Below, in pieces: positions 1-59,218 of a DNA stretch of 59,218 nt. The notes beneath the pieces are model-generated. The model was not told where the DNA came from, did not search any database, and saw nothing but the letters and a program-made list of their open reading frames with translations. Source of the stretch: an uncultured Clostridia bacterium. Its GTDB lineage: Bacteria; Bacillota; Clostridia; Oscillospirales; CAG-272. The position numbers and the translations under genes were made by a program. The stretch is taken from the NCBI GenBank assembly GCA_946410595.1, contig CAMKAU010000004.1:1-59218 (forward strand), in the 5' to 3' direction. Each line of letters begins with the position of its first letter. Within the stretch, counting starts at the first letter, position 1.

Positions 1-246
1 ACAGGTATAATAGCCGTGCTCGCATTTTCCTCTGCCTTCCTCGCCGGGGCAGCCCCCCCGCCCGGTCCCGCCGCAGCCGTCGCACACGAGCTCGCCGGCA
101 TTCCCGCAGGTCGGGCAGGTAAAACGTCCCGTCTTATTGCAATGATAACATTCCTCCATATCCTTGGCGGACACGACCGCCGGAAACAGGGTGAAAAGGA
201 CGGCGAGTATCAGCGCTGCCGACAGAAAACGCACCTTTCGTTTCAC
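1..246 (-). CDS. Secreted Cys-rich protein with DnaJ-type zinc-finger repeats (partial)
   Basis: The C-terminal part lies outside the window. Translation from a GTG at 246 gives a basic start and a hydrophobic signal segment ending near an Ala-rich VVSA site at about residue 27. Paired cysteines follow (CYHC, CPTC, CDGC, then single Cys), spaced with Gly as in the CxxCxGxG repeats of the DnaJ zinc-binding domain. GGAGGG sits 8 bases before the GTG, which decides the start. In DnaJ this domain binds unfolded protein and zinc in the cytoplasm; here the signal peptide suggests export, and no J domain precedes it. Function is unknown. It diverges from the GntR operon. Confidence 0.7.
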   Translation of the reverse strand, partial: MKRKVRFLSAALILAVLFTLFPAVVSAKDMEECYHCNKTGRFTCPTCGNAGELVCDGCGGTGRGGCPGEEGRGKCEHGYYTC

Positions 247-351
247 AGACAGACCCTCCGTTTTTCGGGATGCCGCCGGGGCGGCTCATATCCAGTATAA
301 CATACCCGACCGGGGGACGCAAGCGCTCTTTTTCTTTTTTTCTTTTTTCTC

Positions 352-380
352 TTGACAAGCGGGGGAAGGCGTGTTACAAT
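352..380 (+). promoter_or_regulatory. Sigma-A promoter of the GntR/ABC operon
   Basis: TTGACA at 352-357 and TACAAT at 375-380 are separated by 17 bases. The predicted start point near 387 leaves a leader of about 40 bases before the GTG at 429. Confidence 0.85.
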
Positions 381-396
381 ACACCCGTACTAACAC
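371..396 (+). promoter_or_regulatory. Probable GntR (YtrA-type) operator
   Basis: GTGTTA at 371-376 and TAACAC at 391-396 form an inverted repeat with a 14-base spacer that covers the -10 box and the predicted start point. YtrA of Bacillus subtilis binds a similar AGTGTA-13-TACACT repeat, so repression of its own operon is likely. Binding is inferred from position and resemblance only. Confidence 0.55.
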
Positions 397-428
397 AAAT
401 AATACAGATGGTACGGAAAGGAGAAAAC

Positions 429-809
429 GTGAGCAACATCCGGATCGACGTTAAATCCCGCACCCCGATCTTCGAGCAGCTCTGCGCCGGGATCCGGGAA
501 GAGATCCTCTCCGGGGCGATGGCGCCGGGCGAGGCGCTGCCGAGCGTGCGCGCGCTTGCCTGCGAGCTTGCCATCAACCCCAACACGATCCAGAAGGCCT
601 ACGCCGAGCTGGAGCGGCAAAAACTGATCTCCTCCGCGCCCGGCCGCGGCAGCTTCGTCTCCGACGACATCCGCCCGGCGATGGGCGCGTTTGAGGAGAA
701 GATCCTCGCGGACCTGCGGGCGGCGGTGCATCGGGCACGGCTCTGCTCGATCGCAAAAGAAAAACTGACCGAACTGATCGACAAAGAATGGGAGGGAACA
801 AAGCCGTGA
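429..809 (+). CDS. GntR family transcriptional regulator, YtrA subfamily
   Basis: The 126-residue protein has an N-terminal winged helix-turn-helix (IFEQLCAGIREEI..., LPSVRALACELAINPNTIQKAYAELE) and only a short helical tail, which is the YtrA arrangement. Regulators of this subfamily usually repress an adjacent ABC transporter operon and respond to cell-envelope stress. The GTG start at 429 has AAGGAG upstream; an upstream in-frame ATG at 270 would lie before the promoter and is rejected. The stop codon overlaps the GTG start of the ATPase gene, so the two are translationally coupled. The inverted repeat over its own promoter supports autoregulation. Confidence 0.93.
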   Translation: MSNIRIDVKSRTPIFEQLCAGIREEILSGAMAPGEALPSVRALACELAINPNTIQKAYAELERQKLISSAPGRGSFVSDDIRPAMGAFEEKILADLRAAVHRARLCSIAKEKLTELIDKEWEGTKP

Positions 810-1705
810 TCTCAATTCAATCGGTAGCCAAGACCTTCGGCGACGTCCAGTCGCTCGACAAGGTGACCGCCCGCATCGGGGAGGGCTCGATCTTCGGGCT
901 GATCGGCTCGAACGGCTCGGGCAAATCGACCCTTTTGCGCGTGATGGCGGGCATTTTGCGCCCCGACACGGGCGAGGTGAAGTACGACGGCATCCCCGTG
1001 TGGGACCGGCCGGACGTGAAAAAACGCATCTTTTATATCTCCGACGACCAGTTCTTTCTGCCGGGGTCGGACATTCTCGAGAACGCCAGGTTCCTCTCCT
1101 CCCTCTACCCGAACTACGACGTGGAGGAGGCGCTGCGGCTGGCGCGGGCGTTCAACCTGCCGGAAAAGCGGAAGATCCAGTCCTTTTCAAAAGGCATGCA
1201 GAAGCAGACGGCGATCCTCCTCGGACTGGCCGCCAAGCCGGACTGGCTTTTCTGCGACGAGACCTTCGACGGGCTTGATCCCGTGATGCGCGAGATCGTG
1301 AAAAAGCTCTTTGCCCGCGAAGTGGCGGAGCGGAAGATGACCGCGGTGATCGCCTCGCACAGTCTGCGGGAGCTGGAGGACATCTGCGACCATATCGGGC
1401 TGCTGCACAAGGGCGGCATCCTCTTTGAGAGCGATATCGACGAGCTGAAAAGCCAGCTGCATACCGTGCAGGCGGGCTTTGAGAAGCTGCCGGAGCGGAT
1501 CCGGTGCGATGGTCTGCACTTTGTCCGGATCACCGGGCGCGGCAACTTTATTACCGCGGTGGTCGGCGGCGAGGAGGAGGCGGTGCGCGCCTACTTCTCT
1601 TCCCTCTCCCCGCTCTACTTTGAGCTGATCCCCCTCACGCTGGAGGAAATCTTTATTGCGGAAATGGAGGCAAGAGGCTATGACAGCGGATCTTTCCTTG
1701 AATAA
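806..1705 (+). CDS. ABC transporter ATP-binding protein (YtrB-like)
   Basis: This 299-residue ATPase carries Walker A (GSNGSGKST), a signature loop in the form FSKGMQKQ, Walker B (WLFCDETFDGLD) and a switch His (ASHS). A C-terminal extension of about 80 residues is typical of the YtrB/BcrA-type ATPases that pair with ABC-2 permeases. I chose the GTG at 806, which overlaps the regulator stop and has GGAGGG 9 bases upstream, over the ATG at 788, which would cut into that binding site. It works with the permease encoded directly downstream. The substrate is unknown; in this family antibiotics, lantibiotics or envelope lipids are common. Confidence 0.93.
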   Translation: MISIQSVAKTFGDVQSLDKVTARIGEGSIFGLIGSNGSGKSTLLRVMAGILRPDTGEVKYDGIPVWDRPDVKKRIFYISDDQFFLPGSDILENARFLSSLYPNYDVEEALRLARAFNLPEKRKIQSFSKGMQKQTAILLGLAAKPDWLFCDETFDGLDPVMREIVKKLFAREVAERKMTAVIASHSLRELEDICDHIGLLHKGGILFESDIDELKSQLHTVQAGFEKLPERIRCDGLHFVRITGRGNFITAVVGGEEEAVRAYFSSLSPLYFELIPLTLEEIFIAEMEARGYDSGSFLE

Positions 1706-3179
1706 AAAGCGCAGGGTCCCCTTCTTCTGGCGGCAGTTCCTTTCCCAGAAGACGGCGCTGATCCTCTCCGTACTCATCTTTTTCCTCTCCATGTCGGTTC
1801 CGATGCTCTCCGCCGTATCCGAGCGGTGGGACGGCGCCGAGATCACGGAGACGGAGAAAACCTTTTCCCTCTTTGAATCGGTCTTAGGGATCGTCAGCGT
1901 ATCGACCTTCCTTTTGATGGCGCTCACCGCCCTCTCGGCGGCGCTTACCTTCGGCATTTACGCCGACCGGAAAAGCGCTTACTACTACTGCGCGCTCCCG
2001 GTCAGCCGCGACGCGCTCTTCTGCCAGCGGACGCTTGCGGGCTTCCTTGCCCCGCTGCCCGGCTATCTTGTGAACTTCCTTCTTGTGCTGGCGATGCTGC
2101 TGACCGCCCCCGTCGGCGTCGGTCCGATCGTCCCGATGCTCTTTGCCTATACGGGGTACGCGATCCTCTTCTCCGCCGCGGCCTACGCCGTCTGCGTTTT
2201 CGCCGCCTCGCTCACCTCAAACAAGATCGGGACCCTGCTCCTCTCCGGCTATCTCTTTCTCCTCGCCCCGGTGCATCTCGGGCTCGCCAAGCTCCTGACG
2301 GACGAGTTCCTGCCGGGCGGAAAGGAGTTCGTCTTCTTTGAAAAAAACGGCCTTTACTGGCAGATCATCAAGCGTTCCTCTCCGCCGGCGATCGCGGCCC
2401 GGTTCTTCGAAATGGCGGAAGACCAGACGCGCTATCGGTACGGGGATGATACGCGGTTGCTTGCGGAGTGTATGCAGCGCGTCTCCCTGCCGGCGGCGGA
2501 AACGGTCCTGCTGATTGTGATCTCCCTCCTGCTCCTTCTTGCCGCGCTCTTGATCCACCGGCGCCGTCCGGCGGAGAATGCGGGCGAGACCTTCGCCTTC
2601 CCGCGCGCGGGAGAGGTGATCAAGTACAGCATCCTCGTTTCCTGCGGCGCCGCCTTCGGTCTCTTCTTTGAAGGGCTACTCTTCGACACGCTGCTCGCCT
2701 TCTTCTTCGGCGTCGTCTTCGGCGTCGTCTTCGGCACGGTGATCCTCAATCTTGTGATCTACCGCACGCCGAAAAAGATCTTCTACAAGCCAAAACGCCT
2801 CCTCGTCTTCACCGCGATCCTGCTCGCCGTTTTCCTGCTTGCGGCGATCCTCTGCAACCAGACGGGCAGCTTCCGCTTTACCGCGGAGAACGTGGCAACG
2901 GTCTCCTTCCAGCACGGCGATCCGGTCCCGGCCGAGCAAATCGACCGCGAGCTTCTGTCGCAGGTCCTGGAAACGTGGGACGCGGCGGAGGACGATCCCT
3001 ATTATTATCGCGAGTACAGCAAAGAAGACCCCCGTTACTCGATCTGGGTGGAGATGAACTCCCGGTGGGGCCTGACCGAGAGCCGCTACGTTATTTTCTC
3101 CTCCGATCTCATCAACCGGCTCAATCCCTATTTCGATGAAAAAGACTACATCGCCATCCCGGAGCAGGGATCCTTTTAA
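1680..3179 (+). CDS. ABC-2 type membrane permease of the GntR-ABC operon
   Basis: The 499-residue protein has one N-terminal membrane helix, then a cluster of hydrophobic helices in the first 210 residues, a loop, and further helices around residues 270-405. A C-terminal soluble tail of roughly 100 residues is rich in Tyr and acidic residues and probably faces outside. The ATG at 1680 has GGAGG 9 bases before it and overlaps the ATPase gene by 26 bases; the upstream ATG at 1656 lacks a good site. Low similarity between such permeases is normal, so assignment rests on topology and operon position. Confidence 0.85.
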   Translation: MTADLSLNKKRRVPFFWRQFLSQKTALILSVLIFFLSMSVPMLSAVSERWDGAEITETEKTFSLFESVLGIVSVSTFLLMALTALSAALTFGIYADRKSAYYYCALPVSRDALFCQRTLAGFLAPLPGYLVNFLLVLAMLLTAPVGVGPIVPMLFAYTGYAILFSAAAYAVCVFAASLTSNKIGTLLLSGYLFLLAPVHLGLAKLLTDEFLPGGKEFVFFEKNGLYWQIIKRSSPPAIAARFFEMAEDQTRYRYGDDTRLLAECMQRVSLPAAETVLLIVISLLLLLAALLIHRRRPAENAGETFAFPRAGEVIKYSILVSCGAAFGLFFEGLLFDTLLAFFFGVVFGVVFGTVILNLVIYRTPKKIFYKPKRLLVFTAILLAVFLLAAILCNQTGSFRFTAENVATVSFQHGDPVPAEQIDRELLSQVLETWDAAEDDPYYYREYSKEDPRYSIWVEMNSRWGLTESRYVIFSSDLINRLNPYFDEKDYIAIPEQGSF

Positions 3180-3190
3180 CAGACAGCAAA

Positions 3191-3236
3191 ACAGAACCGC
3201 GCCGACCGTCCTGAAGGGCGGTCGGCGCGGTTCTGT
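3191..3236. terminator. Bidirectional terminator between the permease and rsmA
   Basis: An 18-bp perfect stem (3191-3208 with 3219-3236) closes a 10-base loop. It ends the plus-strand ABC operon and sits immediately before the rsmA stop; on the minus strand it is followed by TTTTGCTGTC. Confidence 0.85.
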
Positions 3237-4079
3237 TCATTGCGGAAAAAGCAGACGGGCGAGGCGGGCGTAATCCTCCGGGGGGAGGCGCTCTCCTCTC
3301 ACGTCGGCGGGATAGCCGAGGGAGGAGAGGATCTCGCCGAGCTCCTCTTTGGATCGGCCGTGCGGAAGGGCGGCGAGGGCGTTTGCAAGCGTTTTGCGCC
3401 GTTGGGAAAACGCCGCGCGCACGACCGAGCGGAAGGCGGGCTTTTTCTCATCCGCAAGGAGCGGCTCCTCCCGGGGGGTGATCCGCACGACGGCGGAGTC
3501 CACCTTCGGCGCCGGGTAAAAATGCCCGGCAGAGACGGAAAAGAGTTTTCTGACCGTACCGTACGCGCCGAGGGCGACGGTAACGGCGCCGTAGTCCCGC
3601 CCGCCGGGCGGCGCCGTAAAGCGCGCGGCGACCTCCGCCTGCACCATCACGGTCAGGGAAACGAAGGGGACGGGCGAGGCGATCAGCTCCATCAAGATCG
3701 GCGTGGTGATATAATAAGGGAGATTGGCGCAAACGGCGACCCGGCTGCCGGGCGCGAAGAGCGAGGGAAGGTCGGTCTTCAAGATATCGCCGTGGATCAC
3801 GCGGACGTTTGAAAACTCCGCGAGCGTCTCGCCGAGGACCGGGATCAGCCCCGCGTCTAACTCCACGGCGGTCACGCGCGGATTGACGCGGCAGAGCTCG
3901 GCGGTGAGACACCCGATCCCCGGGCCGATCTCCAGCACCTCGTCCGCCTCTCCGACCGCTTCGGCGATGCGGCGGGGGACGTCCGGATCGATGAGAAAGT
4001 TCTGCCCGAGGGATTTCTGCATCCGCAGGCCGTGCGCGTCGAGCAGCGCGCGGATGACCGAAAGATCGCAAAGGTCCAT
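3237..4079 (-). CDS. rsmA: 16S rRNA (adenine(1518)-N6/adenine(1519)-N6)-dimethyltransferase RsmA (KsgA)
   Basis: The 280-residue protein shows the family start (LGQNFLID), the SAM-binding motif (VLEIGPGIGCLT), an acidic residue after AVELD, and the catalytic NLPYYITTPIL motif. It dimethylates two adjacent adenines near the 3' end of 16S rRNA during 30S assembly, in the cytoplasm. The length matches the family. GGAGG precedes the ATG, somewhat far upstream. It is transcribed alone, convergent with the ABC operon; its upstream side is shared with the tRNA-Thr promoter, which points the other way. Confidence 0.98.
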   Translation of the reverse strand: MDLCDLSVIRALLDAHGLRMQKSLGQNFLIDPDVPRRIAEAVGEADEVLEIGPGIGCLTAELCRVNPRVTAVELDAGLIPVLGETLAEFSNVRVIHGDILKTDLPSLFAPGSRVAVCANLPYYITTPILMELIASPVPFVSLTVMVQAEVAARFTAPPGGRDYGAVTVALGAYGTVRKLFSVSAGHFYPAPKVDSAVVRITPREEPLLADEKKPAFRSVVRAAFSQRRKTLANALAALPHGRSKEELGEILSSLGYPADVRGERLPPEDYARLARLLFPQ

Positions 4080-4144
4080 GTTTTCTGCCTTTCCTCCCTT
4101 TTTTCTCCCCTCTCCGGGAGTTTGCGGGGATTTTCAAAATCCCC

Positions 4145-4173
4145 TTGACAAAAGGGATCGCGGTATGTATAAT
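4145..4173 (+). promoter_or_regulatory. Consensus promoter of tRNA-Thr
   Basis: TTGACA at 4145-4150 and TATAAT at 4168-4173 with a 17-base spacer are a full consensus match, as expected of a tRNA gene. Confidence 0.93.
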
Positions 4174-4189
4174 ATCAGTGTTGCTTTTT

Positions 4190-4265
4190 GCTGGTATGGC
4201 TCAGTTGGTAGAGCAGTTGATTCGTAATCAACAGGTCGCCGGTTCAAGTCCGGCTACCAGCTCCA
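4190..4265 (+). tRNA. tRNA-Thr (anticodon CGT)
   Basis: The acceptor arms GCTGGTA and TACCAGC pair fully, the anticodon stem GTTGA/TCAAC closes the loop TTCGTAA, and the T arm GCCGG-TTCAAGT-CCGGC is perfect. The anticodon CGT reads ACG. The CCA end is encoded at 4263-4265. The gene stands alone. Confidence 0.97.
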
Positions 4266-4296
4266 AAAATCCTGCGCTCCGGCGCGGGATTTTTCC
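4265..4296 (+). terminator. Terminator of tRNA-Thr
   Basis: A stem of AAAAATCC-GCGC with GCGC-GGATTTTT around a TCCG loop follows the CCA end directly and ends in a T run. Confidence 0.85.
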
Positions 4297-4336
4297 TTAT
4301 TCACTCTTCACTTACTTTCCCCGCGTCCGCACCGAG

Positions 4337-4363
4337 AAAATCCGCCCAACAGGGCGGATTTTT
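4337..4363 (-). terminator. Terminator after the ECF S-component gene
   Basis: AAAATCCGCCC (4337-4347) pairs with GGGCGGATTTT (4352-4362) just past the stop codon, with T runs on both strands. Confidence 0.85.
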
Positions 4364-4367
4364 CAGT

Positions 4368-4904
4368 TTATTGCATTTCTTCCTTCAGATAGGTCTTTTT
4401 CAGCGCGAGGACGGTGGAGGGGATAAAGAGGATCTGCAAAACGATCCCGGGGAGAGAGGTAACGAAGTAGGCGGTCCAGAAGGCGGAGAAGCTGTAATTG
4501 CCAGCGGAAAAGATGAACGCTTTGGCGAGTCCCGCGATGATCCGCCCCGCGAGCATCGCGCCGATGAGGGAGGCGTAGAGATTAAAGTAGGTCCATTTGG
4601 TCTTGAAGACCTTGACAAGCAGTCCCGCGACCAGACCGTAGACGCAGCACTCGATCAGCATGGCGGGCAGGACGGCGGCCGGGGGCATCCCGGTGATGAT
4701 ATGCGAGAGAAAAACGCCGATCAGGCCGCAGGCGGCGCCGTAGTACCAGCCGCAGAGAAGCCCGCAGATCAGCACGGGGATGTGCATCGGCGAGATAACC
4801 GAGCCCGCGTTCGGGACCGCGTGGAAGGCGATCGGCAGAACGACGCAGAAGGCGGCGAGCAGCGCCGCGGCGATCATTTTTTTGAGTTCGGTCCTTGTTT
4901 TCAT
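4368..4904 (-). CDS. ECF transporter S component-like membrane protein
   Basis: The 178-residue protein has about six membrane helices. The Ala-rich first helix (KKMIAAALLAAFCVVLPIAFH), the PMHIPVLICGLLCGWYYGAACG segment and the PAMLIECCVYGLVAGLL segment match the substrate-binding subunits of energy-coupling-factor importers. S components bind a vitamin or other trace solute and share EcfA/EcfA'/EcfT energising subunits encoded elsewhere; none are in this window. The ATG at 4904 has AAAGGAAG upstream; an in-frame extension to 5033 would run through the PFOR terminator. No promoter is evident in the 58-base gap, so read-through or an internal promoter is possible. The substrate cannot be told. 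Confidence 0.85.
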   Translation of the reverse strand: MKTRTELKKMIAAALLAAFCVVLPIAFHAVPNAGSVISPMHIPVLICGLLCGWYYGAACGLIGVFLSHIITGMPPAAVLPAMLIECCVYGLVAGLLVKVFKTKWTYFNLYASLIGAMLAGRIIAGLAKAFIFSAGNYSFSAFWTAYFVTSLPGIVLQILFIPSTVLALKKTYLKEEMQ

Positions 4905-4924
4905 ACAGCTTCCTTTCTTGAAAA

Positions 4925-4955
4925 GAGCGCGGCGGGATCCCGCCGCGCTCTTTTT
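4925..4955. terminator. Terminator after the PFOR gene
   Basis: A perfect 26-base palindrome (4925-4950, 13-bp arms) lies between the PFOR stop and the S-component start, flanked by A and T runs on both sides, so it can act on either strand. Confidence 0.85.
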
Positions 4956-4962
4956 CTCCGTT

Positions 4963-7900
4963 TTACTCGTAGAGCTTGCCGAGCTTCTGGAGTCTCTCGT
5001 ACTTCGCCTTCGACGCTTCCTTTGCCTCCGCAAAGAGCTTTTCGGCTCTCTCCGGGAAGGCGCGGAGCAGGCTGCTGTAACGGGTCTCGGACTCGATGAA
5101 CTCGATGTAGCTGTCGTTGTTGGGTTCCTTGGAGTCGAGGGTGAAGGGGTTCTTCCCTTCCGCTCTCGCCGCCGGGTTGTAGCGGAACATCTGCCAGTAG
5201 CCGCACTCGACCGCGCGCTTCATCTCGCTCTGGCAGTTGGTCATGCCGCCCTTGACGCCGTGCATCTCGCAGGGCGCGTAGCCGATGACGATGGACGGGC
5301 CGTGGTACGCCTCCGCCTCGGTCAGCGCCTTGATGGTCTGGTTCATATCCGCGCCCATCGCGATCTGCGCGACGTAGACGTAGCCGTAGGACATTGCGAT
5401 CGCGGCAAGGTCTTTCTTCTTGATCGCCTTGCCGGCCGCCGCGAACTTCGCGACCTGACCGATGTTCGAGGCCTTGGACGCCTGTCCGCCGGTGTTGGAG
5501 TAGACCTCGGTATCGAAGACCATGATGTTCACGTCCTCGCCGGAGGCGATCACGTGGTCAAGACCGCCGAAGCCGATGTCGTACGCCCAGCCGTCGCCGC
5601 CGAAGATCCAGACGGACTTCTTGGAGAGGTATTCCTTGCCGGCCAGGATCTTGTCCTTGAGCTCGTTCCGGCAGCCGCAGGCCTCGAGCGCGGCGATCAG
5701 TTCCTTCGTCGCGGGCTCGTTTTCGGCGCTGCTGTCCTTCGTATCGAGATACTTCGCGCAGGCGGCTTTGACCGCTTCGCTTTCCGCGGTGGCGGCCAGC
5801 TCGGCGACACAGGCGATCAGGCGCTCGCGGAGCGTCTTCTGACCGATATACATCCCGAGGCCGTGCTCGGCGTTGTCCTCAAAGAGGGAGTTCGCCCAAG
5901 CGGGACCTCTGCCGCTCTCGCGGTTGACGGTGTAGGGGGTCGCCGGCGCGGAGCCGCCCCAGATGGAGGAGCATCCGGTCGCGTTGGAGATATACATCCG
6001 CTCGCCGAAGAGCTGGGTAATGAGACGCGCGTAAGAGGTCTCGGCGCAGCCGGCGCAGGAGCCGGAGAACTCAAGCAGCGGCTGCTTGAACTGGCTTCCC
6101 TTGACGGAGCTGGTGTTGAAGGGGAGATCCTTCGAGGCGACCTTGGCGACCGCGTAGTCGAACGCCGCCTGCTGAGCCGCCTGGCTCTCCTGCGGGACCA
6201 TCTTCAGCGCGCGCTTCTCTTCCTTGGTCGGGCAGACCTTAACGCAGAGGCCGCAGCCCATGCAGTCGAGCGGGCTGATCGCCATCGTGAACTTGTAGCT
6301 TTCGCAGCCCTTGCCGATCATCTTCGGCGCGAACTTCGTGGAGGCGGGAGCGTTCTTCGCTTCCTCCTCGCTCATCGCGAAGGGACGGATGGTGGCGTGC
6401 GGGCAGACGTACGCGCACTGGTTGCACTGGATGCAGTTTTCGGCCGTCCACTCGGGAACGTCCACGGCCACGCCGCGCTTCTCGTAGGCGGCGGCGCCCT
6501 GCGGGAAGGTGCCGTCCACATAGTCGGAGAAGGCGGAAACGGGCAGCGAATCGCCGTCCATCAGGGAGACGGGCGCGACGATATTGTTGACGAAACGGAC
6601 GAGCTCGGGGCGCGTGCCTTCCGCCAGCTTCTTCGCCGTATCGTTCTTCGCGTCCTTCCAGGAGGCGGGAACGTTATACTTGACGATCGCGTTCACACCG
6701 GCGTCGATGGCCTTGTAGTTCATCTCAACGATGGCTTCGCCCTTCTTGAGATAGGACTTCTTCGCCATATACTTCATATAATCGACGGCCTGGTCGATCG
6801 GCAGGATGTTCGCCAGCGCGAAGAACGCGGACTGGAGGATGGTGTTGGTACGCTTGCCCATACCGATCTCGCGCGCCTTGTCGATCGCGTTGACGGTGTA
6901 GAAGTTGACGTTGTTCTCCGCGATGTAGCGCTTGACCTCGGCAGGCAGATGGCGCTCGACCTCCTCGGCGGTCCACTGGCAGTTGAGAAGGAAGGTGCCG
7001 CCCGGCTTGACGTCGTTGACGATCTTGTAGCCCTTGAGAATGTAGGAGGGGTTGTGGCAGGCGACAAAGTCCGCCTTGGTGATGTAGTAGGGCGATTTGA
7101 TCGGGTTATCGCCGAAGCGGAGGTGGGAAATGGTGATACCGCCGGTCTTCTTGGAGTCGTACTGGAAATACGCCTGAATGTACTTGTCGGTATGGTCGCC
7201 GATGATCTTGATGGAGTTCTTGTTCGCGCCGACGGTACCGTCGCCGCCGAGACCCCAGAACTTGCAGGCGATCGTGCCCTTCGGCGCGGTGTCGGGCGCG
7301 GGCTTCTCCTCGAGGGAGTGGCCGGTCACGTCGTCGACGATGCCGAGGGTGAAGCCGTTTTTGGGCTCGTCCTTCGCCAGATTTTCGTAAACGGCGAATA
7401 CGGACGCCGGAGGCGTATCCTTGGAGCCGAGGCCGTAGCGGCCGCCGACGACCTTGGCGGAAACGCCGGACGCGGCGAGCGCGGTAACAACGTCGAGGTA
7501 AAGGGGCTCGCCGAGGGAGCCGGGCTCCTTCGTGCGGTCGAGGACGGCGATCTTCTTCGCGGTCTTCGGCAGCGCTTCCACGAGCTTGGAGGCAACGAAC
7601 GGACGGTAGAGACGGACCTTGACAAGGCCGACCTTTTCGCCCTTGGCGGTCAGGTAGTCGATGACTTCCTCCGCCACGTCGCACATGGAGCCCATGCAGA
7701 CGATCACGCGGTCCGCGTCCGGAGCGCCGTAGTAGTTGAAGAGCTTATAGTCGGTGCCGATCTTCTCGTTGACCTTGCCCATATACTCTTCCACGATGGC
7801 GGGCAGCGCGTCGTAATACTTGTTGCACGCCTCTCTGTGCTGGAAGAAGATATCGCCGTTTTCGGCGGAGCCGCGGAGCACGGGATGCTCGGGGTTGAGC

Positions 7901-8520
7901 GAACGCGCGCGGAAAGCGGCAACGGCGTCCGCGTCGATCATCGACTTGAGATCCTCGTAGTCCCAGACCTCGATCTTCTGGATCTCGTGGGAGGTACGGA
8001 ACCCGTCAAAGAAATGGATGAAGGGAACGCGGCCCTTGATCGCGGACAGGTGAGCGACCGCGCCGAGGTCCATGACCTCCTGGGGGTTGGTCGCCGCGAG
8101 CATCGCAAAGCCGGTCTGGCGGCAGGCGTAAACGTCGCCGTGGTCGCCGAAGATGTTCAACGCGTGGGTCGCCACGCAGCGGGCGGAAACGTGGATCACG
8201 CAGGGGAGCAGCTCGCCGGCGATCTTATACATATTCGGGATCATCAGAAGAAGTCCCTGGGACGCCGTGTAGGTCGTGGTGAGAGCGCCCGCGGCGAGAG
8301 AGCCGTGGACCGCGCCGGCCGCGCCGGCTTCCGATTCCATCTCGATGACCTTGACCTGATCGCCGAACACGTTTTTCAGTCCGGTGGCGGACCACTGGTC
8401 GGTGACCTCAGCCATCGGGCTGGAGGGGGTGATGGGGTAAATCGCCGCTACTTCGGTAAACGCATAGCTTACGTGCGCCGCAGCGGTGTTGCCATCCATC
8501 GATTGCTTTTGTCTTGCCAT
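4963..8520 (-). CDS. nifJ: Pyruvate:ferredoxin (flavodoxin) oxidoreductase, single-chain
   Basis: This 1185-residue protein matches the fused homodimeric PFOR. It converts pyruvate and CoA to acetyl-CoA and CO2 and reduces ferredoxin. In order: the N-terminal thiamine-pyrophosphate domain (YPITPSSPMAE), the CoA domain, the gamma domain (WGLGGDGTVGANKNSIKIIG), the two 4Fe-4S ferredoxin motifs (CIQCNQCAYVCPH, CMGCGLCVKVCPT) and the C-terminal TPP domain (CAGCAETSY, GGDGWAYDIGFGG, SNTGGQ). I chose the ATG at 8520 because GGAGG is 7 bases upstream; the ATG at 8526 is only one base from that site. It is monocistronic with its own promoter and terminator, and marks a strictly fermentative anaerobe. 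Confidence 0.99.
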   Translation of the reverse strand: MARQKQSMDGNTAAAHVSYAFTEVAAIYPITPSSPMAEVTDQWSATGLKNVFGDQVKVIEMESEAGAAGAVHGSLAAGALTTTYTASQGLLLMIPNMYKIAGELLPCVIHVSARCVATHALNIFGDHGDVYACRQTGFAMLAATNPQEVMDLGAVAHLSAIKGRVPFIHFFDGFRTSHEIQKIEVWDYEDLKSMIDADAVAAFRARSLNPEHPVLRGSAENGDIFFQHREACNKYYDALPAIVEEYMGKVNEKIGTDYKLFNYYGAPDADRVIVCMGSMCDVAEEVIDYLTAKGEKVGLVKVRLYRPFVASKLVEALPKTAKKIAVLDRTKEPGSLGEPLYLDVVTALAASGVSAKVVGGRYGLGSKDTPPASVFAVYENLAKDEPKNGFTLGIVDDVTGHSLEEKPAPDTAPKGTIACKFWGLGGDGTVGANKNSIKIIGDHTDKYIQAYFQYDSKKTGGITISHLRFGDNPIKSPYYITKADFVACHNPSYILKGYKIVNDVKPGGTFLLNCQWTAEEVERHLPAEVKRYIAENNVNFYTVNAIDKAREIGMGKRTNTILQSAFFALANILPIDQAVDYMKYMAKKSYLKKGEAIVEMNYKAIDAGVNAIVKYNVPASWKDAKNDTAKKLAEGTRPELVRFVNNIVAPVSLMDGDSLPVSAFSDYVDGTFPQGAAAYEKRGVAVDVPEWTAENCIQCNQCAYVCPHATIRPFAMSEEEAKNAPASTKFAPKMIGKGCESYKFTMAISPLDCMGCGLCVKVCPTKEEKRALKMVPQESQAAQQAAFDYAVAKVASKDLPFNTSSVKGSQFKQPLLEFSGSCAGCAETSYARLITQLFGERMYISNATGCSSIWGGSAPATPYTVNRESGRGPAWANSLFEDNAEHGLGMYIGQKTLRERLIACVAELAATAESEAVKAACAKYLDTKDSSAENEPATKELIAALEACGCRNELKDKILAGKEYLSKKSVWIFGGDGWAYDIGFGGLDHVIASGEDVNIMVFDTEVYSNTGGQASKASNIGQVAKFAAAGKAIKKKDLAAIAMSYGYVYVAQIAMGADMNQTIKALTEAEAYHGPSIVIGYAPCEMHGVKGGMTNCQSEMKRAVECGYWQMFRYNPAARAEGKNPFTLDSKEPNNDSYIEFIESETRYSSLLRAFPERAEKLFAEAKEASKAKYERLQKLGKLYE

Positions 8521-8580
8521 TTTCATTCCTCCGTTTTATCTTGATTTCTCTCTCCGAGAAGGTAAAAATAAACCTTATCT

Positions 8581-8609
8581 ATCATAACACTTTATTTGCC
8601 TTTTGTAAA
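8581..8609 (-). promoter_or_regulatory. Promoter of the PFOR gene
   Basis: Read on the minus strand, TTTACA (8604-8609) and TATGAT (8581-8586) are 17 bases apart. The leader before the ATG at 8520 is about 55 bases and AT-rich. Confidence 0.8.
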
Positions 8610-8654
8610 GGGTTTTCGCCGTTTTTCTTGCGGTTTTTCGCAAAAGAAAACGGG

Positions 8655-8680
8655 GGGAGAAAAGGCGGCTGTCCGCCTTT
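8655..8680 (-). terminator. Terminator of the ireB-ribF-lipoprotein operon
   Basis: AAAGGCGG (8661-8668) pairs with CCGCCTTT (8673-8680), overlapping the lipoprotein stop codon. On the minus strand the stem is followed by TTTTC. Confidence 0.75.
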
Positions 8681-10128
8681 CATCCTCCCGTTACGGTACG
8701 AAGCGCGAGCAGAGCTTTGTAAAACGCCGCGTTGTAGCGGTAGATCAGACTTTCCCCGTTCGCCGCCGCGGTCAGCACCTCCGCCGTGCCGGCGTAAAGC
8801 TCCGGCAGAGCGGGGCCGAATACGCAGCAGAGATCGTAACTGACGGCGTCCGCGATCCGCTCGACCATATCGACCGAGCGTTCGTCGCGCGCATAGTAGT
8901 TGAGAAACTCCGAGAGGTACTCCTCCCGCATCTGCCCGTAGGCGCGGCAGTTGAGCGCGTCGATGAAAACCGCGCTTTCCGCGACGTTCGCGCAGTCGGA
9001 AACGATCGAAAAATAGAGCGTTCCGTCCGGCGGGGTCACGTAGTCCGGCTGGCTTTCATCCATCTTCGGCAGCGGCAGCGGGCAAAGGTCGTGCGCCCGG
9101 ACGGAAAACTCGCGCTTGTCGCCGAGACGGCCGAAGCAGAAGAGGGCGCCGCCGTCGGGGAACGCCCCGTCGGAGAGCGGCGTTCCGTCCGGGGAGAACG
9201 CGCCGGATACGAGATCGGCAAGCCGCCCGGCAAAGGTCTCCGCTCTGCCCCGCGGCTCGAAAATATCCGACTTTCCGTCCTCACGGACGTAGGAATAGCG
9301 GAAATCGGAGGCAAGGAAAAGATCCTCCGCGACGGCGGAGAGAGGTAGGCGGGAGAGGAGAGCGGCGGGCGCCCCCTCGCCCTCCGCGCGGACCGCTTTG
9401 ACAGCGGTGAGAAGCGCTTCCACCGTCCAGGCGCCGGCGTCCACCGTATCGTAAAGCGAGAGAGAACGCGCCTCCGCGAGGGTGCGGTCGTACCAGAGGC
9501 AGGCGTAGCGGTCCGGGTCCTCCGCCGCCGCGCCGGAAACGGCAAAGATCCGCCCGAGGGAGGAAGCGGAGCGGATCGCCTCCCCGCGGTAATAATCGGC
9601 GGAAAGCGCAAGGAAGGGGGCGGAGGAAAGGTCGGCGAGATAGCCGGCCAGCGCGAGAGCGCCGGTCTCTTCCGCGGACGCAAGGAAAAAGTCCGCGTAA
9701 TAGATGCCGGACGCCTTCGCCTCGCGGAGGCCGGTCAGCGGATCGCCGTTTTCCGGCTCGATCGCGAGGATCTTTACGTTGTATTTTTTCTTGATCTCCT
9801 CCATCATCTCGTAGCGGGCGCGGGAGAGGGTCGTCGTCTCCCTCTCCTCCAGCCCGAGGAGATTTTTGGAAGAGGTGGAAACGATCAGGGAAAGCCCGTT
9901 CATATCCCGCGTCATCATCGAGGAAAGCCGCTCTTGCGCCGCCTTTTTCTCCTCTCCGGCGGGATCGGGCAAAGCGGCGCGCGCGGCGGTCGTGTCCGGC
10001 GGCTGCGTCTCTCCGCCGGACGGGGCGGTCGTGTCGTCGTCCGGCCGGTTGATCACGATAAAGCAGGAGGAAAGAAGCGGCAAAAGCAGAAGAAGCGCGA
10101 GAAGGCAAAGAAAAGCGCGTTTTCCCAT
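8680..10128 (-). CDS. Lipoprotein, possibly a divergent extracellular solute-binding-like protein
   Basis: The 482-residue protein has a lipoprotein signal ending in the lipobox LLSSC (Cys22), then a Thr/Pro/Asp-rich linker to about residue 60. The folded part has features seen in distant solute-binding proteins: an early KKYNVKILAIEPENGD segment, DFFLAS, ACLWYDRTLAEARSL and an acidic, aromatic C-terminal helix region. No sugar-binding motif can be named. It is the last gene of the ireB operon, 9 bases after the carboxypeptidase-like gene. No transporter subunits lie next to it, so uptake is doubtful and an envelope role is equally possible. Confidence 0.75.
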   Translation of the reverse strand: MGKRAFLCLLALLLLLPLLSSCFIVINRPDDDTTAPSGGETQPPDTTAARAALPDPAGEEKKAAQERLSSMMTRDMNGLSLIVSTSSKNLLGLEERETTTLSRARYEMMEEIKKKYNVKILAIEPENGDPLTGLREAKASGIYYADFFLASAEETGALALAGYLADLSSAPFLALSADYYRGEAIRSASSLGRIFAVSGAAAEDPDRYACLWYDRTLAEARSLSLYDTVDAGAWTVEALLTAVKAVRAEGEGAPAALLSRLPLSAVAEDLFLASDFRYSYVREDGKSDIFEPRGRAETFAGRLADLVSGAFSPDGTPLSDGAFPDGGALFCFGRLGDKREFSVRAHDLCPLPLPKMDESQPDYVTPPDGTLYFSIVSDCANVAESAVFIDALNCRAYGQMREEYLSEFLNYYARDERSVDMVERIADAVSYDLCCVFGPALPELYAGTAEVLTAAANGESLIYRYNAAFYKALLALRTVTGG

Positions 10129-10137
10129 AGTTCCTCC

Positions 10138-11451
10138 TCAAAAACGGTAGCGCGTACCGCGGCGGGCGCGTTTGCGGCGGATCGCGGCGACCGCCAGAAC
10201 GTAGACGAGCGTCAGGACGGCGGCGCTGATGAGCGCGGCTTTGAAAAAGCGTCCGCGCGAGATCCGCTTGATCTGCTCGAGGACGTTCAGAAACTCGTTG
10301 CGTTCCACGTCGTCCCCCGTGATCAGCTCGACCGTGCCGATCTGATCGCCCTTGTAGTAGACGTTCAGATACCCGGCGGGCGTGCCGCGGACGACGGGCG
10401 CCTCCAGCGACGCCTCGGTCAGGCGGTGGCTGTAGGTGATCTCCTCCGCCTCGTTTACGTCGGAGGGGAGGAAAACGGTGATCGTCTCCTTCGGAAGGAG
10501 CATCACGAAATCGGTTTTCGCCGATAGGGTAACGGGCAGCTCGCAGACCGGCGTGTCCGGGTCGACGAGCGTTTTGTAGGCAAAGCCCTCCACGCCGTAG
10601 CGCAGCAGCTTCCGCGCCGCGTCGCAGGCGGTGTCAGCACCTGTCGCGGGGTCTTCCCTGCCGCCGATGACGACGCAGAGATAGGTCAGCCCTCCCGACC
10701 GGGCGCAGGAGGTCACGGTGATCCCGCTTTCCTCGGTGGAGCCGTAGTTCATCCCTCGCGCCGGTTCGTAATAATAGGCGGTGGTGCTCACCTTGCTGAT
10801 CAGCGCGTTTTTGTTATAGATCGCAACGCCGGTAGATTCCCCGGCGCGGCGGAAATTATACTTGACGGTATCGGAGATCTCAAGGAGCTTTTCGTTTTCC
10901 GAAAAGGCGCGCGCGATCTTCATCGTGTCCGCCGCGGTCGTTACCATCGCCGCCTCGTGCATCCCGCCGGGATTGGCGTAGCGCGTATCCTTCATCCCCA
11001 GCTCTGCCGCCGTTTCGTTCATTTTCTCGACGAAGGCGTCGACGCTGCCGGAAACGAGATGGGCGAGGATATAGGCGGAGTCGTTGGCGCCCCGCATCAG
11101 CAGCGTGTAAAAGAGCCCCTCGATCGGGAGCGTTTCCCCCGCTTCGATCCCCGCGCGGTAGCCGGCGACCCCGCGCAGCATATCGGAGGTAACGGTAACC
11201 GTTTCCTCCAGCCGCCCGGAGAGCGCCTCGTAGGCGAGATACGCCGTCATCAGCTTAACCGAGGAGGCGGGATAGACCTTTTCCGAGGAATTGAGGGAAT
11301 AGAGGACGCGGTCGTTTTCCACGTTGTAAAGGAGCGCCGCGCGTACGCCGGCGATCTCCGGCTCCTCCAGAGCCGGCGCGGGCAGAGCGGCCGCGGAAAA
11401 GAGCAAAACGGCAAAAAGGGCGCAGCAGAGCGCGCGAAGCTTCCGTTTCAT
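10138..11451 (-). CDS. D-alanyl-D-alanine carboxypeptidase (DacF/PBP5)-like protein with altered motifs
   Basis: The 437-residue protein has a signal peptide (cleavage near APA, residue 27), a PBP5-type serine peptidase domain to about residue 270, a beta domain, and a C-terminal membrane helix (about 402-425) followed by Arg/Lys. The SxxK motif is intact at S63-S-V-K66. The usual SxN motif reads G121-A-N123, and the place of KTG reads N235-Y-G237 (context GMNYGST). The family trims the terminal D-Ala from peptidoglycan stem peptides outside the membrane. Activity here is uncertain. It overlaps the ribF stop by 4 bases, so the two are coupled. Confidence 0.88.
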   Translation of the reverse strand: MKRKLRALCCALFAVLLFSAAALPAPALEEPEIAGVRAALLYNVENDRVLYSLNSSEKVYPASSVKLMTAYLAYEALSGRLEETVTVTSDMLRGVAGYRAGIEAGETLPIEGLFYTLLMRGANDSAYILAHLVSGSVDAFVEKMNETAAELGMKDTRYANPGGMHEAAMVTTAADTMKIARAFSENEKLLEISDTVKYNFRRAGESTGVAIYNKNALISKVSTTAYYYEPARGMNYGSTEESGITVTSCARSGGLTYLCVVIGGREDPATGADTACDAARKLLRYGVEGFAYKTLVDPDTPVCELPVTLSAKTDFVMLLPKETITVFLPSDVNEAEEITYSHRLTEASLEAPVVRGTPAGYLNVYYKGDQIGTVELITGDDVERNEFLNVLEQIKRISRGRFFKAALISAAVLTLVYVLAVAAIRRKRARRGTRYRF

Positions 11452-12392
11452 TCTTCTGCACCGCCTTTCTCCCCGGGATGCGACCGGAAATACGCGGCCG
11501 CCGTCCGTTTGTCGCGTTCGATGGTTGCGGCAAGCTCCTCTTCGGAGGAAAACCGCTCCTCCTCCCGCAGAAAGGAGAGCAGTTCGACGCGGGCGCGCTT
11601 GCCGTACGCGCTGCCGCGGTAGTCAAAAAGATGCGTCTCGCAGTTGACGCCGGCGCCGGATACGGTCGGCCGCGTCCCGACGTTGGTCACCGACCGGTAG
11701 CTCCGTCCGTCCAGCCCGGTGCGGGAAACGTACACGCCGCGGCGCGGGAGCGCCGCGTCCGCGGGAAAGGAGAGATTGATCGTGGGAAAGCCGAGCTCCC
11801 TGCCGAGGCGGGCGCCGTGTTCCACCTCGCCGGAGAGAAAGTAGGGCCGCCCGAGCAGGCGAGCCGCGTCCTCCATCCGTCCCTCTCCGAGGAGAAGCCG
11901 GACCCGGTGCGAGCTGATCGGTCCCTCCCCGTCCGCGACGGGGGGGAGGATCACCGTGGGAACGCCGTACGGCGCGAGAAGGCGGGAAAGCGTTTCCGCG
12001 CTGCCGGAAGCGCCCCGTCCGAAGGTGAAATCGTAACCGCAGACCGCAAGCCCGCAGCCGCATTCCCCGACGAGGATCTCCGATACGAAGGTCTCGGGCG
12101 AGAGGTCCGCGAGCTCGGAAAAGCGGTAGAGAAACGCGTACGGAACGCCCCGCTCGCCGATCAGACGCAGCTTTTCCTCCGTCGGGAAGATCCGCCCTGC
12201 CTTTTTGAGGGAAAGCTCCGCGTCGGAAAAGGTCCACGCCGCGGGGATCCGCCCCTCCGCGCGGAGAAGCAGCGCGTCAAAAAGCGCGGCGTGCCCTTTG
12301 TGCACGCCGTCAAAACACCCGAGGGCAAGCGCGAAGCGCTTGCCCTGTACGGGAATATCCGCCGTTACGAGGTCGTTGGTACGGACGAGCAT
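11448..12392 (-). CDS. ribF: Bifunctional riboflavin kinase / FAD synthetase RibF
   Basis: The 314-residue enzyme has the N-terminal nucleotidyltransferase domain (LGCFDGVHKGH, CGYDFTFGRGASG, ISSHRVRLLL) and the C-terminal flavokinase domain (GRELGFPTINL, GVYVSRTGLDGRSYRSVTNVGTRPT, ETHLFDY). It makes FMN from riboflavin and ATP, then FAD. Length and domain order match the family. It lies 11 bases downstream of ireB and overlaps the next gene by 4 bases. Flavin supply suits the flavoenzyme-rich anaerobic metabolism, though the link to the neighbours may only be co-transcription. Confidence 0.97.
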   Translation of the reverse strand: MLVRTNDLVTADIPVQGKRFALALGCFDGVHKGHAALFDALLLRAEGRIPAAWTFSDAELSLKKAGRIFPTEEKLRLIGERGVPYAFLYRFSELADLSPETFVSEILVGECGCGLAVCGYDFTFGRGASGSAETLSRLLAPYGVPTVILPPVADGEGPISSHRVRLLLGEGRMEDAARLLGRPYFLSGEVEHGARLGRELGFPTINLSFPADAALPRRGVYVSRTGLDGRSYRSVTNVGTRPTVSGAGVNCETHLFDYRGSAYGKRARVELLSFLREEERFSSEEELAATIERDKRTAAAYFRSHPGEKGGAEE

Positions 12393-12403
12393 AGCCGCCC
12401 CCG

Positions 12404-12661
12404 TCAGACGTTGAGATAATAGGCGACCAGCGTGTTGAGCAGTTCGTCGCGGTCGATCTTGCGGATCAGAGTCCTTGCGTTTTTGTGATTGGTGATATAG
12501 GTCGGATCCTCCGAAAGAATATAGCCCACGAGCTGATTGATCGGATTATACCCCTTCTCCTTGAGCGCCTTGTAAACCGTGAGAAGGATACCGCGCATCT
12601 CGGAATCGTCGTCTCGGCCAAGTTTGAAGGTTTGTGTTTTTCCGCTTTCGTTCGGGATCAT
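12404..12661 (-). CDS. ireB: IreB family regulatory phosphoprotein
   Basis: The 85-residue protein matches the IreB (DUF965) family over its whole length: [50 protein letters not shown]. In Enterococcus faecalis IreB is phosphorylated by the PASTA kinase IreK and lowers cephalosporin resistance. No IreK or IreP homologue is in the window. The ATG at 12661 has GGAG 7 bases upstream and a clear promoter. As first gene of an operon with a penicillin-binding-protein-fold enzyme it makes an envelope link plausible, but that is inference. Confidence 0.95.
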
Positions 12662-12724
12662 CGGGTCACTCCGTACTGCAATAAGCTGCAGTTTCCTTTC
12701 TTTTCGGTATCTTCACGCGATTTG

Positions 12725-12753
12725 ATTATACACCAAACCGGTGTTCAATGCAA
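12725..12753 (-). promoter_or_regulatory. Promoter of the ireB operon
   Basis: On the minus strand TTGCAT (12748-12753) and TATAAT (12725-12730) are 17 bases apart, with a leader of about 57 bases. Confidence 0.85.
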
Positions 12754-12800
12754 GGGGGTACGGGCGGAAGATTACTCTTTTTCCGTTTTTTTCCGCCGGC

Positions 12801-15800
12801 TTACGGCGCGGAAGACGCCGCCGTTTCCGTTCCCGCGGCGGTCGTATCCTGCGGCTTCTGCGTTCCGGCCGCCGTGGTGACGGGCGCCGTCGTGCCGGGC
12901 GCGGCGGTTTCCCGCGCCGTCGTGTATGCTTCCCAGCGGTCGCCGTCCGGGCGGAGGAGGATCTCCGTCCCGCTCCATTTCCCCGCTTTTTCCTTCCACT
13001 CATAGGTCGCGCGGAAGATTTTGCCGTCCTTTTCGCCGCTCACGTAAAGCCGGAGGGCGCCGTACTCCATCCACTCGGCGGCGTCGTCGTCCAGGTTTTC
13101 CGCCTTGTCGCCCGTATGGCTCTCGGAGAGAGCGGCGGTCTTATCCGATTTCAGATCGTAGATATAATAGCGGCAGGCGAGGGTATCGACCCCGGAGGAA
13201 ACGAAGTAGAGCAGCCGTGTCCCGTCCCCGGAGGCAAGCGCGGCCTTGGCGGCGGCGTAGGGGTAGGACGTTCCCTTCGTCCGGATCTCGCCGCGGATCT
13301 GCGCGTACCGGCCCGAGGCGGAGGTAAGCGAGGAGAGGGGCTCTCCGCTGAGCAGGCGATTTTCGCCCGTTTTCATATTGCAGATCAGCACGTCGAAGAT
13401 CCCGCCGAGGGAGAAGGGCGCGGCGGCGCGTTCTCCGCAGAGGACCGCCTCCCCGAACTCGATCCCGGGGTCGCCGTTCTCATACCGCGCCCGCGCGTCG
13501 CGCTCAACCGTGAAAAAGCCGGTCGCGGGGGAGGTACTCTCCTTCTTGGCAAGCGGATAGAAGGCGCGTTCTCCTCCCTCCGTTACCTCAAACCAGAAGG
13601 GCGCGTAATAGTTCTTGCCGATCTTCAGCTCCGAAACGTCCGGCGCGGAAAGGGCCGAGGGCTCTCCCGCGGAGAGGAGCCGGTAGAAGGGCTTGCCGTT
13701 TTCGTCGCGGAAGGCGGCAAAGCGGTAGGAAAAGAGGCGCTGCATCCCGCTGCGGTCGTTTTGCTTGACGCTGACGAGCAGCTCGTTTTCCGCCTTGCGG
13801 ATCACGCAGCCGCCCCGCTCCATCGCGGTAAAGGAGCTTCTCTTATAGGTAAACTCAAACTGCTCGCTCTCCGCGTTGAAACCGTCGCCCTCCAAAAGTC
13901 CGGGGTAGCCGCCGTCGAGCTTGGCGGCGTTGAGGTAGCTCGTAAAGTACGATTCGTCGAGACCGAAGAGCCGCCAGAGGATGCTCTCCACGTGATAGAG
14001 GGAAACGGTGTAGCGCTGGGTCGATACGGCGGAAGCGTAACCGTTTTCCGCCGCGTAGGCAAGGAGGTAATAGATAAGGTTCTGTTTTTCGTAAACGGAA
14101 ACGTTCGCCGCGCTCTCCCGGAGGGTGCCGGAGGCCAGCTCGCAGTAGGAGAGGAAATCGTAGTAATCGGGGGAAGCGTCCTTCTTTTCAACGAAGGACG
14201 CGGCGGAGAAGCCGCTCTCCGCCGAAACGCCCGGCAGAGCGACGCTGTAAAGACTGCCCCATCCCTGCGTTCCGAGGATCAGATACCCGCTGACGGGGAT
14301 GACCTCCGCGAGGTTGGGCACGGCGGAGGTATAGATCTGCTCGCAGGAAGAGGAGGAAAAGATCGAGATGCGCGAGTCGTCCGCCGGCAGAAGAATGAAA
14401 TACTCGCCGGAACGGTCAAAGGAAAGCTGACTGTCAAAGAGGATATCGAGATACCCCTCAAAGAAGCCGGGGAGGGCGCTGCCGCCCCGCTCCGCCGCGA
14501 CGGAAACGGAGGACGGATCCGCGAGAGGGGCCTTCAGAATGCGTTTGCGCTGTCCCTCCGCCGTCTCCCAGAACCAGACCGTATCGCCGCCGATGCCGAT
14601 CGGGGAGAGGCCGTTGCGGTATTCGGAGATGCGGCCGTCCGCGACGGAATAGACGCCGTAGCCGACCGGTTCCGATCCGCGGGAGAGGGAGAAGAGCAGC
14701 GCGCCGCCGCTGCTGAAGGCGACCGGCGCCGCCGTTTCCGCGCCGCCGGCGCGGACGGTGGTCTGGACGCCGGTGTTGAGGTTTTCCAGGATCAGCTCGC
14801 CGCCGGCGGCCTGCGCGTAGGCGCGGTACTTGCCGTTGGCGGAATAGACCGCGTTGATCAGCGTGCGGGTCAGGGTCGTTACCCGGAGCTCGCCCGGTCT
14901 GCCGGTGACGGACCAGTATCCGCCCGTCCCGTCGGAGAGAGAGACGCCGTTTTCCGTCGGATAGACCGTTACGGCCTGCGAGCGGTCGCTGACCTTGACA
15001 AAGTCCCCGGAAAAGCCGTCCGATCCCGCCTCGTACAGATTGACGTAGAGAGCGGCGCGGCTGTCCGTAGCCAGAACGGCGGCGTAACGGTCGGCATAGC
15101 GGGAAACGGCGACGATCCGCATCCCCTCCGGGACGGCGAAGAAGAGAGAGAAGGACGCCGTTTTCAGTCCGCCGGAGAGAGAAACGGAAAAGTCGCCGTC
15201 CTGCAGGAAGATGCTTTCCGCGATGCGCCGGATCGTCGCCGCGGTCGAGTCGCGGCGGAAAAGATCCGCCGAAGCAAAGGCGCAGACGAAGGCGGCGGCG
15301 TATTCCCCGCCCTCCAGGGTCAGAAACGAGTAGGAGCGGTTATGGCTCTCCGTTCCGACGCGGGAGAAGGTGAAAAAGGTAACGATCTCTCTGCCGTCGG
15401 AGAGCGAGAGGACGCTGTGATCCATCAGGGTCAGGTTTTCCTCCGGCTTTTCACCCAGCGCCGTCAGAAGCGCGGTAAGCGTTTCGGAGGTCTGCGGGAT
15501 CTCGCCGAACCCGCCCTTTGTCAGCAGAAGATCGCAGAAGGAAAGCTCCCGGATCCCCGCAAGGGCGGCGGCGTTGTCCGTCTGGGCGCTGAAGGCGCGG
15601 TATCCGCCGCCGAAGCCGACGGGAACGCCCACGCTGACGTAGCGCGTTTCGCCGGTGGAAGAGAACCCGGCGGCAAGACTGCCCTCGCGGACCGGGAGGG
15701 CGCAGAGCGTCGCGCCGTAGGGCCACTCGGTCTCCTCCGCCGGCGCGCTCGTCGCGGGAGCGTCCGTCTCTCCGGCGGGATCCTCGTTTTTCCCGCAGGC

Positions 15801-15890
15801 AAAGAGCGAAAAAGTGAGGAAAAGCGCCGCGAGCAAAAGCGCGGTAAAACGGACAAAAGACGTTCCGGATTTCTGGTTCATAGTGATCAT
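12801..15890 (-). CDS. Large lipoprotein with beta-propeller-like repeats, function unknown
   Basis: The 1029-residue protein starts at an ATG with GGAG 6 bases upstream. The signal ends in LFAC (Cys32), followed by a Thr/Ala/Pro/Glu linker. Residues about 230-530 show short beta-rich repeats with alternating hydrophobic residues and Gly/Asp turns (for example VPEGMRIVAVSRYADRYAAVL and GAETAAPVAFSSGGALLFSL), like WD40 or TolB-type propellers. The C-terminal 40 residues are low-complexity Thr/Ala/Pro with repeated TTA/GT units. I recognise no family. It lies 50 bases downstream of azlD in the same direction, so co-transcription is possible. It must act on the outer face of the membrane. Confidence 0.8.
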   Translation of the reverse strand: MITMNQKSGTSFVRFTALLLAALFLTFSLFACGKNEDPAGETDAPATSAPAEETEWPYGATLCALPVREGSLAAGFSSTGETRYVSVGVPVGFGGGYRAFSAQTDNAAALAGIRELSFCDLLLTKGGFGEIPQTSETLTALLTALGEKPEENLTLMDHSVLSLSDGREIVTFFTFSRVGTESHNRSYSFLTLEGGEYAAAFVCAFASADLFRRDSTAATIRRIAESIFLQDGDFSVSLSGGLKTASFSLFFAVPEGMRIVAVSRYADRYAAVLATDSRAALYVNLYEAGSDGFSGDFVKVSDRSQAVTVYPTENGVSLSDGTGGYWSVTGRPGELRVTTLTRTLINAVYSANGKYRAYAQAAGGELILENLNTGVQTTVRAGGAETAAPVAFSSGGALLFSLSRGSEPVGYGVYSVADGRISEYRNGLSPIGIGGDTVWFWETAEGQRKRILKAPLADPSSVSVAAERGGSALPGFFEGYLDILFDSQLSFDRSGEYFILLPADDSRISIFSSSSCEQIYTSAVPNLAEVIPVSGYLILGTQGWGSLYSVALPGVSAESGFSAASFVEKKDASPDYYDFLSYCELASGTLRESAANVSVYEKQNLIYYLLAYAAENGYASAVSTQRYTVSLYHVESILWRLFGLDESYFTSYLNAAKLDGGYPGLLEGDGFNAESEQFEFTYKRSSFTAMERGGCVIRKAENELLVSVKQNDRSGMQRLFSYRFAAFRDENGKPFYRLLSAGEPSALSAPDVSELKIGKNYYAPFWFEVTEGGERAFYPLAKKESTSPATGFFTVERDARARYENGDPGIEFGEAVLCGERAAAPFSLGGIFDVLICNMKTGENRLLSGEPLSSLTSASGRYAQIRGEIRTKGTSYPYAAAKAALASGDGTRLLYFVSSGVDTLACRYYIYDLKSDKTAALSESHTGDKAENLDDDAAEWMEYGALRLYVSGEKDGKIFRATYEWKEKAGKWSGTEILLRPDGDRWEAYTTARETAAPGTTAPVTTAAGTQKPQDTTAAGTETAASSAP

Positions 15891-15911
15891 ATTATTCTCC
15901 GTATAGATTTT

Positions 15912-15931
15912 CCGGCCGCAAAAACGGCCGG
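15912..15931 (-). other. Hairpin between azlD and the large lipoprotein gene
   Basis: CCGGCCG (15912-15918) pairs with CGGCCGG (15925-15931) around CAAAAA. No T run follows on the minus strand, so it is more likely an mRNA-processing or stability element than a terminator. Confidence 0.4.
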
Positions 15932-15940
15932 GGTACCGTG

Positions 15941-16255
15941 TCAGGACAAAAAGAAGGACGAGAAGAAGGCGGCGGCGGAAGCGGCGAGAGCCACGACGAT
16001 CAGCGGCATTTTGAAATAAGCGAGAAGGAGCGCGGCGGCCGTACCGGCGATCGCCGTCCCCGCGCTGCCGGTGGAGCGGAACACGGCGGGAAAGGTCAGC
16101 GCGCTGAGCACCGCGTAAGGAAGATAAGAGAGAAAGGAGAGAAGAAAACGGCTGCGGATCTTTTTGCGGAAAAAGGAAAAAGAGAGAACGCGGGAAAGGT
16201 AGGTCACTCCCGCCATCACAAGGATATACGGCAGGATCACGCGAAGATCAAGCAC
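15941..16255 (-). CDS. azlD: Branched-chain amino acid exporter small subunit AzlD
   Basis: The 104-residue protein has four hydrophobic helices and the family start (ILPYILVMAGVTYLSRVLSF) and end (FKMPLIVVALAA). AzlD pairs with AzlC to export branched-chain amino acids or their analogues. The GTG at 16255 has GGGAGG 6 bases upstream and overlaps the azlC stop by 8 bases; an ATG at 16288 is too far inside azlC and lacks a site. Functional and structural coupling to azlC is typical. Confidence 0.93.
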   Translation of the reverse strand: MLDLRVILPYILVMAGVTYLSRVLSFSFFRKKIRSRFLLSFLSYLPYAVLSALTFPAVFRSTGSAGTAIAGTAAALLLAYFKMPLIVVALAASAAAFFSSFFLS

Positions 16256-16988
16256 GGTCCGCCTCCCTTTCTCCCTCCTGTTTTGCAAGCGGGAAAAGGA
16301 GCGCCGCGGCGGCGGCCGCGATCACGGCGCAGAGGATCGCGGCGGATCCGGAAGTGAAAAAGGAAAGCGCGGGAAGATAAGCGAAAACGCAGGAGAGCGC
16401 CGCTGCGCAGAGGATGCAGAAGAGAACGGCGCGGTTCTCCCGGGCAGGCGGCAGCAGCATCGCAAGGAACATCCCGTAGATCGCGATGCCGAGGGCGCTT
16501 GTCAGCGAGGCGGGGAGCAGATCCCCCGCGAGCGCGCCGGCCAGCGTGCCGGAAACCCAGCCGAAATAAGACGGGCAGGCAAGCCCGTACCAGTAAGCGG
16601 GCTCCAGCGGCTCCCGCCGGGTGGAAGCGACCGCGAAGATCTCGTCGGTGATAAAAGCGGAAGCGAGCAGCCGGTGCGGCAGCGTAAAACGGGGAGACAG
16701 CCGCTGGGAAAGCGAGATCCCCATCAGCGAATAGCGGAGATTGATGACAAACTGGGAAAGCGCGAGCGCGGCGAGCGTTCCCGCCGCCGTGATAAAGGAA
16801 AGGCCGGCGACCTGCCCCGCGGAGGTCAGGTTGAGGGCGGAAATGAGAAACGCGCCCAGCGCGGGAACTCCGCCGGAGAGCGCGAGGATCCCGAAGCCGA
16901 ACGAAACGGGAAAATACCCGAGCCCGATGGGAAGTCCGTCCCGCATTCCCTGCCGGAAAGAAAGTCTTTTCGCCTGTGACGACGCCAT
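16248..16988 (-). CDS. azlC: Branched-chain amino acid exporter large subunit AzlC
   Basis: The 246-residue protein carries the family motifs GMRDGLPIGLGYFPVSFGFG, LTSAGQ, RYSLMGISLS and DEIFAVAS, with about six to eight membrane helices. The ATG at 16988 has GGAGG 5 bases upstream; the in-frame ATG at 17021 has none. It diverges from the lipid kinase gene; the 200-base region between them holds an inverted repeat at 17020-17045 that might be an operator. Confidence 0.95.
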   Translation of the reverse strand: MASSQAKRLSFRQGMRDGLPIGLGYFPVSFGFGILALSGGVPALGAFLISALNLTSAGQVAGLSFITAAGTLAALALSQFVINLRYSLMGISLSQRLSPRFTLPHRLLASAFITDEIFAVASTRREPLEPAYWYGLACPSYFGWVSGTLAGALAGDLLPASLTSALGIAIYGMFLAMLLPPARENRAVLFCILCAAALSCVFAYLPALSFFTSGSAAILCAVIAAAAAALLFPLAKQEGEREADRA

Positions 16989-17019
16989 AGATGCCTCCGC
17001 AGAATACCGATCTGTTTCC

Positions 17020-17045
17020 ATTTTACCACGGTTTTCCCGTAAAAT
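17020..17045. repeat. Inverted repeat upstream of azlC
   Basis: ATTTTAC (17020-17026) and GTAAAAT (17039-17045) flank a partly paired core (GG-TTTT-CC). It lies just upstream of the azlC ribosome binding site, in the place of a possible promoter or operator. No convincing -35 box was found. Confidence 0.4.
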
Positions 17046-17110
17046 CTACGCCCCTCCCCAAAAAAACCAAAAAAATTAACAGGTTTTTCAATTCTTTCTT
17101 CCCCGCCCCC

Positions 17111-17139
17111 TTGCGGAAACGGAGAAAAATGACTATAAT
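17111..17139 (+). promoter_or_regulatory. Promoter of the lipid kinase/PAP2 operon
   Basis: TTGCGG at 17111-17116 and TATAAT at 17134-17139 are 17 bases apart; the start codon is 55 bases beyond. Confidence 0.75.
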
Positions 17140-17194
17140 AAGAATAGTAATAGAGCCGTTTCCCGCCCGCGGCCGGGAACGAAAGGGAGCTTTT

Positions 17195-18097
17195 ATGGAA
17201 AAAGAACTTCTTTTGGTGATCAACCCCTTTGCGGGACAGAAAAAAGCGAACCGCTGTCTCTGCGACCTTCTGCAGCTGTTCGGCTCCTACGGCTGGGAGT
17301 GCATCGTCCATCCCACGAAGGCGCGGGGAGACGGGCGGGATACCGTCGCCGCCCTCGCCGGCCGCGTGTCGCTCGTGGTCTGCATCGGAGGGGACGGCAC
17401 CTTCAACGAGTGCGTGGACGGGCTGCTCGCCTCCGGGAAGAACACGCCGCTCGGCTATATCCCCGCCGGCAGCACCAACGATTTTGCAAGCAGTCTCAAA
17501 CTCTCGAAAAACGTGATGCAGGCGGCGAAGGATCTGATGGAGGGCGCGCCCCGCGCGCTCGACGTCGGCAGTTTCGACGGCAGGCACTTCACCTACGTCG
17601 CCTCCTTCGGCGCCTTCACCCGCGCGTCCTATTCCACCCCGCAAAGCGCGAAAAACGCCTTCGGCCATCTCGCCTATATCATGGAGGGAATGAAGGATCT
17701 TTCCTCCCTCAAGCCCCAACACCTCCGTTTTGAAACGCGGGACGGGATCTACGAGGGCGACTATATCTTCGGCGCCGTTTCCAACTCCACGTCGGTGGCG
17801 GGGATTTTGACCATCTCCCCCGAGCTTGTCGATATGAGCGACGGGCGCTTTGAAGTGCTGCTCGTGAAAAACCCGACCAACCCGGTCGAGTTCAGCGAGT
17901 GTCTCGCCGCCCTGACGACGAAGGACTACAACTCCCCGATGATCACCTTTTTCTCGGCGGAAGAGATCCATATCACGGCGGATCCCTCGATGGACTGGAC
18001 GCTGGACGGAGAGTGGCAGGCGGGGTCTGAAAAAATCGAGATCAAAAACCTGCGCGGCGCGATCTCCCTCTACGTGAGGAAGGAGGCCGCCCAATGA
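17195..18097 (+). CDS. Diacylglycerol/lipid kinase family protein (YegS/DagK-like)
   Basis: The 300-residue protein has the lipid kinase motifs LLVINPFAGQ at the start, the nucleotide-binding CIGGDGTFNECVDGLL and GYIPAGSTNDFA. Members phosphorylate diacylglycerol or related lipids with ATP at the inner face of the membrane, often recycling the diacylglycerol made during lipoteichoic acid synthesis. The ATG at 17195 has AAGGGAG upstream; the longer frame reaching back to 16991 would run through the promoter. Its stop overlaps the start of a PAP2-type membrane protein, so the two likely act on the same lipid pool. Confidence 0.93.
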   Translation: MEKELLLVINPFAGQKKANRCLCDLLQLFGSYGWECIVHPTKARGDGRDTVAALAGRVSLVVCIGGDGTFNECVDGLLASGKNTPLGYIPAGSTNDFASSLKLSKNVMQAAKDLMEGAPRALDVGSFDGRHFTYVASFGAFTRASYSTPQSAKNAFGHLAYIMEGMKDLSSLKPQHLRFETRDGIYEGDYIFGAVSNSTSVAGILTISPELVDMSDGRFEVLLVKNPTNPVEFSECLAALTTKDYNSPMITFFSAEEIHITADPSMDWTLDGEWQAGSEKIEIKNLRGAISLYVRKEAAQ

Positions 18098-18783
18098 GTC
18101 TTCCCTCCCGCGGGGAGACGAAGACCGTCGGCCTGCTGACCCGCGGCGCCCCGCTCCGGGAGCGGCTTTTTCCGCTTTTCTACGCCCTGATCCTCCCCGC
18201 CTATCTCCTTTTTTTCTTCTGGGTGGAAAAGACCGTGCCGCTGACCGGCTACTGGTCCTCCTACCTCCCGATCGACGGTAAGATCCCCTTTCTCGAGGGC
18301 TTCGTCGTCTTTTACTATCTCTGGTACGTGATGCTCGGGCTGACCGGGTTTTACCTCCTCTTTTTCGACGGCAGGGGCTTTGCCCGCTATATGATCTACA
18401 TCGGCGTGAGCTTCGGCCTTGCGATGGTGATCTGTCTTATCTTCCCGAACGGGCAGGATCTGCGGCCGGATCTGGCGTCGCTCGGGCGCGACAACGTCTG
18501 CATCCGTCTGCTCGCGGCGATCTACCGCGCCGACACGAACACCAACGTTCTCCCGAGCGTCCACGTGATCGGGACCTTTGCCGTCTTCTTCGGCGTGATC
18601 GAAAATGAAACGCTGAAAAAGAAAAAGGCGCTCGTCGCTCTGACGGCCGTCTGCGCGATCCTCGTATCTCTTTCAACCGTTTTCGTCAAGCAGCATTCTC
18701 TGCTCGACCTGCTCGTCGCCGTACCGTACAGCGTCCTTCTCTACCTGTTCTTTTACAAAGCTCTTTTCCGAAACAGAAAGTAA
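18094..18783 (+). CDS. PAP2-superfamily membrane phosphatase/phosphotransferase-like protein
   Basis: The 229-residue protein has six hydrophobic helices. Between helices lie NVLPSVHVIGTF and, after the next helix, STVFVKQHSLLDLLVAVP, which correspond to the second and third parts of the PAP2 phosphatase signature (PSxH and SxxxxxxHxxxD). The N-terminal Lys/Arg part of the signature is less clear, as in inositolphosphotransferase-like PAP2 proteins. It overlaps the lipid kinase gene by four bases (ATGA). A role opposing or feeding the kinase in lipid phosphate turnover is inferred. Confidence 0.85.
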   Translation: MSLPSRGETKTVGLLTRGAPLRERLFPLFYALILPAYLLFFFWVEKTVPLTGYWSSYLPIDGKIPFLEGFVVFYYLWYVMLGLTGFYLLFFDGRGFARYMIYIGVSFGLAMVICLIFPNGQDLRPDLASLGRDNVCIRLLAAIYRADTNTNVLPSVHVIGTFAVFFGVIENETLKKKKALVALTAVCAILVSLSTVFVKQHSLLDLLVAVPYSVLLYLFFYKALFRNRK

Positions 18784-18789
18784 AAAAAC

Positions 18790-18826
18790 AAGCGTTCCCG
18801 CCCCCGCCGGCGGGAACGCTTCTTCT
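18790..18826 (+). terminator. Terminator of the lipid kinase/PAP2 operon
   Basis: A 13-bp stem (18790-18802 with 18809-18821) is followed by TCTTCTT. Confidence 0.75.
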
Positions 18827-18859
18827 TGCATTGAAAAAAGAAATATGATAGAATAGTAT
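18826..18859 (+). promoter_or_regulatory. Promoter of the AlaX-tex region
   Basis: Two overlapping readings fit: TTGCAT (18826-18831) with TAGAAT (18849-18854), and TTGAAA (18831-18836) with TAGTAT (18854-18859), each with 17-base spacing. Confidence 0.65.
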
Positions 18860-18883
18860 CATCAAACAGATAAGGATCCGATT

Positions 18884-20077
18884 ATGAACTTTACGACGAA
18901 AAAACGCTACGAAACCGACGGCTCGGTAACCGAGTTTTTTGCGACCGTCCTCTCCTGCGAGCGGGCGGGAGACGGGTACGACACGATCCTCTCGGAGACC
19001 GCCTTTTTCCCCGGCGGGGGCGGGCAGGAGGGGGACGAGGGAACGCTGGACGGCGTTCCCGTTACCGCGCTCACCGAGCGCGGGGAGGCGATCCTCCACC
19101 GCACCGACCGGCCCTTTCCCGTCGGGAGTACAGTATGCGGAAAGCTGAACGCCCTGCTGCGGCTCCGGCGGATGCAGGCGCACAGCGGGGAGCACGTCCT
19201 CTCGGGGCTGCTCCACTCCCTTTACGGCTCGGAGAACGTCGGCTTCCACCTCGGCGAGGGGGAAACCGTAACGATCGACACCTCCAAGCGCCTCACCGAC
19301 GCGGAGCTTACGCGCGCGGAATACGAAGCCAATCTTGCCGTGGCGGAAAACCGGCCGGTGAAGATCTCCTTCCCGGATCCCGAAACGCTGAAAACGCTCG
19401 TTTACCGCTCCAAAAAGGAACTGACCGGGCGGGTCCGGATCGTTACGATCGAGGGGGTGGACGTCTGCGCCTGCTGCGCGCCGCACGTCGCCCGAACCGG
19501 CGAGATCGGGCAGATCCGCATCCTCTCCCGCATGGCGTGGAAGGGGGGACTGCGGCTGACCGTTCTCTGCGGACTGGCCGCCTACGAGGACGCGAAACGG
19601 AAAACCGAGACCGTCAAAGCCCTCTCCGCGCTCCTCTCCGCCAAGCCGGAGGAGGTCGCCGACGCCGCGAAAAAGATGAAAGAGCGGCTCGACGAGGAAC
19701 TGAAAAAGGCCGCCCTGCGCGCCGCCGCCAAACGGGAGGAAACGCTCCGCGCCCTGCGGGAGCGGGAGCGGACGGAGGAGCCGGCCGTCCTCTGGGAGGA
19801 CGGGCTCTCCCGCAAGGATATGACCGAATACGCAAACGAGCTCTCAAAGAAGACCGGATCCCTTGCCGCGGTCCTCACAGAGGAAAACGGGAGGATCGCC
19901 TACACGGCGGCGTCCGCTGCGCTCGATATGAAAAAAATCGCGCCCCGGATCAACGAGGCGCTCTCCGGCTCCGGCGGAGGGAGCTCTTCGATGATCTTCG
20001 GCTCCGCCGAGACGACAAGAGAAAAAGCGGAGGCCTTTTTCCGCTCTTTTATCCCACAGGAAAACGACAAACGGTAA
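18884..20077 (+). CDS. Alanyl-tRNA editing protein, AlaX type with DHHA1 domain
   Basis: The 397-residue protein resembles the editing half of alanyl-tRNA synthetase. The N-terminal part has the barrel motif AFFPGGGGQ, and the zinc site is visible as HSGEH and CACCAPH. A coiled region rich in Lys, Glu and Arg (about 245-305) leads to a C-terminal DHHA1-like domain with a glycine-rich stretch (SGSGGGSSSMIFGSA). Free-standing AlaX proteins hydrolyse Ser or Gly mischarged onto tRNA-Ala. The long form with DHHA1 is an established subgroup. It lies 19 bases before tex. Confidence 0.93.
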   Translation: MNFTTKKRYETDGSVTEFFATVLSCERAGDGYDTILSETAFFPGGGGQEGDEGTLDGVPVTALTERGEAILHRTDRPFPVGSTVCGKLNALLRLRRMQAHSGEHVLSGLLHSLYGSENVGFHLGEGETVTIDTSKRLTDAELTRAEYEANLAVAENRPVKISFPDPETLKTLVYRSKKELTGRVRIVTIEGVDVCACCAPHVARTGEIGQIRILSRMAWKGGLRLTVLCGLAAYEDAKRKTETVKALSALLSAKPEEVADAAKKMKERLDEELKKAALRAAAKREETLRALRERERTEEPAVLWEDGLSRKDMTEYANELSKKTGSLAAVLTEENGRIAYTAASAALDMKKIAPRINEALSGSGGGSSSMIFGSAETTREKAEAFFRSFIPQENDKR

Positions 20078-20096
20078 GACCGCAACAGGAGGAACC

Positions 20097-22256
20097 ATGA
20101 ATATCGTCCAAACCATCGCGACCGAACTGAAGGTAAAGGAGGGGCAGGTCGAGGCCGCCGTCCGGCTGATCGACGAGGGGAACACCATCCCCTTTATCGC
20201 CCGTTACCGCAAGGAAGCGACCGGCTCTCTCACCGATACCGAGCTGCGCGCGCTCTCCGAGCGGCTCTCCTATCTGCGCGGGCTGGAGGAAGCGAAGGAA
20301 AAAGCGAGAAACACGATCGAGGAACAGGGCAAGCTGACCGAGGAGATCGCCGCCGCCCTCGAAAACGCCAAAACGATGACCGAGGTGGAGGATATCTACC
20401 GCCCCTTCCGCCCGAAGCGCCGGACCCGCGCGACGGTCGCAAAAGAAAAAGGCCTGGAGCCGCTGGCGCTGATAATCCTCGCGCAGGATCCGAAGACCGA
20501 TCCCAAAAAAGAGGCGGCGGCGTTCGTCGATCCCGAAAAAGGGGTGGAAACGCCGGAGGACGCGCTCTCGGGCGCTTCCGATATCCTGGCGGAAACGATC
20601 TCCGACGACGCCGAGATCCGGCGCCGCCTGCGCTACGTCTGCAAGATGAACGGCAAGCTCGTCTCCAAAAAGACGGGCGAGGACGCCGGCGTTTACGAAA
20701 ACTACGCCGATTACAGCGAACAGCTCACCCGCATCCCCGGGCATCGGCTCCTCGCCATCAACCGCGGCGAGCGGGAGGGGGCGCTGAAGGTCACGGTCGA
20801 TTTCGACCGGCTGAAGGCGGAAACCATTCTTTTCTCCGCCTTTGTGAAAAACGAAAGTCCCTGCGGGCAGCTCGTGGCGGCCGCCGCACGGGACGCCTAC
20901 GATCGGCTGATCTTCCCCTCGATCGAGCGGGAGATCCGCGGCGAAAAGACCGACGAGGCGGACGAGGCCGCGATCCGGGTGTTCGCGCTCAACCTCCGGC
21001 AGCTTCTCATGCAGCCGCCGCTGCGCGGCAGGACGGCGCTGGGGCTCGATCCCGGCTACCGCACCGGCTGCAAGGTGGCGGTCGTCGATCCGACGGGCAA
21101 GGTGCTGGATACCGGCGTGATCTACCCCGTCCCCCCGCACATGCGCCTGGAGGAAGCGAGACGGACCGTCCTCTCGCTGGCAAAAAAACACAAGGTCGAC
21201 GTGATGGCGATCGGCAACGGCACCGCCTCCCACGAAACGGAGGAGTTTGCCGCTTCCCTGCTCCCCGAGCTGCCCGGCGTCTCCTATATGGTCGTCAGCG
21301 AGGCGGGCGCCTCCGTCTACTCCGCGTCCGAGCTCGGTGCAAAGGAGTTCCCGCAGTACGACGTTTCCCTGCGCAGCGCCGTCTCGATCGCGCGGCGGCT
21401 GCAGGATCCGCTCGCGGAGCTGGTCAAGATCGACCCGAAGTCGATCGGCGTGGGGCAGTATCAGCACGATATGCCGGAAAAGGAGCTGTCCGCCGCGCTC
21501 GACGGCGTGGTCGAGGACTGCGTCAACGCGGTCGGGGCGGATCTGAACACCGCCTCCGCTCCCCTGCTCTCCCATATCGCGGGGCTCGGTCCCGCGCTGG
21601 CCGCCGGCGTCGTTTCCTACCGCACGGAGAACGGAGCGTTCTCCTCCCGCGCGGCGCTGAAAAAGGTCCCCAAGCTCGGGCCGAAGGCGTTTTTGCAGTG
21701 CGCCGGCTTTTTGCGCGTGCACGGCGGCCGGGAGCCGCTGGACGCGACCGCCGTCCATCCCGAAAGCTACGACGCCGCGCGCGCCCTGCTCGAACGCTTC
21801 GGCTATTCCCCGAAGGACGCGGCAAAGGGGCTCTCCGCTCTGCCGGAACAGGCCGCGGGTTACGGGCTTGAAAAGTTGGCGGCGGAGCTCGGGATCGGTC
21901 TCCCCACCCTGCGGGACATCGTCGACGCGCTCTCAAAGCCGGGGCTTGACCCGCGCGACAGTCTGCCCGCGCCGATGCTCCGGCACGACGTTCTCTCCAT
22001 CGACAGTCTCGTTCCCGGTATGGAACTGACCGGCACGGTACGAAACCTCGTCGACTTCGGCGCTTTCGTCGATATCGGCGTGCATCAGGACGGGCTCGTC
22101 CATATCTCCCGGATCGCCGGGCGGCGGATCAACCATCCGACCGAGGTCCTCTCGGTCGGCGATATCGTAACCGTCTGGGTGCTCGACGTTGACAAGACGC
22201 GCGGGCGTATCTCCCTGACGATGCAGAAACCGAAAGAAGGAGGAAACGAAAAGTGA
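20097..22256 (+). CDS. tex: Tex family S1 RNA-binding protein (YhgF-like)
   Basis: The 719-residue protein has the Tex N-terminal helical region (IPFIARYRKEATGSL, VEDIYRPFRPKRRTR), the YqgF/RNase H-like domain (LGLDPGYRTGCKVAVV), helix-hairpin-helix repeats (SHIAGLGPALAAGVVSYR, VPKLGPKAFLQCAGFLR) and a C-terminal S1 domain (GMELTGTVRNLVDFGAFVDI). Tex binds nucleic acids and ribosome-associated factors in the cytoplasm and influences expression of toxins and stress genes in some species. AGGAGG lies 5 bases before the ATG. The stop overlaps the GTG of the next gene. Confidence 0.97.
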   Translation: MNIVQTIATELKVKEGQVEAAVRLIDEGNTIPFIARYRKEATGSLTDTELRALSERLSYLRGLEEAKEKARNTIEEQGKLTEEIAAALENAKTMTEVEDIYRPFRPKRRTRATVAKEKGLEPLALIILAQDPKTDPKKEAAAFVDPEKGVETPEDALSGASDILAETISDDAEIRRRLRYVCKMNGKLVSKKTGEDAGVYENYADYSEQLTRIPGHRLLAINRGEREGALKVTVDFDRLKAETILFSAFVKNESPCGQLVAAAARDAYDRLIFPSIEREIRGEKTDEADEAAIRVFALNLRQLLMQPPLRGRTALGLDPGYRTGCKVAVVDPTGKVLDTGVIYPVPPHMRLEEARRTVLSLAKKHKVDVMAIGNGTASHETEEFAASLLPELPGVSYMVVSEAGASVYSASELGAKEFPQYDVSLRSAVSIARRLQDPLAELVKIDPKSIGVGQYQHDMPEKELSAALDGVVEDCVNAVGADLNTASAPLLSHIAGLGPALAAGVVSYRTENGAFSSRAALKKVPKLGPKAFLQCAGFLRVHGGREPLDATAVHPESYDAARALLERFGYSPKDAAKGLSALPEQAAGYGLEKLAAELGIGLPTLRDIVDALSKPGLDPRDSLPAPMLRHDVLSIDSLVPGMELTGTVRNLVDFGAFVDIGVHQDGLVHISRIAGRRINHPTEVLSVGDIVTVWVLDVDKTRGRISLTMQKPKEGGNEK

Positions 22257-22762
22257 ATGAAGACAAACTGACGAAAAGCGGGCTCTCCCCGCGCGAAGAG
22301 AAGGCGCTCTCCCTTTTTGCCGCCGGCTATAACTGCGCGCAGGCGGTGTTCGCGGCGTTCGCGGACCTCACCGATCTCGGGGAAAAAGACGCCCTGCGGA
22401 TCGCCTCCTCCTTCGGCGGCGGGATCGCCCGCCAGCGCGAGACCTGCGGGAGCGTTTCCGCCGCGGCGCTGACGCTCGGATACCTGTTTGGCTACGATCA
22501 GCCGGACCGGGAGCTTTGCCGGGCGCATTACGCGCGAGTCTCCGAGTTCTGCAACCGCTTCCGGGAGGCAAACGGCTCCCTCAACTGCGCCGAGCTGCTC
22601 TCCCTCACGGCAAAAAAGGTGGCAAGCGACCGCGCCGACGCCGCCCCCACCCCGCGCTCGCCCGATTTTTACACCAAGCGCCCCTGCGCCCGGCTGGTTC
22701 TCTCCGCGGTGGAGATCCTCGAGGCGATGCTCCGCGAAGACGGGACAGAAAACGCAGAGTAA
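22253..22762 (+). CDS. C-GCAxxG-C-C family protein
   Basis: The 169-residue protein matches the family named after its cysteine pattern: YNCAQAVFAAF, then SSFGGGIARQRETCGSVSAAALTLG and later single cysteines (FCNRF, NCAELL, PCARLV). These are small cytoplasmic, possibly redox- or metal-linked proteins of unknown function, common in anaerobes. The GTG at 22253 overlaps the tex stop and has AAGGAGG upstream. Residues 120-140 form a Pro/Ala/Ser-rich linker before the last Cys motif. Confidence 0.9.
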   Translation: MNEDKLTKSGLSPREEKALSLFAAGYNCAQAVFAAFADLTDLGEKDALRIASSFGGGIARQRETCGSVSAAALTLGYLFGYDQPDRELCRAHYARVSEFCNRFREANGSLNCAELLSLTAKKVASDRADAAPTPRSPDFYTKRPCARLVLSAVEILEAMLREDGTENAE

Positions 22763-22823
22763 AAAAAGGAAACCTTTCTTCTCCGGCGTATAAACGGATG
22801 AAACGACTGCAAAGGAGTTTATG

Positions 22824-24104
22824 ATGAAACGATCTGCCGCTCTTTTTCTTGCCCTGCTCTTTCTCGCGCTGCCTCTTTTCTCCGGCTGCGGGACGGCCCT
22901 GCCCGCGGAAACAGGCGAAGCCGACAGCGGCGCCGCCGCCGTTCCCACCGCCCGCCCGCTCGGCGGCGGGGAGGACGCGCCGCGCGGCGTGATAAGCGAG
23001 GCGTTTGTCCAAAGTCAGGCGGAGATGGCGCTTTCCCTCTTTTCCGAGGTGTACCGCGCCGATCCGAAAAGCGTTCTCCTCTCCCCGCTCTCCGTCTCGC
23101 TCGCTCTGGCGATGACCGCGAACGGCGCGAAAGGGGAAACGAAGGAGGAGCTGGAGCGTTTCCTCGCCGGCGGCGGGGAGATCGGCGCCTTCAACGAACA
23201 GCTCTATACCTACGTGACCTCTCTCTCCGGCAGCGAGGACGCGCGTCTCAAAGCCGCCGACTCGATCTGGTATAACGGATCGCTCATCACCCCCGCGCCC
23301 TCCTTCCTCGATCTGGTAAGGACCTATTACGCCGCCGAGGTGCGCGAGCTGGATCTCGCCCGCCCGGAAGCCGCCGACGCGATCAACGGCTGGGTAAAGG
23401 AAAAGACCGACGAGATGATCCCGGAGATCCTCTCGGAGAAAGATCTCGGCCCCACCGCCGCGATGGTACTGGTCAACGCCCTCGCCTTTGAAGCGAAATG
23501 GAAAAAACCCGCCGAAACGACCCGCGATATGACCTTTACCGACGAAGCGGGAAAAACGAAAACGCTTCCCTTCTTCTCGAGCCGGGAAAACGCCTATATC
23601 CGGGGGGAAAAGGAGACCGGCTTTATCAAGCCCTACGCCGGCGGGACCTTCGCTTTTCTCGCGCTGCTCCCGGACGAGGGGATCTCCCTCTCCGACTACC
23701 TCGCCTCCCTTGACGGGGAGCGCTATCTCGCGCTCGTCAACGGCTCCGAAGATCGCGCGGTCGACGTTACGATTCCGGAGTTTTCCACCGAGTTCGGCTG
23801 CGACCTTGCCGAAACCCTCCCCGCCCTCGGCGTGAAGACCGTCTTCGGCGGCAACGCCGACCTTTCCGCCCTTTCCGCCGACGGAAAACAGGATTTCTCC
23901 GTTTCCAAAGTTCTGCACAAAACGCGGATCGATATGACCAAGGACGGAACGAAAGCCGCCGCCGCGACCGCGGTGGTTTTGGTCAAAAACGCGGCGCCCT
24001 CCCCCGAGAAAGTCCCCTCCGTCGTCCTCGACCGGCCGTTTTGCTATGCGATCATCGACACCGCGACCGGTCTGCCGATCTTCTTCGGCTGCTATGAAGG
24101 ATGA
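22824..24104 (+). CDS. Lipoprotein serpin (serine/cysteine protease inhibitor), copy 1
   Basis: The 426-residue protein has a lipoprotein signal (LFSGC, Cys22), a Glu/Ala/Pro linker, and a full serpin fold: SVLLSPLSVSLALAMTANGAKGETKEEL, ADSIWYN, INGWVKEKTDEMIPEIL, VLVNALAFEAKW, and the hinge KDGTKAAAATAVV leading to the reactive loop and VVLDRPFCYAI. The small-residue hinge (P15-P9) suggests a true inhibitor able to insert its loop. P1 is near Lys-Asn-Ala by loop counting; this is uncertain. The second of two ATGs (22824) has better spacing to AAGGAG. Serpins of gut Clostridia inhibit host proteases; surface display fits. Followed by a paralogue. Confidence 0.93.
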   Translation: MKRSAALFLALLFLALPLFSGCGTALPAETGEADSGAAAVPTARPLGGGEDAPRGVISEAFVQSQAEMALSLFSEVYRADPKSVLLSPLSVSLALAMTANGAKGETKEELERFLAGGGEIGAFNEQLYTYVTSLSGSEDARLKAADSIWYNGSLITPAPSFLDLVRTYYAAEVRELDLARPEAADAINGWVKEKTDEMIPEILSEKDLGPTAAMVLVNALAFEAKWKKPAETTRDMTFTDEAGKTKTLPFFSSRENAYIRGEKETGFIKPYAGGTFAFLALLPDEGISLSDYLASLDGERYLALVNGSEDRAVDVTIPEFSTEFGCDLAETLPALGVKTVFGGNADLSALSADGKQDFSVSKVLHKTRIDMTKDGTKAAAATAVVLVKNAAPSPEKVPSVVLDRPFCYAIIDTATGLPIFFGCYEG

Positions 24105-24174
24105 AAAAATGTCACCTGACAGGAGATTTTCCTGCCGCGGCGTATAATAGGAAAACCAGAAAAGGAGAACTCCG

Positions 24175-25494
24175 ATGAAAAAACTTGCTTCTCTTTTGCT
24201 CGCGCTCGTCTTCCTCGCTCTGCCTCTTCTTTCCGCCTGCCAAAGCGCGTCTCCGGCGGAGACGGCGCCCGCGACCGACCCCGTTACGGCGGCGCCGGAA
24301 ACCAACCGTCCGGATGACGAAAGCAAAGCGACCGGGCAGCCGATCGTGAACCCCGTTCAGCCGAAGACCGGCACCCTCTCCGAGGAGTTCGTCCGGGGAG
24401 AAGCGGCGTTCGCTCTTGACCTCTACCGGAAGTTCTATCAGAAAAACGGGAAAAACGCGCTCGTTTCCCCGCTCTCCGTTTCGGTCGCGCTCGCGATGGC
24501 CGCAAACGGCGCGAAGGGGGAAACGAAAACGCAGCTTGAAAAACTTCTCTGCGCCGGAATGGACGCGGACGCCCTCAACACCCAGCTCTACGCCTATATC
24601 ACCTCGCTTGCAAACAGCGAAAGAGCGACGCTCAAGGCCGCCGACTCCGCCTGGTACGCGGAAGACGTACTAACGCCGGACGAAGCGTACCTCAACCTCC
24701 TTGACGCGTATTACGCGGCGGAGGTAAGGAAGATCGACCGTTCTCTCGCCAAACCGGAACAGCCGGTCAACGACTGGGTCAAGGAAAAAACCGACGAAAT
24801 GATCCCCTCGATCCTCCCGGACGGCGCGATCGACGAGTACACGGCGATGATCCTCGTGAACGCGCTCTCCTTTATCGCGGAGTGGCAGCATAAGGGAATG
24901 ACGACGTGGGACAAACCGTTTACCGGCTCCGACGGGAAGGAAAAAACGCTTCCCTTCTTCTCGTCCGAGGAATACGGCTATATCAAAGGGGAACGCGAGG
25001 TCGGCTTTGTCAAGCGGTACTCCGGCGGGACCTACGCCTTCCTCGCTCTGCTGCCCAACGAAGGGACGAAGATCGCCGACTATATCGCCTCCCTCGACGG
25101 GGAAAAGTACCTCACGCTCGTCAACAGCGCCGAGGAGCGGAAGGTCATTACCGTGATGCCGGAGTTCACGACCGACAGCTCCGCCTCGCTCGTTGATCTC
25201 CTCAAATCCCTCGGCGTAACGGACGTTTTTGACAGAGACAAGGCGGATCTCACCGGGATCGGAACGACGAAAGAGGGGTATCGCCTCTACGTCTCCGACG
25301 TCCTGCACAAAACGCATATCGAGGTAACGAAGGACGGAACGAAAGCCGCCGCCGCGACCGCGGTCATCATGCCGGCGGCGAGCGCCATGCCGGTCGAAGA
25401 GCCGCCGCGCGTCGTCCTTGACCGGCCGTTTTGCTACGCGATCATCGACACCGCGACCGGTCTGCCGATCTTCTTCGGCTGCTACGAGGGATAA
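24175..25494 (+). CDS. Lipoprotein serpin, copy 2
   Basis: This 439-residue paralogue has a lipobox LLSAC (Cys22), a Thr/Ala/Pro linker and the complete serpin fold. The last 27 residues are identical to copy 1. The hinge TKDGTKAAAATAV is the same, but the loop beyond it reads IMPAASAMPVEEPPR instead of VLVKNAAPSPEKVPS, which means a different target protease. AAAGGAGAA precedes the ATG, and TATAAT lies at 24143-24148 with no good -35 box, so it may be partly independent of copy 1. A third lipoprotein gene follows after 3 bases. Confidence 0.93.
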   Translation: MKKLASLLLALVFLALPLLSACQSASPAETAPATDPVTAAPETNRPDDESKATGQPIVNPVQPKTGTLSEEFVRGEAAFALDLYRKFYQKNGKNALVSPLSVSVALAMAANGAKGETKTQLEKLLCAGMDADALNTQLYAYITSLANSERATLKAADSAWYAEDVLTPDEAYLNLLDAYYAAEVRKIDRSLAKPEQPVNDWVKEKTDEMIPSILPDGAIDEYTAMILVNALSFIAEWQHKGMTTWDKPFTGSDGKEKTLPFFSSEEYGYIKGEREVGFVKRYSGGTYAFLALLPNEGTKIADYIASLDGEKYLTLVNSAEERKVITVMPEFTTDSSASLVDLLKSLGVTDVFDRDKADLTGIGTTKEGYRLYVSDVLHKTHIEVTKDGTKAAAATAVIMPAASAMPVEEPPRVVLDRPFCYAIIDTATGLPIFFGCYEG

Positions 25495-25497
25495 CGC

Positions 25498-26127
25498 ATG
25501 AAGCGGTTTGCCTGTTTCCTTGCCGCGCTGCTGCTCGCGGCGCTCCTTCTCTCCTCCTGCCAGAGCGCGTCCCCCGCGGAGACGGCGCCGGCCGGAGAGG
25601 AGACCGCGCCGGACGGAAAACCGCTCGGCGAGCGGGTCGAGCCGAAGACCGCCCCGGGGGCGCTTTCCGATACGACGCTGGAGTTCTGGATCTGCGAGGA
25701 CGTGGAACACTTTGATTTTTCCGCTTACACGCCGCGCTTCGGTATCATCGGCGGCAAGGAATACTACGGAACGGGATACGCCCCGACCTCGGAGGGGGAC
25801 GACCCCGAGCGCTATGTCGTCTACACCGTCACGCGCTGGCCGGACTACGCGGATCCCGGCGCCTTTGTGACCCGGATCACCGTGACCGACCCCGCCGTGC
25901 GGATCGGAGGGATCACGACCGCCTCCTCGCCCGATGAGTTCCGGGCGGCGATGGAAGGGGCCGGGCTCACCGTCGCGGACGGAGAGGCGCTCTCGGATCT
26001 GCTCGACTTTTCCCTGACCGCGACGGCGGACGCCTATTGGATCTCCTTCTCCCGGGCGCGCGGCGCCGCCTCCGGCACGATCCGGATCGTCGCCCCGGTC
26101 GAAAACCGCGAGGGGATCATCTATTGA
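25498..26127 (+). CDS. Lipoprotein of unknown function, serpin operon
   Basis: The 209-residue protein has a lipobox LLSSC (Cys21). The residues after the Cys (QSASPAETAP) are the same as in serpin copy 2, and VEPKTA resembles VQPKTG of that serpin, so the leader and linker appear to be shared by duplication. The rest (about 60-209) is a compact domain with no serpin motifs (LEFWICEDVEHFDFS, FGIIGGKEYYGTGYAP, RWPDYADPGAFVTRITVTDP). I recognise no family. It starts 3 bases after the serpin stop and ends at a strong terminator, so it is part of that unit. Confidence 0.8.
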   Translation: MKRFACFLAALLLAALLLSSCQSASPAETAPAGEETAPDGKPLGERVEPKTAPGALSDTTLEFWICEDVEHFDFSAYTPRFGIIGGKEYYGTGYAPTSEGDDPERYVVYTVTRWPDYADPGAFVTRITVTDPAVRIGGITTASSPDEFRAAMEGAGLTVADGEALSDLLDFSLTATADAYWISFSRARGAASGTIRIVAPVENREGIIY

Positions 26128-26167
26128 AAAAAGCCCGGCAGAGCGTTTGCTCTGCCGGGCTTTTTTT
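26127..26167. terminator. Terminator between the serpin operon and thrH
   Basis: A 13-bp stem (26132-26144 with 26149-26161) with a GTTT loop has an A run on the left and a T run on the right, so it serves both convergent units. Confidence 0.92.
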
Positions 26168-26172
26168 CGTTT

Positions 26173-26772
26173 TCAGAAGGCGCGGCGGATGGCGGCGAGG
26201 AGCTCGCCGTAGGTCTCGCAGGTGGGGATATCCGGGTTTTCCGCCTTGATCTTATCGGTGCTGCAGAAGAGAAAACCCGCCTTGCTTGCCCGGATCATCG
26301 GGAGGTCGTTGTAGCTGTCGCCGGAGGCGATCGTCTCATACCCCATCGTATGGAGCGCGCGGACGGTGGTCAGCTTGGTGTTCTCCACCCGCATCCGGTA
26401 GCCGGTGATCGCGCCGTTTTCCGCCACCTCGAGGGTGTTGCAGAAGATGGTGGGCATCCCGAGTTTTTTCATCAGCGGAGCGGCGAACTGCTCGAAGGTA
26501 TCGCTGATGATCACAGTCTGCGAAAAGGAGCGCAGCTCGTCGAGAAAATCCTTTGCGCCGGGGAGGGGGTCGATCGTTTCGATCACGTGGGCAATCTCTG
26601 GCAGTCCGAGCCCGCGCTCCCGCAGAACGTCGAGACGCCAGCGCATCAGTTTGTCGTAATCCGGTTCCTCGCGGGTGGTGCGGGTGAGCTCGGGGATCCC
26701 GCTCGCCTCGGCGAACGCGATCCAGATCTCCGGGACAAGGACTCCTTCCAGGTCAAGGCAGGTAATCGTCAT
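26173..26772 (-). CDS. thrH: Bifunctional phosphoserine phosphatase/homoserine phosphotransferase ThrH
   Basis: The 199-residue HAD-fold enzyme has motif I as DLEGVLVPEIW (Asp-x-Glu, the ThrH form), motif II ISDTFEQFAAPLMKKLG and motif IV GDSYNDLPMI. ThrH hydrolyses phosphoserine and can pass the phosphate to homoserine. The ATG at 26772 gives the usual start (MTITCLDLEGV); an in-frame ATG at 26808 would add residues not seen in the family. It lies 32 bases downstream of the ROK gene and is probably co-transcribed with it. Confidence 0.95.
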   Translation of the reverse strand: MTITCLDLEGVLVPEIWIAFAEASGIPELTRTTREEPDYDKLMRWRLDVLRERGLGLPEIAHVIETIDPLPGAKDFLDELRSFSQTVIISDTFEQFAAPLMKKLGMPTIFCNTLEVAENGAITGYRMRVENTKLTTVRALHTMGYETIASGDSYNDLPMIRASKAGFLFCSTDKIKAENPDIPTCETYGELLAAIRRAF

Positions 26773-26804
26773 AGTGGTTTCTGTTTCCTTTCTGTGCGTA
26801 TCTC

Positions 26805-27761
26805 TCAAAGCGAGGCGGCTCCGATGATACCGGCGTCGTTGCCAAGCTCGGCGATGCGAAGTTTTGTTTTTTTGGCGCTGCGGCGGGTGTACTGATCCCG
26901 CTCCACAAGGGGAACGAGGGGGTTAAGAAGCGCTTCTCCCTCCCCGGACAGTCCTCCTCCGATGGAGAGGACCTCCGGCTGGAAGATATTGACGAGATCG
27001 GTGATCCCGGCGGCAAGGTCGCAGAGGTATTCGTCGACAACGGCTTTGGCCTCGGCGTCGCCCTCCCGCATACAGGTAAAGGCGGTGCGCGCGCTCACCG
27101 CGGCCGGATCGCCGCCGACGGCGTCGAGCATTTTCGTGGGGATCCCGAGCGCGATCGCGCGGACAAGCCGCTCCCGCGTGCGGCGGACAAGCGCCGTGGC
27201 GCTGGCGTACGCTTCAAAACAGCCGCGCCTGCCGCAGGAGCAGAGGAGGCCGCCCTCCCGGAGCAGGATATGCCCGAGCTCCGCCGCGGCTCCGTTGACG
27301 CCGACGAGGATCTTCCCCCCGAGGATCACGCCGCCGCCGACACCGGTGCCGAGGGTGATCATAACCGAGTTTTTCGTCCCGCGCGAGGCGCCCGCGAGCG
27401 CCTCGCCGAGCGCGGCGGCGTTGCCGTCGTTGGAAAGGCGGACCTCCCGTCCGTCGAGGAGCGCGGAGAGCGTCCGGGCAAGCGGATAATCACGAAACGG
27501 CAGGTTGGAGGAATAGCTGATCGTTCCCTCCTCCGGGTCCACGGCGCCGGGGGACGCAACCCCGATCGCCCCGCAATCGGAAAGCGAAACGCCGTACTCC
27601 GCGGCAAGCGAGCGGCAAAGCTCCGCCATATCCGCGGCGATCTCCTCCGGCGGACGGCGCGCGCCGGTAGGGACGCTCTTTTTGGCGAGGAGGCGATAAT
27701 CCTCCCCGACCAGACCGGCGGCGATATTCGTCCCGCCGAGATCAATCCCGATCCGAAGCAT
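26805..27761 (-). CDS. ROK family sugar kinase (glucokinase-like)
   Basis: The 318-residue protein has the ATP-binding GIDLGGTNIAAGL, GVASPGAVDPEEG, LGTGVGGGVILGGKI, the catalytic region SNDGNAAALGE and the ROK zinc motif CSCGRRGCFEAYAS. Members phosphorylate glucose, N-acetylmannosamine or related sugars in the cytoplasm, or act as repressors when a helix-turn-helix is present; none is present here. The substrate is not certain, but glucose is common for this length. A clear promoter lies upstream. Confidence 0.94.
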   Translation of the reverse strand: MLRIGIDLGGTNIAAGLVGEDYRLLAKKSVPTGARRPPEEIAADMAELCRSLAAEYGVSLSDCGAIGVASPGAVDPEEGTISYSSNLPFRDYPLARTLSALLDGREVRLSNDGNAAALGEALAGASRGTKNSVMITLGTGVGGGVILGGKILVGVNGAAAELGHILLREGGLLCSCGRRGCFEAYASATALVRRTRERLVRAIALGIPTKMLDAVGGDPAAVSARTAFTCMREGDAEAKAVVDEYLCDLAAGITDLVNIFQPEVLSIGGGLSGEGEALLNPLVPLVERDQYTRRSAKKTKLRIAELGNDAGIIGAASL

Positions 27762-27791
27762 CCGTTTTTCCTCCGTTTTGATACTGGCTTT

Positions 27792-27820
27792 ATTGTAATC
27801 GCTTCGTCGCGCAAAGTCAA
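27792..27820 (-). promoter_or_regulatory. Promoter of the ROK-thrH operon
   Basis: On the minus strand TTGACT (27815-27820) and TACAAT (27792-27797) are 17 bases apart. Confidence 0.85.
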
Positions 27821-27864
27821 GGGGAAAGGAAAAATCCGACCGTCCGCGCCCGCCTTTTCCGGGG

Positions 27865-27906
27865 AAAAAACGGCGTCTCCCGCAAACCGGGAGACGCCGC
27901 TTTTTT
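27865..27906 (-). terminator. Terminator of the nucleoside ABC operon
   Basis: A 12-bp stem (27871-27882 with 27888-27899) with A and T runs on both sides lies just past the last permease gene. Confidence 0.9.
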
Positions 27907-27926
27907 CTTTCAATCCCGCGCCGGGA

Positions 27927-28934
27927 TCAGCGCATCCCCTTATCGTACGGGATGCCCTCCGCCTTCGGCGCGCGGGAGCGCTTGGAGGTAAAGGCAAGGA
28001 CGATCAGGACGACCGCGTAGGGGATGAGGTTGTAGAAATACATCGGCAGGTTGAGATCCTTGAGGAAGAAGACCTCCTCCCCTTTGATCGTGACGCTGAT
28101 CTGCGGATAGATCACGCCGAGGCACTTGAGGAAGCCGAAAAGCAGCGAGCCGAACGCGATGCCGAGCGGCTTCCAGTTGCCGAAGATCATGATGGCAAGC
28201 GCAAGGAAGCCCATCCCGGCAACAGCGCCGGAGGCCGTTCCGTTTGCCACGGTGGCAACGTAGATATATCCGCCGAGACCGGCAAGCGCGCCGGAAACGG
28301 TAGTGCCGAGATAGCGCATCTTCTGCACGTCGATCCCCACGCTGGCCGCCGCCTGCGGATGCTCGCCGCAGGAGCGGAGGCGAAGGCCGGTCTTGGTCTT
28401 GTAGATCAAGATCGAGAAGAGGATAAAGAGCCCGACGGCGATAAAGGTGGAGATATACGCTTTGTCGAAAAAGACCTTACCGACGGGACCGAGATCGTCG
28501 TTGAGCAGAACAAAGCCGAAATCCTTCAGCTTGCCGCTGCTGTCCGCCTCCATCGTCATCTCCAGCTGGTCTTTGCTGAAGAAGACCTTGATGAAGAAGA
28601 GGGCGATCGCCGGGGCCAGCATATTCAGCGCCGTGCCGCCGATGGTCTGATCCGCCTTCAGCTTGATCGCGGAGAAGGAGAGAAGGAGCGAGAAGAGCGC
28701 CCCGCCCACCGCCGCAATCGCCATAGCGAGCAGGAAGGTCAGCTGATTGTGATCCACGAAATAGGGCGCTTTGCGGAGGAGGTAAGCGGTCAGCGCGCCG
28801 ATGAAGGAGCCGAAGATCATAATACCGTCAAGCGCGATATTGATGATGCCGCTGCGCTCCGCGTACATGCCCGCCAGCGCCACGATGAGCAGCGGGATGG
28901 AGAAGATCAGCGTTTTTTGAATGAGAAAGATCAC
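27927..28934 (-). CDS. ABC transporter permease, BMP/nucleoside type (NupQ-like)
   Basis: The 335-residue protein has eight to ten hydrophobic helices and the family motifs RSGIINIALDGIMIFGSF, DQTIGGTALNMLAPA, RLRSCGEHPQAAASVGIDVQKMRYLGT and GMGFLALAIMIFGNWKP. It is the second permease of a CUT2-like nucleoside importer and overlaps the first permease gene by 4 bases. It lies last in the operon before a strong terminator. Confidence 0.95.
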   Translation of the reverse strand: MIFLIQKTLIFSIPLLIVALAGMYAERSGIINIALDGIMIFGSFIGALTAYLLRKAPYFVDHNQLTFLLAMAIAAVGGALFSLLLSFSAIKLKADQTIGGTALNMLAPAIALFFIKVFFSKDQLEMTMEADSSGKLKDFGFVLLNDDLGPVGKVFFDKAYISTFIAVGLFILFSILIYKTKTGLRLRSCGEHPQAAASVGIDVQKMRYLGTTVSGALAGLGGYIYVATVANGTASGAVAGMGFLALAIMIFGNWKPLGIAFGSLLFGFLKCLGVIYPQISVTIKGEEVFFLKDLNLPMYFYNLIPYAVVLIVLAFTSKRSRAPKAEGIPYDKGMR

Positions 28935-30214
28935 AGCGCGTTACCTCCCTTCTCCGTTTTTTCCTCCGCCTCGGCGGAGGCGTCCGCCGCAGCGGGCGCG
29001 GGGGGCTCCTTCGGATCCGGGTCCGGGAGAGGAGCGGCCGGGGCGGCTTCCGCTTTTTTGATCCGTTCTTTGGACAAAAGGTCCTTAATCAGCTTGGAGA
29101 AGCCGGAGAAATAGATGATCACGGCGACGATCAGCGGAGAGACGTACTCGTTGAAGGAGGTCTGCGCCGCCAGATTGGAGCCGCCGACCGAGATATACTT
29201 CAGGAAGATCGCGGAGAAGATCACGCCGATCGGGTTATTGCTGGCAAGCAGGGCGGCGGGAATGCCGTTGAAGCCGTCGGCGGGCAGGGAGAGGTAGGTG
29301 TTCCAGATGAAATCCTGCGCGCCGTTGAGGCACCAGAGCGCCGCGCCGCAGGCGGCGAGCGCGCCGGACAGCGCCATCGCGAGAACGATATTGCGCTTTT
29401 CGTTCATGCCGGCGTATTTGGAGGCGTTTTTGTTGTATCCGCACGCCTTCAGCTCGTAGCCGAACGTCGTTTTGTTGATCACGATATAAAGCACAACGGC
29501 GATCCCCGCGGCAAGGAAGATGCTGATATCCATATAGGAATTGCCGAGCAGCTTGTCAAGCCCGAGGGTCGCGGTCGCCACGCCGTTGGAGGCCGTTTTG
29601 CGGATGAAGCTGACCTTGGTCTCCGCGTAGTTGATGAAGCGGTCTCCCGACGCCTGGAAGATCCAGGAAACGAGGTTGGCGGCGATCCAGTTGGTCATGA
29701 TGCAGACGATCACTTCATTAACGTTGAAACGCGCCTTGAAAAACCCGGGGATCGCCCCCCAGATCATGCCGAGCAGCGTGCCGGCCAGCAGCGCGAGGAT
29801 CCACACGATCCACGAGGGGATCACGTCCGTCGGGAGAGAGAGGGAGACGATCAGCGCGCCCGTCGCGCCCATCAGATACTGCCCCGGCGCGCCGATATTG
29901 AACAGGCCGGTCTTGAAAGCGAGCGCGACCGAAAGGCCGGTCATGATCAGGGGCGTTGCCTGGAAGAGCATATTCCCGAGCTGGAAGAGCACGTCCTTTG
30001 CGCTGCCGGCGGAAAGCGGCCCGCCGAGAACGATCAGGATCCCGGAGAAGGCCTCCGAAAAGGGGATATCCTCCGCAAAGACGGCGAGCAGGAGCAGCAC
30101 GATAAACCCGACGAGGATCCCGCCGAGAATGCTGACGAGAGAGGCGAAGACCGATCTTGCGCCGCTCTTTTTCAGAAGAGGAACGCGCTTATCGGTTTTT
30201 TGCGGTCCGTTCAT
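28931..30214 (-). CDS. ABC transporter permease, BMP/nucleoside type (NupP-like)
   Basis: The 427-residue protein has the family motifs PLIMTGLSVALAFKTGLFNIGAPGQ, FNVNEVIVCIMTNWIA, LKACGYNKNASKYAGMNEKRNI and GFNGIPAALLASNNPIG. About ten membrane helices are followed by a C-terminal Pro/Ala/Glu-rich cytoplasmic tail of about 45 residues. Both ends overlap their neighbours by four bases (ATGA), which shows tight coupling of ATPase, permease 1 and permease 2. Confidence 0.95.
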   Translation of the reverse strand: MNGPQKTDKRVPLLKKSGARSVFASLVSILGGILVGFIVLLLLAVFAEDIPFSEAFSGILIVLGGPLSAGSAKDVLFQLGNMLFQATPLIMTGLSVALAFKTGLFNIGAPGQYLMGATGALIVSLSLPTDVIPSWIVWILALLAGTLLGMIWGAIPGFFKARFNVNEVIVCIMTNWIAANLVSWIFQASGDRFINYAETKVSFIRKTASNGVATATLGLDKLLGNSYMDISIFLAAGIAVVLYIVINKTTFGYELKACGYNKNASKYAGMNEKRNIVLAMALSGALAACGAALWCLNGAQDFIWNTYLSLPADGFNGIPAALLASNNPIGVIFSAIFLKYISVGGSNLAAQTSFNEYVSPLIVAVIIYFSGFSKLIKDLLSKERIKKAEAAPAAPLPDPDPKEPPAPAAADASAEAEEKTEKGGNAL

Positions 30215-31800
30215 TTCTCGCTCGCCTCCTTATCCTGTCTTTTTGCGCCCGCCATGAAGAGCCCGAGCTCCTGCATGGTGACCGTCTTCGGGTCGAACTC
30301 GCCGGTGATCTCGCCCTCGTACATGACGAGGATCCGGTCGGAGAGGTTCATCACTTCGTCAAGCTCGAGAGAGATCAGCAGCACCGCCGCTCCCGCGTCC
30401 CGGGAGGCGACGATCCGCCGGTGGATCGACTCGATCGCGCCGACGTCCAGTCCTCTTGTCGGCTGGACGGCGATGAGCAGCTTGTGCTCACGGTCCATCT
30501 CCCGCGCGATGATCGCCTTTTGCTGGTTGCCGCCGGACATACTGCGCGCGACCGTTACAGGTCCCTGGCCGCTGCGCACGTCGTATTCCCCGATCAGCCG
30601 ATCCGCGTAGGCGCGGACGGCGTCGAACCGGATGAAGCCGTTTTTCTGGAAGTCCGCTTCAAAATACCGCTGCAGCACGAGGTTTTCCTCAAGCGAATAG
30701 TCGAGGACCAGTCCGTGCTTGTGACGGTCCTCCGGGATATGGCTCATCCCGTGCGTGTTCTTGTAGCGGATGCTCTTTTTGGTCACGTCCTCTCCGCAGA
30801 GGAGGACGGAGGAGCCCGGCTCCGCTTTTTCCAGTCCGGAGAGAGCGCCGACAAACTCGCTCTGGCCGTTGCCGTCGATGCCCGCGATGCAGACGATCTC
30901 CCCCGCCCGCACGGACAGGGAAACGTTACTGACGGCGTTTTTCTTGTGGATCCTGCTCCGGACCGTCAGATTGTTGATCTCAAGGACCGTCTCCTTCGGT
31001 TCGGCGGGCGCTTTGTCGACCGTGAACTTGACGTTCCGGCCGACCATCATATTGGAAAGCTCCTCTTTGGTCGTGTCCGCGATATTCACGGTGCCGATAT
31101 ACTTCCCTTTGCGCAGAACGGTGCAGCGGTCCGCGACCTCCATGATCTCGTTGAGCTTGTGGGAAATAAAGAGGATGGACTTCCCTTCCGCCGCGAGCCC
31201 GCGGATGATGCCGATCAGCTCGGTGATCTCCTGCGGCGTCAGGACCGCCGTCGGCTCGTCAAAAATCAAAATCTCGTTTTCGCGGTAGAGCATCTTGAGG
31301 ATCTCCGTCCGCTGCTGCATCCCGACGGTGATGTCCTCCACGAGCGCGTCCGGGTCCACGTTCAGACCGTAGCTCTCGGAGAGCGCCAGGATCCGTTCGC
31401 GCGCGGCCTTTTTATTGAGAAAGCCGAGCGTGTTCGGCTCCACGCCGAGGATGATATTGTCGAGAACGGTAAATACGTCGACCAGCTTGAAGTGCTGGTG
31501 GACCATCCCGATCCCGAGGGCGTTTGCGTCGTTGGGGTCGCGGATCGTAACCTTTTCGCCGTCTTTGTAGATCTCGCCCTCTTCCGGCTGGTAAAGGCCG
31601 AAGAGAACCGACATCAGCGTCGATTTGCCCGCGCCGTTTTCCCCGAGCAGAGCGTGGATCTCGCCCCGCCGGAGCTGGAGGGTGATATGGTCGTTTGCCA
31701 CGATACCGGGAAAGACCTTCGTGATATTGCGCATCTCGATCACGTACGGGGAGTCCGCCTTCCCGGTCCGGAGATCCTGCTCCTGTCTTGTTTCGTTCAT
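30211..31800 (-). CDS. ABC transporter ATP-binding protein, BMP/nucleoside type (NupO-like)
   Basis: The 529-residue protein has two fused ATPase domains, as in sugar and nucleoside importers. The first has GENGAGKSTLMSVL, VGMQQRTEILKMLYRE and IFDEPTAVLTPQE; the second has GIDGNGQSEF in place of Walker A (as usual for the degenerate second site) and SGGNQQKAIIAREM. I chose the ATG at 31800, which starts the conserved domain after a short tail; the longer frame to 32088 runs back through a hairpin and into the binding-protein gene. Confidence 0.95.
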   Translation of the reverse strand: MNETRQEQDLRTGKADSPYVIEMRNITKVFPGIVANDHITLQLRRGEIHALLGENGAGKSTLMSVLFGLYQPEEGEIYKDGEKVTIRDPNDANALGIGMVHQHFKLVDVFTVLDNIILGVEPNTLGFLNKKAARERILALSESYGLNVDPDALVEDITVGMQQRTEILKMLYRENEILIFDEPTAVLTPQEITELIGIIRGLAAEGKSILFISHKLNEIMEVADRCTVLRKGKYIGTVNIADTTKEELSNMMVGRNVKFTVDKAPAEPKETVLEINNLTVRSRIHKKNAVSNVSLSVRAGEIVCIAGIDGNGQSEFVGALSGLEKAEPGSSVLLCGEDVTKKSIRYKNTHGMSHIPEDRHKHGLVLDYSLEENLVLQRYFEADFQKNGFIRFDAVRAYADRLIGEYDVRSGQGPVTVARSMSGGNQQKAIIAREMDREHKLLIAVQPTRGLDVGAIESIHRRIVASRDAGAAVLLISLELDEVMNLSDRILVMYEGEITGEFDPKTVTMQELGLFMAGAKRQDKEASEK

Positions 31801-31832
31801 ACAAGTTCTCTCTTTTCTTTTGAGATACAAGC

Positions 31833-31863
31833 AAAAAAGGGATGGCGTTGCCGCCATCCCTTT
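31833..31863 (-). terminator. Attenuating hairpin between the binding protein and the ABC genes
   Basis: A 12-bp stem (31836-31847 with 31852-31863) with a 4-base loop lies 8 bases after the lipoprotein stop. On the minus strand it is followed by TTTTTTGC. Partial termination would leave more binding protein than transporter. Confidence 0.85.
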
Positions 31864-31871
31864 CGTCCGGA

Positions 31872-32942
31872 TTATTTTTCGATGGTGACGGTGACCTTGG
31901 TAAGCCCGGCGGTCACATCGGCAGGAACATCGGCGACCGGGACGATCTCGCCGCTCTTGATCTTGTTGAAGACCTCTTTGTACTGATCCACGGTGAAGTT
32001 CTTGAGGCGCCAGGTATCGATCGGCAGACCGGTAGAATCTTCGGCAGCGCCGAGGTTCTGCGCCTTGTTGGCAAGCTCCGCATCCCATTTGCCTTCGTAG
32101 AACTGGCCGAGGACCTTCTCAACGGAAACGGCAAGGCCCTTGACGGCGGAGGTGATGACCTTCTCGGATTCGCCGGACTGGTCAACGTCAACGCCGATGA
32201 TCTTCGCGTTCGGATATTCGCCCGCCGCGCTCTTCACGGACTGGAACATCGAGCCGCCGCAGGAGAAGACGACCTCGGTCCCGTCGGCATACCAGCCGGC
32301 GATCTGGGTCTGGAGCTCGTTGGAGGGGTTGAAGTTTTCGCCGTACTTGAAGCTGTACTTCATCGCGACATCCACGTTCTTGATCTTCGCGGCAGCCTCG
32401 GCGCCCTGAATGAAGCCGTAGCCGAAACGGTTGACAGCGGGGTTGGCTCCGCCGCCGCCGCCCGTGAAGCCGAGCTTGGTGTAACCTTCCATAACGGCGG
32501 CGTAGCCGGCGAGATAGCCGGACTCCTGCTCCTTGTAGACGATGGCGGTGACGTTGTCAAGGCCGAGAGCCCAGCCGTCGACGAAAACGAACTTAACGTC
32601 CGGGTTCGCGGTGGCGACTTCCGTCATAGCGGTGGCCTGCAGGAAGCCGGGGGCGACGATGATCTTCGCGCCGTTGTTGATCGCGAGCTTCATCGCGGCA
32701 ACGCGGTCGTTATCGGTCGCGTCGCTGCCGTTGGCGGGCTGATAATACTTGTAGTTGATCTTGTGGGCTTCCGCGTAGGCCTTCGCGCCTTCGTAGGTAC
32801 CCTGGTTGAAGCCCTTGTCCATCAGCTGACCGATATCGGTCACGACGGCGATCTCATAGGTTTTCTTCTCGCAGGAGGCGAAAAGAGAGACCGCGCCGAG
32901 CAGCATGGAAAGACAAAGAACGATGCCGAGAAACTTTTTCAT
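31872..32942 (-). CDS. BMP family nucleoside-binding lipoprotein (NupN/PnrA-like)
   Basis: The 356-residue protein has a lipobox FASC (Cys24) and the BMP fold: IAVVTDIGQLMDKGFNQGTYEGAKAYAE, NGAKIIVAPGFLQATAM, VKFVFVDGWA, ESGYLAGYAAV, FGYGFIQGAEAAAK, VFSCGGSMFQSV and IIGVDVDQSGE. Members of this family (PnrA, NupN) bind purine nucleosides outside the membrane and deliver them to the importer encoded downstream. It is the first gene of the operon, has the promoter, and is followed by a hairpin. Confidence 0.95.
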   Translation of the reverse strand: MKKFLGIVLCLSMLLGAVSLFASCEKKTYEIAVVTDIGQLMDKGFNQGTYEGAKAYAEAHKINYKYYQPANGSDATDNDRVAAMKLAINNGAKIIVAPGFLQATAMTEVATANPDVKFVFVDGWALGLDNVTAIVYKEQESGYLAGYAAVMEGYTKLGFTGGGGGANPAVNRFGYGFIQGAEAAAKIKNVDVAMKYSFKYGENFNPSNELQTQIAGWYADGTEVVFSCGGSMFQSVKSAAGEYPNAKIIGVDVDQSGESEKVITSAVKGLAVSVEKVLGQFYEGKWDAELANKAQNLGAAEDSTGLPIDTWRLKNFTVDQYKEVFNKIKSGEIVPVADVPADVTAGLTKVTVTIEK

Positions 32943-32990
32943 TGCGTTGGATCCTCCCTAAAAATCAAATTTGAGGTGTAATGCAAAAAC

Positions 32991-33019
32991 AATATATCAT
33001 ATTTATCCAAAAATTGCAA
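32991..33019 (-). promoter_or_regulatory. Promoter of the nucleoside importer operon
   Basis: On the minus strand TTGCAA (33014-33019) and TATATT (32991-32996) are 17 bases apart in a very AT-rich stretch. The leader is about 40 bases, too short for a purine riboswitch. Confidence 0.8.
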
Positions 33020-33113
33020 GAGATTTGTGAATATTTTGTGATGATTTTTTGTTTTTGCAGGAAGGGCTGCCGTTTTCTGCGTTTTTTCCGGTTTTTTTGC
33101 GTTCCGAGCGGCA

Positions 33114-33148
33114 AAAAAAGACGGAAGGACCGGGTCCTTCCGCCTTTT
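33114..33148. terminator. Terminator after the c-di-AMP receptor gene
   Basis: CGGAAGGA (33122-33129) pairs with TCCTTCCG (33135-33142), flanked by an A run and a T run. It ends the exporter operon and shields the nucleoside operon promoter. Confidence 0.85.
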
Positions 33149-33475
33149 TTACAGTTTTTCGCAGCTTTCCACGTTCAGAACGAACACCGTGGCGCCGCCC
33201 ACCTTGACCTTCGGCGGGAGACTGTCCGCCTTCATCCCTTTGCCGAACGCGGTAACCGGCGTCGCCATCTGGCGGCGGGTCACGCAGTGCTCTTTGAGGA
33301 TCTCCAGAACGTGAGGGACGCCTTCGTCCTCCGTGCCGATGAGAAGGGTGGTGTTTCCGACCATGAGAAAGCCGCCCGTGGTAGAAAGCCGCGTGACGAA
33401 ATATCCCTCCGCCGTGAGCGAGGACGCGGCGACCGCGCTGTCGTCGTTGTTTACGATCGCGAGTACGAGTTTCAT
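33149..33475 (-). CDS. Cyclic-di-AMP receptor, DarA/PstA type
   Basis: The 108-residue PII-like protein matches the DarA family: KLVLAIVNNDD, LTAEGYFVTRLSTTGGFLMVGNTTLLIGTEDE, and a beta-rich end (GGATVFVLNVES). These trimeric cytoplasmic proteins bind c-di-AMP through the conserved TGGFL and GNTTLLIG segments; downstream partners are mostly unknown. It is normally found near tmk and holB, but here it is the last gene of an exporter operon, 17 bases after the DUF1854 gene. Confidence 0.93.
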   Translation of the reverse strand: MKLVLAIVNNDDSAVAASSLTAEGYFVTRLSTTGGFLMVGNTTLLIGTEDEGVPHVLEILKEHCVTRRQMATPVTAFGKGMKADSLPPKVKVGGATVFVLNVESCEKL

Positions 33476-33492
33476 TCTCTTTCTCCTTCTTT

Positions 33493-33987
33493 TTACAGAT
33501 AAAAGTCTATCAGATTCCGGCTCCGTTTGTCAAGCCGGCGCAGATCGGGGATCTCGTAGCGGTTATCGGTGCTGTCGCGGATCAGTACGCGCGTACCGCA
33601 GACCAGCTTGATCGAATGGACGATATTGCGTACGTCGAAGGCGTGATCCCCCTTGTCCGTTACCACGGAGAAGGAGACCTTCCCGAACTTTTCCGTGATG
33701 CTTTTGATCGCCGTGATCTTCGGGATGCGGTAGTATTCCTCCAGGCAGGAAAGGATGATCGCTTTTCCCTCCTCCGAGAGATCGTTGAGATCCCGGATGA
33801 TCCCCACCTCGTCCTGATCCTGATCCAGCAGGGTGATATAGCGGTCGGTCCCGCTGAGGGGAAAGAGGCGCCGGGGCTCGACCCCCTCGACCGTCTCGCC
33901 GGAGAAAAGCTCCATATCCGCCACCGTCAGGTCGCGGCGGGTAAAGCGGGCGTTGTTGCCGTCGATATAGAGGCGTTCCCGTTTCAT
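33493..33987 (-). CDS. DUF1854 domain protein
   Basis: The 164-residue protein matches DUF1854: RREL-type start (IDGNNARFTRRDLTVADMEL), PRRLFPLSGTDRYITLLDQDQDEVGIIRD, YYRIPKITAI and FDVRNIVHSIKLV. The family is of unknown function and occurs next to a particular ABC exporter, including cyanophycin-linked clusters of betaproteobacteria. Here it overlaps the exporter gene by 4 bases, so it is very likely a partner subunit or regulator. No membrane segment or signal peptide is present. No cyanophycin synthetase or cyanophycinase is in the window. Confidence 0.88.
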   Translation of the reverse strand: MKRERLYIDGNNARFTRRDLTVADMELFSGETVEGVEPRRLFPLSGTDRYITLLDQDQDEVGIIRDLNDLSEEGKAIILSCLEEYYRIPKITAIKSITEKFGKVSFSVVTDKGDHAFDVRNIVHSIKLVCGTRVLIRDSTDNRYEIPDLRRLDKRSRNLIDFYL

Positions 33988-36266
33988 TCGAACCTCTCCT
34001 CCTCTTTCATCTTCTCCGCGTCGGCGCGCATCGTCTGGATCTGGACCAGGCGGTAGTACTTCCCTTTCTTTTCCATCAGCTCCTCCGGCGTGCCCATCTC
34101 GAGGATCTCGCCCTTGTCGACAACGATGATCTTGGTGGCGCGGCGCAGGGTGGAGAGGCGGTGGGCGACCATAATGGTCGTCCGCCCGCTGATCAGACGC
34201 TCGATCGCCCCCTGGATCAGCGCTTCCGTCTCCGAGTCGACCGAGGCGGTCGCCTCGTCAAAGAAGAGGATGCTCGGGTTTTTGAGGACCGCGCGGGCAA
34301 TGGAAAGACGCTGCTTTTCCCCGCCGGAAACGCCGATGCCGCGCTCGCCGAGGAGGGTATCGTACCCGTCCGGCATCCGGGCGATGAACTCGTGCGCGTT
34401 CGCCACGTCCGCCGCGTGGATCACTTCCTCGGGGGTGGGATCGTCGCTGCCGAAGGCGATATTGTTGAAGATCGTATCCCGGAACATCATCGGCTCCTGC
34501 TGGACGTAACCGATCTTCGAGCGGTAGAAGTTCATATCGATCTTGCGGATATCGATATCGTCCACCAGGATCTCGCCGTCATAGCCGTCGTAGTAGCGCA
34601 TCAGGAGGTTGATCATCGTCGACTTGCCGGAGCCGGTCGTCCCGACGATGCCGACGATCTCCCCCGGTTCGATCACGAAGTTGATATCCGAGAGGGTGTT
34701 CTTCGAGCGGTCAAAGGAGAAGTTGACGTGGCGGAACTCGATCTTGCCTTTGAAGTTCTTCGGGTGGTTACCGGCGGAGAAGTCGTTTTCCGGCTCGGCG
34801 TCGATAATGTCCATGATCCGCTCCGCCGCCGCCAGCGCGTGCTGATAGGAATCGTTGAGGTTGGCGAAGAAGTTGACGGGGCCGTAGAACATCGAGGTAT
34901 AGGAAATGAAGGAAACGAGCAGACCGACCGAGATGGCTTCCGACGCGCCGTTGATGACGTAGGTACCGCCGAGCCCCCAGATGAGCAGCGAGCCGCAGGT
35001 GATGACGAAGGAGATCAGATGCGGGAAGCTGATGGTGATCCGGGCGCTGCGGATATCGGTCTTGAGCCATTCGTCGTTATATTCGTTGAAGTTATCGATC
35101 GCCTTCTTTTCGCTTGTGAACGCCTTGATCACGCGGATCCCGGGCAGGGTGTCCGTGAGGATCGAGGTAACCGCCGACCAGCGCCGCCAGATCTTGACGT
35201 AGAAGGGGCGGATCTTCTGCCCGAAAACGCGGGCGAACACCACGACGAACGGAACGGGGATGAGAGAAAGGAGGGTGAGCTCCCAGTTCATCGAGAGCAT
35301 GATGACGACGATCCCGATCAGCTGGAAGAACTGGACGACGACCTCCTGCGTGATCCGCAGCATAAAGGCCTGCAGGGTCGAAGTGTCGCCGCTGATGCGG
35401 TTGATGACCGAGCCGGTGGAGGTGCTGTCGTAGAAGCGCATCGGCAGGTACTGGGCCTTTGCGTAGATATCCGCGCGGAACTCCTTGACGATGCTGTCCC
35501 CGCATTTGCGCAGGTAGTAGGAACGGACGATCCCGAGCAGATGCTGCAGAAGATGCGCGCCGAAGAGGAGGGCGACGACGATATGCAGCAGGCGAAGATC
35601 GTTGTTTGGGAAGACCTCGTCCACGAGGGTCTTGGTCATATAGGGCGGCAAGAGGGACATCGCCGTCGTCACGACCGAGAGCAGAACGCAGAAAAGGAGC
35701 AGCCATTTGTGCGGGAGAATGTAGCGCGCGATCTTTTTGATAAAGCGGCGCTTGGAGGAGCAGTAGATACACGCGGCGCCCGGCCGGATGAGAGAACGCC
35801 CGCACTTCGGGCACACGGAGCGCTGCTTTTCAAAGGTCTCCTCCAGAGCGGGCAGGAGAGCTTCCAGCGCTTCGCCTTCCGCCGCGCGGGCGATAAACAA
35901 AGCCGCCGCTTCAAAAACGGAAGCGGTCTTGAGAGAAAAACGGATAAAATTGTCGGTTTTTCCGTCGCGTTTCCGGATCGTCAAAAGCGCGTTGCCGTAA
36001 CAGCGCTTGACGTCCGCCGATTCAATTTCGTCATAGGGAAGACGGATCGCTCCGTCTCCGTCCGCGGCGGAAGAATACACGGCCTTGCCGGTCGCGAAAA
36101 AGAGGGAGTTTCCGTAGCGGCCATCCATGGAAAGGTCCGCCGGGATGACAAAAAGGACTTCCTCGTCTCCCGAAAGCGTTTTGATCCGCTCCGTCTGACT
36201 TGCGGTCAGATCGACGCTGGAGCGAAAAAGCTGCTGCGCTTCCGGGTCCTCGTGCGTATGATGCAT
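33984..36266 (-). CDS. ABC exporter with N-terminal PH-like domain and zinc ribbon
   Basis: The 760-residue protein has an N-terminal domain of about 135 residues (SLFF-type beta repeats, YGNSLFFATGKAVYSS, IRLPYDEIESADVKR) like a bacterial PH domain, then a zinc ribbon (CPKCGRSL...CIYC), then a six-helix exporter domain (about 185-475) and an ATPase with GTTGSGKST, YVQQEP, SGGEKQRLSIARA and FFDEATASVD. It is a half-exporter that should dimerise. The ATG at 36266 has GGAGG only 3 bases away; the GTG at 36326 has no site. A strong promoter lies upstream. The substrate is unknown; partner genes encode DUF1854 and a c-di-AMP receptor. Confidence 0.93.
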   Translation of the reverse strand: MHHTHEDPEAQQLFRSSVDLTASQTERIKTLSGDEEVLFVIPADLSMDGRYGNSLFFATGKAVYSSAADGDGAIRLPYDEIESADVKRCYGNALLTIRKRDGKTDNFIRFSLKTASVFEAAALFIARAAEGEALEALLPALEETFEKQRSVCPKCGRSLIRPGAACIYCSSKRRFIKKIARYILPHKWLLLFCVLLSVVTTAMSLLPPYMTKTLVDEVFPNNDLRLLHIVVALLFGAHLLQHLLGIVRSYYLRKCGDSIVKEFRADIYAKAQYLPMRFYDSTSTGSVINRISGDTSTLQAFMLRITQEVVVQFFQLIGIVVIMLSMNWELTLLSLIPVPFVVVFARVFGQKIRPFYVKIWRRWSAVTSILTDTLPGIRVIKAFTSEKKAIDNFNEYNDEWLKTDIRSARITISFPHLISFVITCGSLLIWGLGGTYVINGASEAISVGLLVSFISYTSMFYGPVNFFANLNDSYQHALAAAERIMDIIDAEPENDFSAGNHPKNFKGKIEFRHVNFSFDRSKNTLSDINFVIEPGEIVGIVGTTGSGKSTMINLLMRYYDGYDGEILVDDIDIRKIDMNFYRSKIGYVQQEPMMFRDTIFNNIAFGSDDPTPEEVIHAADVANAHEFIARMPDGYDTLLGERGIGVSGGEKQRLSIARAVLKNPSILFFDEATASVDSETEALIQGAIERLISGRTTIMVAHRLSTLRRATKIIVVDKGEILEMGTPEELMEKKGKYYRLVQIQTMRADAEKMKEEERFE

Positions 36267-36337
36267 AAACCTCCGGGGCGGGTGAGGCGCCCATCCGCTG
36301 CTGCCGCGCTTGTCGCGGTGCTTCACAGATTATTCAT

Positions 36338-36366
36338 ATTAAAACAAACCGGCCGGGGAATGTCAA
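36338..36366 (-). promoter_or_regulatory. Promoter of the exporter/DUF1854/c-di-AMP receptor operon
   Basis: On the minus strand TTGACA (36361-36366) and TTTAAT (36338-36343) are 17 bases apart, with a leader of about 65 bases. Confidence 0.8.
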
Positions 36367-36425
36367 CCGTTTTACAAAAAATTCGTCCCCCCTTCCGGAA
36401 ATAAAAAAGTTTTTATAATTTCTGT

Positions 36426-36466
36426 AAAAAAGGGCGCTTCCGCTTTCGGCGAAAGAGCCCTCTTTT
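36426..36466 (-). terminator. Terminator of the sufCB/BNR-protein operon
   Basis: A GGGC-CTT-CGC stem with GCG-AAG-GCCC around 36432-36460 lies past the last gene; on the minus strand a TTTTTT run follows. Confidence 0.8.
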
Positions 36467-36492
36467 TCCGTTTGATTCCGTCGTTCCGGCGC

Positions 36493-37629
36493 TCAGAGCG
36501 GCTCAAGCAGGATCCGGCCGCCCTCGCACCGGACGCCCGCTTTACCGAAGCAGATCCGCTCCTTCTGCCCGGTCGTCACGCTGAAAAGAAGCTCCCCTGC
36601 GTGGAACCGGAAGGTCGGATACTGGAAGGTCGCCGGAGAACGGAAGGTGAAAAGGGTGCGCCAGGATCTCCCGTCGGCGGAAAAGGCGAGGTGGTAAACG
36701 GTGCGCGAGCCCTCGTTCCAGCCCATAAAGCAGTACCCGCCGGCGGTAAAGAGGACCGGCTTGGAGTTGACGCCGCCGCAGAGGAACGGCTCGGAAACGG
36801 GATCGCTCCAGAGCCGGCCGTCCCGGCTGTAGGAAAAGCGGTAGTTTTTGTCCCCGATCTCGTTGCGCAGGATCGCCATCCAGCGGCCGTCCGGCAGGCG
36901 GGCGATCCCGCTCTCGGTCGTTTTTTCGGTCGGGGTAACGCCGCCGATATGCCCGACGATCTCCACGCAGTCGCAGGACCGGTTGAAGCGGGCGAGAGAG
37001 TTCTGCCCGGCGACAAAGTTGTTTAGCGCGAGATACCGCGTCCCCGCCTCTTCAAAGAGATCGAGAAGGTATACGCCGAACCAGCGGTCCTCGCAGGCAT
37101 GGCCGGCGGCGCGGAAGAGCGCCCGGTAGTTTGCCGCATCGAGCGGGCCCTCTCCCTCCGGCGTGCGGAGGCGCAGAAGCGAGAGCCGGTCGGAAAAACG
37201 GCCGGTGGGAAGATCGTAATCCAGATAGTAATGGTACGCGCTTTCTTCTTCCGGGATCACGTTGGTAAAGAAGAACCGGAGCGTATCCCTCTCAAGCCGG
37301 AGCACGCGCGGCAGAAAGGCGTTGCCCTTGCAGAGCGTCCTGCCGGCAAAGGTCTGTCCCCTGCGGGCAAACGGACCGCAGCATTCCAGAGAAAAGGAAG
37401 CGAGATCGACGACGGAGAGCGCGGCGTACTCGTTTTCGTTCAAGGCGGACTCGCCCGCTTTGAAGTTGTCCGCCTCGTAGACGATATACGCTTTGCCTTC
37501 TGCTGTGATGAACTGCGCGTCGTGCGCGCCCTTCACCTCCGGGGCGGTCACGGGGATCATCCGCTCCATCGCCCTCTCCCCGGCCGCCTCCGGCGACCAG
37601 GAGGCGGGCAGGTCTTCCAAAAAGATCAT
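36493..37629 (-). CDS. BNR/Asp-box repeat protein (sialidase or GH43-like propeller), cytoplasmic
   Basis: The 378-residue protein is beta-rich and has two Asp-box-like repeats, SYSRDGRLWSDP and AFSADGRSWRTL, in its C-terminal half. An acidic HDAQF motif, then FLPRVLRL, FNRSCDCVEIVGH and ESGIARLPDGRWMAILRNE, resemble five- or six-bladed propeller glycosidases. No signal peptide is present, so it works in the cytoplasm. GGAGG lies 5 bases before the ATG. It starts 16 bases after the sufB stop, so it is likely co-transcribed with sufCB. The substrate and the reason for this pairing are unknown. Confidence 0.8.
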   Translation of the reverse strand: MIFLEDLPASWSPEAAGERAMERMIPVTAPEVKGAHDAQFITAEGKAYIVYEADNFKAGESALNENEYAALSVVDLASFSLECCGPFARRGQTFAGRTLCKGNAFLPRVLRLERDTLRFFFTNVIPEEESAYHYYLDYDLPTGRFSDRLSLLRLRTPEGEGPLDAANYRALFRAAGHACEDRWFGVYLLDLFEEAGTRYLALNNFVAGQNSLARFNRSCDCVEIVGHIGGVTPTEKTTESGIARLPDGRWMAILRNEIGDKNYRFSYSRDGRLWSDPVSEPFLCGGVNSKPVLFTAGGYCFMGWNEGSRTVYHLAFSADGRSWRTLFTFRSPATFQYPTFRFHAGELLFSVTTGQKERICFGKAGVRCEGGRILLEPL

Positions 37630-37645
37630 AACGTCCTCCGCGTCT

Positions 37646-38578
37646 TCAACTGAGAAATCCCTCGATGATCGTGGCCTCCGCCTCCTCCTCGGTCAGCCCG
37701 AGGGTGCGGAGCTTCATGATCTGTTCGCCCGCGATCTTGCCGATCGCCGCCTCGTGGATGAGGGCGGCGTCCTCGCTGTTCGCGTGCAGCTCCGGCTGCG
37801 CGTTGACGGTGGCGGAGCCGGAGATGATCGCGTCGCACTCGCTGTGGCCGGTGCAGGCGGTGTTGCCGATGATCACGGAATGGTATTCCTGATGGGAGGC
37901 GTCCTTTGCCACCGAGCGGGAAACGAGATCCACGCCGGAGCCCTCCCCGTTCAGCTCGACGGAGAACTCGGTCTGCGCCGTTTGATCCCTTTCCGTGAGG
38001 ATGCGCTCACGGATGAAAAGCTTTGCGCCCTTGCCGAGCGTTGCCTTCGTCTGCCGGAGGGTACGGTCCACGCCGCCGATCTGGGCGGTATCCATCTCGA
38101 GGACCGCGTCCTCGCCGAGCTCCGCCTCGGTCACGGGGTCGATCGAGCGGAGCCCGATCCCCTTACCGGTGCCGATATGCTTTTCAAGGTATTTGACCCG
38201 CGCGCCCTTTCCGAGAAGGAAGCGGTGGATCCCGTTATGACGGGCGGGCTCGCCCGTTTCGGTATGGACGCCGCAGCCCGCGACGATCACGACGTCCGCG
38301 CCCTCGCCGACGAAAAAGTCGTTGTAGACGAGGTCGTCGACGTCCCCGTGCGTCACGCAGGCGGGAATGGAAACGGTCTCCCCCGCGGTGTGGGGGTCGA
38401 TCCGGATCTCAAGGCCCGGTTTGTCGGTCTTTGAGGTGATCTTGATATGCTCGCTTGAGCGCCGGCCGGCGCAGGCGCCGTTCTCCCGGATATTGTAGGC
38501 GCCCTTGAACTCTCCGCTGAAATCCGAGATCTCGGAAAGCAGTTTTTTCGTCGTTTCGTTGATCCTGATTTCGCTCAT
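37646..38578 (-). CDS. sufB: Minimal SufB/SufD-type Fe-S scaffold protein (SmsB-like)
   Basis: The 310-residue protein has the SufBD beta-helix core: CVTHGDVDDLVYNDFFVGEGADVVIVAGCGVH, GKGARVKYLEKHIG, ATLGKGAKLFIRERILTE, GNTACTGHSECDAIISG, HANSEDAALIHEAAIGKI. It is shorter than classical SufB (about 470 residues). Single-scaffold SufCB pairs (called SMS) are known in archaea and Clostridia and are thought to be ancestral Fe-S assembly systems. The start overlaps the sufC stop (ATGA). No SufD, SufS or SufU is nearby. Confidence 0.93.
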   Translation of the reverse strand: MSEIRINETTKKLLSEISDFSGEFKGAYNIRENGACAGRRSSEHIKITSKTDKPGLEIRIDPHTAGETVSIPACVTHGDVDDLVYNDFFVGEGADVVIVAGCGVHTETGEPARHNGIHRFLLGKGARVKYLEKHIGTGKGIGLRSIDPVTEAELGEDAVLEMDTAQIGGVDRTLRQTKATLGKGAKLFIRERILTERDQTAQTEFSVELNGEGSGVDLVSRSVAKDASHQEYHSVIIGNTACTGHSECDAIISGSATVNAQPELHANSEDAALIHEAAIGKIAGEQIMKLRTLGLTEEEAEATIIEGFLS

Positions 38579-39303
38579 CGGAACATTTCCTCCTGTTTGA
38601 CGCAGCCGGCGACGACGTCCGTGCCCGAGAGCAGCGTGCCGAGCGTCCGTTCGGCGGGCCCTCTTTCCCTCAGTTTGCCGTCCGCGATCACGATGATCTC
38701 GTCGGCGATGCGCAGGATCCGCTCCTGATGCGAGATCACGACCATCGAGCCGCAAAGATCCCGGCGCAGATCCTCGAAAACGCGGATCAGGTTGGTAAAG
38801 CTCCAGAGATCGATCCCCGCCTCCGGCTCGTCAAAGACGGTGATGCGGGTCCCGCGCGCGAGGACCGAGGCGATCTCGATCCGCTTGATCTCGCCCCCCG
38901 AAAGGGTGGCGTTGACCTCGCGGTCCAGATACTCTCTCGCGCAGAGTCCCACCTTGGCGAGATAGTCGCAGAGCTTGCCCTCGGAGACCTTGCCGCCGGC
39001 GGAGATCTCGAGCAGCCGGCGCACGGTGATCCCCTTGAAGCGGACCGGCTGCTGGAAGCCGAAACTGACGCCGGCTTTGGCGCGTTCGGTCGCGTCAAGG
39101 GCGGTGATGTCCTCCCCGTCGAGGAAGATCCTGCCGGAAAGGGGCGTGACCAGCCCCGCTATGATTTTGGCCGCCGTGGTCTTGCCGCCGCCGTTGGGGC
39201 CGGTGATGACCGCGAGCTTCCCGTCCGGTACCTCAAAGGAGAGATCGTCGAGGATCCTCCTGCCGTCCGGCGCGTCCCAGACGATGTGTTCAAGTTTCAG
39301 CAT
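38575..39303 (-). CDS. sufC: Fe-S cluster assembly ATPase SufC (SmsC-like)
   Basis: The 242-residue ATPase has GPNGGGKTTAAKIIAG, the Q-loop FGFQQPVRFKG, LSGGEIKRIEIASVLARG and FDEPEAGIDLWS, all typical of SufC rather than transport ATPases. SufC drives shape changes in the SufB scaffold. It is the first gene of the operon, with its own promoter, and is followed by sufB with a 4-base overlap. Confidence 0.96.
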   Translation of the reverse strand: MLKLEHIVWDAPDGRRILDDLSFEVPDGKLAVITGPNGGGKTTAAKIIAGLVTPLSGRIFLDGEDITALDATERAKAGVSFGFQQPVRFKGITVRRLLEISAGGKVSEGKLCDYLAKVGLCAREYLDREVNATLSGGEIKRIEIASVLARGTRITVFDEPEAGIDLWSFTNLIRVFEDLRRDLCGSMVVISHQERILRIADEIIVIADGKLRERGPAERTLGTLLSGTDVVAGCVKQEEMFR

Positions 39304-39357
39304 ATAACGTCCTTATCTTTTCCGCGCGGACCGCGCCGCGCTCTCTTTCTTCTGATC

Positions 39358-39386
39358 ATTGTATCATATCCGAAGAAAATATGCAA
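39358..39386 (-). promoter_or_regulatory. Promoter of the sufCB operon
   Basis: On the minus strand TTGCAT (39381-39386) and TACAAT (39358-39363) are 17 bases apart. The leader of about 47 bases is GC-rich and could fold (repeated CGCGCGG/CCGCGC segments). Confidence 0.8.
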
Positions 39387-39391
39387 GCCCG

Positions 39392-39420
39392 AAAAAAGAG
39401 GAGCTCCGCTCCCCTTTTTT
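39392..39420 (-). terminator. Terminator of the SsuABC/NMT1-like importer operon
   Basis: GAGGAGC (39398-39404) pairs with GCTCCCC (39408-39414), overlapping the ATPase stop codon. On the minus strand a TTTTTT run follows the stem. Confidence 0.8.
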
Positions 39421-40018
39421 ATTCCGTTTTTCCGGCGGCGAGCGCGCCGAGGTCGATCACCCGGCCGCCGAGGGCCCTCGCCTCCTCCGGGTCGTGGGTG
39501 ATGAAGATCACGGTCTTTCCCGCGGTCATCTCCAGCGTACAGCGGACCGCTTCTTCCCTGCTCTCCCCGTCCAGCCCCTTGAAGGGCTCGTCGAGAAAGT
39601 AAACGTCCGCGTCGTACGCGAGGGCGCGGGCGAGGGCGACGCGGCGCTTCATCCCGCCGCTGAACGCCCGCACCGGGCGGGTAAGCTCCTCCCCCAGCCC
39701 GAGACGGACAAGAACCTCTTTTGCCTTTTCCCGGTCCCGGCCGGGCAGGACGAAGCGGACGTTGGAGAGGGCGGAAAAGTCCTCCGCGAGCCGATCCTCC
39801 TGGAAGACGAACGCCTTTTTCTCCGGCACGCCGGCCACCTCTCCCCCGTCCGGCGGGATCAAGCCCGCGAGAAGGAACGCAAGCGTCGTTTTCCCGCAGC
39901 CGGAAGGGCCCATCAGGCAGGTCACGGAGCCGAGCGGGAGGGTAAGGGAAAGCGAGGAAAACACCGTTTTCTCCCCGTAGGACTTGGAGAGCGAACGGAT
40001 CTCGATCACGTCGTTCAT
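39419..40018 (-). CDS. ABC transporter ATP-binding protein (SsuB/TauB-like)
   Basis: The 199-residue protein is a short ATPase with GPSGCGKTTLAFLLAG, a Q-loop FVFQEDRL, FSGGMKRRVALARAL and VYFLDEPFKGLD. Its length is at the low end of the family and lacks a C-terminal extension. It overlaps the permease gene by 4 bases. With the neighbouring permease and binding lipoprotein it forms an importer of the nitrate/sulfonate/taurine class; the substrate is not certain. Confidence 0.93.
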   Translation of the reverse strand: MNDVIEIRSLSKSYGEKTVFSSLSLTLPLGSVTCLMGPSGCGKTTLAFLLAGLIPPDGGEVAGVPEKKAFVFQEDRLAEDFSALSNVRFVLPGRDREKAKEVLVRLGLGEELTRPVRAFSGGMKRRVALARALAYDADVYFLDEPFKGLDGESREEAVRCTLEMTAGKTVIFITHDPEEARALGGRVIDLGALAAGKTE

Positions 40019-40830
40019 AGCTTCTCCGATCCGGCGAACAGTTTTTTCAGAAGAAAGAGAAACGCCTTTTCAAAGAGGACGCTCGCCAGCACGAGGACGA
40101 CCGTCCACGCAAAGAGATCGCAGGTATCGAGGTAGATCTTCGCGTAGTAGAGCTTTTCCCCGATCGAGCCGTCCACCATCCCGATCACCTCCGCGGCGAC
40201 CCCCGCCTTCCAGGACATTCCGAGCGCCACGCTGCAGGCGGAGAGAAGGTAGGGCTTGATCGCGGGGAGGTGGAGCATATGAAGCCGCCTGACATAGGGG
40301 ACGCGGTAGAGCTTTGCCATCTCCAAAAGCTTCGGATCTGTGCTTTTCAGCCCCTGCAGAACGTTCTGATAGAGGATGGGAAAGACCATCAGAAAGGAGA
40401 TGAAAGCCGCCAGCCTGCCGGTGGTGAGCCAGATCAGCCCGATGATGATGAAGGAGGCGACGGGGACCGCGCGGATCGTAACGACGTACGGCCGCAGCAG
40501 CACCTCCGCGGCGGGAAAGCGGTAGGAAAGCAGAGCGAGCAGGCCGGAGAGAACGAACGCCGCGAAAAAGCCGAGCACGATGCGCGAAAAGCTGGAAAAG
40601 ACCGTGGAAAAAAAGTCCGCCTCCCGCCAAAGCGAAAAAAGGCGGACGACGACCCGGACGGGAGAGACGAGCAGAACGTCCAGATCCGTCACCGTCGCCG
40701 CGATCTGCCAGAAAAGGATCGCCGCCGCGACGGCGGCGATCCTCTGCCAGGGTTTGTTATTTTGCGAGATAGTAGTCGTCGGCCGGGAGTTTTCCGCCGA
40801 CGGAGGCGGGATTTTGTTCGTAGAGTACAT
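40015..40830 (-). CDS. ABC transporter permease (SsuC/TauC-like)
   Basis: The 271-residue protein has six membrane helices and the family motifs ILFWQIAA, FFSTVFSSFSRIVLGFF, VVTIRAVPVASFIIIGLIWL and the EAA-like LHLPAIKPYLLSACSVALGMSWKAGVAAEVIG. The ATG at 40830 has AAGGGG 7 bases upstream, which places the start 74 bases inside the binding-lipoprotein gene. No in-frame ATG, GTG or TTG lies between there and the lipoprotein stop, so the overlap is likely real. Confidence 0.92.
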   Translation of the reverse strand: MYSTNKIPPPSAENSRPTTTISQNNKPWQRIAAVAAAILFWQIAATVTDLDVLLVSPVRVVVRLFSLWREADFFSTVFSSFSRIVLGFFAAFVLSGLLALLSYRFPAAEVLLRPYVVTIRAVPVASFIIIGLIWLTTGRLAAFISFLMVFPILYQNVLQGLKSTDPKLLEMAKLYRVPYVRRLHMLHLPAIKPYLLSACSVALGMSWKAGVAAEVIGMVDGSIGEKLYYAKIYLDTCDLFAWTVVLVLASVLFEKAFLFLLKKLFAGSEKL

Positions 40831-41797
40831 TGAGATACCCCTTTATGACCGGCAGCATTTCGGCGCCGCTGATGCAGACGATATTGCAGTAGGGGATCGC
40901 CTTTTCCGCGACGGCGGCCTTCACGATGCCGTATTTTTCCACAAGGACGGCCGCGTCCTTCGCGTTTTCGTTTGCGTAAGCGACGGACGCCCGGTAATCC
41001 TCAAGGAAACGGGCGAGCGTTTCGGGATGCTCGTCGGCGAACGCGGCGCGCACAATGATCCCGGCGGTGACGAGACGGCTGCCGTTGTTCAGCTTGTCCC
41101 ACTCCGCGGTGAAATCGAACACGGTGCGCAGCCCCTCGACCTGCGAGCCCGCCACGGTGACGAACGGCTGCGGCAGCACCGCCACCACGTCTCCGCCCGC
41201 CTTCATCGCCGCGACGATCTCGGTCGGCTCGCTCTTCCACTCGATTGTCAGATCCTTTTCGGGATCCAGACCGTTTTGCGAGAGCAGATACTTGAAGGCG
41301 TATTCCGGCGTCGTCCCTTTCCCGGTGGAGTAGACGGTCTTGCCCTTCAGGTCGCTCCAGGTCTTCACGCTCTCGCCGCCGCTCTCGGTCAGGTAGAGCA
41401 CGCCGAGGGTGGAAACGGCGAGGAAGCGGACGCCGCCTTCCGTTTTGTTATAGAGGACGGAGCCGAGGTTGGAGGGCACGACGAGGATATCCATCTCCCC
41501 CTTGAGCAGCAGGGGGGTCAGTTCGTCGGCCGCCGCCGCCATCTGAAAGGCGTAGTCGTTTTGCGTCTTCTTTTCTTCGGCGTCGTCGAGCAGTTTGACA
41601 AGCCCGATCGAGGTCGCCCCTTTCAGAGCGCCGAGACGGACGGTAACCTTCTCCTCCGCCGGGGCGGTCTCCGCGCCCGCGGGAGCGGCGGTCGTTTCCT
41701 CCGTCGTCGGAGCAGTCTCCGGCGTCTTTCCCGCGCAGGCGGCGAAAAGCGGCAGGAGCATCAGCGCCGCGAGCAGAATAACTGTGATTTTTTTCAT
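40757..41797 (-). CDS. ABC transporter substrate-binding lipoprotein (NMT1/SsuA-like)
   Basis: The 346-residue protein has a lipobox FAAC (Cys21), a Thr/Ala/Pro/Glu linker (to about residue 50) and a type II binding fold: VRLGALKGATSIGLVKLL, KGEMDILVVPSNLGSVLYN, SDLKGKTVYSTGKGTTPEYAFKYLL, AVLPQPFVTVA and FADEHPETLARFLEDYR. It resembles SsuA/NMT1 family proteins that bind sulfonates, nitrate or pyrimidine precursors. It is the first gene of the importer operon; its promoter carries a perfect palindrome next to a Crp/Fnr gene. Confidence 0.92.
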   Translation of the reverse strand: MKKITVILLAALMLLPLFAACAGKTPETAPTTEETTAAPAGAETAPAEEKVTVRLGALKGATSIGLVKLLDDAEEKKTQNDYAFQMAAAADELTPLLLKGEMDILVVPSNLGSVLYNKTEGGVRFLAVSTLGVLYLTESGGESVKTWSDLKGKTVYSTGKGTTPEYAFKYLLSQNGLDPEKDLTIEWKSEPTEIVAAMKAGGDVVAVLPQPFVTVAGSQVEGLRTVFDFTAEWDKLNNGSRLVTAGIIVRAAFADEHPETLARFLEDYRASVAYANENAKDAAVLVEKYGIVKAAVAEKAIPYCNIVCISGAEMLPVIKGYLNVLYEQNPASVGGKLPADDYYLAK

Positions 41798-41832
41798 GAT
41801 CGTTTTCCTTTCGGTTTCGTTTTTCCCTTTTT

Positions 41833-41838
41833 ATTATA
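41833..41838 (-). promoter_or_regulatory. -10 box of the importer operon (activator-type promoter)
   Basis: On the minus strand TATAAT lies at 41833-41838 with no recognisable -35 box; the 17-base position reads ACGCGC and lies inside the adjacent palindrome. Promoters of this type usually need an activator. Confidence 0.75.
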
Positions 41839-41858
41839 CGCAAAACCGCGGAAATGCG

Positions 41859-41874
41859 CGTTGCATTTGCAACG
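41859..41874. promoter_or_regulatory. Probable Crp/Fnr binding site of the importer operon
   Basis: CGTTGCA-TT-TGCAACG is a perfect 16-base palindrome centred near 41866.5. With the start point predicted near 41826, the centre is about 40.5 bases upstream, the class II activator position used by Crp and Fnr. The adjacent gene encodes a Crp/Fnr regulator that ends 2 bases away. Binding by that protein is inferred. Confidence 0.65.
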
Positions 41875-41876
41875 GA

Positions 41877-42551
41877 TTATCGGAGAAGCCGGAAGCTGTT
41901 GCGGTAATAGTCGATCAGCCCTTCCCGTTTCATACGGGAGAGCTCCCTCGAGAGGGCGCTGCGGTCCGCGCCGAGGTAAGCGGCCATATCCGCGCGGTCG
42001 AGCGGGATCGAAAAGGTGTCGCTCCCGTTTTTCTTCGCCTGGTACGAGAAAAACGCGATCAGTTTGCCCCGCAGCGTGAGGCGGGAGAGGATCTGGATCC
42101 GGTCGTTCATCCGGAGGGTACGGGCGGCGAGCATCGCCGTAAAGCGACGGGAAAACTCCGCCTCCTGCGGGTCGGCGCCGGCGCGGGACAGGGACTCCGG
42201 GGAAAGGCGCAGCACGGCGCAGTCCTCCGCGGCGGTGATATAGACGGGCGCTTCCCGTACGCCGAGAAAGCAGAGCGACTCGCCGAAGGTCTCGCCCGGC
42301 GAAACGGTCGCCATAATCATCCGGTTGCCGTCCCGGTCGTCGCTGGCGACCTGCACGGCCCCCTCCAGCACCAGACCGAAGCAGGTAAGCGGCTCCCCCG
42401 CGCGGTGGAGAAACTCCCCCCGGCGGAAAAGGACCTTCCGCGCGCCAAAAAAGGAGAGAGCGCGGGTCAGCGCTTCCTCTCCGAGCCCGGAAAGCAGCGG
42501 GCAGGAGGAGAGGACCGCGCGGTAAGGGGCGAGCGTTTGCGCCGTTTCCAT
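41877..42551 (-). CDS. Crp/Fnr family transcriptional regulator
   Basis: The 224-residue protein has an N-terminal cyclic-nucleotide-binding-like barrel (FRRGEFLHRAGEPLTCFGLVLEGAVQV, SPGETFGESLCFLG), a long dimer helix (about 130-150) and a C-terminal helix-turn-helix (DRADMAAYLGADRSALSRELSRMKREGLI). The four-cysteine Fe-S pattern of FNR is absent; only C17, C57, C94 and C112 are scattered. The ligand is unknown. AAGGAG lies before the ATG. It lies upstream of the importer operon, whose promoter carries a palindrome, and diverges from pepT. Confidence 0.94.
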   Translation of the reverse strand: METAQTLAPYRAVLSSCPLLSGLGEEALTRALSFFGARKVLFRRGEFLHRAGEPLTCFGLVLEGAVQVASDDRDGNRMIMATVSPGETFGESLCFLGVREAPVYITAAEDCAVLRLSPESLSRAGADPQEAEFSRRFTAMLAARTLRMNDRIQILSRLTLRGKLIAFFSYQAKKNGSDTFSIPLDRADMAAYLGADRSALSRELSRMKREGLIDYYRNSFRLLR

Positions 42552-42582
42552 GCCGTTTCTCCTTTTTCCTTTTATTTGCTTT

Positions 42583-42612
42583 ATTATAAACGGAAGGCGG
42601 GGAGTCTGTCAA
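42583..42612 (-). promoter_or_regulatory. Promoter of the Crp/Fnr gene
   Basis: On the minus strand TTGACA (42607-42612) and TATAAT (42583-42588) have an 18-base spacer. Confidence 0.8.
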
Positions 42613-42617
42613 GACAC

Positions 42618-42645
42618 TTGACTTTTTCCCGCGCGATGGTAAAAT
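42618..42645 (+). promoter_or_regulatory. Promoter of pepT
   Basis: TTGACT (42618-42623) and TAAAAT (42640-42645) have a 16-base spacer. Its -35 box lies 5 bases from that of the divergent Crp/Fnr promoter. Confidence 0.65.
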
Positions 42646-42678
42646 AAAAGCAGAAAAAAACGATAAGGATGGCATACG

Positions 42679-43902
42679 ATGCGAGCATACGAACGATTTC
42701 TCCGCTACGCAAGCTACGGAACGCAAAGCTCGGAGACCTCCGGCGCGCACCCCAGCACCCCCTCCCAGCTTCTGCTTGCGGACGAGCTGGTCCGCGAGCT
42801 GCGCGAAATGGGCGTTTTTGCCGAGCGGGACGAATACTCTTACGTCTACGCAAAGATCCCGGCCACGCCCGGTCTGGAAGAAAGAACGGCCGTCGGCTTT
42901 ATCGCCCACCTCGATACCTCGCCGGACGCGCCGGGCGACGGCGTGAAGCCGCAGCTCCACAAAAACTACGACGGCGGGGACCTCCCCCTCGGGGAGAGCG
43001 GCCTTGTCCTGCGGGTCGCGGATTTCCCACACCTCCCCTCCCTCAAGGGGCGGACGCTCATCACGACCGACGGCACCACTCTGCTCGGCGCCGACGATAA
43101 GGCGGGCGTCGCCGAGATCATGACCCTTGCGGAAAAACTGACCTCCGGCCGGCTCCCGCACGGACCCGTTTCCCTCGCTTTTACCCCGGACGAGGAGATC
43201 GGCGAGGGGGCGGACCGCTTCGACGTTGCCCGCTTCGGCGCCCGGTACGCCTACACGGTGGACGGGGACCGGGAAGGCGGCGTGGAGTACGAAACCTTCA
43301 ACGCTTCCGCCGCCGTCGTCAACGTGCGGGGGCTCTCCGTGCATCCCGGATCCGCCAAGGATACGATGATCAACGCCTCGCTCGCGGCGATGGAGTTCCA
43401 CGCCCTTTTGCCCGCCTGCGACGCGCCGCGCTACACGGAGGGGTACGAGGGATTTTACCATCTCACGGAGATGAAGGGGGACGTGAGCGAAGCGACCCTT
43501 TCCTATATCATCCGGGACCACGACGCCGTCCGCTTTGCGATGCGGGAGGACACGATGCGCCGCGCCGCCGCCCTGATCAACGAAAAATACGGACCGGGGA
43601 CCGTCTCCCTTTCGATCAAAGAACAGTACCGCAATATGGCGGAAAAGATCCTGCCGCACGAAAAGATCCTGGAGATCGCCCGCCGGGCGGCTCGGGCGGC
43701 CGGGGTCGAGCCCTTCACCGTTCCCGTCCGCGGCGGAACGGACGGCGCCCGCCTCAGCTATATGGGTCTCCCCTGCCCCAATCTCGGCACCGGCGGGTAC
43801 GCTTTCCACGGTCCTTTTGAGCATACCACGGTCGAGGGGATGGACCTCGCCGCGGCGATCCTCTCCCACGTCGTTCGGGCGTTTGCGGAAGAGAATGTTT
43901 GA
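42679..43902 (+). CDS. pepT: Peptidase T (tripeptide aminopeptidase)
   Basis: The 407-residue M20 metallopeptidase has FIAHLDTSPDAPG (first zinc His and Asp), GRTLITTDGTTLLGADDKAGVAEIM, TPDEEIGEGADRFD (catalytic Glu and zinc Glu), YTVDGDREGGVEYE, GLSVHPGSAKDTM and the C-terminal GGTDGARLSYMGLPCPNLGTGG. It removes the N-terminal residue of tripeptides in the cytoplasm using two zinc ions. Length matches the family. It has its own promoter and terminator. Confidence 0.98.
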   Translation: MRAYERFLRYASYGTQSSETSGAHPSTPSQLLLADELVRELREMGVFAERDEYSYVYAKIPATPGLEERTAVGFIAHLDTSPDAPGDGVKPQLHKNYDGGDLPLGESGLVLRVADFPHLPSLKGRTLITTDGTTLLGADDKAGVAEIMTLAEKLTSGRLPHGPVSLAFTPDEEIGEGADRFDVARFGARYAYTVDGDREGGVEYETFNASAAVVNVRGLSVHPGSAKDTMINASLAAMEFHALLPACDAPRYTEGYEGFYHLTEMKGDVSEATLSYIIRDHDAVRFAMREDTMRRAAALINEKYGPGTVSLSIKEQYRNMAEKILPHEKILEIARRAARAAGVEPFTVPVRGGTDGARLSYMGLPCPNLGTGGYAFHGPFEHTTVEGMDLAAAILSHVVRAFAEENV

Positions 43903-43933
43903 TGTTTATCTAACAGAATACGATCATAAACGC

Positions 43934-43968
43934 GAAAAGATCCCCCGGAACGCTCCGGGGATCTTTTC
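43934..43968 (+). terminator. Terminator of pepT
   Basis: GAAAAGATCCCC pairs with GGGGATCTTTTC with a C/G-rich loop, about 30 bases after the stop codon, ending in a T run. Confidence 0.85.
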
Positions 43969-44001
43969 CGTCCCTTGATACAAGCGCGTTTTTCAATATT
44001 A

Positions 44002-44019
44002 GAATATTATACAATATTC
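44002..44019. repeat. Inverted repeat upstream of the GH43 genes
   Basis: GAATATT (44002-44008) and AATATTC (44013-44019) form a perfect 18-base element with a 4-base centre in a local AT-rich island. It lies 30 bases upstream of the -35 box of the GH43 promoter and could be an activator or repressor site. Confidence 0.45.
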
Positions 44020-44048
44020 AAAAGACAGGGGGCGGAGAGAGCTCACTC

Positions 44049-44077
44049 TTGCTTTTTGGAACGGAGTATGATAGAAT
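44049..44077 (+). promoter_or_regulatory. Promoter of the GH43-like tandem
   Basis: TTGCTT (44049-44054) and TAGAAT (44072-44077) are 17 bases apart; the ATG is 42 bases further. Confidence 0.7.
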
Positions 44078-44118
44078 AAACTATCCAAATATAATAAAAC
44101 GCGAAAGGGAGATCCCCG

Positions 44119-46152
44119 ATGAAACACGCGAAAAAACTGTACGGTCTGCTGCTGGCGGGTGTCCTTCTTCTTTCCTCCTGCGCGCCGTCCGCGCCGCCGG
44201 CCGATACGGCGGAGCCGACCGGCGCGGAAACGGAGGCGGAGACGGAGCCGGAGGGGACGGTCCGCTTCACGGCGCCGGAAGACTCCTCCCTCGTTTTCTC
44301 CTCCGCGGATGCGGAGGCGGCGTCTAAAATAAAACCGCTTTACGGCTCCATCGCCTTCAAGAACGGAGAGTTCCGCGCCACGAAGCAGGGGGACTACTCC
44401 ACCCTGCTCTTTGATACCGACGCGCTCGGCGACTTCATCGCGGAGTGCGACTTTGTCGACCACCGGGCGGGCGGCGGGCTGATCGTCCGCGCGAACGGAG
44501 AAAAAGCGAGCGGCGCGAGCGCCAACTCTTTTTACGGGTATCTCGCCTTTATCGGCAAGGACGGCGGCCTCGGCGCCCTCGGCGCCGCCTCCGACGACGG
44601 CGGCTGGAAGGGCAATCTCTTTGTCTCGCCGGATAATATCACGAAGGTCGGGACGAGTTTGCATCTGCGGGTCCTCGCCGTTGCCGATTATCTCGTCTAT
44701 ACCGTCCGCGACAACGCGACGGGCGGGGAAATCTTCCGCTGCGAATACCGGCTGGGCGACAGCAAAAACGACGTCCTCTCCGCGACCTCCGGCCTTGTCG
44801 GTCTGCGGCTTTACAACGACGGCGGCGCCGGGTGCATCAAAAACGTGGAGATCCGGTCGCTGAAAACGGTCGCCGAGGCGCTCACCCTTCCGAAAGGATC
44901 CGCCTTTTCGGCGCGGATCGCCGTCGGCTCCTCCGAGCGGCTCACCGTCCTCTCGGAGAGCGGCGCGGGTTACGCGTTCCAGATCGATCCCGGGTCAGAC
45001 ACCGTGCTCGTCACGCGGGTGACCGGCTGGTCGAACAAATACGCGGCGCGCTATTCCCTGCCGATCGCGGAGGGGCGCGAGTATCCCGTCGGCGTCACGC
45101 TTGCGGACGGGGTCTGCCGCTTCTTCTTTGCCTATGAAGACTATCCCCTCTTTGAGGGAACGATGACCGACAAAACGGCGGCGGTCAGCGCGTCTTTCTC
45201 CTTTGACTCTCTCCTCGCCGACGCGCCCGCCGCGCCCGAAAAGACCTACAAAAACCCGGTCGTCTCCGGCGCGGATCCCGAGATCTTCTATGAAGACGGG
45301 GTTTACTATCTCTACACCTTCGGCGGCGGGAATGTTTCCGTCCAGACCTCGACCGATCTCTGCTCGTGGTCGGAGAAAACCGTCTGCCTCTCCCCGAAGC
45401 AGGACATCCCGACCCTCACGAGCTTTATGAGCCCGAACGTCTTCAAAAGCGGGGACACCTATTACCTCTTGATCGCCTCCAAGACCCAGGCGCAGCAAAA
45501 GGAGCGGATCCGCTACGCGACCGCCTCCTCCCCGGCGGGCCCCTTCAAAATGAAGGGAGAAAACGGCTTTGTCAACGACGCGCAGGAGATCGGCGGCGCG
45601 CCCTTTATCGACGAGGACGGAAAGATCTATCTGACCACCGTCCGCTTCGGCGGCGGCAACCACGTCTATCTCCAGGAAATCAAGGCGGAAAACGGCACGA
45701 TCACGCCGGTTACCTCCGCAAAGCTCGTGATCAACCCCGACCGGTACTACGAGATCGACGACTACGGCAAGATCGCCGAGGGCGCCGTGATCACGAAGCA
45801 CAACGGCCTTTACTATATGCTCTACGCCGCCGGCCACTACAAAGGGCACTACGGCGAAGCGTGCGCGGTCAGTGAGAATATCTACGGCCCCTACAAAAAG
45901 ATCGAGCACAACGAGGTCCTCTCCTTCACGTCCGCGGCGGACGGCGTCGGCGACTGCGTGTTCGTTTCCTCGCCGGACGGCAGCGAGCTGTTCGTCGCCT
46001 ATCACCGGCACACCTCGGTCGGCAACGAAGGGTCAAGCCGCAGCATCTGCCTCGACCGGGTCGTCTTTGTCCCGGATCCCGACGGCGGACCCGATCTTCT
46101 CCGCATCGTCGGACCCACCTCCACTCCGCAGAAGGCGCCGAGCGGCTCCTGA
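44119..46152 (+). CDS. Lipoprotein with jelly-roll domain and GH43-like glycosidase domain, copy 1
   Basis: The 677-residue protein has a lipobox LLSSC (Cys21) and an acidic linker. Residues about 45-245 form a concanavalin/DUF1080-like domain (AECDFVDHRAGGGLIV), about 250-365 a second beta domain, and about 370-660 a five-bladed GH43 propeller. Likely catalytic acids are the Asp of YKNPVVSGADPEIF, the Asp of APFIDEDGKIYLT and the Glu of KIAEGAVITKHNGLYYM. GH43 enzymes release arabinose, xylose or related sugars. The surface location suggests plant-polysaccharide use; the substrate is unknown. A close paralogue follows after 24 bases. Confidence 0.88.
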   Translation: MKHAKKLYGLLLAGVLLLSSCAPSAPPADTAEPTGAETEAETEPEGTVRFTAPEDSSLVFSSADAEAASKIKPLYGSIAFKNGEFRATKQGDYSTLLFDTDALGDFIAECDFVDHRAGGGLIVRANGEKASGASANSFYGYLAFIGKDGGLGALGAASDDGGWKGNLFVSPDNITKVGTSLHLRVLAVADYLVYTVRDNATGGEIFRCEYRLGDSKNDVLSATSGLVGLRLYNDGGAGCIKNVEIRSLKTVAEALTLPKGSAFSARIAVGSSERLTVLSESGAGYAFQIDPGSDTVLVTRVTGWSNKYAARYSLPIAEGREYPVGVTLADGVCRFFFAYEDYPLFEGTMTDKTAAVSASFSFDSLLADAPAAPEKTYKNPVVSGADPEIFYEDGVYYLYTFGGGNVSVQTSTDLCSWSEKTVCLSPKQDIPTLTSFMSPNVFKSGDTYYLLIASKTQAQQKERIRYATASSPAGPFKMKGENGFVNDAQEIGGAPFIDEDGKIYLTTVRFGGGNHVYLQEIKAENGTITPVTSAKLVINPDRYYEIDDYGKIAEGAVITKHNGLYYMLYAAGHYKGHYGEACAVSENIYGPYKKIEHNEVLSFTSAADGVGDCVFVSSPDGSELFVAYHRHTSVGNEGSSRSICLDRVVFVPDPDGGPDLLRIVGPTSTPQKAPSGS

Positions 46153-46176
46153 CGCGCAAAAAGAAAGGAAAACGCT

Positions 46177-48216
46177 ATGAGACGACCGGGAAAACTGTTT
46201 TCTCTCTTTCTCTCCGGCGCGCTCTTTCTCTCCGCCTGCGCCGTTTCTCCCTCCGGCCCCGACGAAACGGCGGCAACCGGCGCGGAAACGGACGCGGAAA
46301 CGGAGCCGGAGGGAACGGTCCGCTTCACGGCGCCGGAGGACTCCTCCCTCGTTTTTTCCTCCGCGGACGCGGAGGCGGCGTCTAAAATAAAACCGCTATA
46401 CGGCGCCGTTACCTTTGAAAACGGGGAGTTTTGCGCCGCCCCCGACAAAAAAGGAGACTACTCCACCCTGCTCTTTGACACCGGCGCGCTCGGCGACTTT
46501 ATCGCGGAGTGCGACTTCGCCGACCACCGGGCGGGCGCGGGGCTGATTGTCCGCGCCGACGCGGAGAAGGCGACCGGCGAGAGCGCTGATTCCTTTTGCG
46601 GTTATCTCGCCTATATCCAGACGGACGGCGTGACGGCCGCGCTCGGCGTCGTTTCCGACGGCGGCAAAAAGAAAGGCAACGTCTACGCCTCCGAAAAAGC
46701 CGTTACCAAAACGGGGACAAGCCTGCACCTGCGGGTCCTCGCCCTCGCCGACTATCTGATCTACACGGTGACCGACAACGCGACGGGCGCGGAGGTGTTC
46801 CGCTCGGAATACCGCCTGGGGGACAGCAAAAACGACGCCCTCTCCGCGACCTCCGGCCTTGTCGGGCTCCGGCTCTGCAACGACGGCGGCGCCGGCTGCG
46901 TCAAAAACGTGGAGATCCGGTCGCTGAAAACGGTCGCCGAGGCGCTCACGCTGGAAAAAGGCGCCTCCTTTACCGCCGCGCTCACGCAGGGGAAAACCGA
47001 GCGGATCACCGTTCTCTCGGAGAGCGGCGCCGGTTACGCCTTCCATCTCGACGCGGGCTCCGACACCGCGCTCGTCACGAGGGTGACCGGCTGGTCGGAA
47101 AAGTACGCGGCGCGCTATTCCCTGCCGATCGCGGAGGGAAAGGAATATCCCGTCGGCGTTACCTTCGCGGACGGGGTCTGCCGGTTCTTCTTCGCCTACG
47201 AAGACTTTCCCCTCTTTGAGGGAGCGATGACCGACAAAACGGCAACGGTCAGCGCCTCCTTCTCTTTCAGCTCAGTCCTCTCCGACGCGCCCGCCGCGCC
47301 GGAAAAAACCTACCAAAACCCCGTGACGACCGGCGCCGACCCCGTCGTTCTCTACGATAACGGTCTTTATTATCTCTATACCTGCAATTCCAAAACGGCG
47401 TACGTCCAGACCTCGCCCGATCTCGTCTCCTGGTCGGAAAAGACGGTCTGCCTGACCTTCAAGGAGCAGATCCCCTCGCTCAACCTTGCCATGTCCCCCG
47501 TCATTTTCAAGTACGACGGGATCTATTACCTCTGGTTCTGCACCAAGACCGCAAGCCAGACGGACGCGCGGACCCGCTGCGCGACCGCCACCTCCCCGAC
47601 GGGTCCCTTCACGATGAAGGGAGAAAACGTCGTCCTCAACAACGCGACGGAGATCGCCGGCTTCCCCTTCCTCGACGACGACGGAAAACTGTATCTGACG
47701 CACACCCGCTTCGGCGGCGGCAACCACGTTTACGTCCAGGAGATCAAAGCGGAAAACGGCACGCTGACCGCCGTCTCGCCCGCCAGGGCCGTGATCCACC
47801 CGGACAGCTGGTACGAGATTGACGACTACGGCAAGATCGCCGAGGGCGGTATGATCGTCAAGCATAACGGCCTCTACTATATGCTCTACGCCGCCGGCCA
47901 CTACAAGGGGCACTACGGCATCGCCTACGCCGTCGCCAAGAGCGTTTACGGCCCCTATCAGAAATCCGGGTACAACGAGATTCTCTCCTTCACGTCAAAT
48001 GCGGACGGCGTCGGCTCCAGCTGGGTCGTCCCCTCCCCGGACGGCAGCGAACTCTTCGTCGTTTACCACCGCCACACGGCTGTCGGCAACGAGGGAAAAG
48101 CCCGCAGCGTCTGCGTCGACCGGGTCGTCTTCGTCCCGGACCCGGACGGCGGGCCGGATCTGCTGCGCGTCGTCGGGCCCACCTCCACCCCGCAAAAACT
48201 CCCCTCCGGCAGCTGA
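46177..48216 (+). CDS. Lipoprotein with jelly-roll domain and GH43-like glycosidase domain, copy 2
   Basis: The 679-residue paralogue of the preceding gene has the same domain order, with long identical blocks in the N-terminal domain and at the C-terminus (GPDLLR-VGPTSTPQK). The lipobox is LSAC (Cys21). The three putative acids are kept (GADPVVLYD, FPFLDDDGKLYLT, IAEGGMIVKHNGLYYM), while residues around the first (YLYTCNSKTAYVQT against YLYTFGGGNVSVQT) differ, which could change specificity. AAAGGAAAA lies before the ATG. The two are likely co-transcribed. Confidence 0.88.
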   Translation: MRRPGKLFSLFLSGALFLSACAVSPSGPDETAATGAETDAETEPEGTVRFTAPEDSSLVFSSADAEAASKIKPLYGAVTFENGEFCAAPDKKGDYSTLLFDTGALGDFIAECDFADHRAGAGLIVRADAEKATGESADSFCGYLAYIQTDGVTAALGVVSDGGKKKGNVYASEKAVTKTGTSLHLRVLALADYLIYTVTDNATGAEVFRSEYRLGDSKNDALSATSGLVGLRLCNDGGAGCVKNVEIRSLKTVAEALTLEKGASFTAALTQGKTERITVLSESGAGYAFHLDAGSDTALVTRVTGWSEKYAARYSLPIAEGKEYPVGVTFADGVCRFFFAYEDFPLFEGAMTDKTATVSASFSFSSVLSDAPAAPEKTYQNPVTTGADPVVLYDNGLYYLYTCNSKTAYVQTSPDLVSWSEKTVCLTFKEQIPSLNLAMSPVIFKYDGIYYLWFCTKTASQTDARTRCATATSPTGPFTMKGENVVLNNATEIAGFPFLDDDGKLYLTHTRFGGGNHVYVQEIKAENGTLTAVSPARAVIHPDSWYEIDDYGKIAEGGMIVKHNGLYYMLYAAGHYKGHYGIAYAVAKSVYGPYQKSGYNEILSFTSNADGVGSSWVVPSPDGSELFVVYHRHTAVGNEGKARSVCVDRVVFVPDPDGGPDLLRVVGPTSTPQKLPSGS

Positions 48217-48263
48217 CGGCGCGAAGCCGGAAAACCGGACAAAAGACAACTCAAAATCACGAC

Positions 48264-48306
48264 CCGCCCCGCGCCGTTTACGGCGGAAAGCCGCGCGGCG
48301 GGGCGG
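48264..48306 (+). other. GC-rich RNA fold in the leader of the GAF-ABC gene
   Basis: CCGCCCCGC (48264-48272) pairs with GCGGGGCGG (48298-48306) and encloses a smaller CGCCG-TTTA-CGGCG hairpin (48272-48285). The AGGAGG ribosome binding site starts 3 bases later. No T run follows, so it is not a terminator. It may limit translation or protect the mRNA. Confidence 0.4.
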
Positions 48307-48319
48307 CAGGAGGAACACC

Positions 48320-49540
48320 GTGGAAGAATCTAAACGTTTTGCAAAAGCGACCTGGCAGATCATGGAGCAGCTTTTGGAGGTGGAAAGTCTCGACGAGGCG
48401 CTTGCCGGCAGTCTTAACACCATCCTCCGGGAACTCAACAGCGAGATCGGCGTCATCTGGCTGCTCGACGAAAAAACAAACTCGCTCCTTCCCCTCTTCT
48501 ATTCCGGTCCGGCGGACATCTCGGGGATCAGCATCGAAAACGGCGTCGGGATCGAGGGCGCGGTCACGAAAAGCGGAAAATCCGTCATCATCGAGGACGC
48601 GGAAACCGATCCCCGCTTTGAGGGCACCGTGTTCGACGATCACGACGTGCAGACGCGCACCATGCTCTGCGTGGCGCTCAACGACCTGACAAAAACGATC
48701 GGATGCGTGCAGATCATCAACAAGCGTGATCACAGTCCCTACGACCGGGAGGAGCTGCGGCTCTGCGAGCGGATGGCATCGCTTGCCGCGATCACGATCG
48801 CGGAAAAGGGGCTCCTTGTCGGAGAGGCGGAGGAACGGGAGGTCCTGATCTCCCTGCAGAACGTCGTGAAGGAGTTTGCCGTTCCCGGGCGCGTATCGCG
48901 CATCCTCAAGGGAATCAATCTGAACATATACAAGGGCGAGTTCCTCGTCGTCCTCGGAGAGAGCGGCTGCGGAAAATCGACCATGATGAACATCATCGGC
49001 GGCATGGACTACCTCACAGACGGAAAGCTGCTTGTGGAGGGCGTCGATTATTCCCACCCGACGGACGCGGAGCTCACCCTTTACCGCCGGAATTACATCG
49101 GCTTCATCTTTCAGTCCTACAATCTGATGCCCAACCTCTCCGCGCTGGACAACGTGCGCTTCATCGCGGAGCTTTGCCGGGATCCGATGCCGCCGGAGGA
49201 AGCTCTCGCGCGCGTGGGTCTCGGCAACAAGGGCGGCAGCTTTCCGTCACAGATGAGCGGCGGACAGCAGCAGCGCGTGGCGATCGCCCGCGCGCTCGTC
49301 AAACGTCCAAAACTGATCCTCGCCGACGAGCCGACGGCGGCGCTCGACTACGAGACAAGCATCGAAGTCCTCTCCGCCATCGAAGAAGCGGTCAAAAAGG
49401 AAAACACGACCGTCGTCATGATCACGCACAATCCCGAGATCGGGAAAATGGCGGATCGCATCGTCAAGCTGAAAAACGGACGCGTCTTCAGCATCAAGCA
49501 TAACGCGGCTCCCCTCAAAGCCACGGAACTGGAGTGGTGA
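48320..49540 (+). CDS. ABC ATPase with N-terminal GAF domain (MacB/LolD-type)
   Basis: The 406-residue protein joins a GAF sensor domain (about 15-165: LLEVESLDEALAGSL, IGVIWLLDEKTNSLLPLFY, SGISIENGVGIEGAV, TMLCVALND, GCVQIINKRD) to an ATPase of the LolD/MacB class (about 178-400: GESGCGKSTMMNIIGG, FIFQSYNLMPNLSALDNV, MSGGQQQRVAIARAL, ILADEPTAALD). GAF domains bind small ligands or report redox state, so the ATPase may be gated by a cytoplasmic signal. The GTG at 48320 has AGGAGG upstream. The FtsX-type permease follows after 3 bases. Confidence 0.9.
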   Translation: MEESKRFAKATWQIMEQLLEVESLDEALAGSLNTILRELNSEIGVIWLLDEKTNSLLPLFYSGPADISGISIENGVGIEGAVTKSGKSVIIEDAETDPRFEGTVFDDHDVQTRTMLCVALNDLTKTIGCVQIINKRDHSPYDREELRLCERMASLAAITIAEKGLLVGEAEEREVLISLQNVVKEFAVPGRVSRILKGINLNIYKGEFLVVLGESGCGKSTMMNIIGGMDYLTDGKLLVEGVDYSHPTDAELTLYRRNYIGFIFQSYNLMPNLSALDNVRFIAELCRDPMPPEEALARVGLGNKGGSFPSQMSGGQQQRVAIARALVKRPKLILADEPTAALDYETSIEVLSAIEEAVKKENTTVVMITHNPEIGKMADRIVKLKNGRVFSIKHNAAPLKATELEW

Positions 49541-49543
49541 GCG

Positions 49544-52500
49544 ATGACGAGAACACAGTTCAAAGACGCGCGGAAAAACGTACGGAAGCAGATCGTCTCC
49601 TTCCTTTCCATTGTCCTTGTCGTCGCGCTCGGTACGGGGATCTTTCTCGTGTGCCGCATGGGCTCGCTGTCGACCGGAAACGCGGGAAACACGTTTTATG
49701 ACAGGATCCGGTATCATGATCTGGAGATCCGCGCCACGCGGGGGATCACGCGGGAGGACGTGGAAGCGGTCAAGCGGTTCGAGGGCGTCATCGATGCGGA
49801 GGGAATCATCGCGGCGGATCTGATCGCCGAAAGCGAAACGGGGAAAAGCGCCGTCCGGGCGATCTCGCAAACGCAGCGGGAGGACGCCGTCCTTCTCGCG
49901 GACGGGCGGCTCCCCGAGCGAGCGGGCGAGTGCGCCGTCACCCCGGAGCTCGCGGCGTCGCTCGGCGTCGCGCCCGGTCAAACGATCACCGTTTCCCGGG
50001 AGAGCGGCGGCGTGACCTTCCTCAAGACCGGAACATACACCGTCACCGGGATTATGATCCACCCGGACAAGATCCGGAAAAACGAAATGTCTGTCTCCAA
50101 TCTTCTGCTCACCGTCGATTCGTTCGACACGGAGGCCATCGGCGTCCCGTTCACCGGGATCTTAGTCCGGGTAAACGCCGACAGCGACGCGTTTTCCGAC
50201 CGGTACGCCGAACAGATCGGTTCGTACCTGAACGCTCTGACGCTCTTTGGGAAGGAACGGGCTGTCCTGCGCGACGCGGAGATCCTCGCGGACGCCGAGA
50301 AGAAGATCGGGGAGGGAGAGACGACGCTGGAAACGGCCAGAGCCGAACTCGACGAAGCGAGAGAAAAAGCCGCCGATGGCGACGCGGTCCTCTTCGACGC
50401 CGAGCGGCAGCTGCAGACAGCGCGGATCACCCTTGATCTCTCAAAGCAGCAGCTTCTCTCAAGCAAAACGGAGATCGACAACGGAAAGGAAAAACTCGCC
50501 AAAGCGAAAGCGGAGCTCGAGAAAGCCAAAACAGAGCTGGACGGCGGCAGAGCGCAGCTCGACGCCGCCAAAGCCGAGCTGGAAAAAGCGGCGGCTGAAA
50601 TCGAAGAAAACGAAAAAAAGCTCAAGGAAGGCGAAAAAGAGCTTCGAAAGGGAGAACAGGAGCTTGAAGAAGCGCGGGTCAGGCTCTCGGTCGCGCAGGC
50701 CGTGATCGACGAGGCGGAACGCAGCATCGATACGAACCGCCGACTCTTCAGCGCGGTGCTGACCGATCTCTGGCCCGATCTCAAGGATCAGATCACGGAA
50801 AACCTGATCCCGATCCGAGAGCTTTCTCAAAACTTCACCCTTCAGGCGGAGGATCTGATCCGTTCGGTCGCAGAGCAAAACGGCTTTTCCGCCGCTCTGA
50901 TCGAGGCCACCCTCTCCCAGCTCGAAAAAAGCGAGACGTGGCGGCAGGTCAAGTCCCTCTACGACCGGCTCCTCGAAGGGGTCGACCAGCTCGGTAACGC
51001 CTCGGCGCAGTACGAAGAGGGGCTGGCGGAATGGGAAAAAGGCAGAGAGGAGTACGAACGGGGCGCCGCTTTGCTGGAACAGGGAAAGGCGGAATACCGC
51101 GACGGGTACGCCCTCTATCTTGCAAAGGAAAGCGAATACGCCTCCGCTTCCCTCCTCTATCAGGCCAATCTTTCCTCGTACGAAAGCGGTCTTGCCGAAT
51201 ACGAAGAGGGGCTGGCGCGATACACAGACGCCGAAAAGCAGCTTGCCGACGGTGAAAAAGAGCTGGCGGAAAAAACGAAAGAATGGGAAGAAGGAAAAGA
51301 GCAGCTTGCCGACGGCAAGGCGCTGCTCGCCGAAAAAGAGGCGGAATATGAAAAGGGCGCGGCGGAGATCGCCCGCGCGAGAGCGATTCTGTCGGACACG
51401 CAGGGCGGGAAATGGATCGTGCTGCCCCGCTCCCTGAATCTCTCCTTCCACGAAATGCAGGACACCGTCTCGATGTTCTCAAACATCGGAATCTCCTTCG
51501 CCGTGCTGTTCGTGCTGCTCGGAGCCCTTGTCTGCTATGCCACGATCGGGAAAATCATAGACGAACAGAGGCGTCTTGTCGGCGCGACAAAGGCCCTCGG
51601 CTTCAAACGTTCGGAGATCTTCTCAAAATACCTGCTCTTCGGAGGCTCCGCCTCCGCCCTCGGCGCGGTCGCGGGGATCTTGATCGCGTACTTCGTTTTG
51701 CAGCCGATCATGGTCGGTTCGATGGAGGAGTCCTTTTCCATCGGGGAGTTCCGGTTTGTATTCGAGCCGGTCCCGTCGATTCTCGCGATCCTGATCGCCG
51801 TTTCGGTCGGGATCCTTGCCACTCATACCGCCTGCGGAAAACTCCTGAAAAAACCGGCGGTCAAACTCCTGAACGGCGAAGTCAAAGGGGCAAACAACAA
51901 AGAACAGCGCCGCGAGGACGGCGTAAAAACGAAATCGCTGTACGCCGGTCTGATCTTCAAGAATATCCGGGGGGATCTCAAACGAGTGGCGATCACCGTC
52001 GCCAGCATCGCCGGATGCTGTATGCTTCTGATCATCGGCTTCTCCCTGAAATTCTCCTTCCTCGGCGTAACGGAGAACCAGTTCGGTCAGATCCTCCGTT
52101 ACAACTCGACCGTTTCCTTCCTTCCGGAGGAGAGCGGACAGGCGGAAGAAGCCATCGCCGCCGCAATCGACCGGTCGGCCGAAGCTAAGCTGCCGATGTA
52201 TGTGACAGGGACCGTGATGCGGATCGGGGATTCCTTTGAAACGGTGCAGCTTTTTTGCGCGGATCCGGACGAGCTGATCCATTTCTGCTCGCTTTACGAC
52301 GTGACAAAAAAACAAACCGCCCGGATCCCGGACGGGGGCGTTATCATCTTCAACCGTCTGGCGGAGATCTACCGTCTTTCGATCGGGGATCATCTGAGCA
52401 TCCTCGACGCCTCGGGCGCCTATCACGACGTGCCGGTCTCCGGGATCTATGACAACTACTTTGGACGTAACGTCTACCTGTCCGCGGACTACGCCAGAGA

Positions 52501-53047
52501 GCTCTTCGGCGACGCGTACGGGATCAACACCTTCGCGGTCAAGCATAAAGACGAGAACGAGTCCGCTCTCCGCGCCGATCTGCTGAAGGAGAAAAGCTTC
52601 ATCCAGCTTACCACGAAGGCTGAACTGACGGAAAAGGTAAACGTCGCTTCCCGGTCCATGAATACCGTGATCCTCGTTATGATCACGATGTCAGCCATTA
52701 TGGCGGCCGTGGTCCTGCTCAATCTTGTTAAAATCCAGATCAATCAAAAGAAGCGCGAGCTCACCGTGATGCGGATCAACGGATTCACGATCCGGGAAAC
52801 GGTCAACTATATTCTGCGAGAAAACGTGATCACCGCGTTCTTCGGGATCGTATCGGGTCTGGTGATCGGAAATGCGGCGGCGCGCTACACGCTTTCCACG
52901 GTCGAGAGGGTCGAGCTCCGGATGATCCGGCAGATCAGCGTCCCCTCCTGCCTCTTCTCCGTGCTGATCACCCTCTCCTTCGCGGCGGTCGTCAACTGGA
53001 TCGCTCTGAGATCAATCCGCCGTCTGAGTCTGACACGGCTTGACTGA
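49544..53047 (+). CDS. FtsX-type ABC permease with long extracellular coiled coil
   Basis: The 1167-residue protein starts with one membrane helix (SFLSIVLVVALGTGIFLV), has an extracellular beta-rich domain to about 235, then a coiled coil of nearly 400 residues (about 240-620) made of Lys/Glu/Ala/Leu heptads in two arms with a break around residues 395-490, then FtsX helices (FAVLFVLLGALVCYATIGKI and two more), a second FtsX half with an extracellular domain, and three final helices. Such MacB-like proteins transmit force across the membrane rather than move a solute. It follows the GAF-ATPase gene directly. Its role is unknown. Confidence 0.9.
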   Translation: MTRTQFKDARKNVRKQIVSFLSIVLVVALGTGIFLVCRMGSLSTGNAGNTFYDRIRYHDLEIRATRGITREDVEAVKRFEGVIDAEGIIAADLIAESETGKSAVRAISQTQREDAVLLADGRLPERAGECAVTPELAASLGVAPGQTITVSRESGGVTFLKTGTYTVTGIMIHPDKIRKNEMSVSNLLLTVDSFDTEAIGVPFTGILVRVNADSDAFSDRYAEQIGSYLNALTLFGKERAVLRDAEILADAEKKIGEGETTLETARAELDEAREKAADGDAVLFDAERQLQTARITLDLSKQQLLSSKTEIDNGKEKLAKAKAELEKAKTELDGGRAQLDAAKAELEKAAAEIEENEKKLKEGEKELRKGEQELEEARVRLSVAQAVIDEAERSIDTNRRLFSAVLTDLWPDLKDQITENLIPIRELSQNFTLQAEDLIRSVAEQNGFSAALIEATLSQLEKSETWRQVKSLYDRLLEGVDQLGNASAQYEEGLAEWEKGREEYERGAALLEQGKAEYRDGYALYLAKESEYASASLLYQANLSSYESGLAEYEEGLARYTDAEKQLADGEKELAEKTKEWEEGKEQLADGKALLAEKEAEYEKGAAEIARARAILSDTQGGKWIVLPRSLNLSFHEMQDTVSMFSNIGISFAVLFVLLGALVCYATIGKIIDEQRRLVGATKALGFKRSEIFSKYLLFGGSASALGAVAGILIAYFVLQPIMVGSMEESFSIGEFRFVFEPVPSILAILIAVSVGILATHTACGKLLKKPAVKLLNGEVKGANNKEQRREDGVKTKSLYAGLIFKNIRGDLKRVAITVASIAGCCMLLIIGFSLKFSFLGVTENQFGQILRYNSTVSFLPEESGQAEEAIAAAIDRSAEAKLPMYVTGTVMRIGDSFETVQLFCADPDELIHFCSLYDVTKKQTARIPDGGVIIFNRLAEIYRLSIGDHLSILDASGAYHDVPVSGIYDNYFGRNVYLSADYARELFGDAYGINTFAVKHKDENESALRADLLKEKSFIQLTTKAELTEKVNVASRSMNTVILVMITMSAIMAAVVLLNLVKIQINQKKRELTVMRINGFTIRETVNYILRENVITAFFGIVSGLVIGNAAARYTLSTVERVELRMIRQISVPSCLFSVLITLSFAAVVNWIALRSIRRLSLTRLD

Positions 53048-53066
53048 AAAAGTTCCGCTCCTCTCT

Positions 53067-53105
53067 CCCGCGGCGCCGGATTTTCGGCGCCGCGGGGATT
53101 TTTTT
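53067..53105 (+). terminator. Terminator of the GAF-ABC/FtsX operon
   Basis: A 12-bp GC stem (53067-53078 with 53085-53096) is followed by ATTTTTTT. Confidence 0.92.
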
Positions 53106-53137
53106 GAGTTTTTGAAGGGTTTTTCGCCGCGGGGGAA

Positions 53138-53166
53138 TTGACTTGAAAACACACCCTTGCTATAAT
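53138..53166 (+). promoter_or_regulatory. Promoter of guaA
   Basis: TTGACT (53138-53143) and TATAAT (53161-53166) are 17 bases apart. The leader is about 48 bases, too short for a purine riboswitch. Confidence 0.85.
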
Positions 53167-53220
53167 AGGTGAAATAGATGATCTTTTTCCTTTATCAAAT
53201 CATACGGAGGTCAGAATACG

Positions 53221-54195
53221 ATGGAAAACAACAGAAGACCCGAATCGATGGAGCGCATCACCACCCCCGCGCTGGCAGAGGCGTTTATCGCCGAACAGAT
53301 CGCAGCGCTGAAAAAGCAGATCGGAAACGGCAAGGTCCTGCTCGCCCTCTCCGGCGGCGTGGACTCCTCGGTCGTGGCGGCCCTGCTGATCCGCGCGATC
53401 GGGCAGAATCTCGTCTGCGTACACGTCAACCACGGCCTGCTGCGCAAGGGCGAGCCGGAGCAGGTCATCCGCGTCTTCCGGGACGAACTGAACGCCAATC
53501 TGATCTACGTCGACGCCGTCGACCGGTTCCTTGACAAGCTCGCGGGCGTCGCCGATCCCGAGAAAAAACGCAAAATCATCGGCGCGGAGTTCATCCGCGT
53601 GTTTGAAGAAGAAGCAAGAAAGCTCGACGGCATCGGCTTCCTCGCGCAGGGCACCATCTACCCCGACATCCTCGAGAGCGACGGCGTCAAGGCCCACCAC
53701 AACGTGGGCGGCCTGCCGGAGGACCTCCGCTTTGAGCTGGTCGAACCGGTCAAGTTCCTCTACAAGGACGAGGTGCGCGTGGTCGGCAAAGCGCTCGGCC
53801 TGCCGGACAATATGGTCTACCGTCAGCCCTTCCCCGGTCCCGGGCTCGGCGTGCGCTGCGTCGGCGCGATCACCCGCGACCGTCTCGAGGCGCTGCGCGA
53901 GGCGGACGCCGTGGTGCGCGAGGAGATCGGCAAGCTCCCCTCCGTGCCGTGGCAGTACTTCTGCGCGATCCCCGATATCCAATCGACCGGCATCAAGGAC
54001 GGCAAACGGTATATGGGCTGGGTCGTCGTGATCCGCGCGGTCAACACCGTCGACGCCGTTACCGCGACCGTGCCGGAGATCCCCTTCTCCACCCTCTGCA
54101 CGATCCGCGACCGTATCGTCGCGACCGTCCCCGGCGTCAACCGCGTGGCGTGGGACATCTCGGAAAAACCGGTCGCCACGATCGAGTGGGAATGA
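53221..54195 (+). CDS. guaA: GMP synthase, ATP pyrophosphatase subunit without glutaminase domain
   Basis: The 324-residue protein carries the PP-loop (LLALSGGVDSSVVAALL), FLAQGTIYPDILES, KAHHNVGGLPEDLRFELVEPVKFLYKDEVR, PFPGPGLGVRCVG and the C-terminal dimerisation end (PVATIEWE). It adenylates XMP and aminates it to GMP. The usual bacterial enzyme of about 510 residues begins with a glutamine amidotransferase domain, which is absent; the frame opens just after a strong promoter and GGAGG, so it is not a truncation. The two-subunit form is known in archaea. A partner glutaminase must be elsewhere, or ammonia is used directly. Confidence 0.95.
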   Translation: MENNRRPESMERITTPALAEAFIAEQIAALKKQIGNGKVLLALSGGVDSSVVAALLIRAIGQNLVCVHVNHGLLRKGEPEQVIRVFRDELNANLIYVDAVDRFLDKLAGVADPEKKRKIIGAEFIRVFEEEARKLDGIGFLAQGTIYPDILESDGVKAHHNVGGLPEDLRFELVEPVKFLYKDEVRVVGKALGLPDNMVYRQPFPGPGLGVRCVGAITRDRLEALREADAVVREEIGKLPSVPWQYFCAIPDIQSTGIKDGKRYMGWVVVIRAVNTVDAVTATVPEIPFSTLCTIRDRIVATVPGVNRVAWDISEKPVATIEWE

Positions 54196-54385
54196 TTTTC
54201 GCACAGCGAAAAGCAACTATGCGTTATTAACCAATGACTCACAACTGGCGAAAAACGGAAATCGGGATGAACGGAAAAAGAAATCGGCCTCGGACCCGTT
54301 TGCCCGATTCCCCGCCGGCAAGTGTTCGAACGCTTCGGGAGGGGCAGAACTCCCGCCGTCCCGCGCCGCCGGCGCCCGAAACACC
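54196..54385. other. Intergenic region without a recognised gene
   Basis: The region holds a short hairpin directly after the guaA stop (TTTTCGC 54196-54202 with GCGAAAA 54206-54212) and a GC-rich stretch with a CGGGAG/CTCCCG pair. I see no promoter and no credible coding frame. Confidence 0.5.
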
Positions 54386-54425
54386 AAAAAGTCCCCTCGC
54401 CGCGTGCGGCGAGGGGACTTTTTAT
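54386..54425. terminator. Terminator between guaA and the GT-C-like gene
   Basis: A 13-bp stem (54391-54403 with 54406-54418) has an A run before and a T run after, so it can serve both convergent units. Confidence 0.88.
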
Positions 54426-54459
54426 CTTTTCAGCCCGGCAAAACGGAGTTGAGCCGGCT

Positions 54460-55923
54460 TCAGCTTTCATATTCCGGATCCTTCGCTTTGCTTTCGCCTT
54501 GTTTTGTCCGGCGCGGGAGCCGTGCGTGCCCCGCGAAGATACAAAGGAACGGGATCAGGATCTGCGCGTAGCGTATCTGGACCTCGATGATCAGAAATGC
54601 CAGGAGAAACCCGAGCAGGATCACGGCAAAGAGAAGAAGGGGGCCTTTCCCGCCGCGCCGGAGAACGGTAAAGAGTCCCACGCACGCCAGCGCCTGGATC
54701 CCCAGCATGGCGCCGCGGGTCAGCAGCGGAAGGACCTGCCCGCTGAAACGCCCGTACGCCTCTCCCCTGTCGTAGATCATCTGCCAAGTGTCCGTGTAAT
54801 CGCCGATCAGCTCTTGCGTTTTATAGGAAAAAAGCTCCGGCCAGTTTTCGGTCGCCCACAGACGCGAAGCGGCGACGGATCGGTTGAGCTGCTCGCGTTC
54901 GTCCGCGTCCGCTGCCGACTCAAGCAGATACACGGCGTCCTCCCGGCTCCAGGCGCCCTTGGTTTCGGCGTTCATTCCGATCGCGATCTTATAGGAAAGC
55001 GTCCCGGAGCTGATAGACCGCTTCACCAGTCCTTTGCCGAGCAGGACGGAGTCCGCCGACCGGATCACGCCGAAGTACCCGGCAAAAAAGAGCAGGCCGC
55101 AAAGAAGGATCGTCCCCGCGCGGCGGAGCGCCCCCTTCCCTTCTCCGAGGAGCAGAACGAGCCGATACGCCCCGTAGCAGAGCGCGGCGATCAGCACGAC
55201 CGCCATCTCCGTACGGAAGAGCTGCGAGAGCGCGATCACCGTTCCGCCGAGCAGCCACCGCAGCCACGCGCGGCGGATCCGGGGACAGAGAAGGAGATAC
55301 AGGCCCGCCGTTGTCAGGAAGGTCGCGATATGCTGGCAGCTTTGGACCGAAACGAAGAAGAAACTGAAGGGGTTGAGCGCGAGCAAGGTCGAAGCCGCCA
55401 GAGCGCAGCGCCGATCCCGGGTCAGAGAGAGCGCGATCCCGTAGAGAAAGGCGCAGGTCCCCGCGGAGGCGCACGCGTTGACGATCTGAAGCGCGAACGC
55501 GGATCCGCCGAACAGCCGCAAGGCAAGCGCCTCGTAGACGACCCACGGCATCAGGTTGGGAAAAACCGCGGTATAATACGAAGGGATCTTTGCGGGATCC
55601 AGAACGCCCTGCGCCAGCTCCAGGGTTTCCGCAAAATCGGAGATCGGCGTAACGGGCCAGACGTACAGCATAAGAAGCCGCACCGAAAAGGCAAGCAAAA
55701 GCGGCACGAGCCATCCGAAGCGCCACCGCCCCGCGATCCGCGCAACGGCATAGGCGAGCGCCGGCAAAAAAACGGCGACGAGCAGCGCCCGAACGTCCCA
55801 GCGGGCGTTCGAGGCGACGCAGAAGCACCCGTAAAGCAAAAAATAGATGATCAGTCCGTAAACGCAAAAGCGGACGAACCGGTCCGCAAAGGCGGCTGTC
55901 CGTTTTCCGAGCGGTTGTCTCAT
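54460..55923 (-). CDS. Polytopic membrane protein, GT-C fold glycosyltransferase-like (family 39 type)
   Basis: The 487-residue protein has about eleven membrane helices. An acidic motif in the first outer loop (WPVTPISDFAETLELAQG), a following long loop with YTAVFPNLMPWVVYEALAL, and LALNPFSFFFVSVQSCQH resemble the dolichol- or undecaprenyl-phosphate-sugar-dependent transferases (ArnT/PMT/GT39). Such enzymes add sugars to lipids, wall polymers or proteins outside the membrane. AAAGGAAAA precedes the ATG. It is the last gene of the three-gene operon, 43 bases after the metallophosphoesterase gene. Substrates are unknown. Confidence 0.78.
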   Translation of the reverse strand: MRQPLGKRTAAFADRFVRFCVYGLIIYFLLYGCFCVASNARWDVRALLVAVFLPALAYAVARIAGRWRFGWLVPLLLAFSVRLLMLYVWPVTPISDFAETLELAQGVLDPAKIPSYYTAVFPNLMPWVVYEALALRLFGGSAFALQIVNACASAGTCAFLYGIALSLTRDRRCALAASTLLALNPFSFFFVSVQSCQHIATFLTTAGLYLLLCPRIRRAWLRWLLGGTVIALSQLFRTEMAVVLIAALCYGAYRLVLLLGEGKGALRRAGTILLCGLLFFAGYFGVIRSADSVLLGKGLVKRSISSGTLSYKIAIGMNAETKGAWSREDAVYLLESAADADEREQLNRSVAASRLWATENWPELFSYKTQELIGDYTDTWQMIYDRGEAYGRFSGQVLPLLTRGAMLGIQALACVGLFTVLRRGGKGPLLLFAVILLGFLLAFLIIEVQIRYAQILIPFLCIFAGHARLPRRTKQGESKAKDPEYES

Positions 55924-55966
55924 CTGAGTTTTCCTTTCATTTCCGGCCGCGGACTCTGCCGGGCCG

Positions 55967-57067
55967 TCAGGCGGCGGGGACCACGTCGATCACGACGAAC
56001 TCCGAGCGGGTCCCGGTCTTGAAGGGGATCGCCCAGCCGGAGATGCCGGAGGTAACGATAAAGGTCGTTCCCTGCCGGTCCTCTCTGCCGTAGGTGAAGT
56101 CGTTGGCGCCGATCAGCTCCCCGATCCACCCGGCGGGGATGAGATGCCCGCCGTGCGTGTGGCCGGAGAGGACGAGATCGACCGCGCCCGCCTCGTTTTC
56201 GTAGTCGCTTGGCTGATGGTCGAGCAGGATGGAAAAGAGGCCGGGATCCAGCCCCGCCGTGAGCGTTTCCACGCTCGCCCGGTCCCGCGACGAGCGGTCC
56301 CGTCTGCCGATGAGAACGAAGCCGCCGTCAAGGAAAACAGCTTCGTCCTCCAGGATCCGGACGCCGTTTTCGGTCAGCGCGGCGCGCAGGTCGGCGGCGG
56401 AAAAATCGCGGGAGGAATAGTAGCCGTTATCGTGGTTGCCGTAAACGAAATACACGCCGCGGGAGGGATGAAGCCCGCCGAGCGCACGGCAGGCGGCGAG
56501 GAGATCTTCTTTTTTGCTCTCGTCGTCGACGAAATCCCCGACGAGAACGACGAGGTCCGGCTCCGTTTCCCCCACCCGCTCCATCTCCCGGGCAAAGGCG
56601 GCGCCGTCCAGCGTAATACCGAGGTGCGCGTCCGCGATCAGAACGACGCGCAGGCGCTCCCCCGCCTGCAGCTTGCCGTCGGCGACGGTATAGCCGGTCA
56701 CGGCGACGCGATGCGCCTGGATCCAGCCGACGCCGAGGTAGACCGCGCACAAAGCGACCGCGAGCAGGGAGCGAAGATCCCGGGAGAGCTCGCGCTTCGC
56801 CGTCCGGCGGACGAGCAGGGCGATCAGATCGAAAAGCGCGAAGAAAAGGGCGAGGTGGAGGAGTACGACGACGAACGCGGGCAGCCCGAGCAGCGCGAAC
56901 GCCGCGACCGGCAGCAGGCAGAGAGCCGCCGCGAGCCAGGGGAGCAGGCGGTTTTTTTCGCCGAGGCGGTCAAGAAAGGAAAGGCGGCGGAAGCGGGTAA
57001 GCAGGTAGAAAAGCGCCCCCGCCGTGAGGATCAAGGCAAGGATCAGCAAGGCGATCCAGAATCCCAT
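55967..57067 (-). CDS. Membrane-anchored metallophosphoesterase
   Basis: The 366-residue protein has about three to four N-terminal membrane helices (to residue 130) and a calcineurin-like domain with the motifs VVLIADAHLG, LVVLVGDFVDD, YFVYGNHDNG, DLVLSGHTHGGH. It resembles YkuE/YkoQ-type enzymes that act on phosphates at the outer membrane face. The ATG at 57067 has GGAGG 5 bases upstream; the TTG at 57079 overlaps that site. It lies 33 bases after the DUF1287 gene. Confidence 0.93.
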   Translation of the reverse strand: MGFWIALLILALILTAGALFYLLTRFRRLSFLDRLGEKNRLLPWLAAALCLLPVAAFALLGLPAFVVVLLHLALFFALFDLIALLVRRTAKRELSRDLRSLLAVALCAVYLGVGWIQAHRVAVTGYTVADGKLQAGERLRVVLIADAHLGITLDGAAFAREMERVGETEPDLVVLVGDFVDDESKKEDLLAACRALGGLHPSRGVYFVYGNHDNGYYSSRDFSAADLRAALTENGVRILEDEAVFLDGGFVLIGRRDRSSRDRASVETLTAGLDPGLFSILLDHQPSDYENEAGAVDLVLSGHTHGGHLIPAGWIGELIGANDFTYGREDRQGTTFIVTSGISGWAIPFKTGTRSEFVVIDVVPAA

Positions 57068-57100
57068 AAAGACCTCCAAAGGAGAAAGGATAGCGGCGGG

Positions 57101-57793
57101 TCAGTCGCCCGTCCAGGGGATCAGCAGTTCGGGTGGGAGTTTTGACGCGTCAAAGCGGTAGTGCGCGGCGACCGTGTCCCGGCCGAGGTAGTCCTCCTCG
57201 CGCCGCGGCTGCCCGCCGTTGTGCAGGATATACGTCCGTCCCGACGCGTTGCGGATATCGGAAACGACGGCGATATGCGTATTCTCCCCGAAGATCACGA
57301 TATCGCCCGGCTGCCACTCGGCGATCTCGTCGATATCGGTCGTCAGAGAAACGGCGTAGGTATCGAAGAAAACGCGCAGGGTCTTGACCCGCCGGAAGTC
57401 GATCCTGTCGTCCCGTTCGGCGATCAGCGGGTAGCGCTCGGGGTGGTCCGCGATATCCCGGTCGACCATCCAGCGCAGGGCGTACCCCGCCTGCCGGAAG
57501 GCGCGCCAGACCACGTCGGTACAAACGCCGACGTCCTCCGGCGGATAGCCGCTTTCCTGATACGCGCCGTCGTAACGTGGCGCGCGCTCCGCGTCGGCGC
57601 GGGCTCCGAGGAGAAAGTCGGTGTAATCGTCAACGCCGTTTCCGTTGAAATCAACGGGGCTGACGGCGCGCTCGATGCCGAAGTCCTCGCCCGTCCGCCG
57701 CGCGGCGCAGCCGCAAAGGAGCAGCAGAAACGCAAGGAAAAGAAAAAGCAGGCGGGACGGGGCGCTTTTTTCCGTATCTGCCGTTTTGTTCAT
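57101..57793 (-). CDS. DUF1287 family lipoprotein
   Basis: The 230-residue protein has a signal ending in LCGC (Cys29) and the DUF1287 core: YDGAYQESGYPPEDVGVCTDVVWRAFRQAGYAL, DHPERYPLIAERDDRIDFRRVKTL, EWQPGDIVIFGENTHIAVVSD and HNGGQPRREEDYL. The Cys of GVCTDV and the His of THIAVV are placed like an NlpC/CHAP-type cysteine peptidase dyad, so a peptidoglycan hydrolase activity is plausible. An in-frame extension to 58174 runs through tRNA genes and is rejected. It is the first gene of the operon. Confidence 0.9.
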   Translation of the reverse strand: MNKTADTEKSAPSRLLFLFLAFLLLLCGCAARRTGEDFGIERAVSPVDFNGNGVDDYTDFLLGARADAERAPRYDGAYQESGYPPEDVGVCTDVVWRAFRQAGYALRWMVDRDIADHPERYPLIAERDDRIDFRRVKTLRVFFDTYAVSLTTDIDEIAEWQPGDIVIFGENTHIAVVSDIRNASGRTYILHNGGQPRREEDYLGRDTVAAHYRFDASKLPPELLIPWTGD

Positions 57794-57839
57794 CGCTCTT
57801 CCCTTCCGCCGCCGGCCGCTAGCGCGGGGCTTTTTTGCT

Positions 57840-57868
57840 ATTATAACAAAAAGGAGCGGAAAACGCAA
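57840..57868 (-). promoter_or_regulatory. Promoter of the DUF1287 operon
   Basis: On the minus strand TTGCGT (57863-57868) and TATAAT (57840-57845) are 17 bases apart. Confidence 0.75.
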
Positions 57869-57941
57869 GCGTTTTCCCCTCCCGCGTCGAAAAACGGCGG
57901 ACGGTTCTTTTCCCGCGGCGGAAAAAATTTGCTCTTTTCCC

Positions 57942-57970
57942 TTGACAAGGCGAAAGCGGGGTGCTATAAT
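57942..57970 (+). promoter_or_regulatory. Consensus promoter of the tRNA-Leu/tRNA-fMet genes
   Basis: TTGACA (57942-57947) and TATAAT (57965-57970) with a 17-base spacer. Confidence 0.93.
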
Positions 57971-58002
57971 ACAAAGGCGTGGATTTCCCGTCCCCTCCAT
58001 TA

Positions 58003-58091
58003 GCCGGAATGGCGAAACTGGCAGACGCCCGGGACTTAAAATCCCGTGAGAGTAACATCTCGTACCGGTTCGATCCCGGTTTCCGGCACCA
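58003..58091 (+). tRNA. tRNA-Leu (anticodon TAA)
   Basis: GCCGGAA pairs with TTCCGGC, the anticodon stem CGGGA/TCCCG encloses CTTAAAA, and a long variable arm (TGAGAGTAACATCTCG) marks a class II tRNA. The T arm CCGG-TTCGATC-CCGG is intact and CCA is encoded at 58089-58091. The anticodon reads UUA. Confidence 0.96.
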
Positions 58092-58096
58092 AATAT

Positions 58097-58173
<77 letters not shown>

Positions 58174-58176
58174 TTT

Positions 58177-58218
58177 AGAGAGTTCATAACGGATTTGAGT
58201 TATGGACTCTCTCTTTTT
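58177..58218 (+). terminator. Terminator of the tRNA operon
   Basis: A 14-bp stem with one G-T pair (58177-58190 with 58199-58212) is followed by CTTTTTT. Confidence 0.88.
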
Positions 58219-58283
58219 TGTCTTCCTTCTTTATTTTTTCATAAATTCATGCTATACTGTTTTCAAAGATCGGAGGTGATACT

Positions 58284-59087
58284 GTGTTCGGTGCGATTTA
58301 CGGCGACGTGATCGGGTCGTATTATGAAGTCCATTGCACGAAAAACTATGATTTTCCGTTTGAGAACGACAGCACGTTTACCGACGACAGCGTTCTGATC
58401 GCCGCAGTATGCAAAACTATTCTGAACGATCCCTCCGAGATCGGGCGTTTCGGCGTTCGCTCGCGCGGAATGCAGTACGGAGCGCAGTACCGTCAGTTTT
58501 ACTCCTATTTCCCGCACGCCGGGTTCGGAAATATGTTTTCCGAATGGGCGCGTGATCCGTCCGCAAGACCTAACAAGAGTTTTGCAAACGGCGCCGCAAT
58601 GCGCGTTTTTCCTATCGCTTACGCATATAAGGATTTCGACCAAATGATGCTTCAGGTAAAAGCGAGTTGTTATCCGACTCACAATCACCGCGAGGCGATC
58701 ACAGGAGCGATGGCTGTCGCCGCCGCAGTCAGGATTGCTTTGGACGGCGGGTCAAAAGATGATATCAAAAAGTATATTGAAAAACGCTTTTATGACCTTT
58801 CATCGCCGCTTTCCACGCTCCATGAAACGCACGTTTTCGACAGCCGCGCGTCGTACAGCGTTCCGCCCGCGATCATCGCTTTTCTGGAATCACACGATTA
58901 CGAAAACGCCGTCAGAAACGCCGTTTCACTCGGAGGTGACGCTGACACGCAGGCGTGCATCGCGGGAGGCATTGCCGAAGCGTTTTATCACGAAATACCG
59001 GAGCATATAAAACAGTTCTGTGATCGCAGGATCGATATTACGATCAAAAATGCCGTTCGCGAGTTTGAAAACAAGTATTGCAAATAG
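58284..59087 (+). CDS. ADP-ribosylglycohydrolase family protein
   Basis: The 267-residue protein has the DraG-type magnesium motifs GDVIGSYYE near the start, FTDDSVLIAAV (TDDS) and LGGDADTQACIAGGIAEAF (GGDADT), plus SFANGAAMRVFPIAYAY. It should remove ADP-ribose from a protein or other acceptor in the cytoplasm. The GTG at 58284 has GGAGGTGAT upstream, a nearly full match to the anti-Shine-Dalgarno sequence. A TATACT box lies at 58253-58258. The gene looks less GC-rich than the rest of the window and lies directly after tRNA genes, which hints at acquisition. No DarT or macro-domain partner is in view. Confidence 0.93.
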   Translation: MFGAIYGDVIGSYYEVHCTKNYDFPFENDSTFTDDSVLIAAVCKTILNDPSEIGRFGVRSRGMQYGAQYRQFYSYFPHAGFGNMFSEWARDPSARPNKSFANGAAMRVFPIAYAYKDFDQMMLQVKASCYPTHNHREAITGAMAVAAAVRIALDGGSKDDIKKYIEKRFYDLSSPLSTLHETHVFDSRASYSVPPAIIAFLESHDYENAVRNAVSLGGDADTQACIAGGIAEAFYHEIPEHIKQFCDRRIDITIKNAVREFENKYCK

Positions 59088-59098
59088 TTTTATGTATC

Positions 59099-59125
59099 GG
59101 AGCAGGCTCGCCTGCTCCTTTTTTT
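59099..59125 (+). terminator. Terminator of the ADP-ribosylglycohydrolase gene
   Basis: GGAGCAGG (59099-59106) and CCTGCTCC (59111-59118) form a stem with a CTCG loop followed by TTTTTTT. Confidence 0.9.
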
Positions 59126-59131
59126 CGGGGT

Positions 59132-59159
59132 CCCCGGCAAGCCGATAGGCTTGTTGGGG
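59132..59159. other. Interrupted hairpin near the window end
   Basis: CCCC-gg-CAAGCC (59132-59143) pairs with GGCTTG-tt-GGGG (59148-59159) around GATA, with a two-by-two internal loop. No T run follows on the minus strand. It lies between the two convergent genes. Confidence 0.4.
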
Positions 59160-59165
59160 TGATTT

Positions 59166-59218
59166 TTATCCTCCTTCCTCGGTTTCTTCTCCGTCGTCGC
59201 CGTAGTGTACCTTGATCG
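59166..59218 (-). CDS. C-terminal end of an unidentified protein (partial)
   Basis: One minus-strand frame ends in IKVHYGDDGEETEEGG and a TAA at 59166. The acidic tail and the absence of stops are consistent with a real protein end, but 17 codons are too few to identify it. The N-terminal part lies outside the window. Confidence 0.4.
   Translation of the reverse strand, partial: IKVHYGDDGEETEEGG

Follow-up and report, generated by a model that had tools for sequence, protein, structure and literature searches.

DarA/PstA has been known for more than a decade as a receptor of c-di-AMP, and control by this nucleotide is known mainly for the transport of potassium and osmolytes. In the pairs GlnK-AmtB and SbtB-SbtA, a PII regulator and a transporter are encoded in shared gene loci. 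PII proteins bind transporters, AmtB among them (PMC4475381), and the targets or the function of DarA/PstA are described as unknown in work from 2015, 2021 and 2025 (PMC4475381, PMC7857571, PMC12802241). DarA/PstA of the known kind stands with tmk (PMC4475381), and it also stands with holB, whereas the DarA described here lies behind an exporter and a DUF1854 protein. With DarA/PstA targets called unknown in these papers, that exporter becomes a specific and testable candidate target.

The locus lies in a stretch of 59,218 nucleotides (the window, meaning the whole of the DNA analysed) from contig CAMKAU010000004.1 of an uncultured Clostridia bacterium (Oscillospirales; CAG-272), and has the following features:

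36338..36366, minus strand: promoter-like TTGACA-17-TTTAAT, 5' of the exporter gene (sequence read by eye)
33984..36266, minus strand: ABC half-exporter, 760 aa (Pfam PF00664, 1.2e-47; PF00005, 9.7e-31)
35877..36230, minus strand: exporter N-terminal domain, residues 13-130 (predicted model of PH-like topology)
35760..35813, minus strand: four-cysteine zinc-ribbon-like segment, Cys152, 155, 166 and 169 (exporter alignment)
33493..33987, minus strand: DUF1854 protein, 164 aa (PF08909, 4.3e-38; predicted model with pLDDT 91.6)
33149..33475, minus strand: DarA/PstA-type predicted c-di-AMP receptor of the exporter-linked lineage, 108 aa (PF06153, 3.6e-32)
33353..33376, minus strand: DarA T-loop region, residues 34-41 (GGFL, Asn41; c-di-AMP contacts in PstA from PMC4475381)
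33233..33250, minus strand: DarA B-loop motif, residues 76-81, AFGKGM (specific to the linked lineage)
33113..33148, minus strand: intrinsic terminator after darA (hairpin of -22 kcal/mol, z -4.04, then a T-run)

The three minus-strand genes run in the order exporter, DUF1854, darA and are tightly packed, with a 4-base overlap (ATGA) between the first two, a 17-base gap before the third, a purine-rich ribosome-binding stretch at each gene start, and one strong terminator at the end, its hairpin and T-run lying directly 3' of darA. This agrees with the one tight operon and single terminator of a preliminary description made from the sequence. The single TTGACA promoter that it also proposed stands in part. 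The hexamers can be read by eye (TTGACA at 36366-36361, a 17-base spacer and TTTAAT at 36343-36338), and were missed by a consensus scan because the scan requires the second hexamer to have A as its second base. However, the scan listed a promoter-like site at 33533-33504, inside the end of DUF1854 and just 5' of darA, so that darA may have a separate promoter; in the region as a whole three promoter-like sites were found against 1.4 expected from shuffles.

The exporter has the fused transmembrane and ATPase domains, with catalytic motifs, of a type IV ABC exporter, and the key residues of its Walker A, signature, Walker B and H-loop motifs fall in invariant columns of 51 aligned exporters. 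In a structure search the nearest match of its predicted model was TM287/288 (6qv0), with Sav1866 also close. It resembles TM287/288, Sav1866, BmrA and MsbA in its transmembrane and ATPase domains (28-36% identity in the structure search), but differs from them in its extra PH-like N-terminal domain, its four-cysteine ribbon and its DUF1854 partner. In the model the N-terminus forms seven strands and then a helix, with pLDDT blocks of 84-91 over residues 21-130, and a V-x-R-x-YGNA core is invariant. The PH-like fold assigned to it earlier is a candidate reading drawn from the predicted topology; on the homology side there is a bPH_3 match from one homologue at an E value of only 0.18, and no solved relative of the domain was found by sequence. 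In the proposed zinc ribbon C152, C155, C166 and C169 are all invariant in the 51 aligned exporters, and we infer that it binds zinc.

DUF1854, which is named by no paper in the literature searched, is likely an accessory subunit of the exporter. An exporter lies 5' of DUF1854 in all 30 best-scoring family loci, and DUF1854 relatives are fused to an exporter in 8 database proteins (8 of 8 hits), which bears out the earlier statement that DUF1854 travels with such exporters. A double half-exporter form was seen in 21 of the 30 family loci, and DUF1854-exporters lacking DarA occur, also in this double form. DarA-free single-exporter operons likewise exist (L172, L179, L181 and L175 in genomes G103, G429, G166 and G065, and also L010), indicating that the exporter is able to do without DarA. 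Fusions of DUF1854 to DarA were absent among the DUF1854 relatives listed (120 of 677) and among 13 DarA fusion hits, the latter from a search that reached the exporter-linked lineage poorly.

The window's DarA scores 111.2 bits against PF06153 (cut-off 27) and matches the Listeria Lmo2692 structure 4rww at 1.8e-25. Its 116.7 bits against the NCBIfam equivalog NF058593 lie below the cut-off of 140, a threshold that does not discriminate here since five of five housekeeping-type DarAs scanned also fell below it. Judged by the contacts given in the PstA study (PMC4475381), T28, GGFL 34-37, N41, G47 and GGA are all present and are near-invariant in 83 linked DarAs; in the T-loop G34, G35, L37 and N41 are kept in 83/83 and F36 in 81/83. 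The place of Listeria PstA His108 in that account is taken by Lys107, and K stands there in 79 of the 83 linked proteins and also in 20 of 43 comparison DarAs. By these residues the c-di-AMP pocket is almost unchanged in exporter-linked DarAs, and binding is predicted. The B-loop carries a motif, [SATC][FLYM]GxG[LMFI], that was found in 72 of 83 linked versus 0 of 43 comparison DarAs but was defined only after inspection of the linked set. G78 is present in 83/83 linked proteins, the S-L-G core of the motif also occurs in Listeria PstA, and conservation over the whole B-loop is hardly higher in the linked set (mean entropy 1.79) than in the comparison sequences (1.96).

We scanned 84,980 species, with a single genome for each, and kept the best 80 relatives of this DarA. 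Of these, 75 lie directly 3' of DUF1854 on the same strand; the remainder are three loci cut by contig ends, one with a single inserted gene and one housekeeping paralogue. The exporter was also upstream in 73 of the 80, and the start-trimmed gap between DUF1854 and DarA had a median of 20 bases (76 loci, L140 included). Among 391 class genomes, all 18 DarA places of at least 150 bits (alignment A1, window included) directly follow DUF1854, versus none of the listed places at or below 130.3 bits. The family survey (118 genomes) found a linked DarA in 15 of 38 DarA-bearing genomes, and the DUF1854-DarA order recurs under ten genus codes within the family and under seven family codes within the class. 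These loci therefore share with PII-type regulators the mark of being encoded with a transporter in many genomes. The linkage of exporter, DUF1854 and DarA is far beyond chance. Chance co-location, against which the preliminary description had named a neighbourhood test beforehand, is not supported, as DarA follows DUF1854 widely and belongs to a separate lineage. Partial distance correlations over 71 loci (0.49 for DarA-exporter, 0.26 for DarA-DUF1854) fit co-inheritance as well as contact.

Because the darA gene stands directly behind the exporter and DUF1854 in many uncultured Clostridia, c-di-AMP likely switches the exporter on or off: DarA, a predicted c-di-AMP binder, probably docks from the cytoplasm on the exporter with DUF1854 and gates it in response to changing amounts of c-di-AMP. 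Alternatively, DarA might simply be made together with the exporter, for example under one stress, and act on other targets, which we consider unlikely but worth weighing. In 12 of the 15 linked family genomes no DarA besides the linked copy was found, so that this copy could there have taken over the housekeeping role; the possible own promoter before darA points the same way, as does L072, whose DarA has left the operon and lacks the B-loop motif. Against co-expression alone, the linked DarAs form one clade (SH-aLRT 98, L072 being its one relocated member), separate in the tree from DarAs that stand mostly beside holB, and this lineage with its own B-loop motif keeps its place in the operon across seven family codes. 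holB lies directly downstream of 20 of the 24 other family DarAs examined, and the sequence stretches surrounding the 15 linked family loci yielded none. A further DarA, which also speaks against co-expression alone, is found in family genomes G060, G083 and G098, as a match in 11 of the 18 linked class genomes, and in isolate SIG530, which has both types (L089, L147). Diadenylate cyclase, matched in every linked family genome but G011 (14 of 15, the window's own included), tests little because it is near-universal in the family (109/118).

Could the exporter instead export c-di-AMP or a related nucleotide, with DarA sensing or carrying it in the cytoplasm as part of a feedback loop? A dedicated nucleotide receptor co-encoded with an exporter would suit this, as would the BMP/PnrA-type importer operon that adjoins the locus in the window. 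Yet the DarA-free exporters, double forms included, make c-di-AMP unlikely as the basic substrate, and true neighbours other than the three genes each recur in 11 of the 80 loci at most, so that the importer is likely incidental; we regard this reading as highly improbable. The best NCBIfam models for the ABC and DUF1854 proteins (NF052233, NF052234) describe the same protein pair, with near full-length alignment, as "cyanophycin metabolism-associated", and could suggest that DUF1854 is an enzyme or a factor for handling polymers and that DarA acts on it in this capacity, not on transport, with the exporter only sharing the pathway. However, both scores are below the cut-offs (570.9 bits against 880 for the ABC protein, 79.4 against 150 for DUF1854), the genome has no cyanophycin synthetase above the cut-off (850 bits, with 102.5 for the best match), and DUF1854 is fused to exporters, which leaves this explanation improbable as well.

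In the gating model the exporter would act as a homodimer, since related loci encode two half-exporters around DUF1854, and DUF1854 would sit near the nucleotide-binding domain, as its fusions suggest. The contact surface would be the B-loop, which is moved by c-di-AMP in PstA and bears the lineage-specific motif. Apo-DarA would hold the exporter at low c-di-AMP and c-di-AMP would release it, a direction for which other PII-like proteins and DarB serve as the model, and the weakest step. A trimeric DarA on a dimeric exporter is a symmetry mismatch, which counts against gating. A MATE exporter-DarA fusion exists, with the DarA domain on another exporter. It is tempting to see the dedicated lineage as a removable c-di-AMP gate in the third-gene position, which the second half-exporter occupies in related operons, and DarA domains as a portable exporter switch (a separate subunit for ABC, fused for MATE), a wider view that we hold tentatively and place a little short of evenly balanced. 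The predicted gene set implies export of a compound, and of the c-di-AMP-controlled export first suggested, the functional receptor-exporter link gains from linkage, clade and fusions; the osmotic or wall role attached to it is unsupported, given the scarcity of recurring neighbours.

A DarA lineage fixed behind one exporter offers a concrete, purifiable target for DarA/PstA. If gating is true, c-di-AMP control would be extended to an ABC exporter, and DUF1854 would for the first time have a role assigned, that of an exporter subunit. Compared with DarA/PstA (YaaQ, PF06153) of Bacillota, the linked DarA has the same domain, the main c-di-AMP contacts, a PII-like character and a similar length, but it forms a separate clade, has its own B-loop motif and in some genomes stands alongside a further DarA. 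As in GlnK-AmtB and SbtB-SbtA, a small nucleotide sensor with the PII fold is encoded together with a membrane transporter; here, however, the transporter is an exporter rather than an importer or channel, DUF1854 is an extra subunit, the contact is a proposed one, and the predicted ligand is c-di-AMP instead of ATP/2-oxoglutarate or cAMP/AMP. DarB, which acts on Rel, is likewise a stand-alone c-di-AMP receptor that binds its partner in the apo form (PMC7900238), but is built on a CBS domain and has another target.

The genes considered here form a tight operon on the minus strand of the window, in which an ABC exporter gene is followed by a DUF1854 gene (PF08909) and a gene for a DarA/PstA-type c-di-AMP receptor (PF06153).

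Features of the operon
36266-33984, minus strand: ABC exporter gene (Pfam match)
33987-33493, minus strand: DUF1854 gene (Pfam match)
33475-33149, minus strand: DarA gene (Pfam match)
33504-33533, minus strand: promoter-like TTGACA-18-TAGACT, a weaker site within the DUF1854 3' end just before darA (promoter scan)

The coordinates, the 4 bases shared by the exporter and DUF1854 genes, the 17 bases between DUF1854 and DarA and the Pfam matches all agree with the three-gene operon of the preliminary description. The terminator it placed after darA is matched by a hairpin with a T-run immediately 3' of the gene (z -4.04), and its TTGACA promoter can be read 5' of the exporter gene as promoter-like TTGACA-17-TTTAAT, which is absent from the promoter scan output because of the scan's second-hexamer rule. 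The source genome yielded one DarA, one DUF1854 and one diadenylate cyclase match. Adjoining the operon is a nucleoside-type importer operon (27927-32942, minus strand: a BMP/PnrA-type substrate-binding protein, an ATPase and two permease-like genes), and upstream lies a gene for a protein of 378 aa that neither Pfam nor NCBIfam models match (36493-37629, minus strand).

Independent searches for DUF1854 and DarA across one set of 118 genomes of family CAG-272 found DUF1854 in 93 and DarA in 38 (41 copies), with DarA directly behind DUF1854 on the same strand in 15 genomes representing 10 genus codes. Of the 26 non-linked copies 24 were checked for holB (genome G018 was not fetched, and the G079 copy, outside the 24, starts at a contig end), and holB lay directly downstream in 20, the loci lacking it there being L056, L057, L065 and L072. 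Across 391 genomes of the class, DarA places scored against an alignment of exporter-linked DarAs (A1) split into 18 at 152.7-182.4 bits and the rest at or below 130.3 bits, the 150-bit dividing line having been set post hoc once the gap was seen. A DUF1854 match stood directly before DarA in all 18 high-scoring places, the window's included (it starts at a contig end in G121 and G222 and is partial in G261), and in none of the lower-scoring ones among the places listed. These 18 cover seven family codes, 11 of the 18 linked genomes carry a further DarA match, and DUF1854 occurs in 63 of the 391 genomes.

A search of an 84,980-species collection with A1 gave a best 80 loci that by title are MAGs, mostly labelled Clostridia and many from animal rumen, cecum, colon or rectum. 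DUF1854 lay directly upstream of DarA in 75 (including L079, where it is cut by a contig end) and the exporter also upstream in 73; since these loci were picked by similarity to linked DarAs, 75/80 describes the lineage rather than all DarAs. Contig ends cut three of the five exceptions (L080, L092, L141). In L140 the operon is intact except for a DUF6056 gene (L140:4477-5937) that separates DarA from DUF1854, and in L147, from isolate SIG530, which also has the linked copy L089, DarA sits between an Orn/Lys/Arg decarboxylase gene and holB. The start-trimmed DUF1854-DarA gap had a median of 20 bases (76 loci, L140 included). In L138 a PF03641 (possible lysine decarboxylase) gene stands between exporter and DUF1854 (L138:4426-5151). 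The counts are not independent events, since the genomes are relatives of one another and most of their assemblies are fragmented. We regard the exporter-DUF1854-DarA operon link as almost certainly real.

DUF1854 is tied to the exporter by gene order and fusion. As had been proposed, the two travel together: an exporter lay upstream in all of the best-scoring 30 family DUF1854 loci, and a fusion search for long proteins found ABC domains in 8/8 long DUF1854 proteins (e.g. L173, 955 aa). A second half-exporter followed DUF1854 in 21 of the 30 (L003-L032), an arrangement also seen in L176-L178, L180 and L182 that looks like a heterodimeric version of this exporter. DarA was found in 7 of the 9 single-exporter loci versus 0 of these 21, and therefore occupies the second half-exporter's place. 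Single-exporter operons without DarA occur as well (G103: L021, L172; G429: L179; G166: L181; G065: L175; and L010), which makes DarA an addition rather than a core part; in L171 the contig stops 39 bases past DUF1854, so that the presence of DarA is not judgeable. In L175 DarA's position is taken by a protein of 484 aa that no Pfam family matches (L175:3071-4525). The DUF1854 structure, a high-confidence prediction (pLDDT 91.6), is beta-rich, and no convincing solved relative was found. The exporter model (pLDDT 76.6) has a type IV exporter core closest to TM287/288 and Sav1866, together with a four-cysteine ribbon and, at the N-terminus, a domain of seven strands and a helix. Among 51 aligned exporters the key residues of Walker A, the signature motif, Walker B and the H-loop do not vary, hence the protein is likely active as a homodimer.

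In a quick-method tree of 126 DarAs (108 columns), a single branch (SH-aLRT 98) sets apart the 83 linked sequences (counting L140 and three truncated at contig ends) together with L072, and one label change is enough if L072 is not counted. The gene next to L072 encodes SIS and glutamine amidotransferase domains, so L072 has moved. Of the c-di-AMP contacts defined for Listeria PstA (PMC4475381), N41, G47, G34, G35 and L37 are kept in 83/83 linked DarAs and F36 in 81/83; Lys107 of the window's DarA is the counterpart of Listeria His108. In PstA the B-loop is weakly conserved and is moved by c-di-AMP. Here the B-loop motif [SATC][FLYM]GxG[LMFI], derived from the linked set itself, was found in 72/83 linked versus 0/43 comparison DarAs (25 from the family or near, with L072, and 18 from the class, 17 of which have holB in the fetched stretch), and G78 is invariant in all 83. 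Listeria PstA shares S-L-G with the motif, and by mean entropy the whole loop is barely more conserved among linked than among comparison DarAs (1.79 versus 1.96). It is in this motif that a docking surface would most naturally be sought.

A search for DarA domains within longer proteins gave 13 matches. Three near-identical MATE exporters of one lineage (P0138-P0140, 558-563 aa) bear it C-terminally; the fusion could have arisen from a single lost stop codon, and it still shows, independently of the operon, a DarA domain tied to an exporter, one of an unrelated kind. Two different fusions to thymidylate kinase (Tmk; P0129, P0137), which with the one at L174:908-1924 (minus strand) represent two divergent lineages, suggest that housekeeping DarA has Tmk as a partner. 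PstA is linked to thymineless death in a 2025 paper (PMC12802241). Five proteins have two DarA stretches per chain (P0130, P0133-P0136), P0131 and P0132 combine P-II and DarA domains by annotation only, and P0141 has a single C-terminal stretch. No DUF1854-DarA fusion appeared among these 13, from a search that reached the linked lineage poorly, or among the 120 DUF1854 relatives listed of 677.

Gene neighbourhood points to no particular substrate, as a true fourth gene is shared by at most 11 of the best 80 loci. A cyanophycin label from NCBI models is not supported: its scores are under the cut-offs, and no cyanophycin synthetase scores above cut-off in the source genome. Diadenylate cyclase is present in 109/118 family genomes and 14 of the 15 linked ones, which permits control by c-di-AMP and is hardly a test of it. 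We lean towards DarA acting directly on the exporter-DUF1854 complex. More tentatively, and by analogy, apo-DarA might hold this complex and c-di-AMP, by remodelling the B-loop, might release it. The proposal draws on PII-like proteins, which work by binding transporters and other targets (PMC4475381, PMC7857571), on apo-DarA, which seems harmful in mutants without c-di-AMP (PMC7857571), and on DarB, whose apo form binds Rel (PMC7900238).
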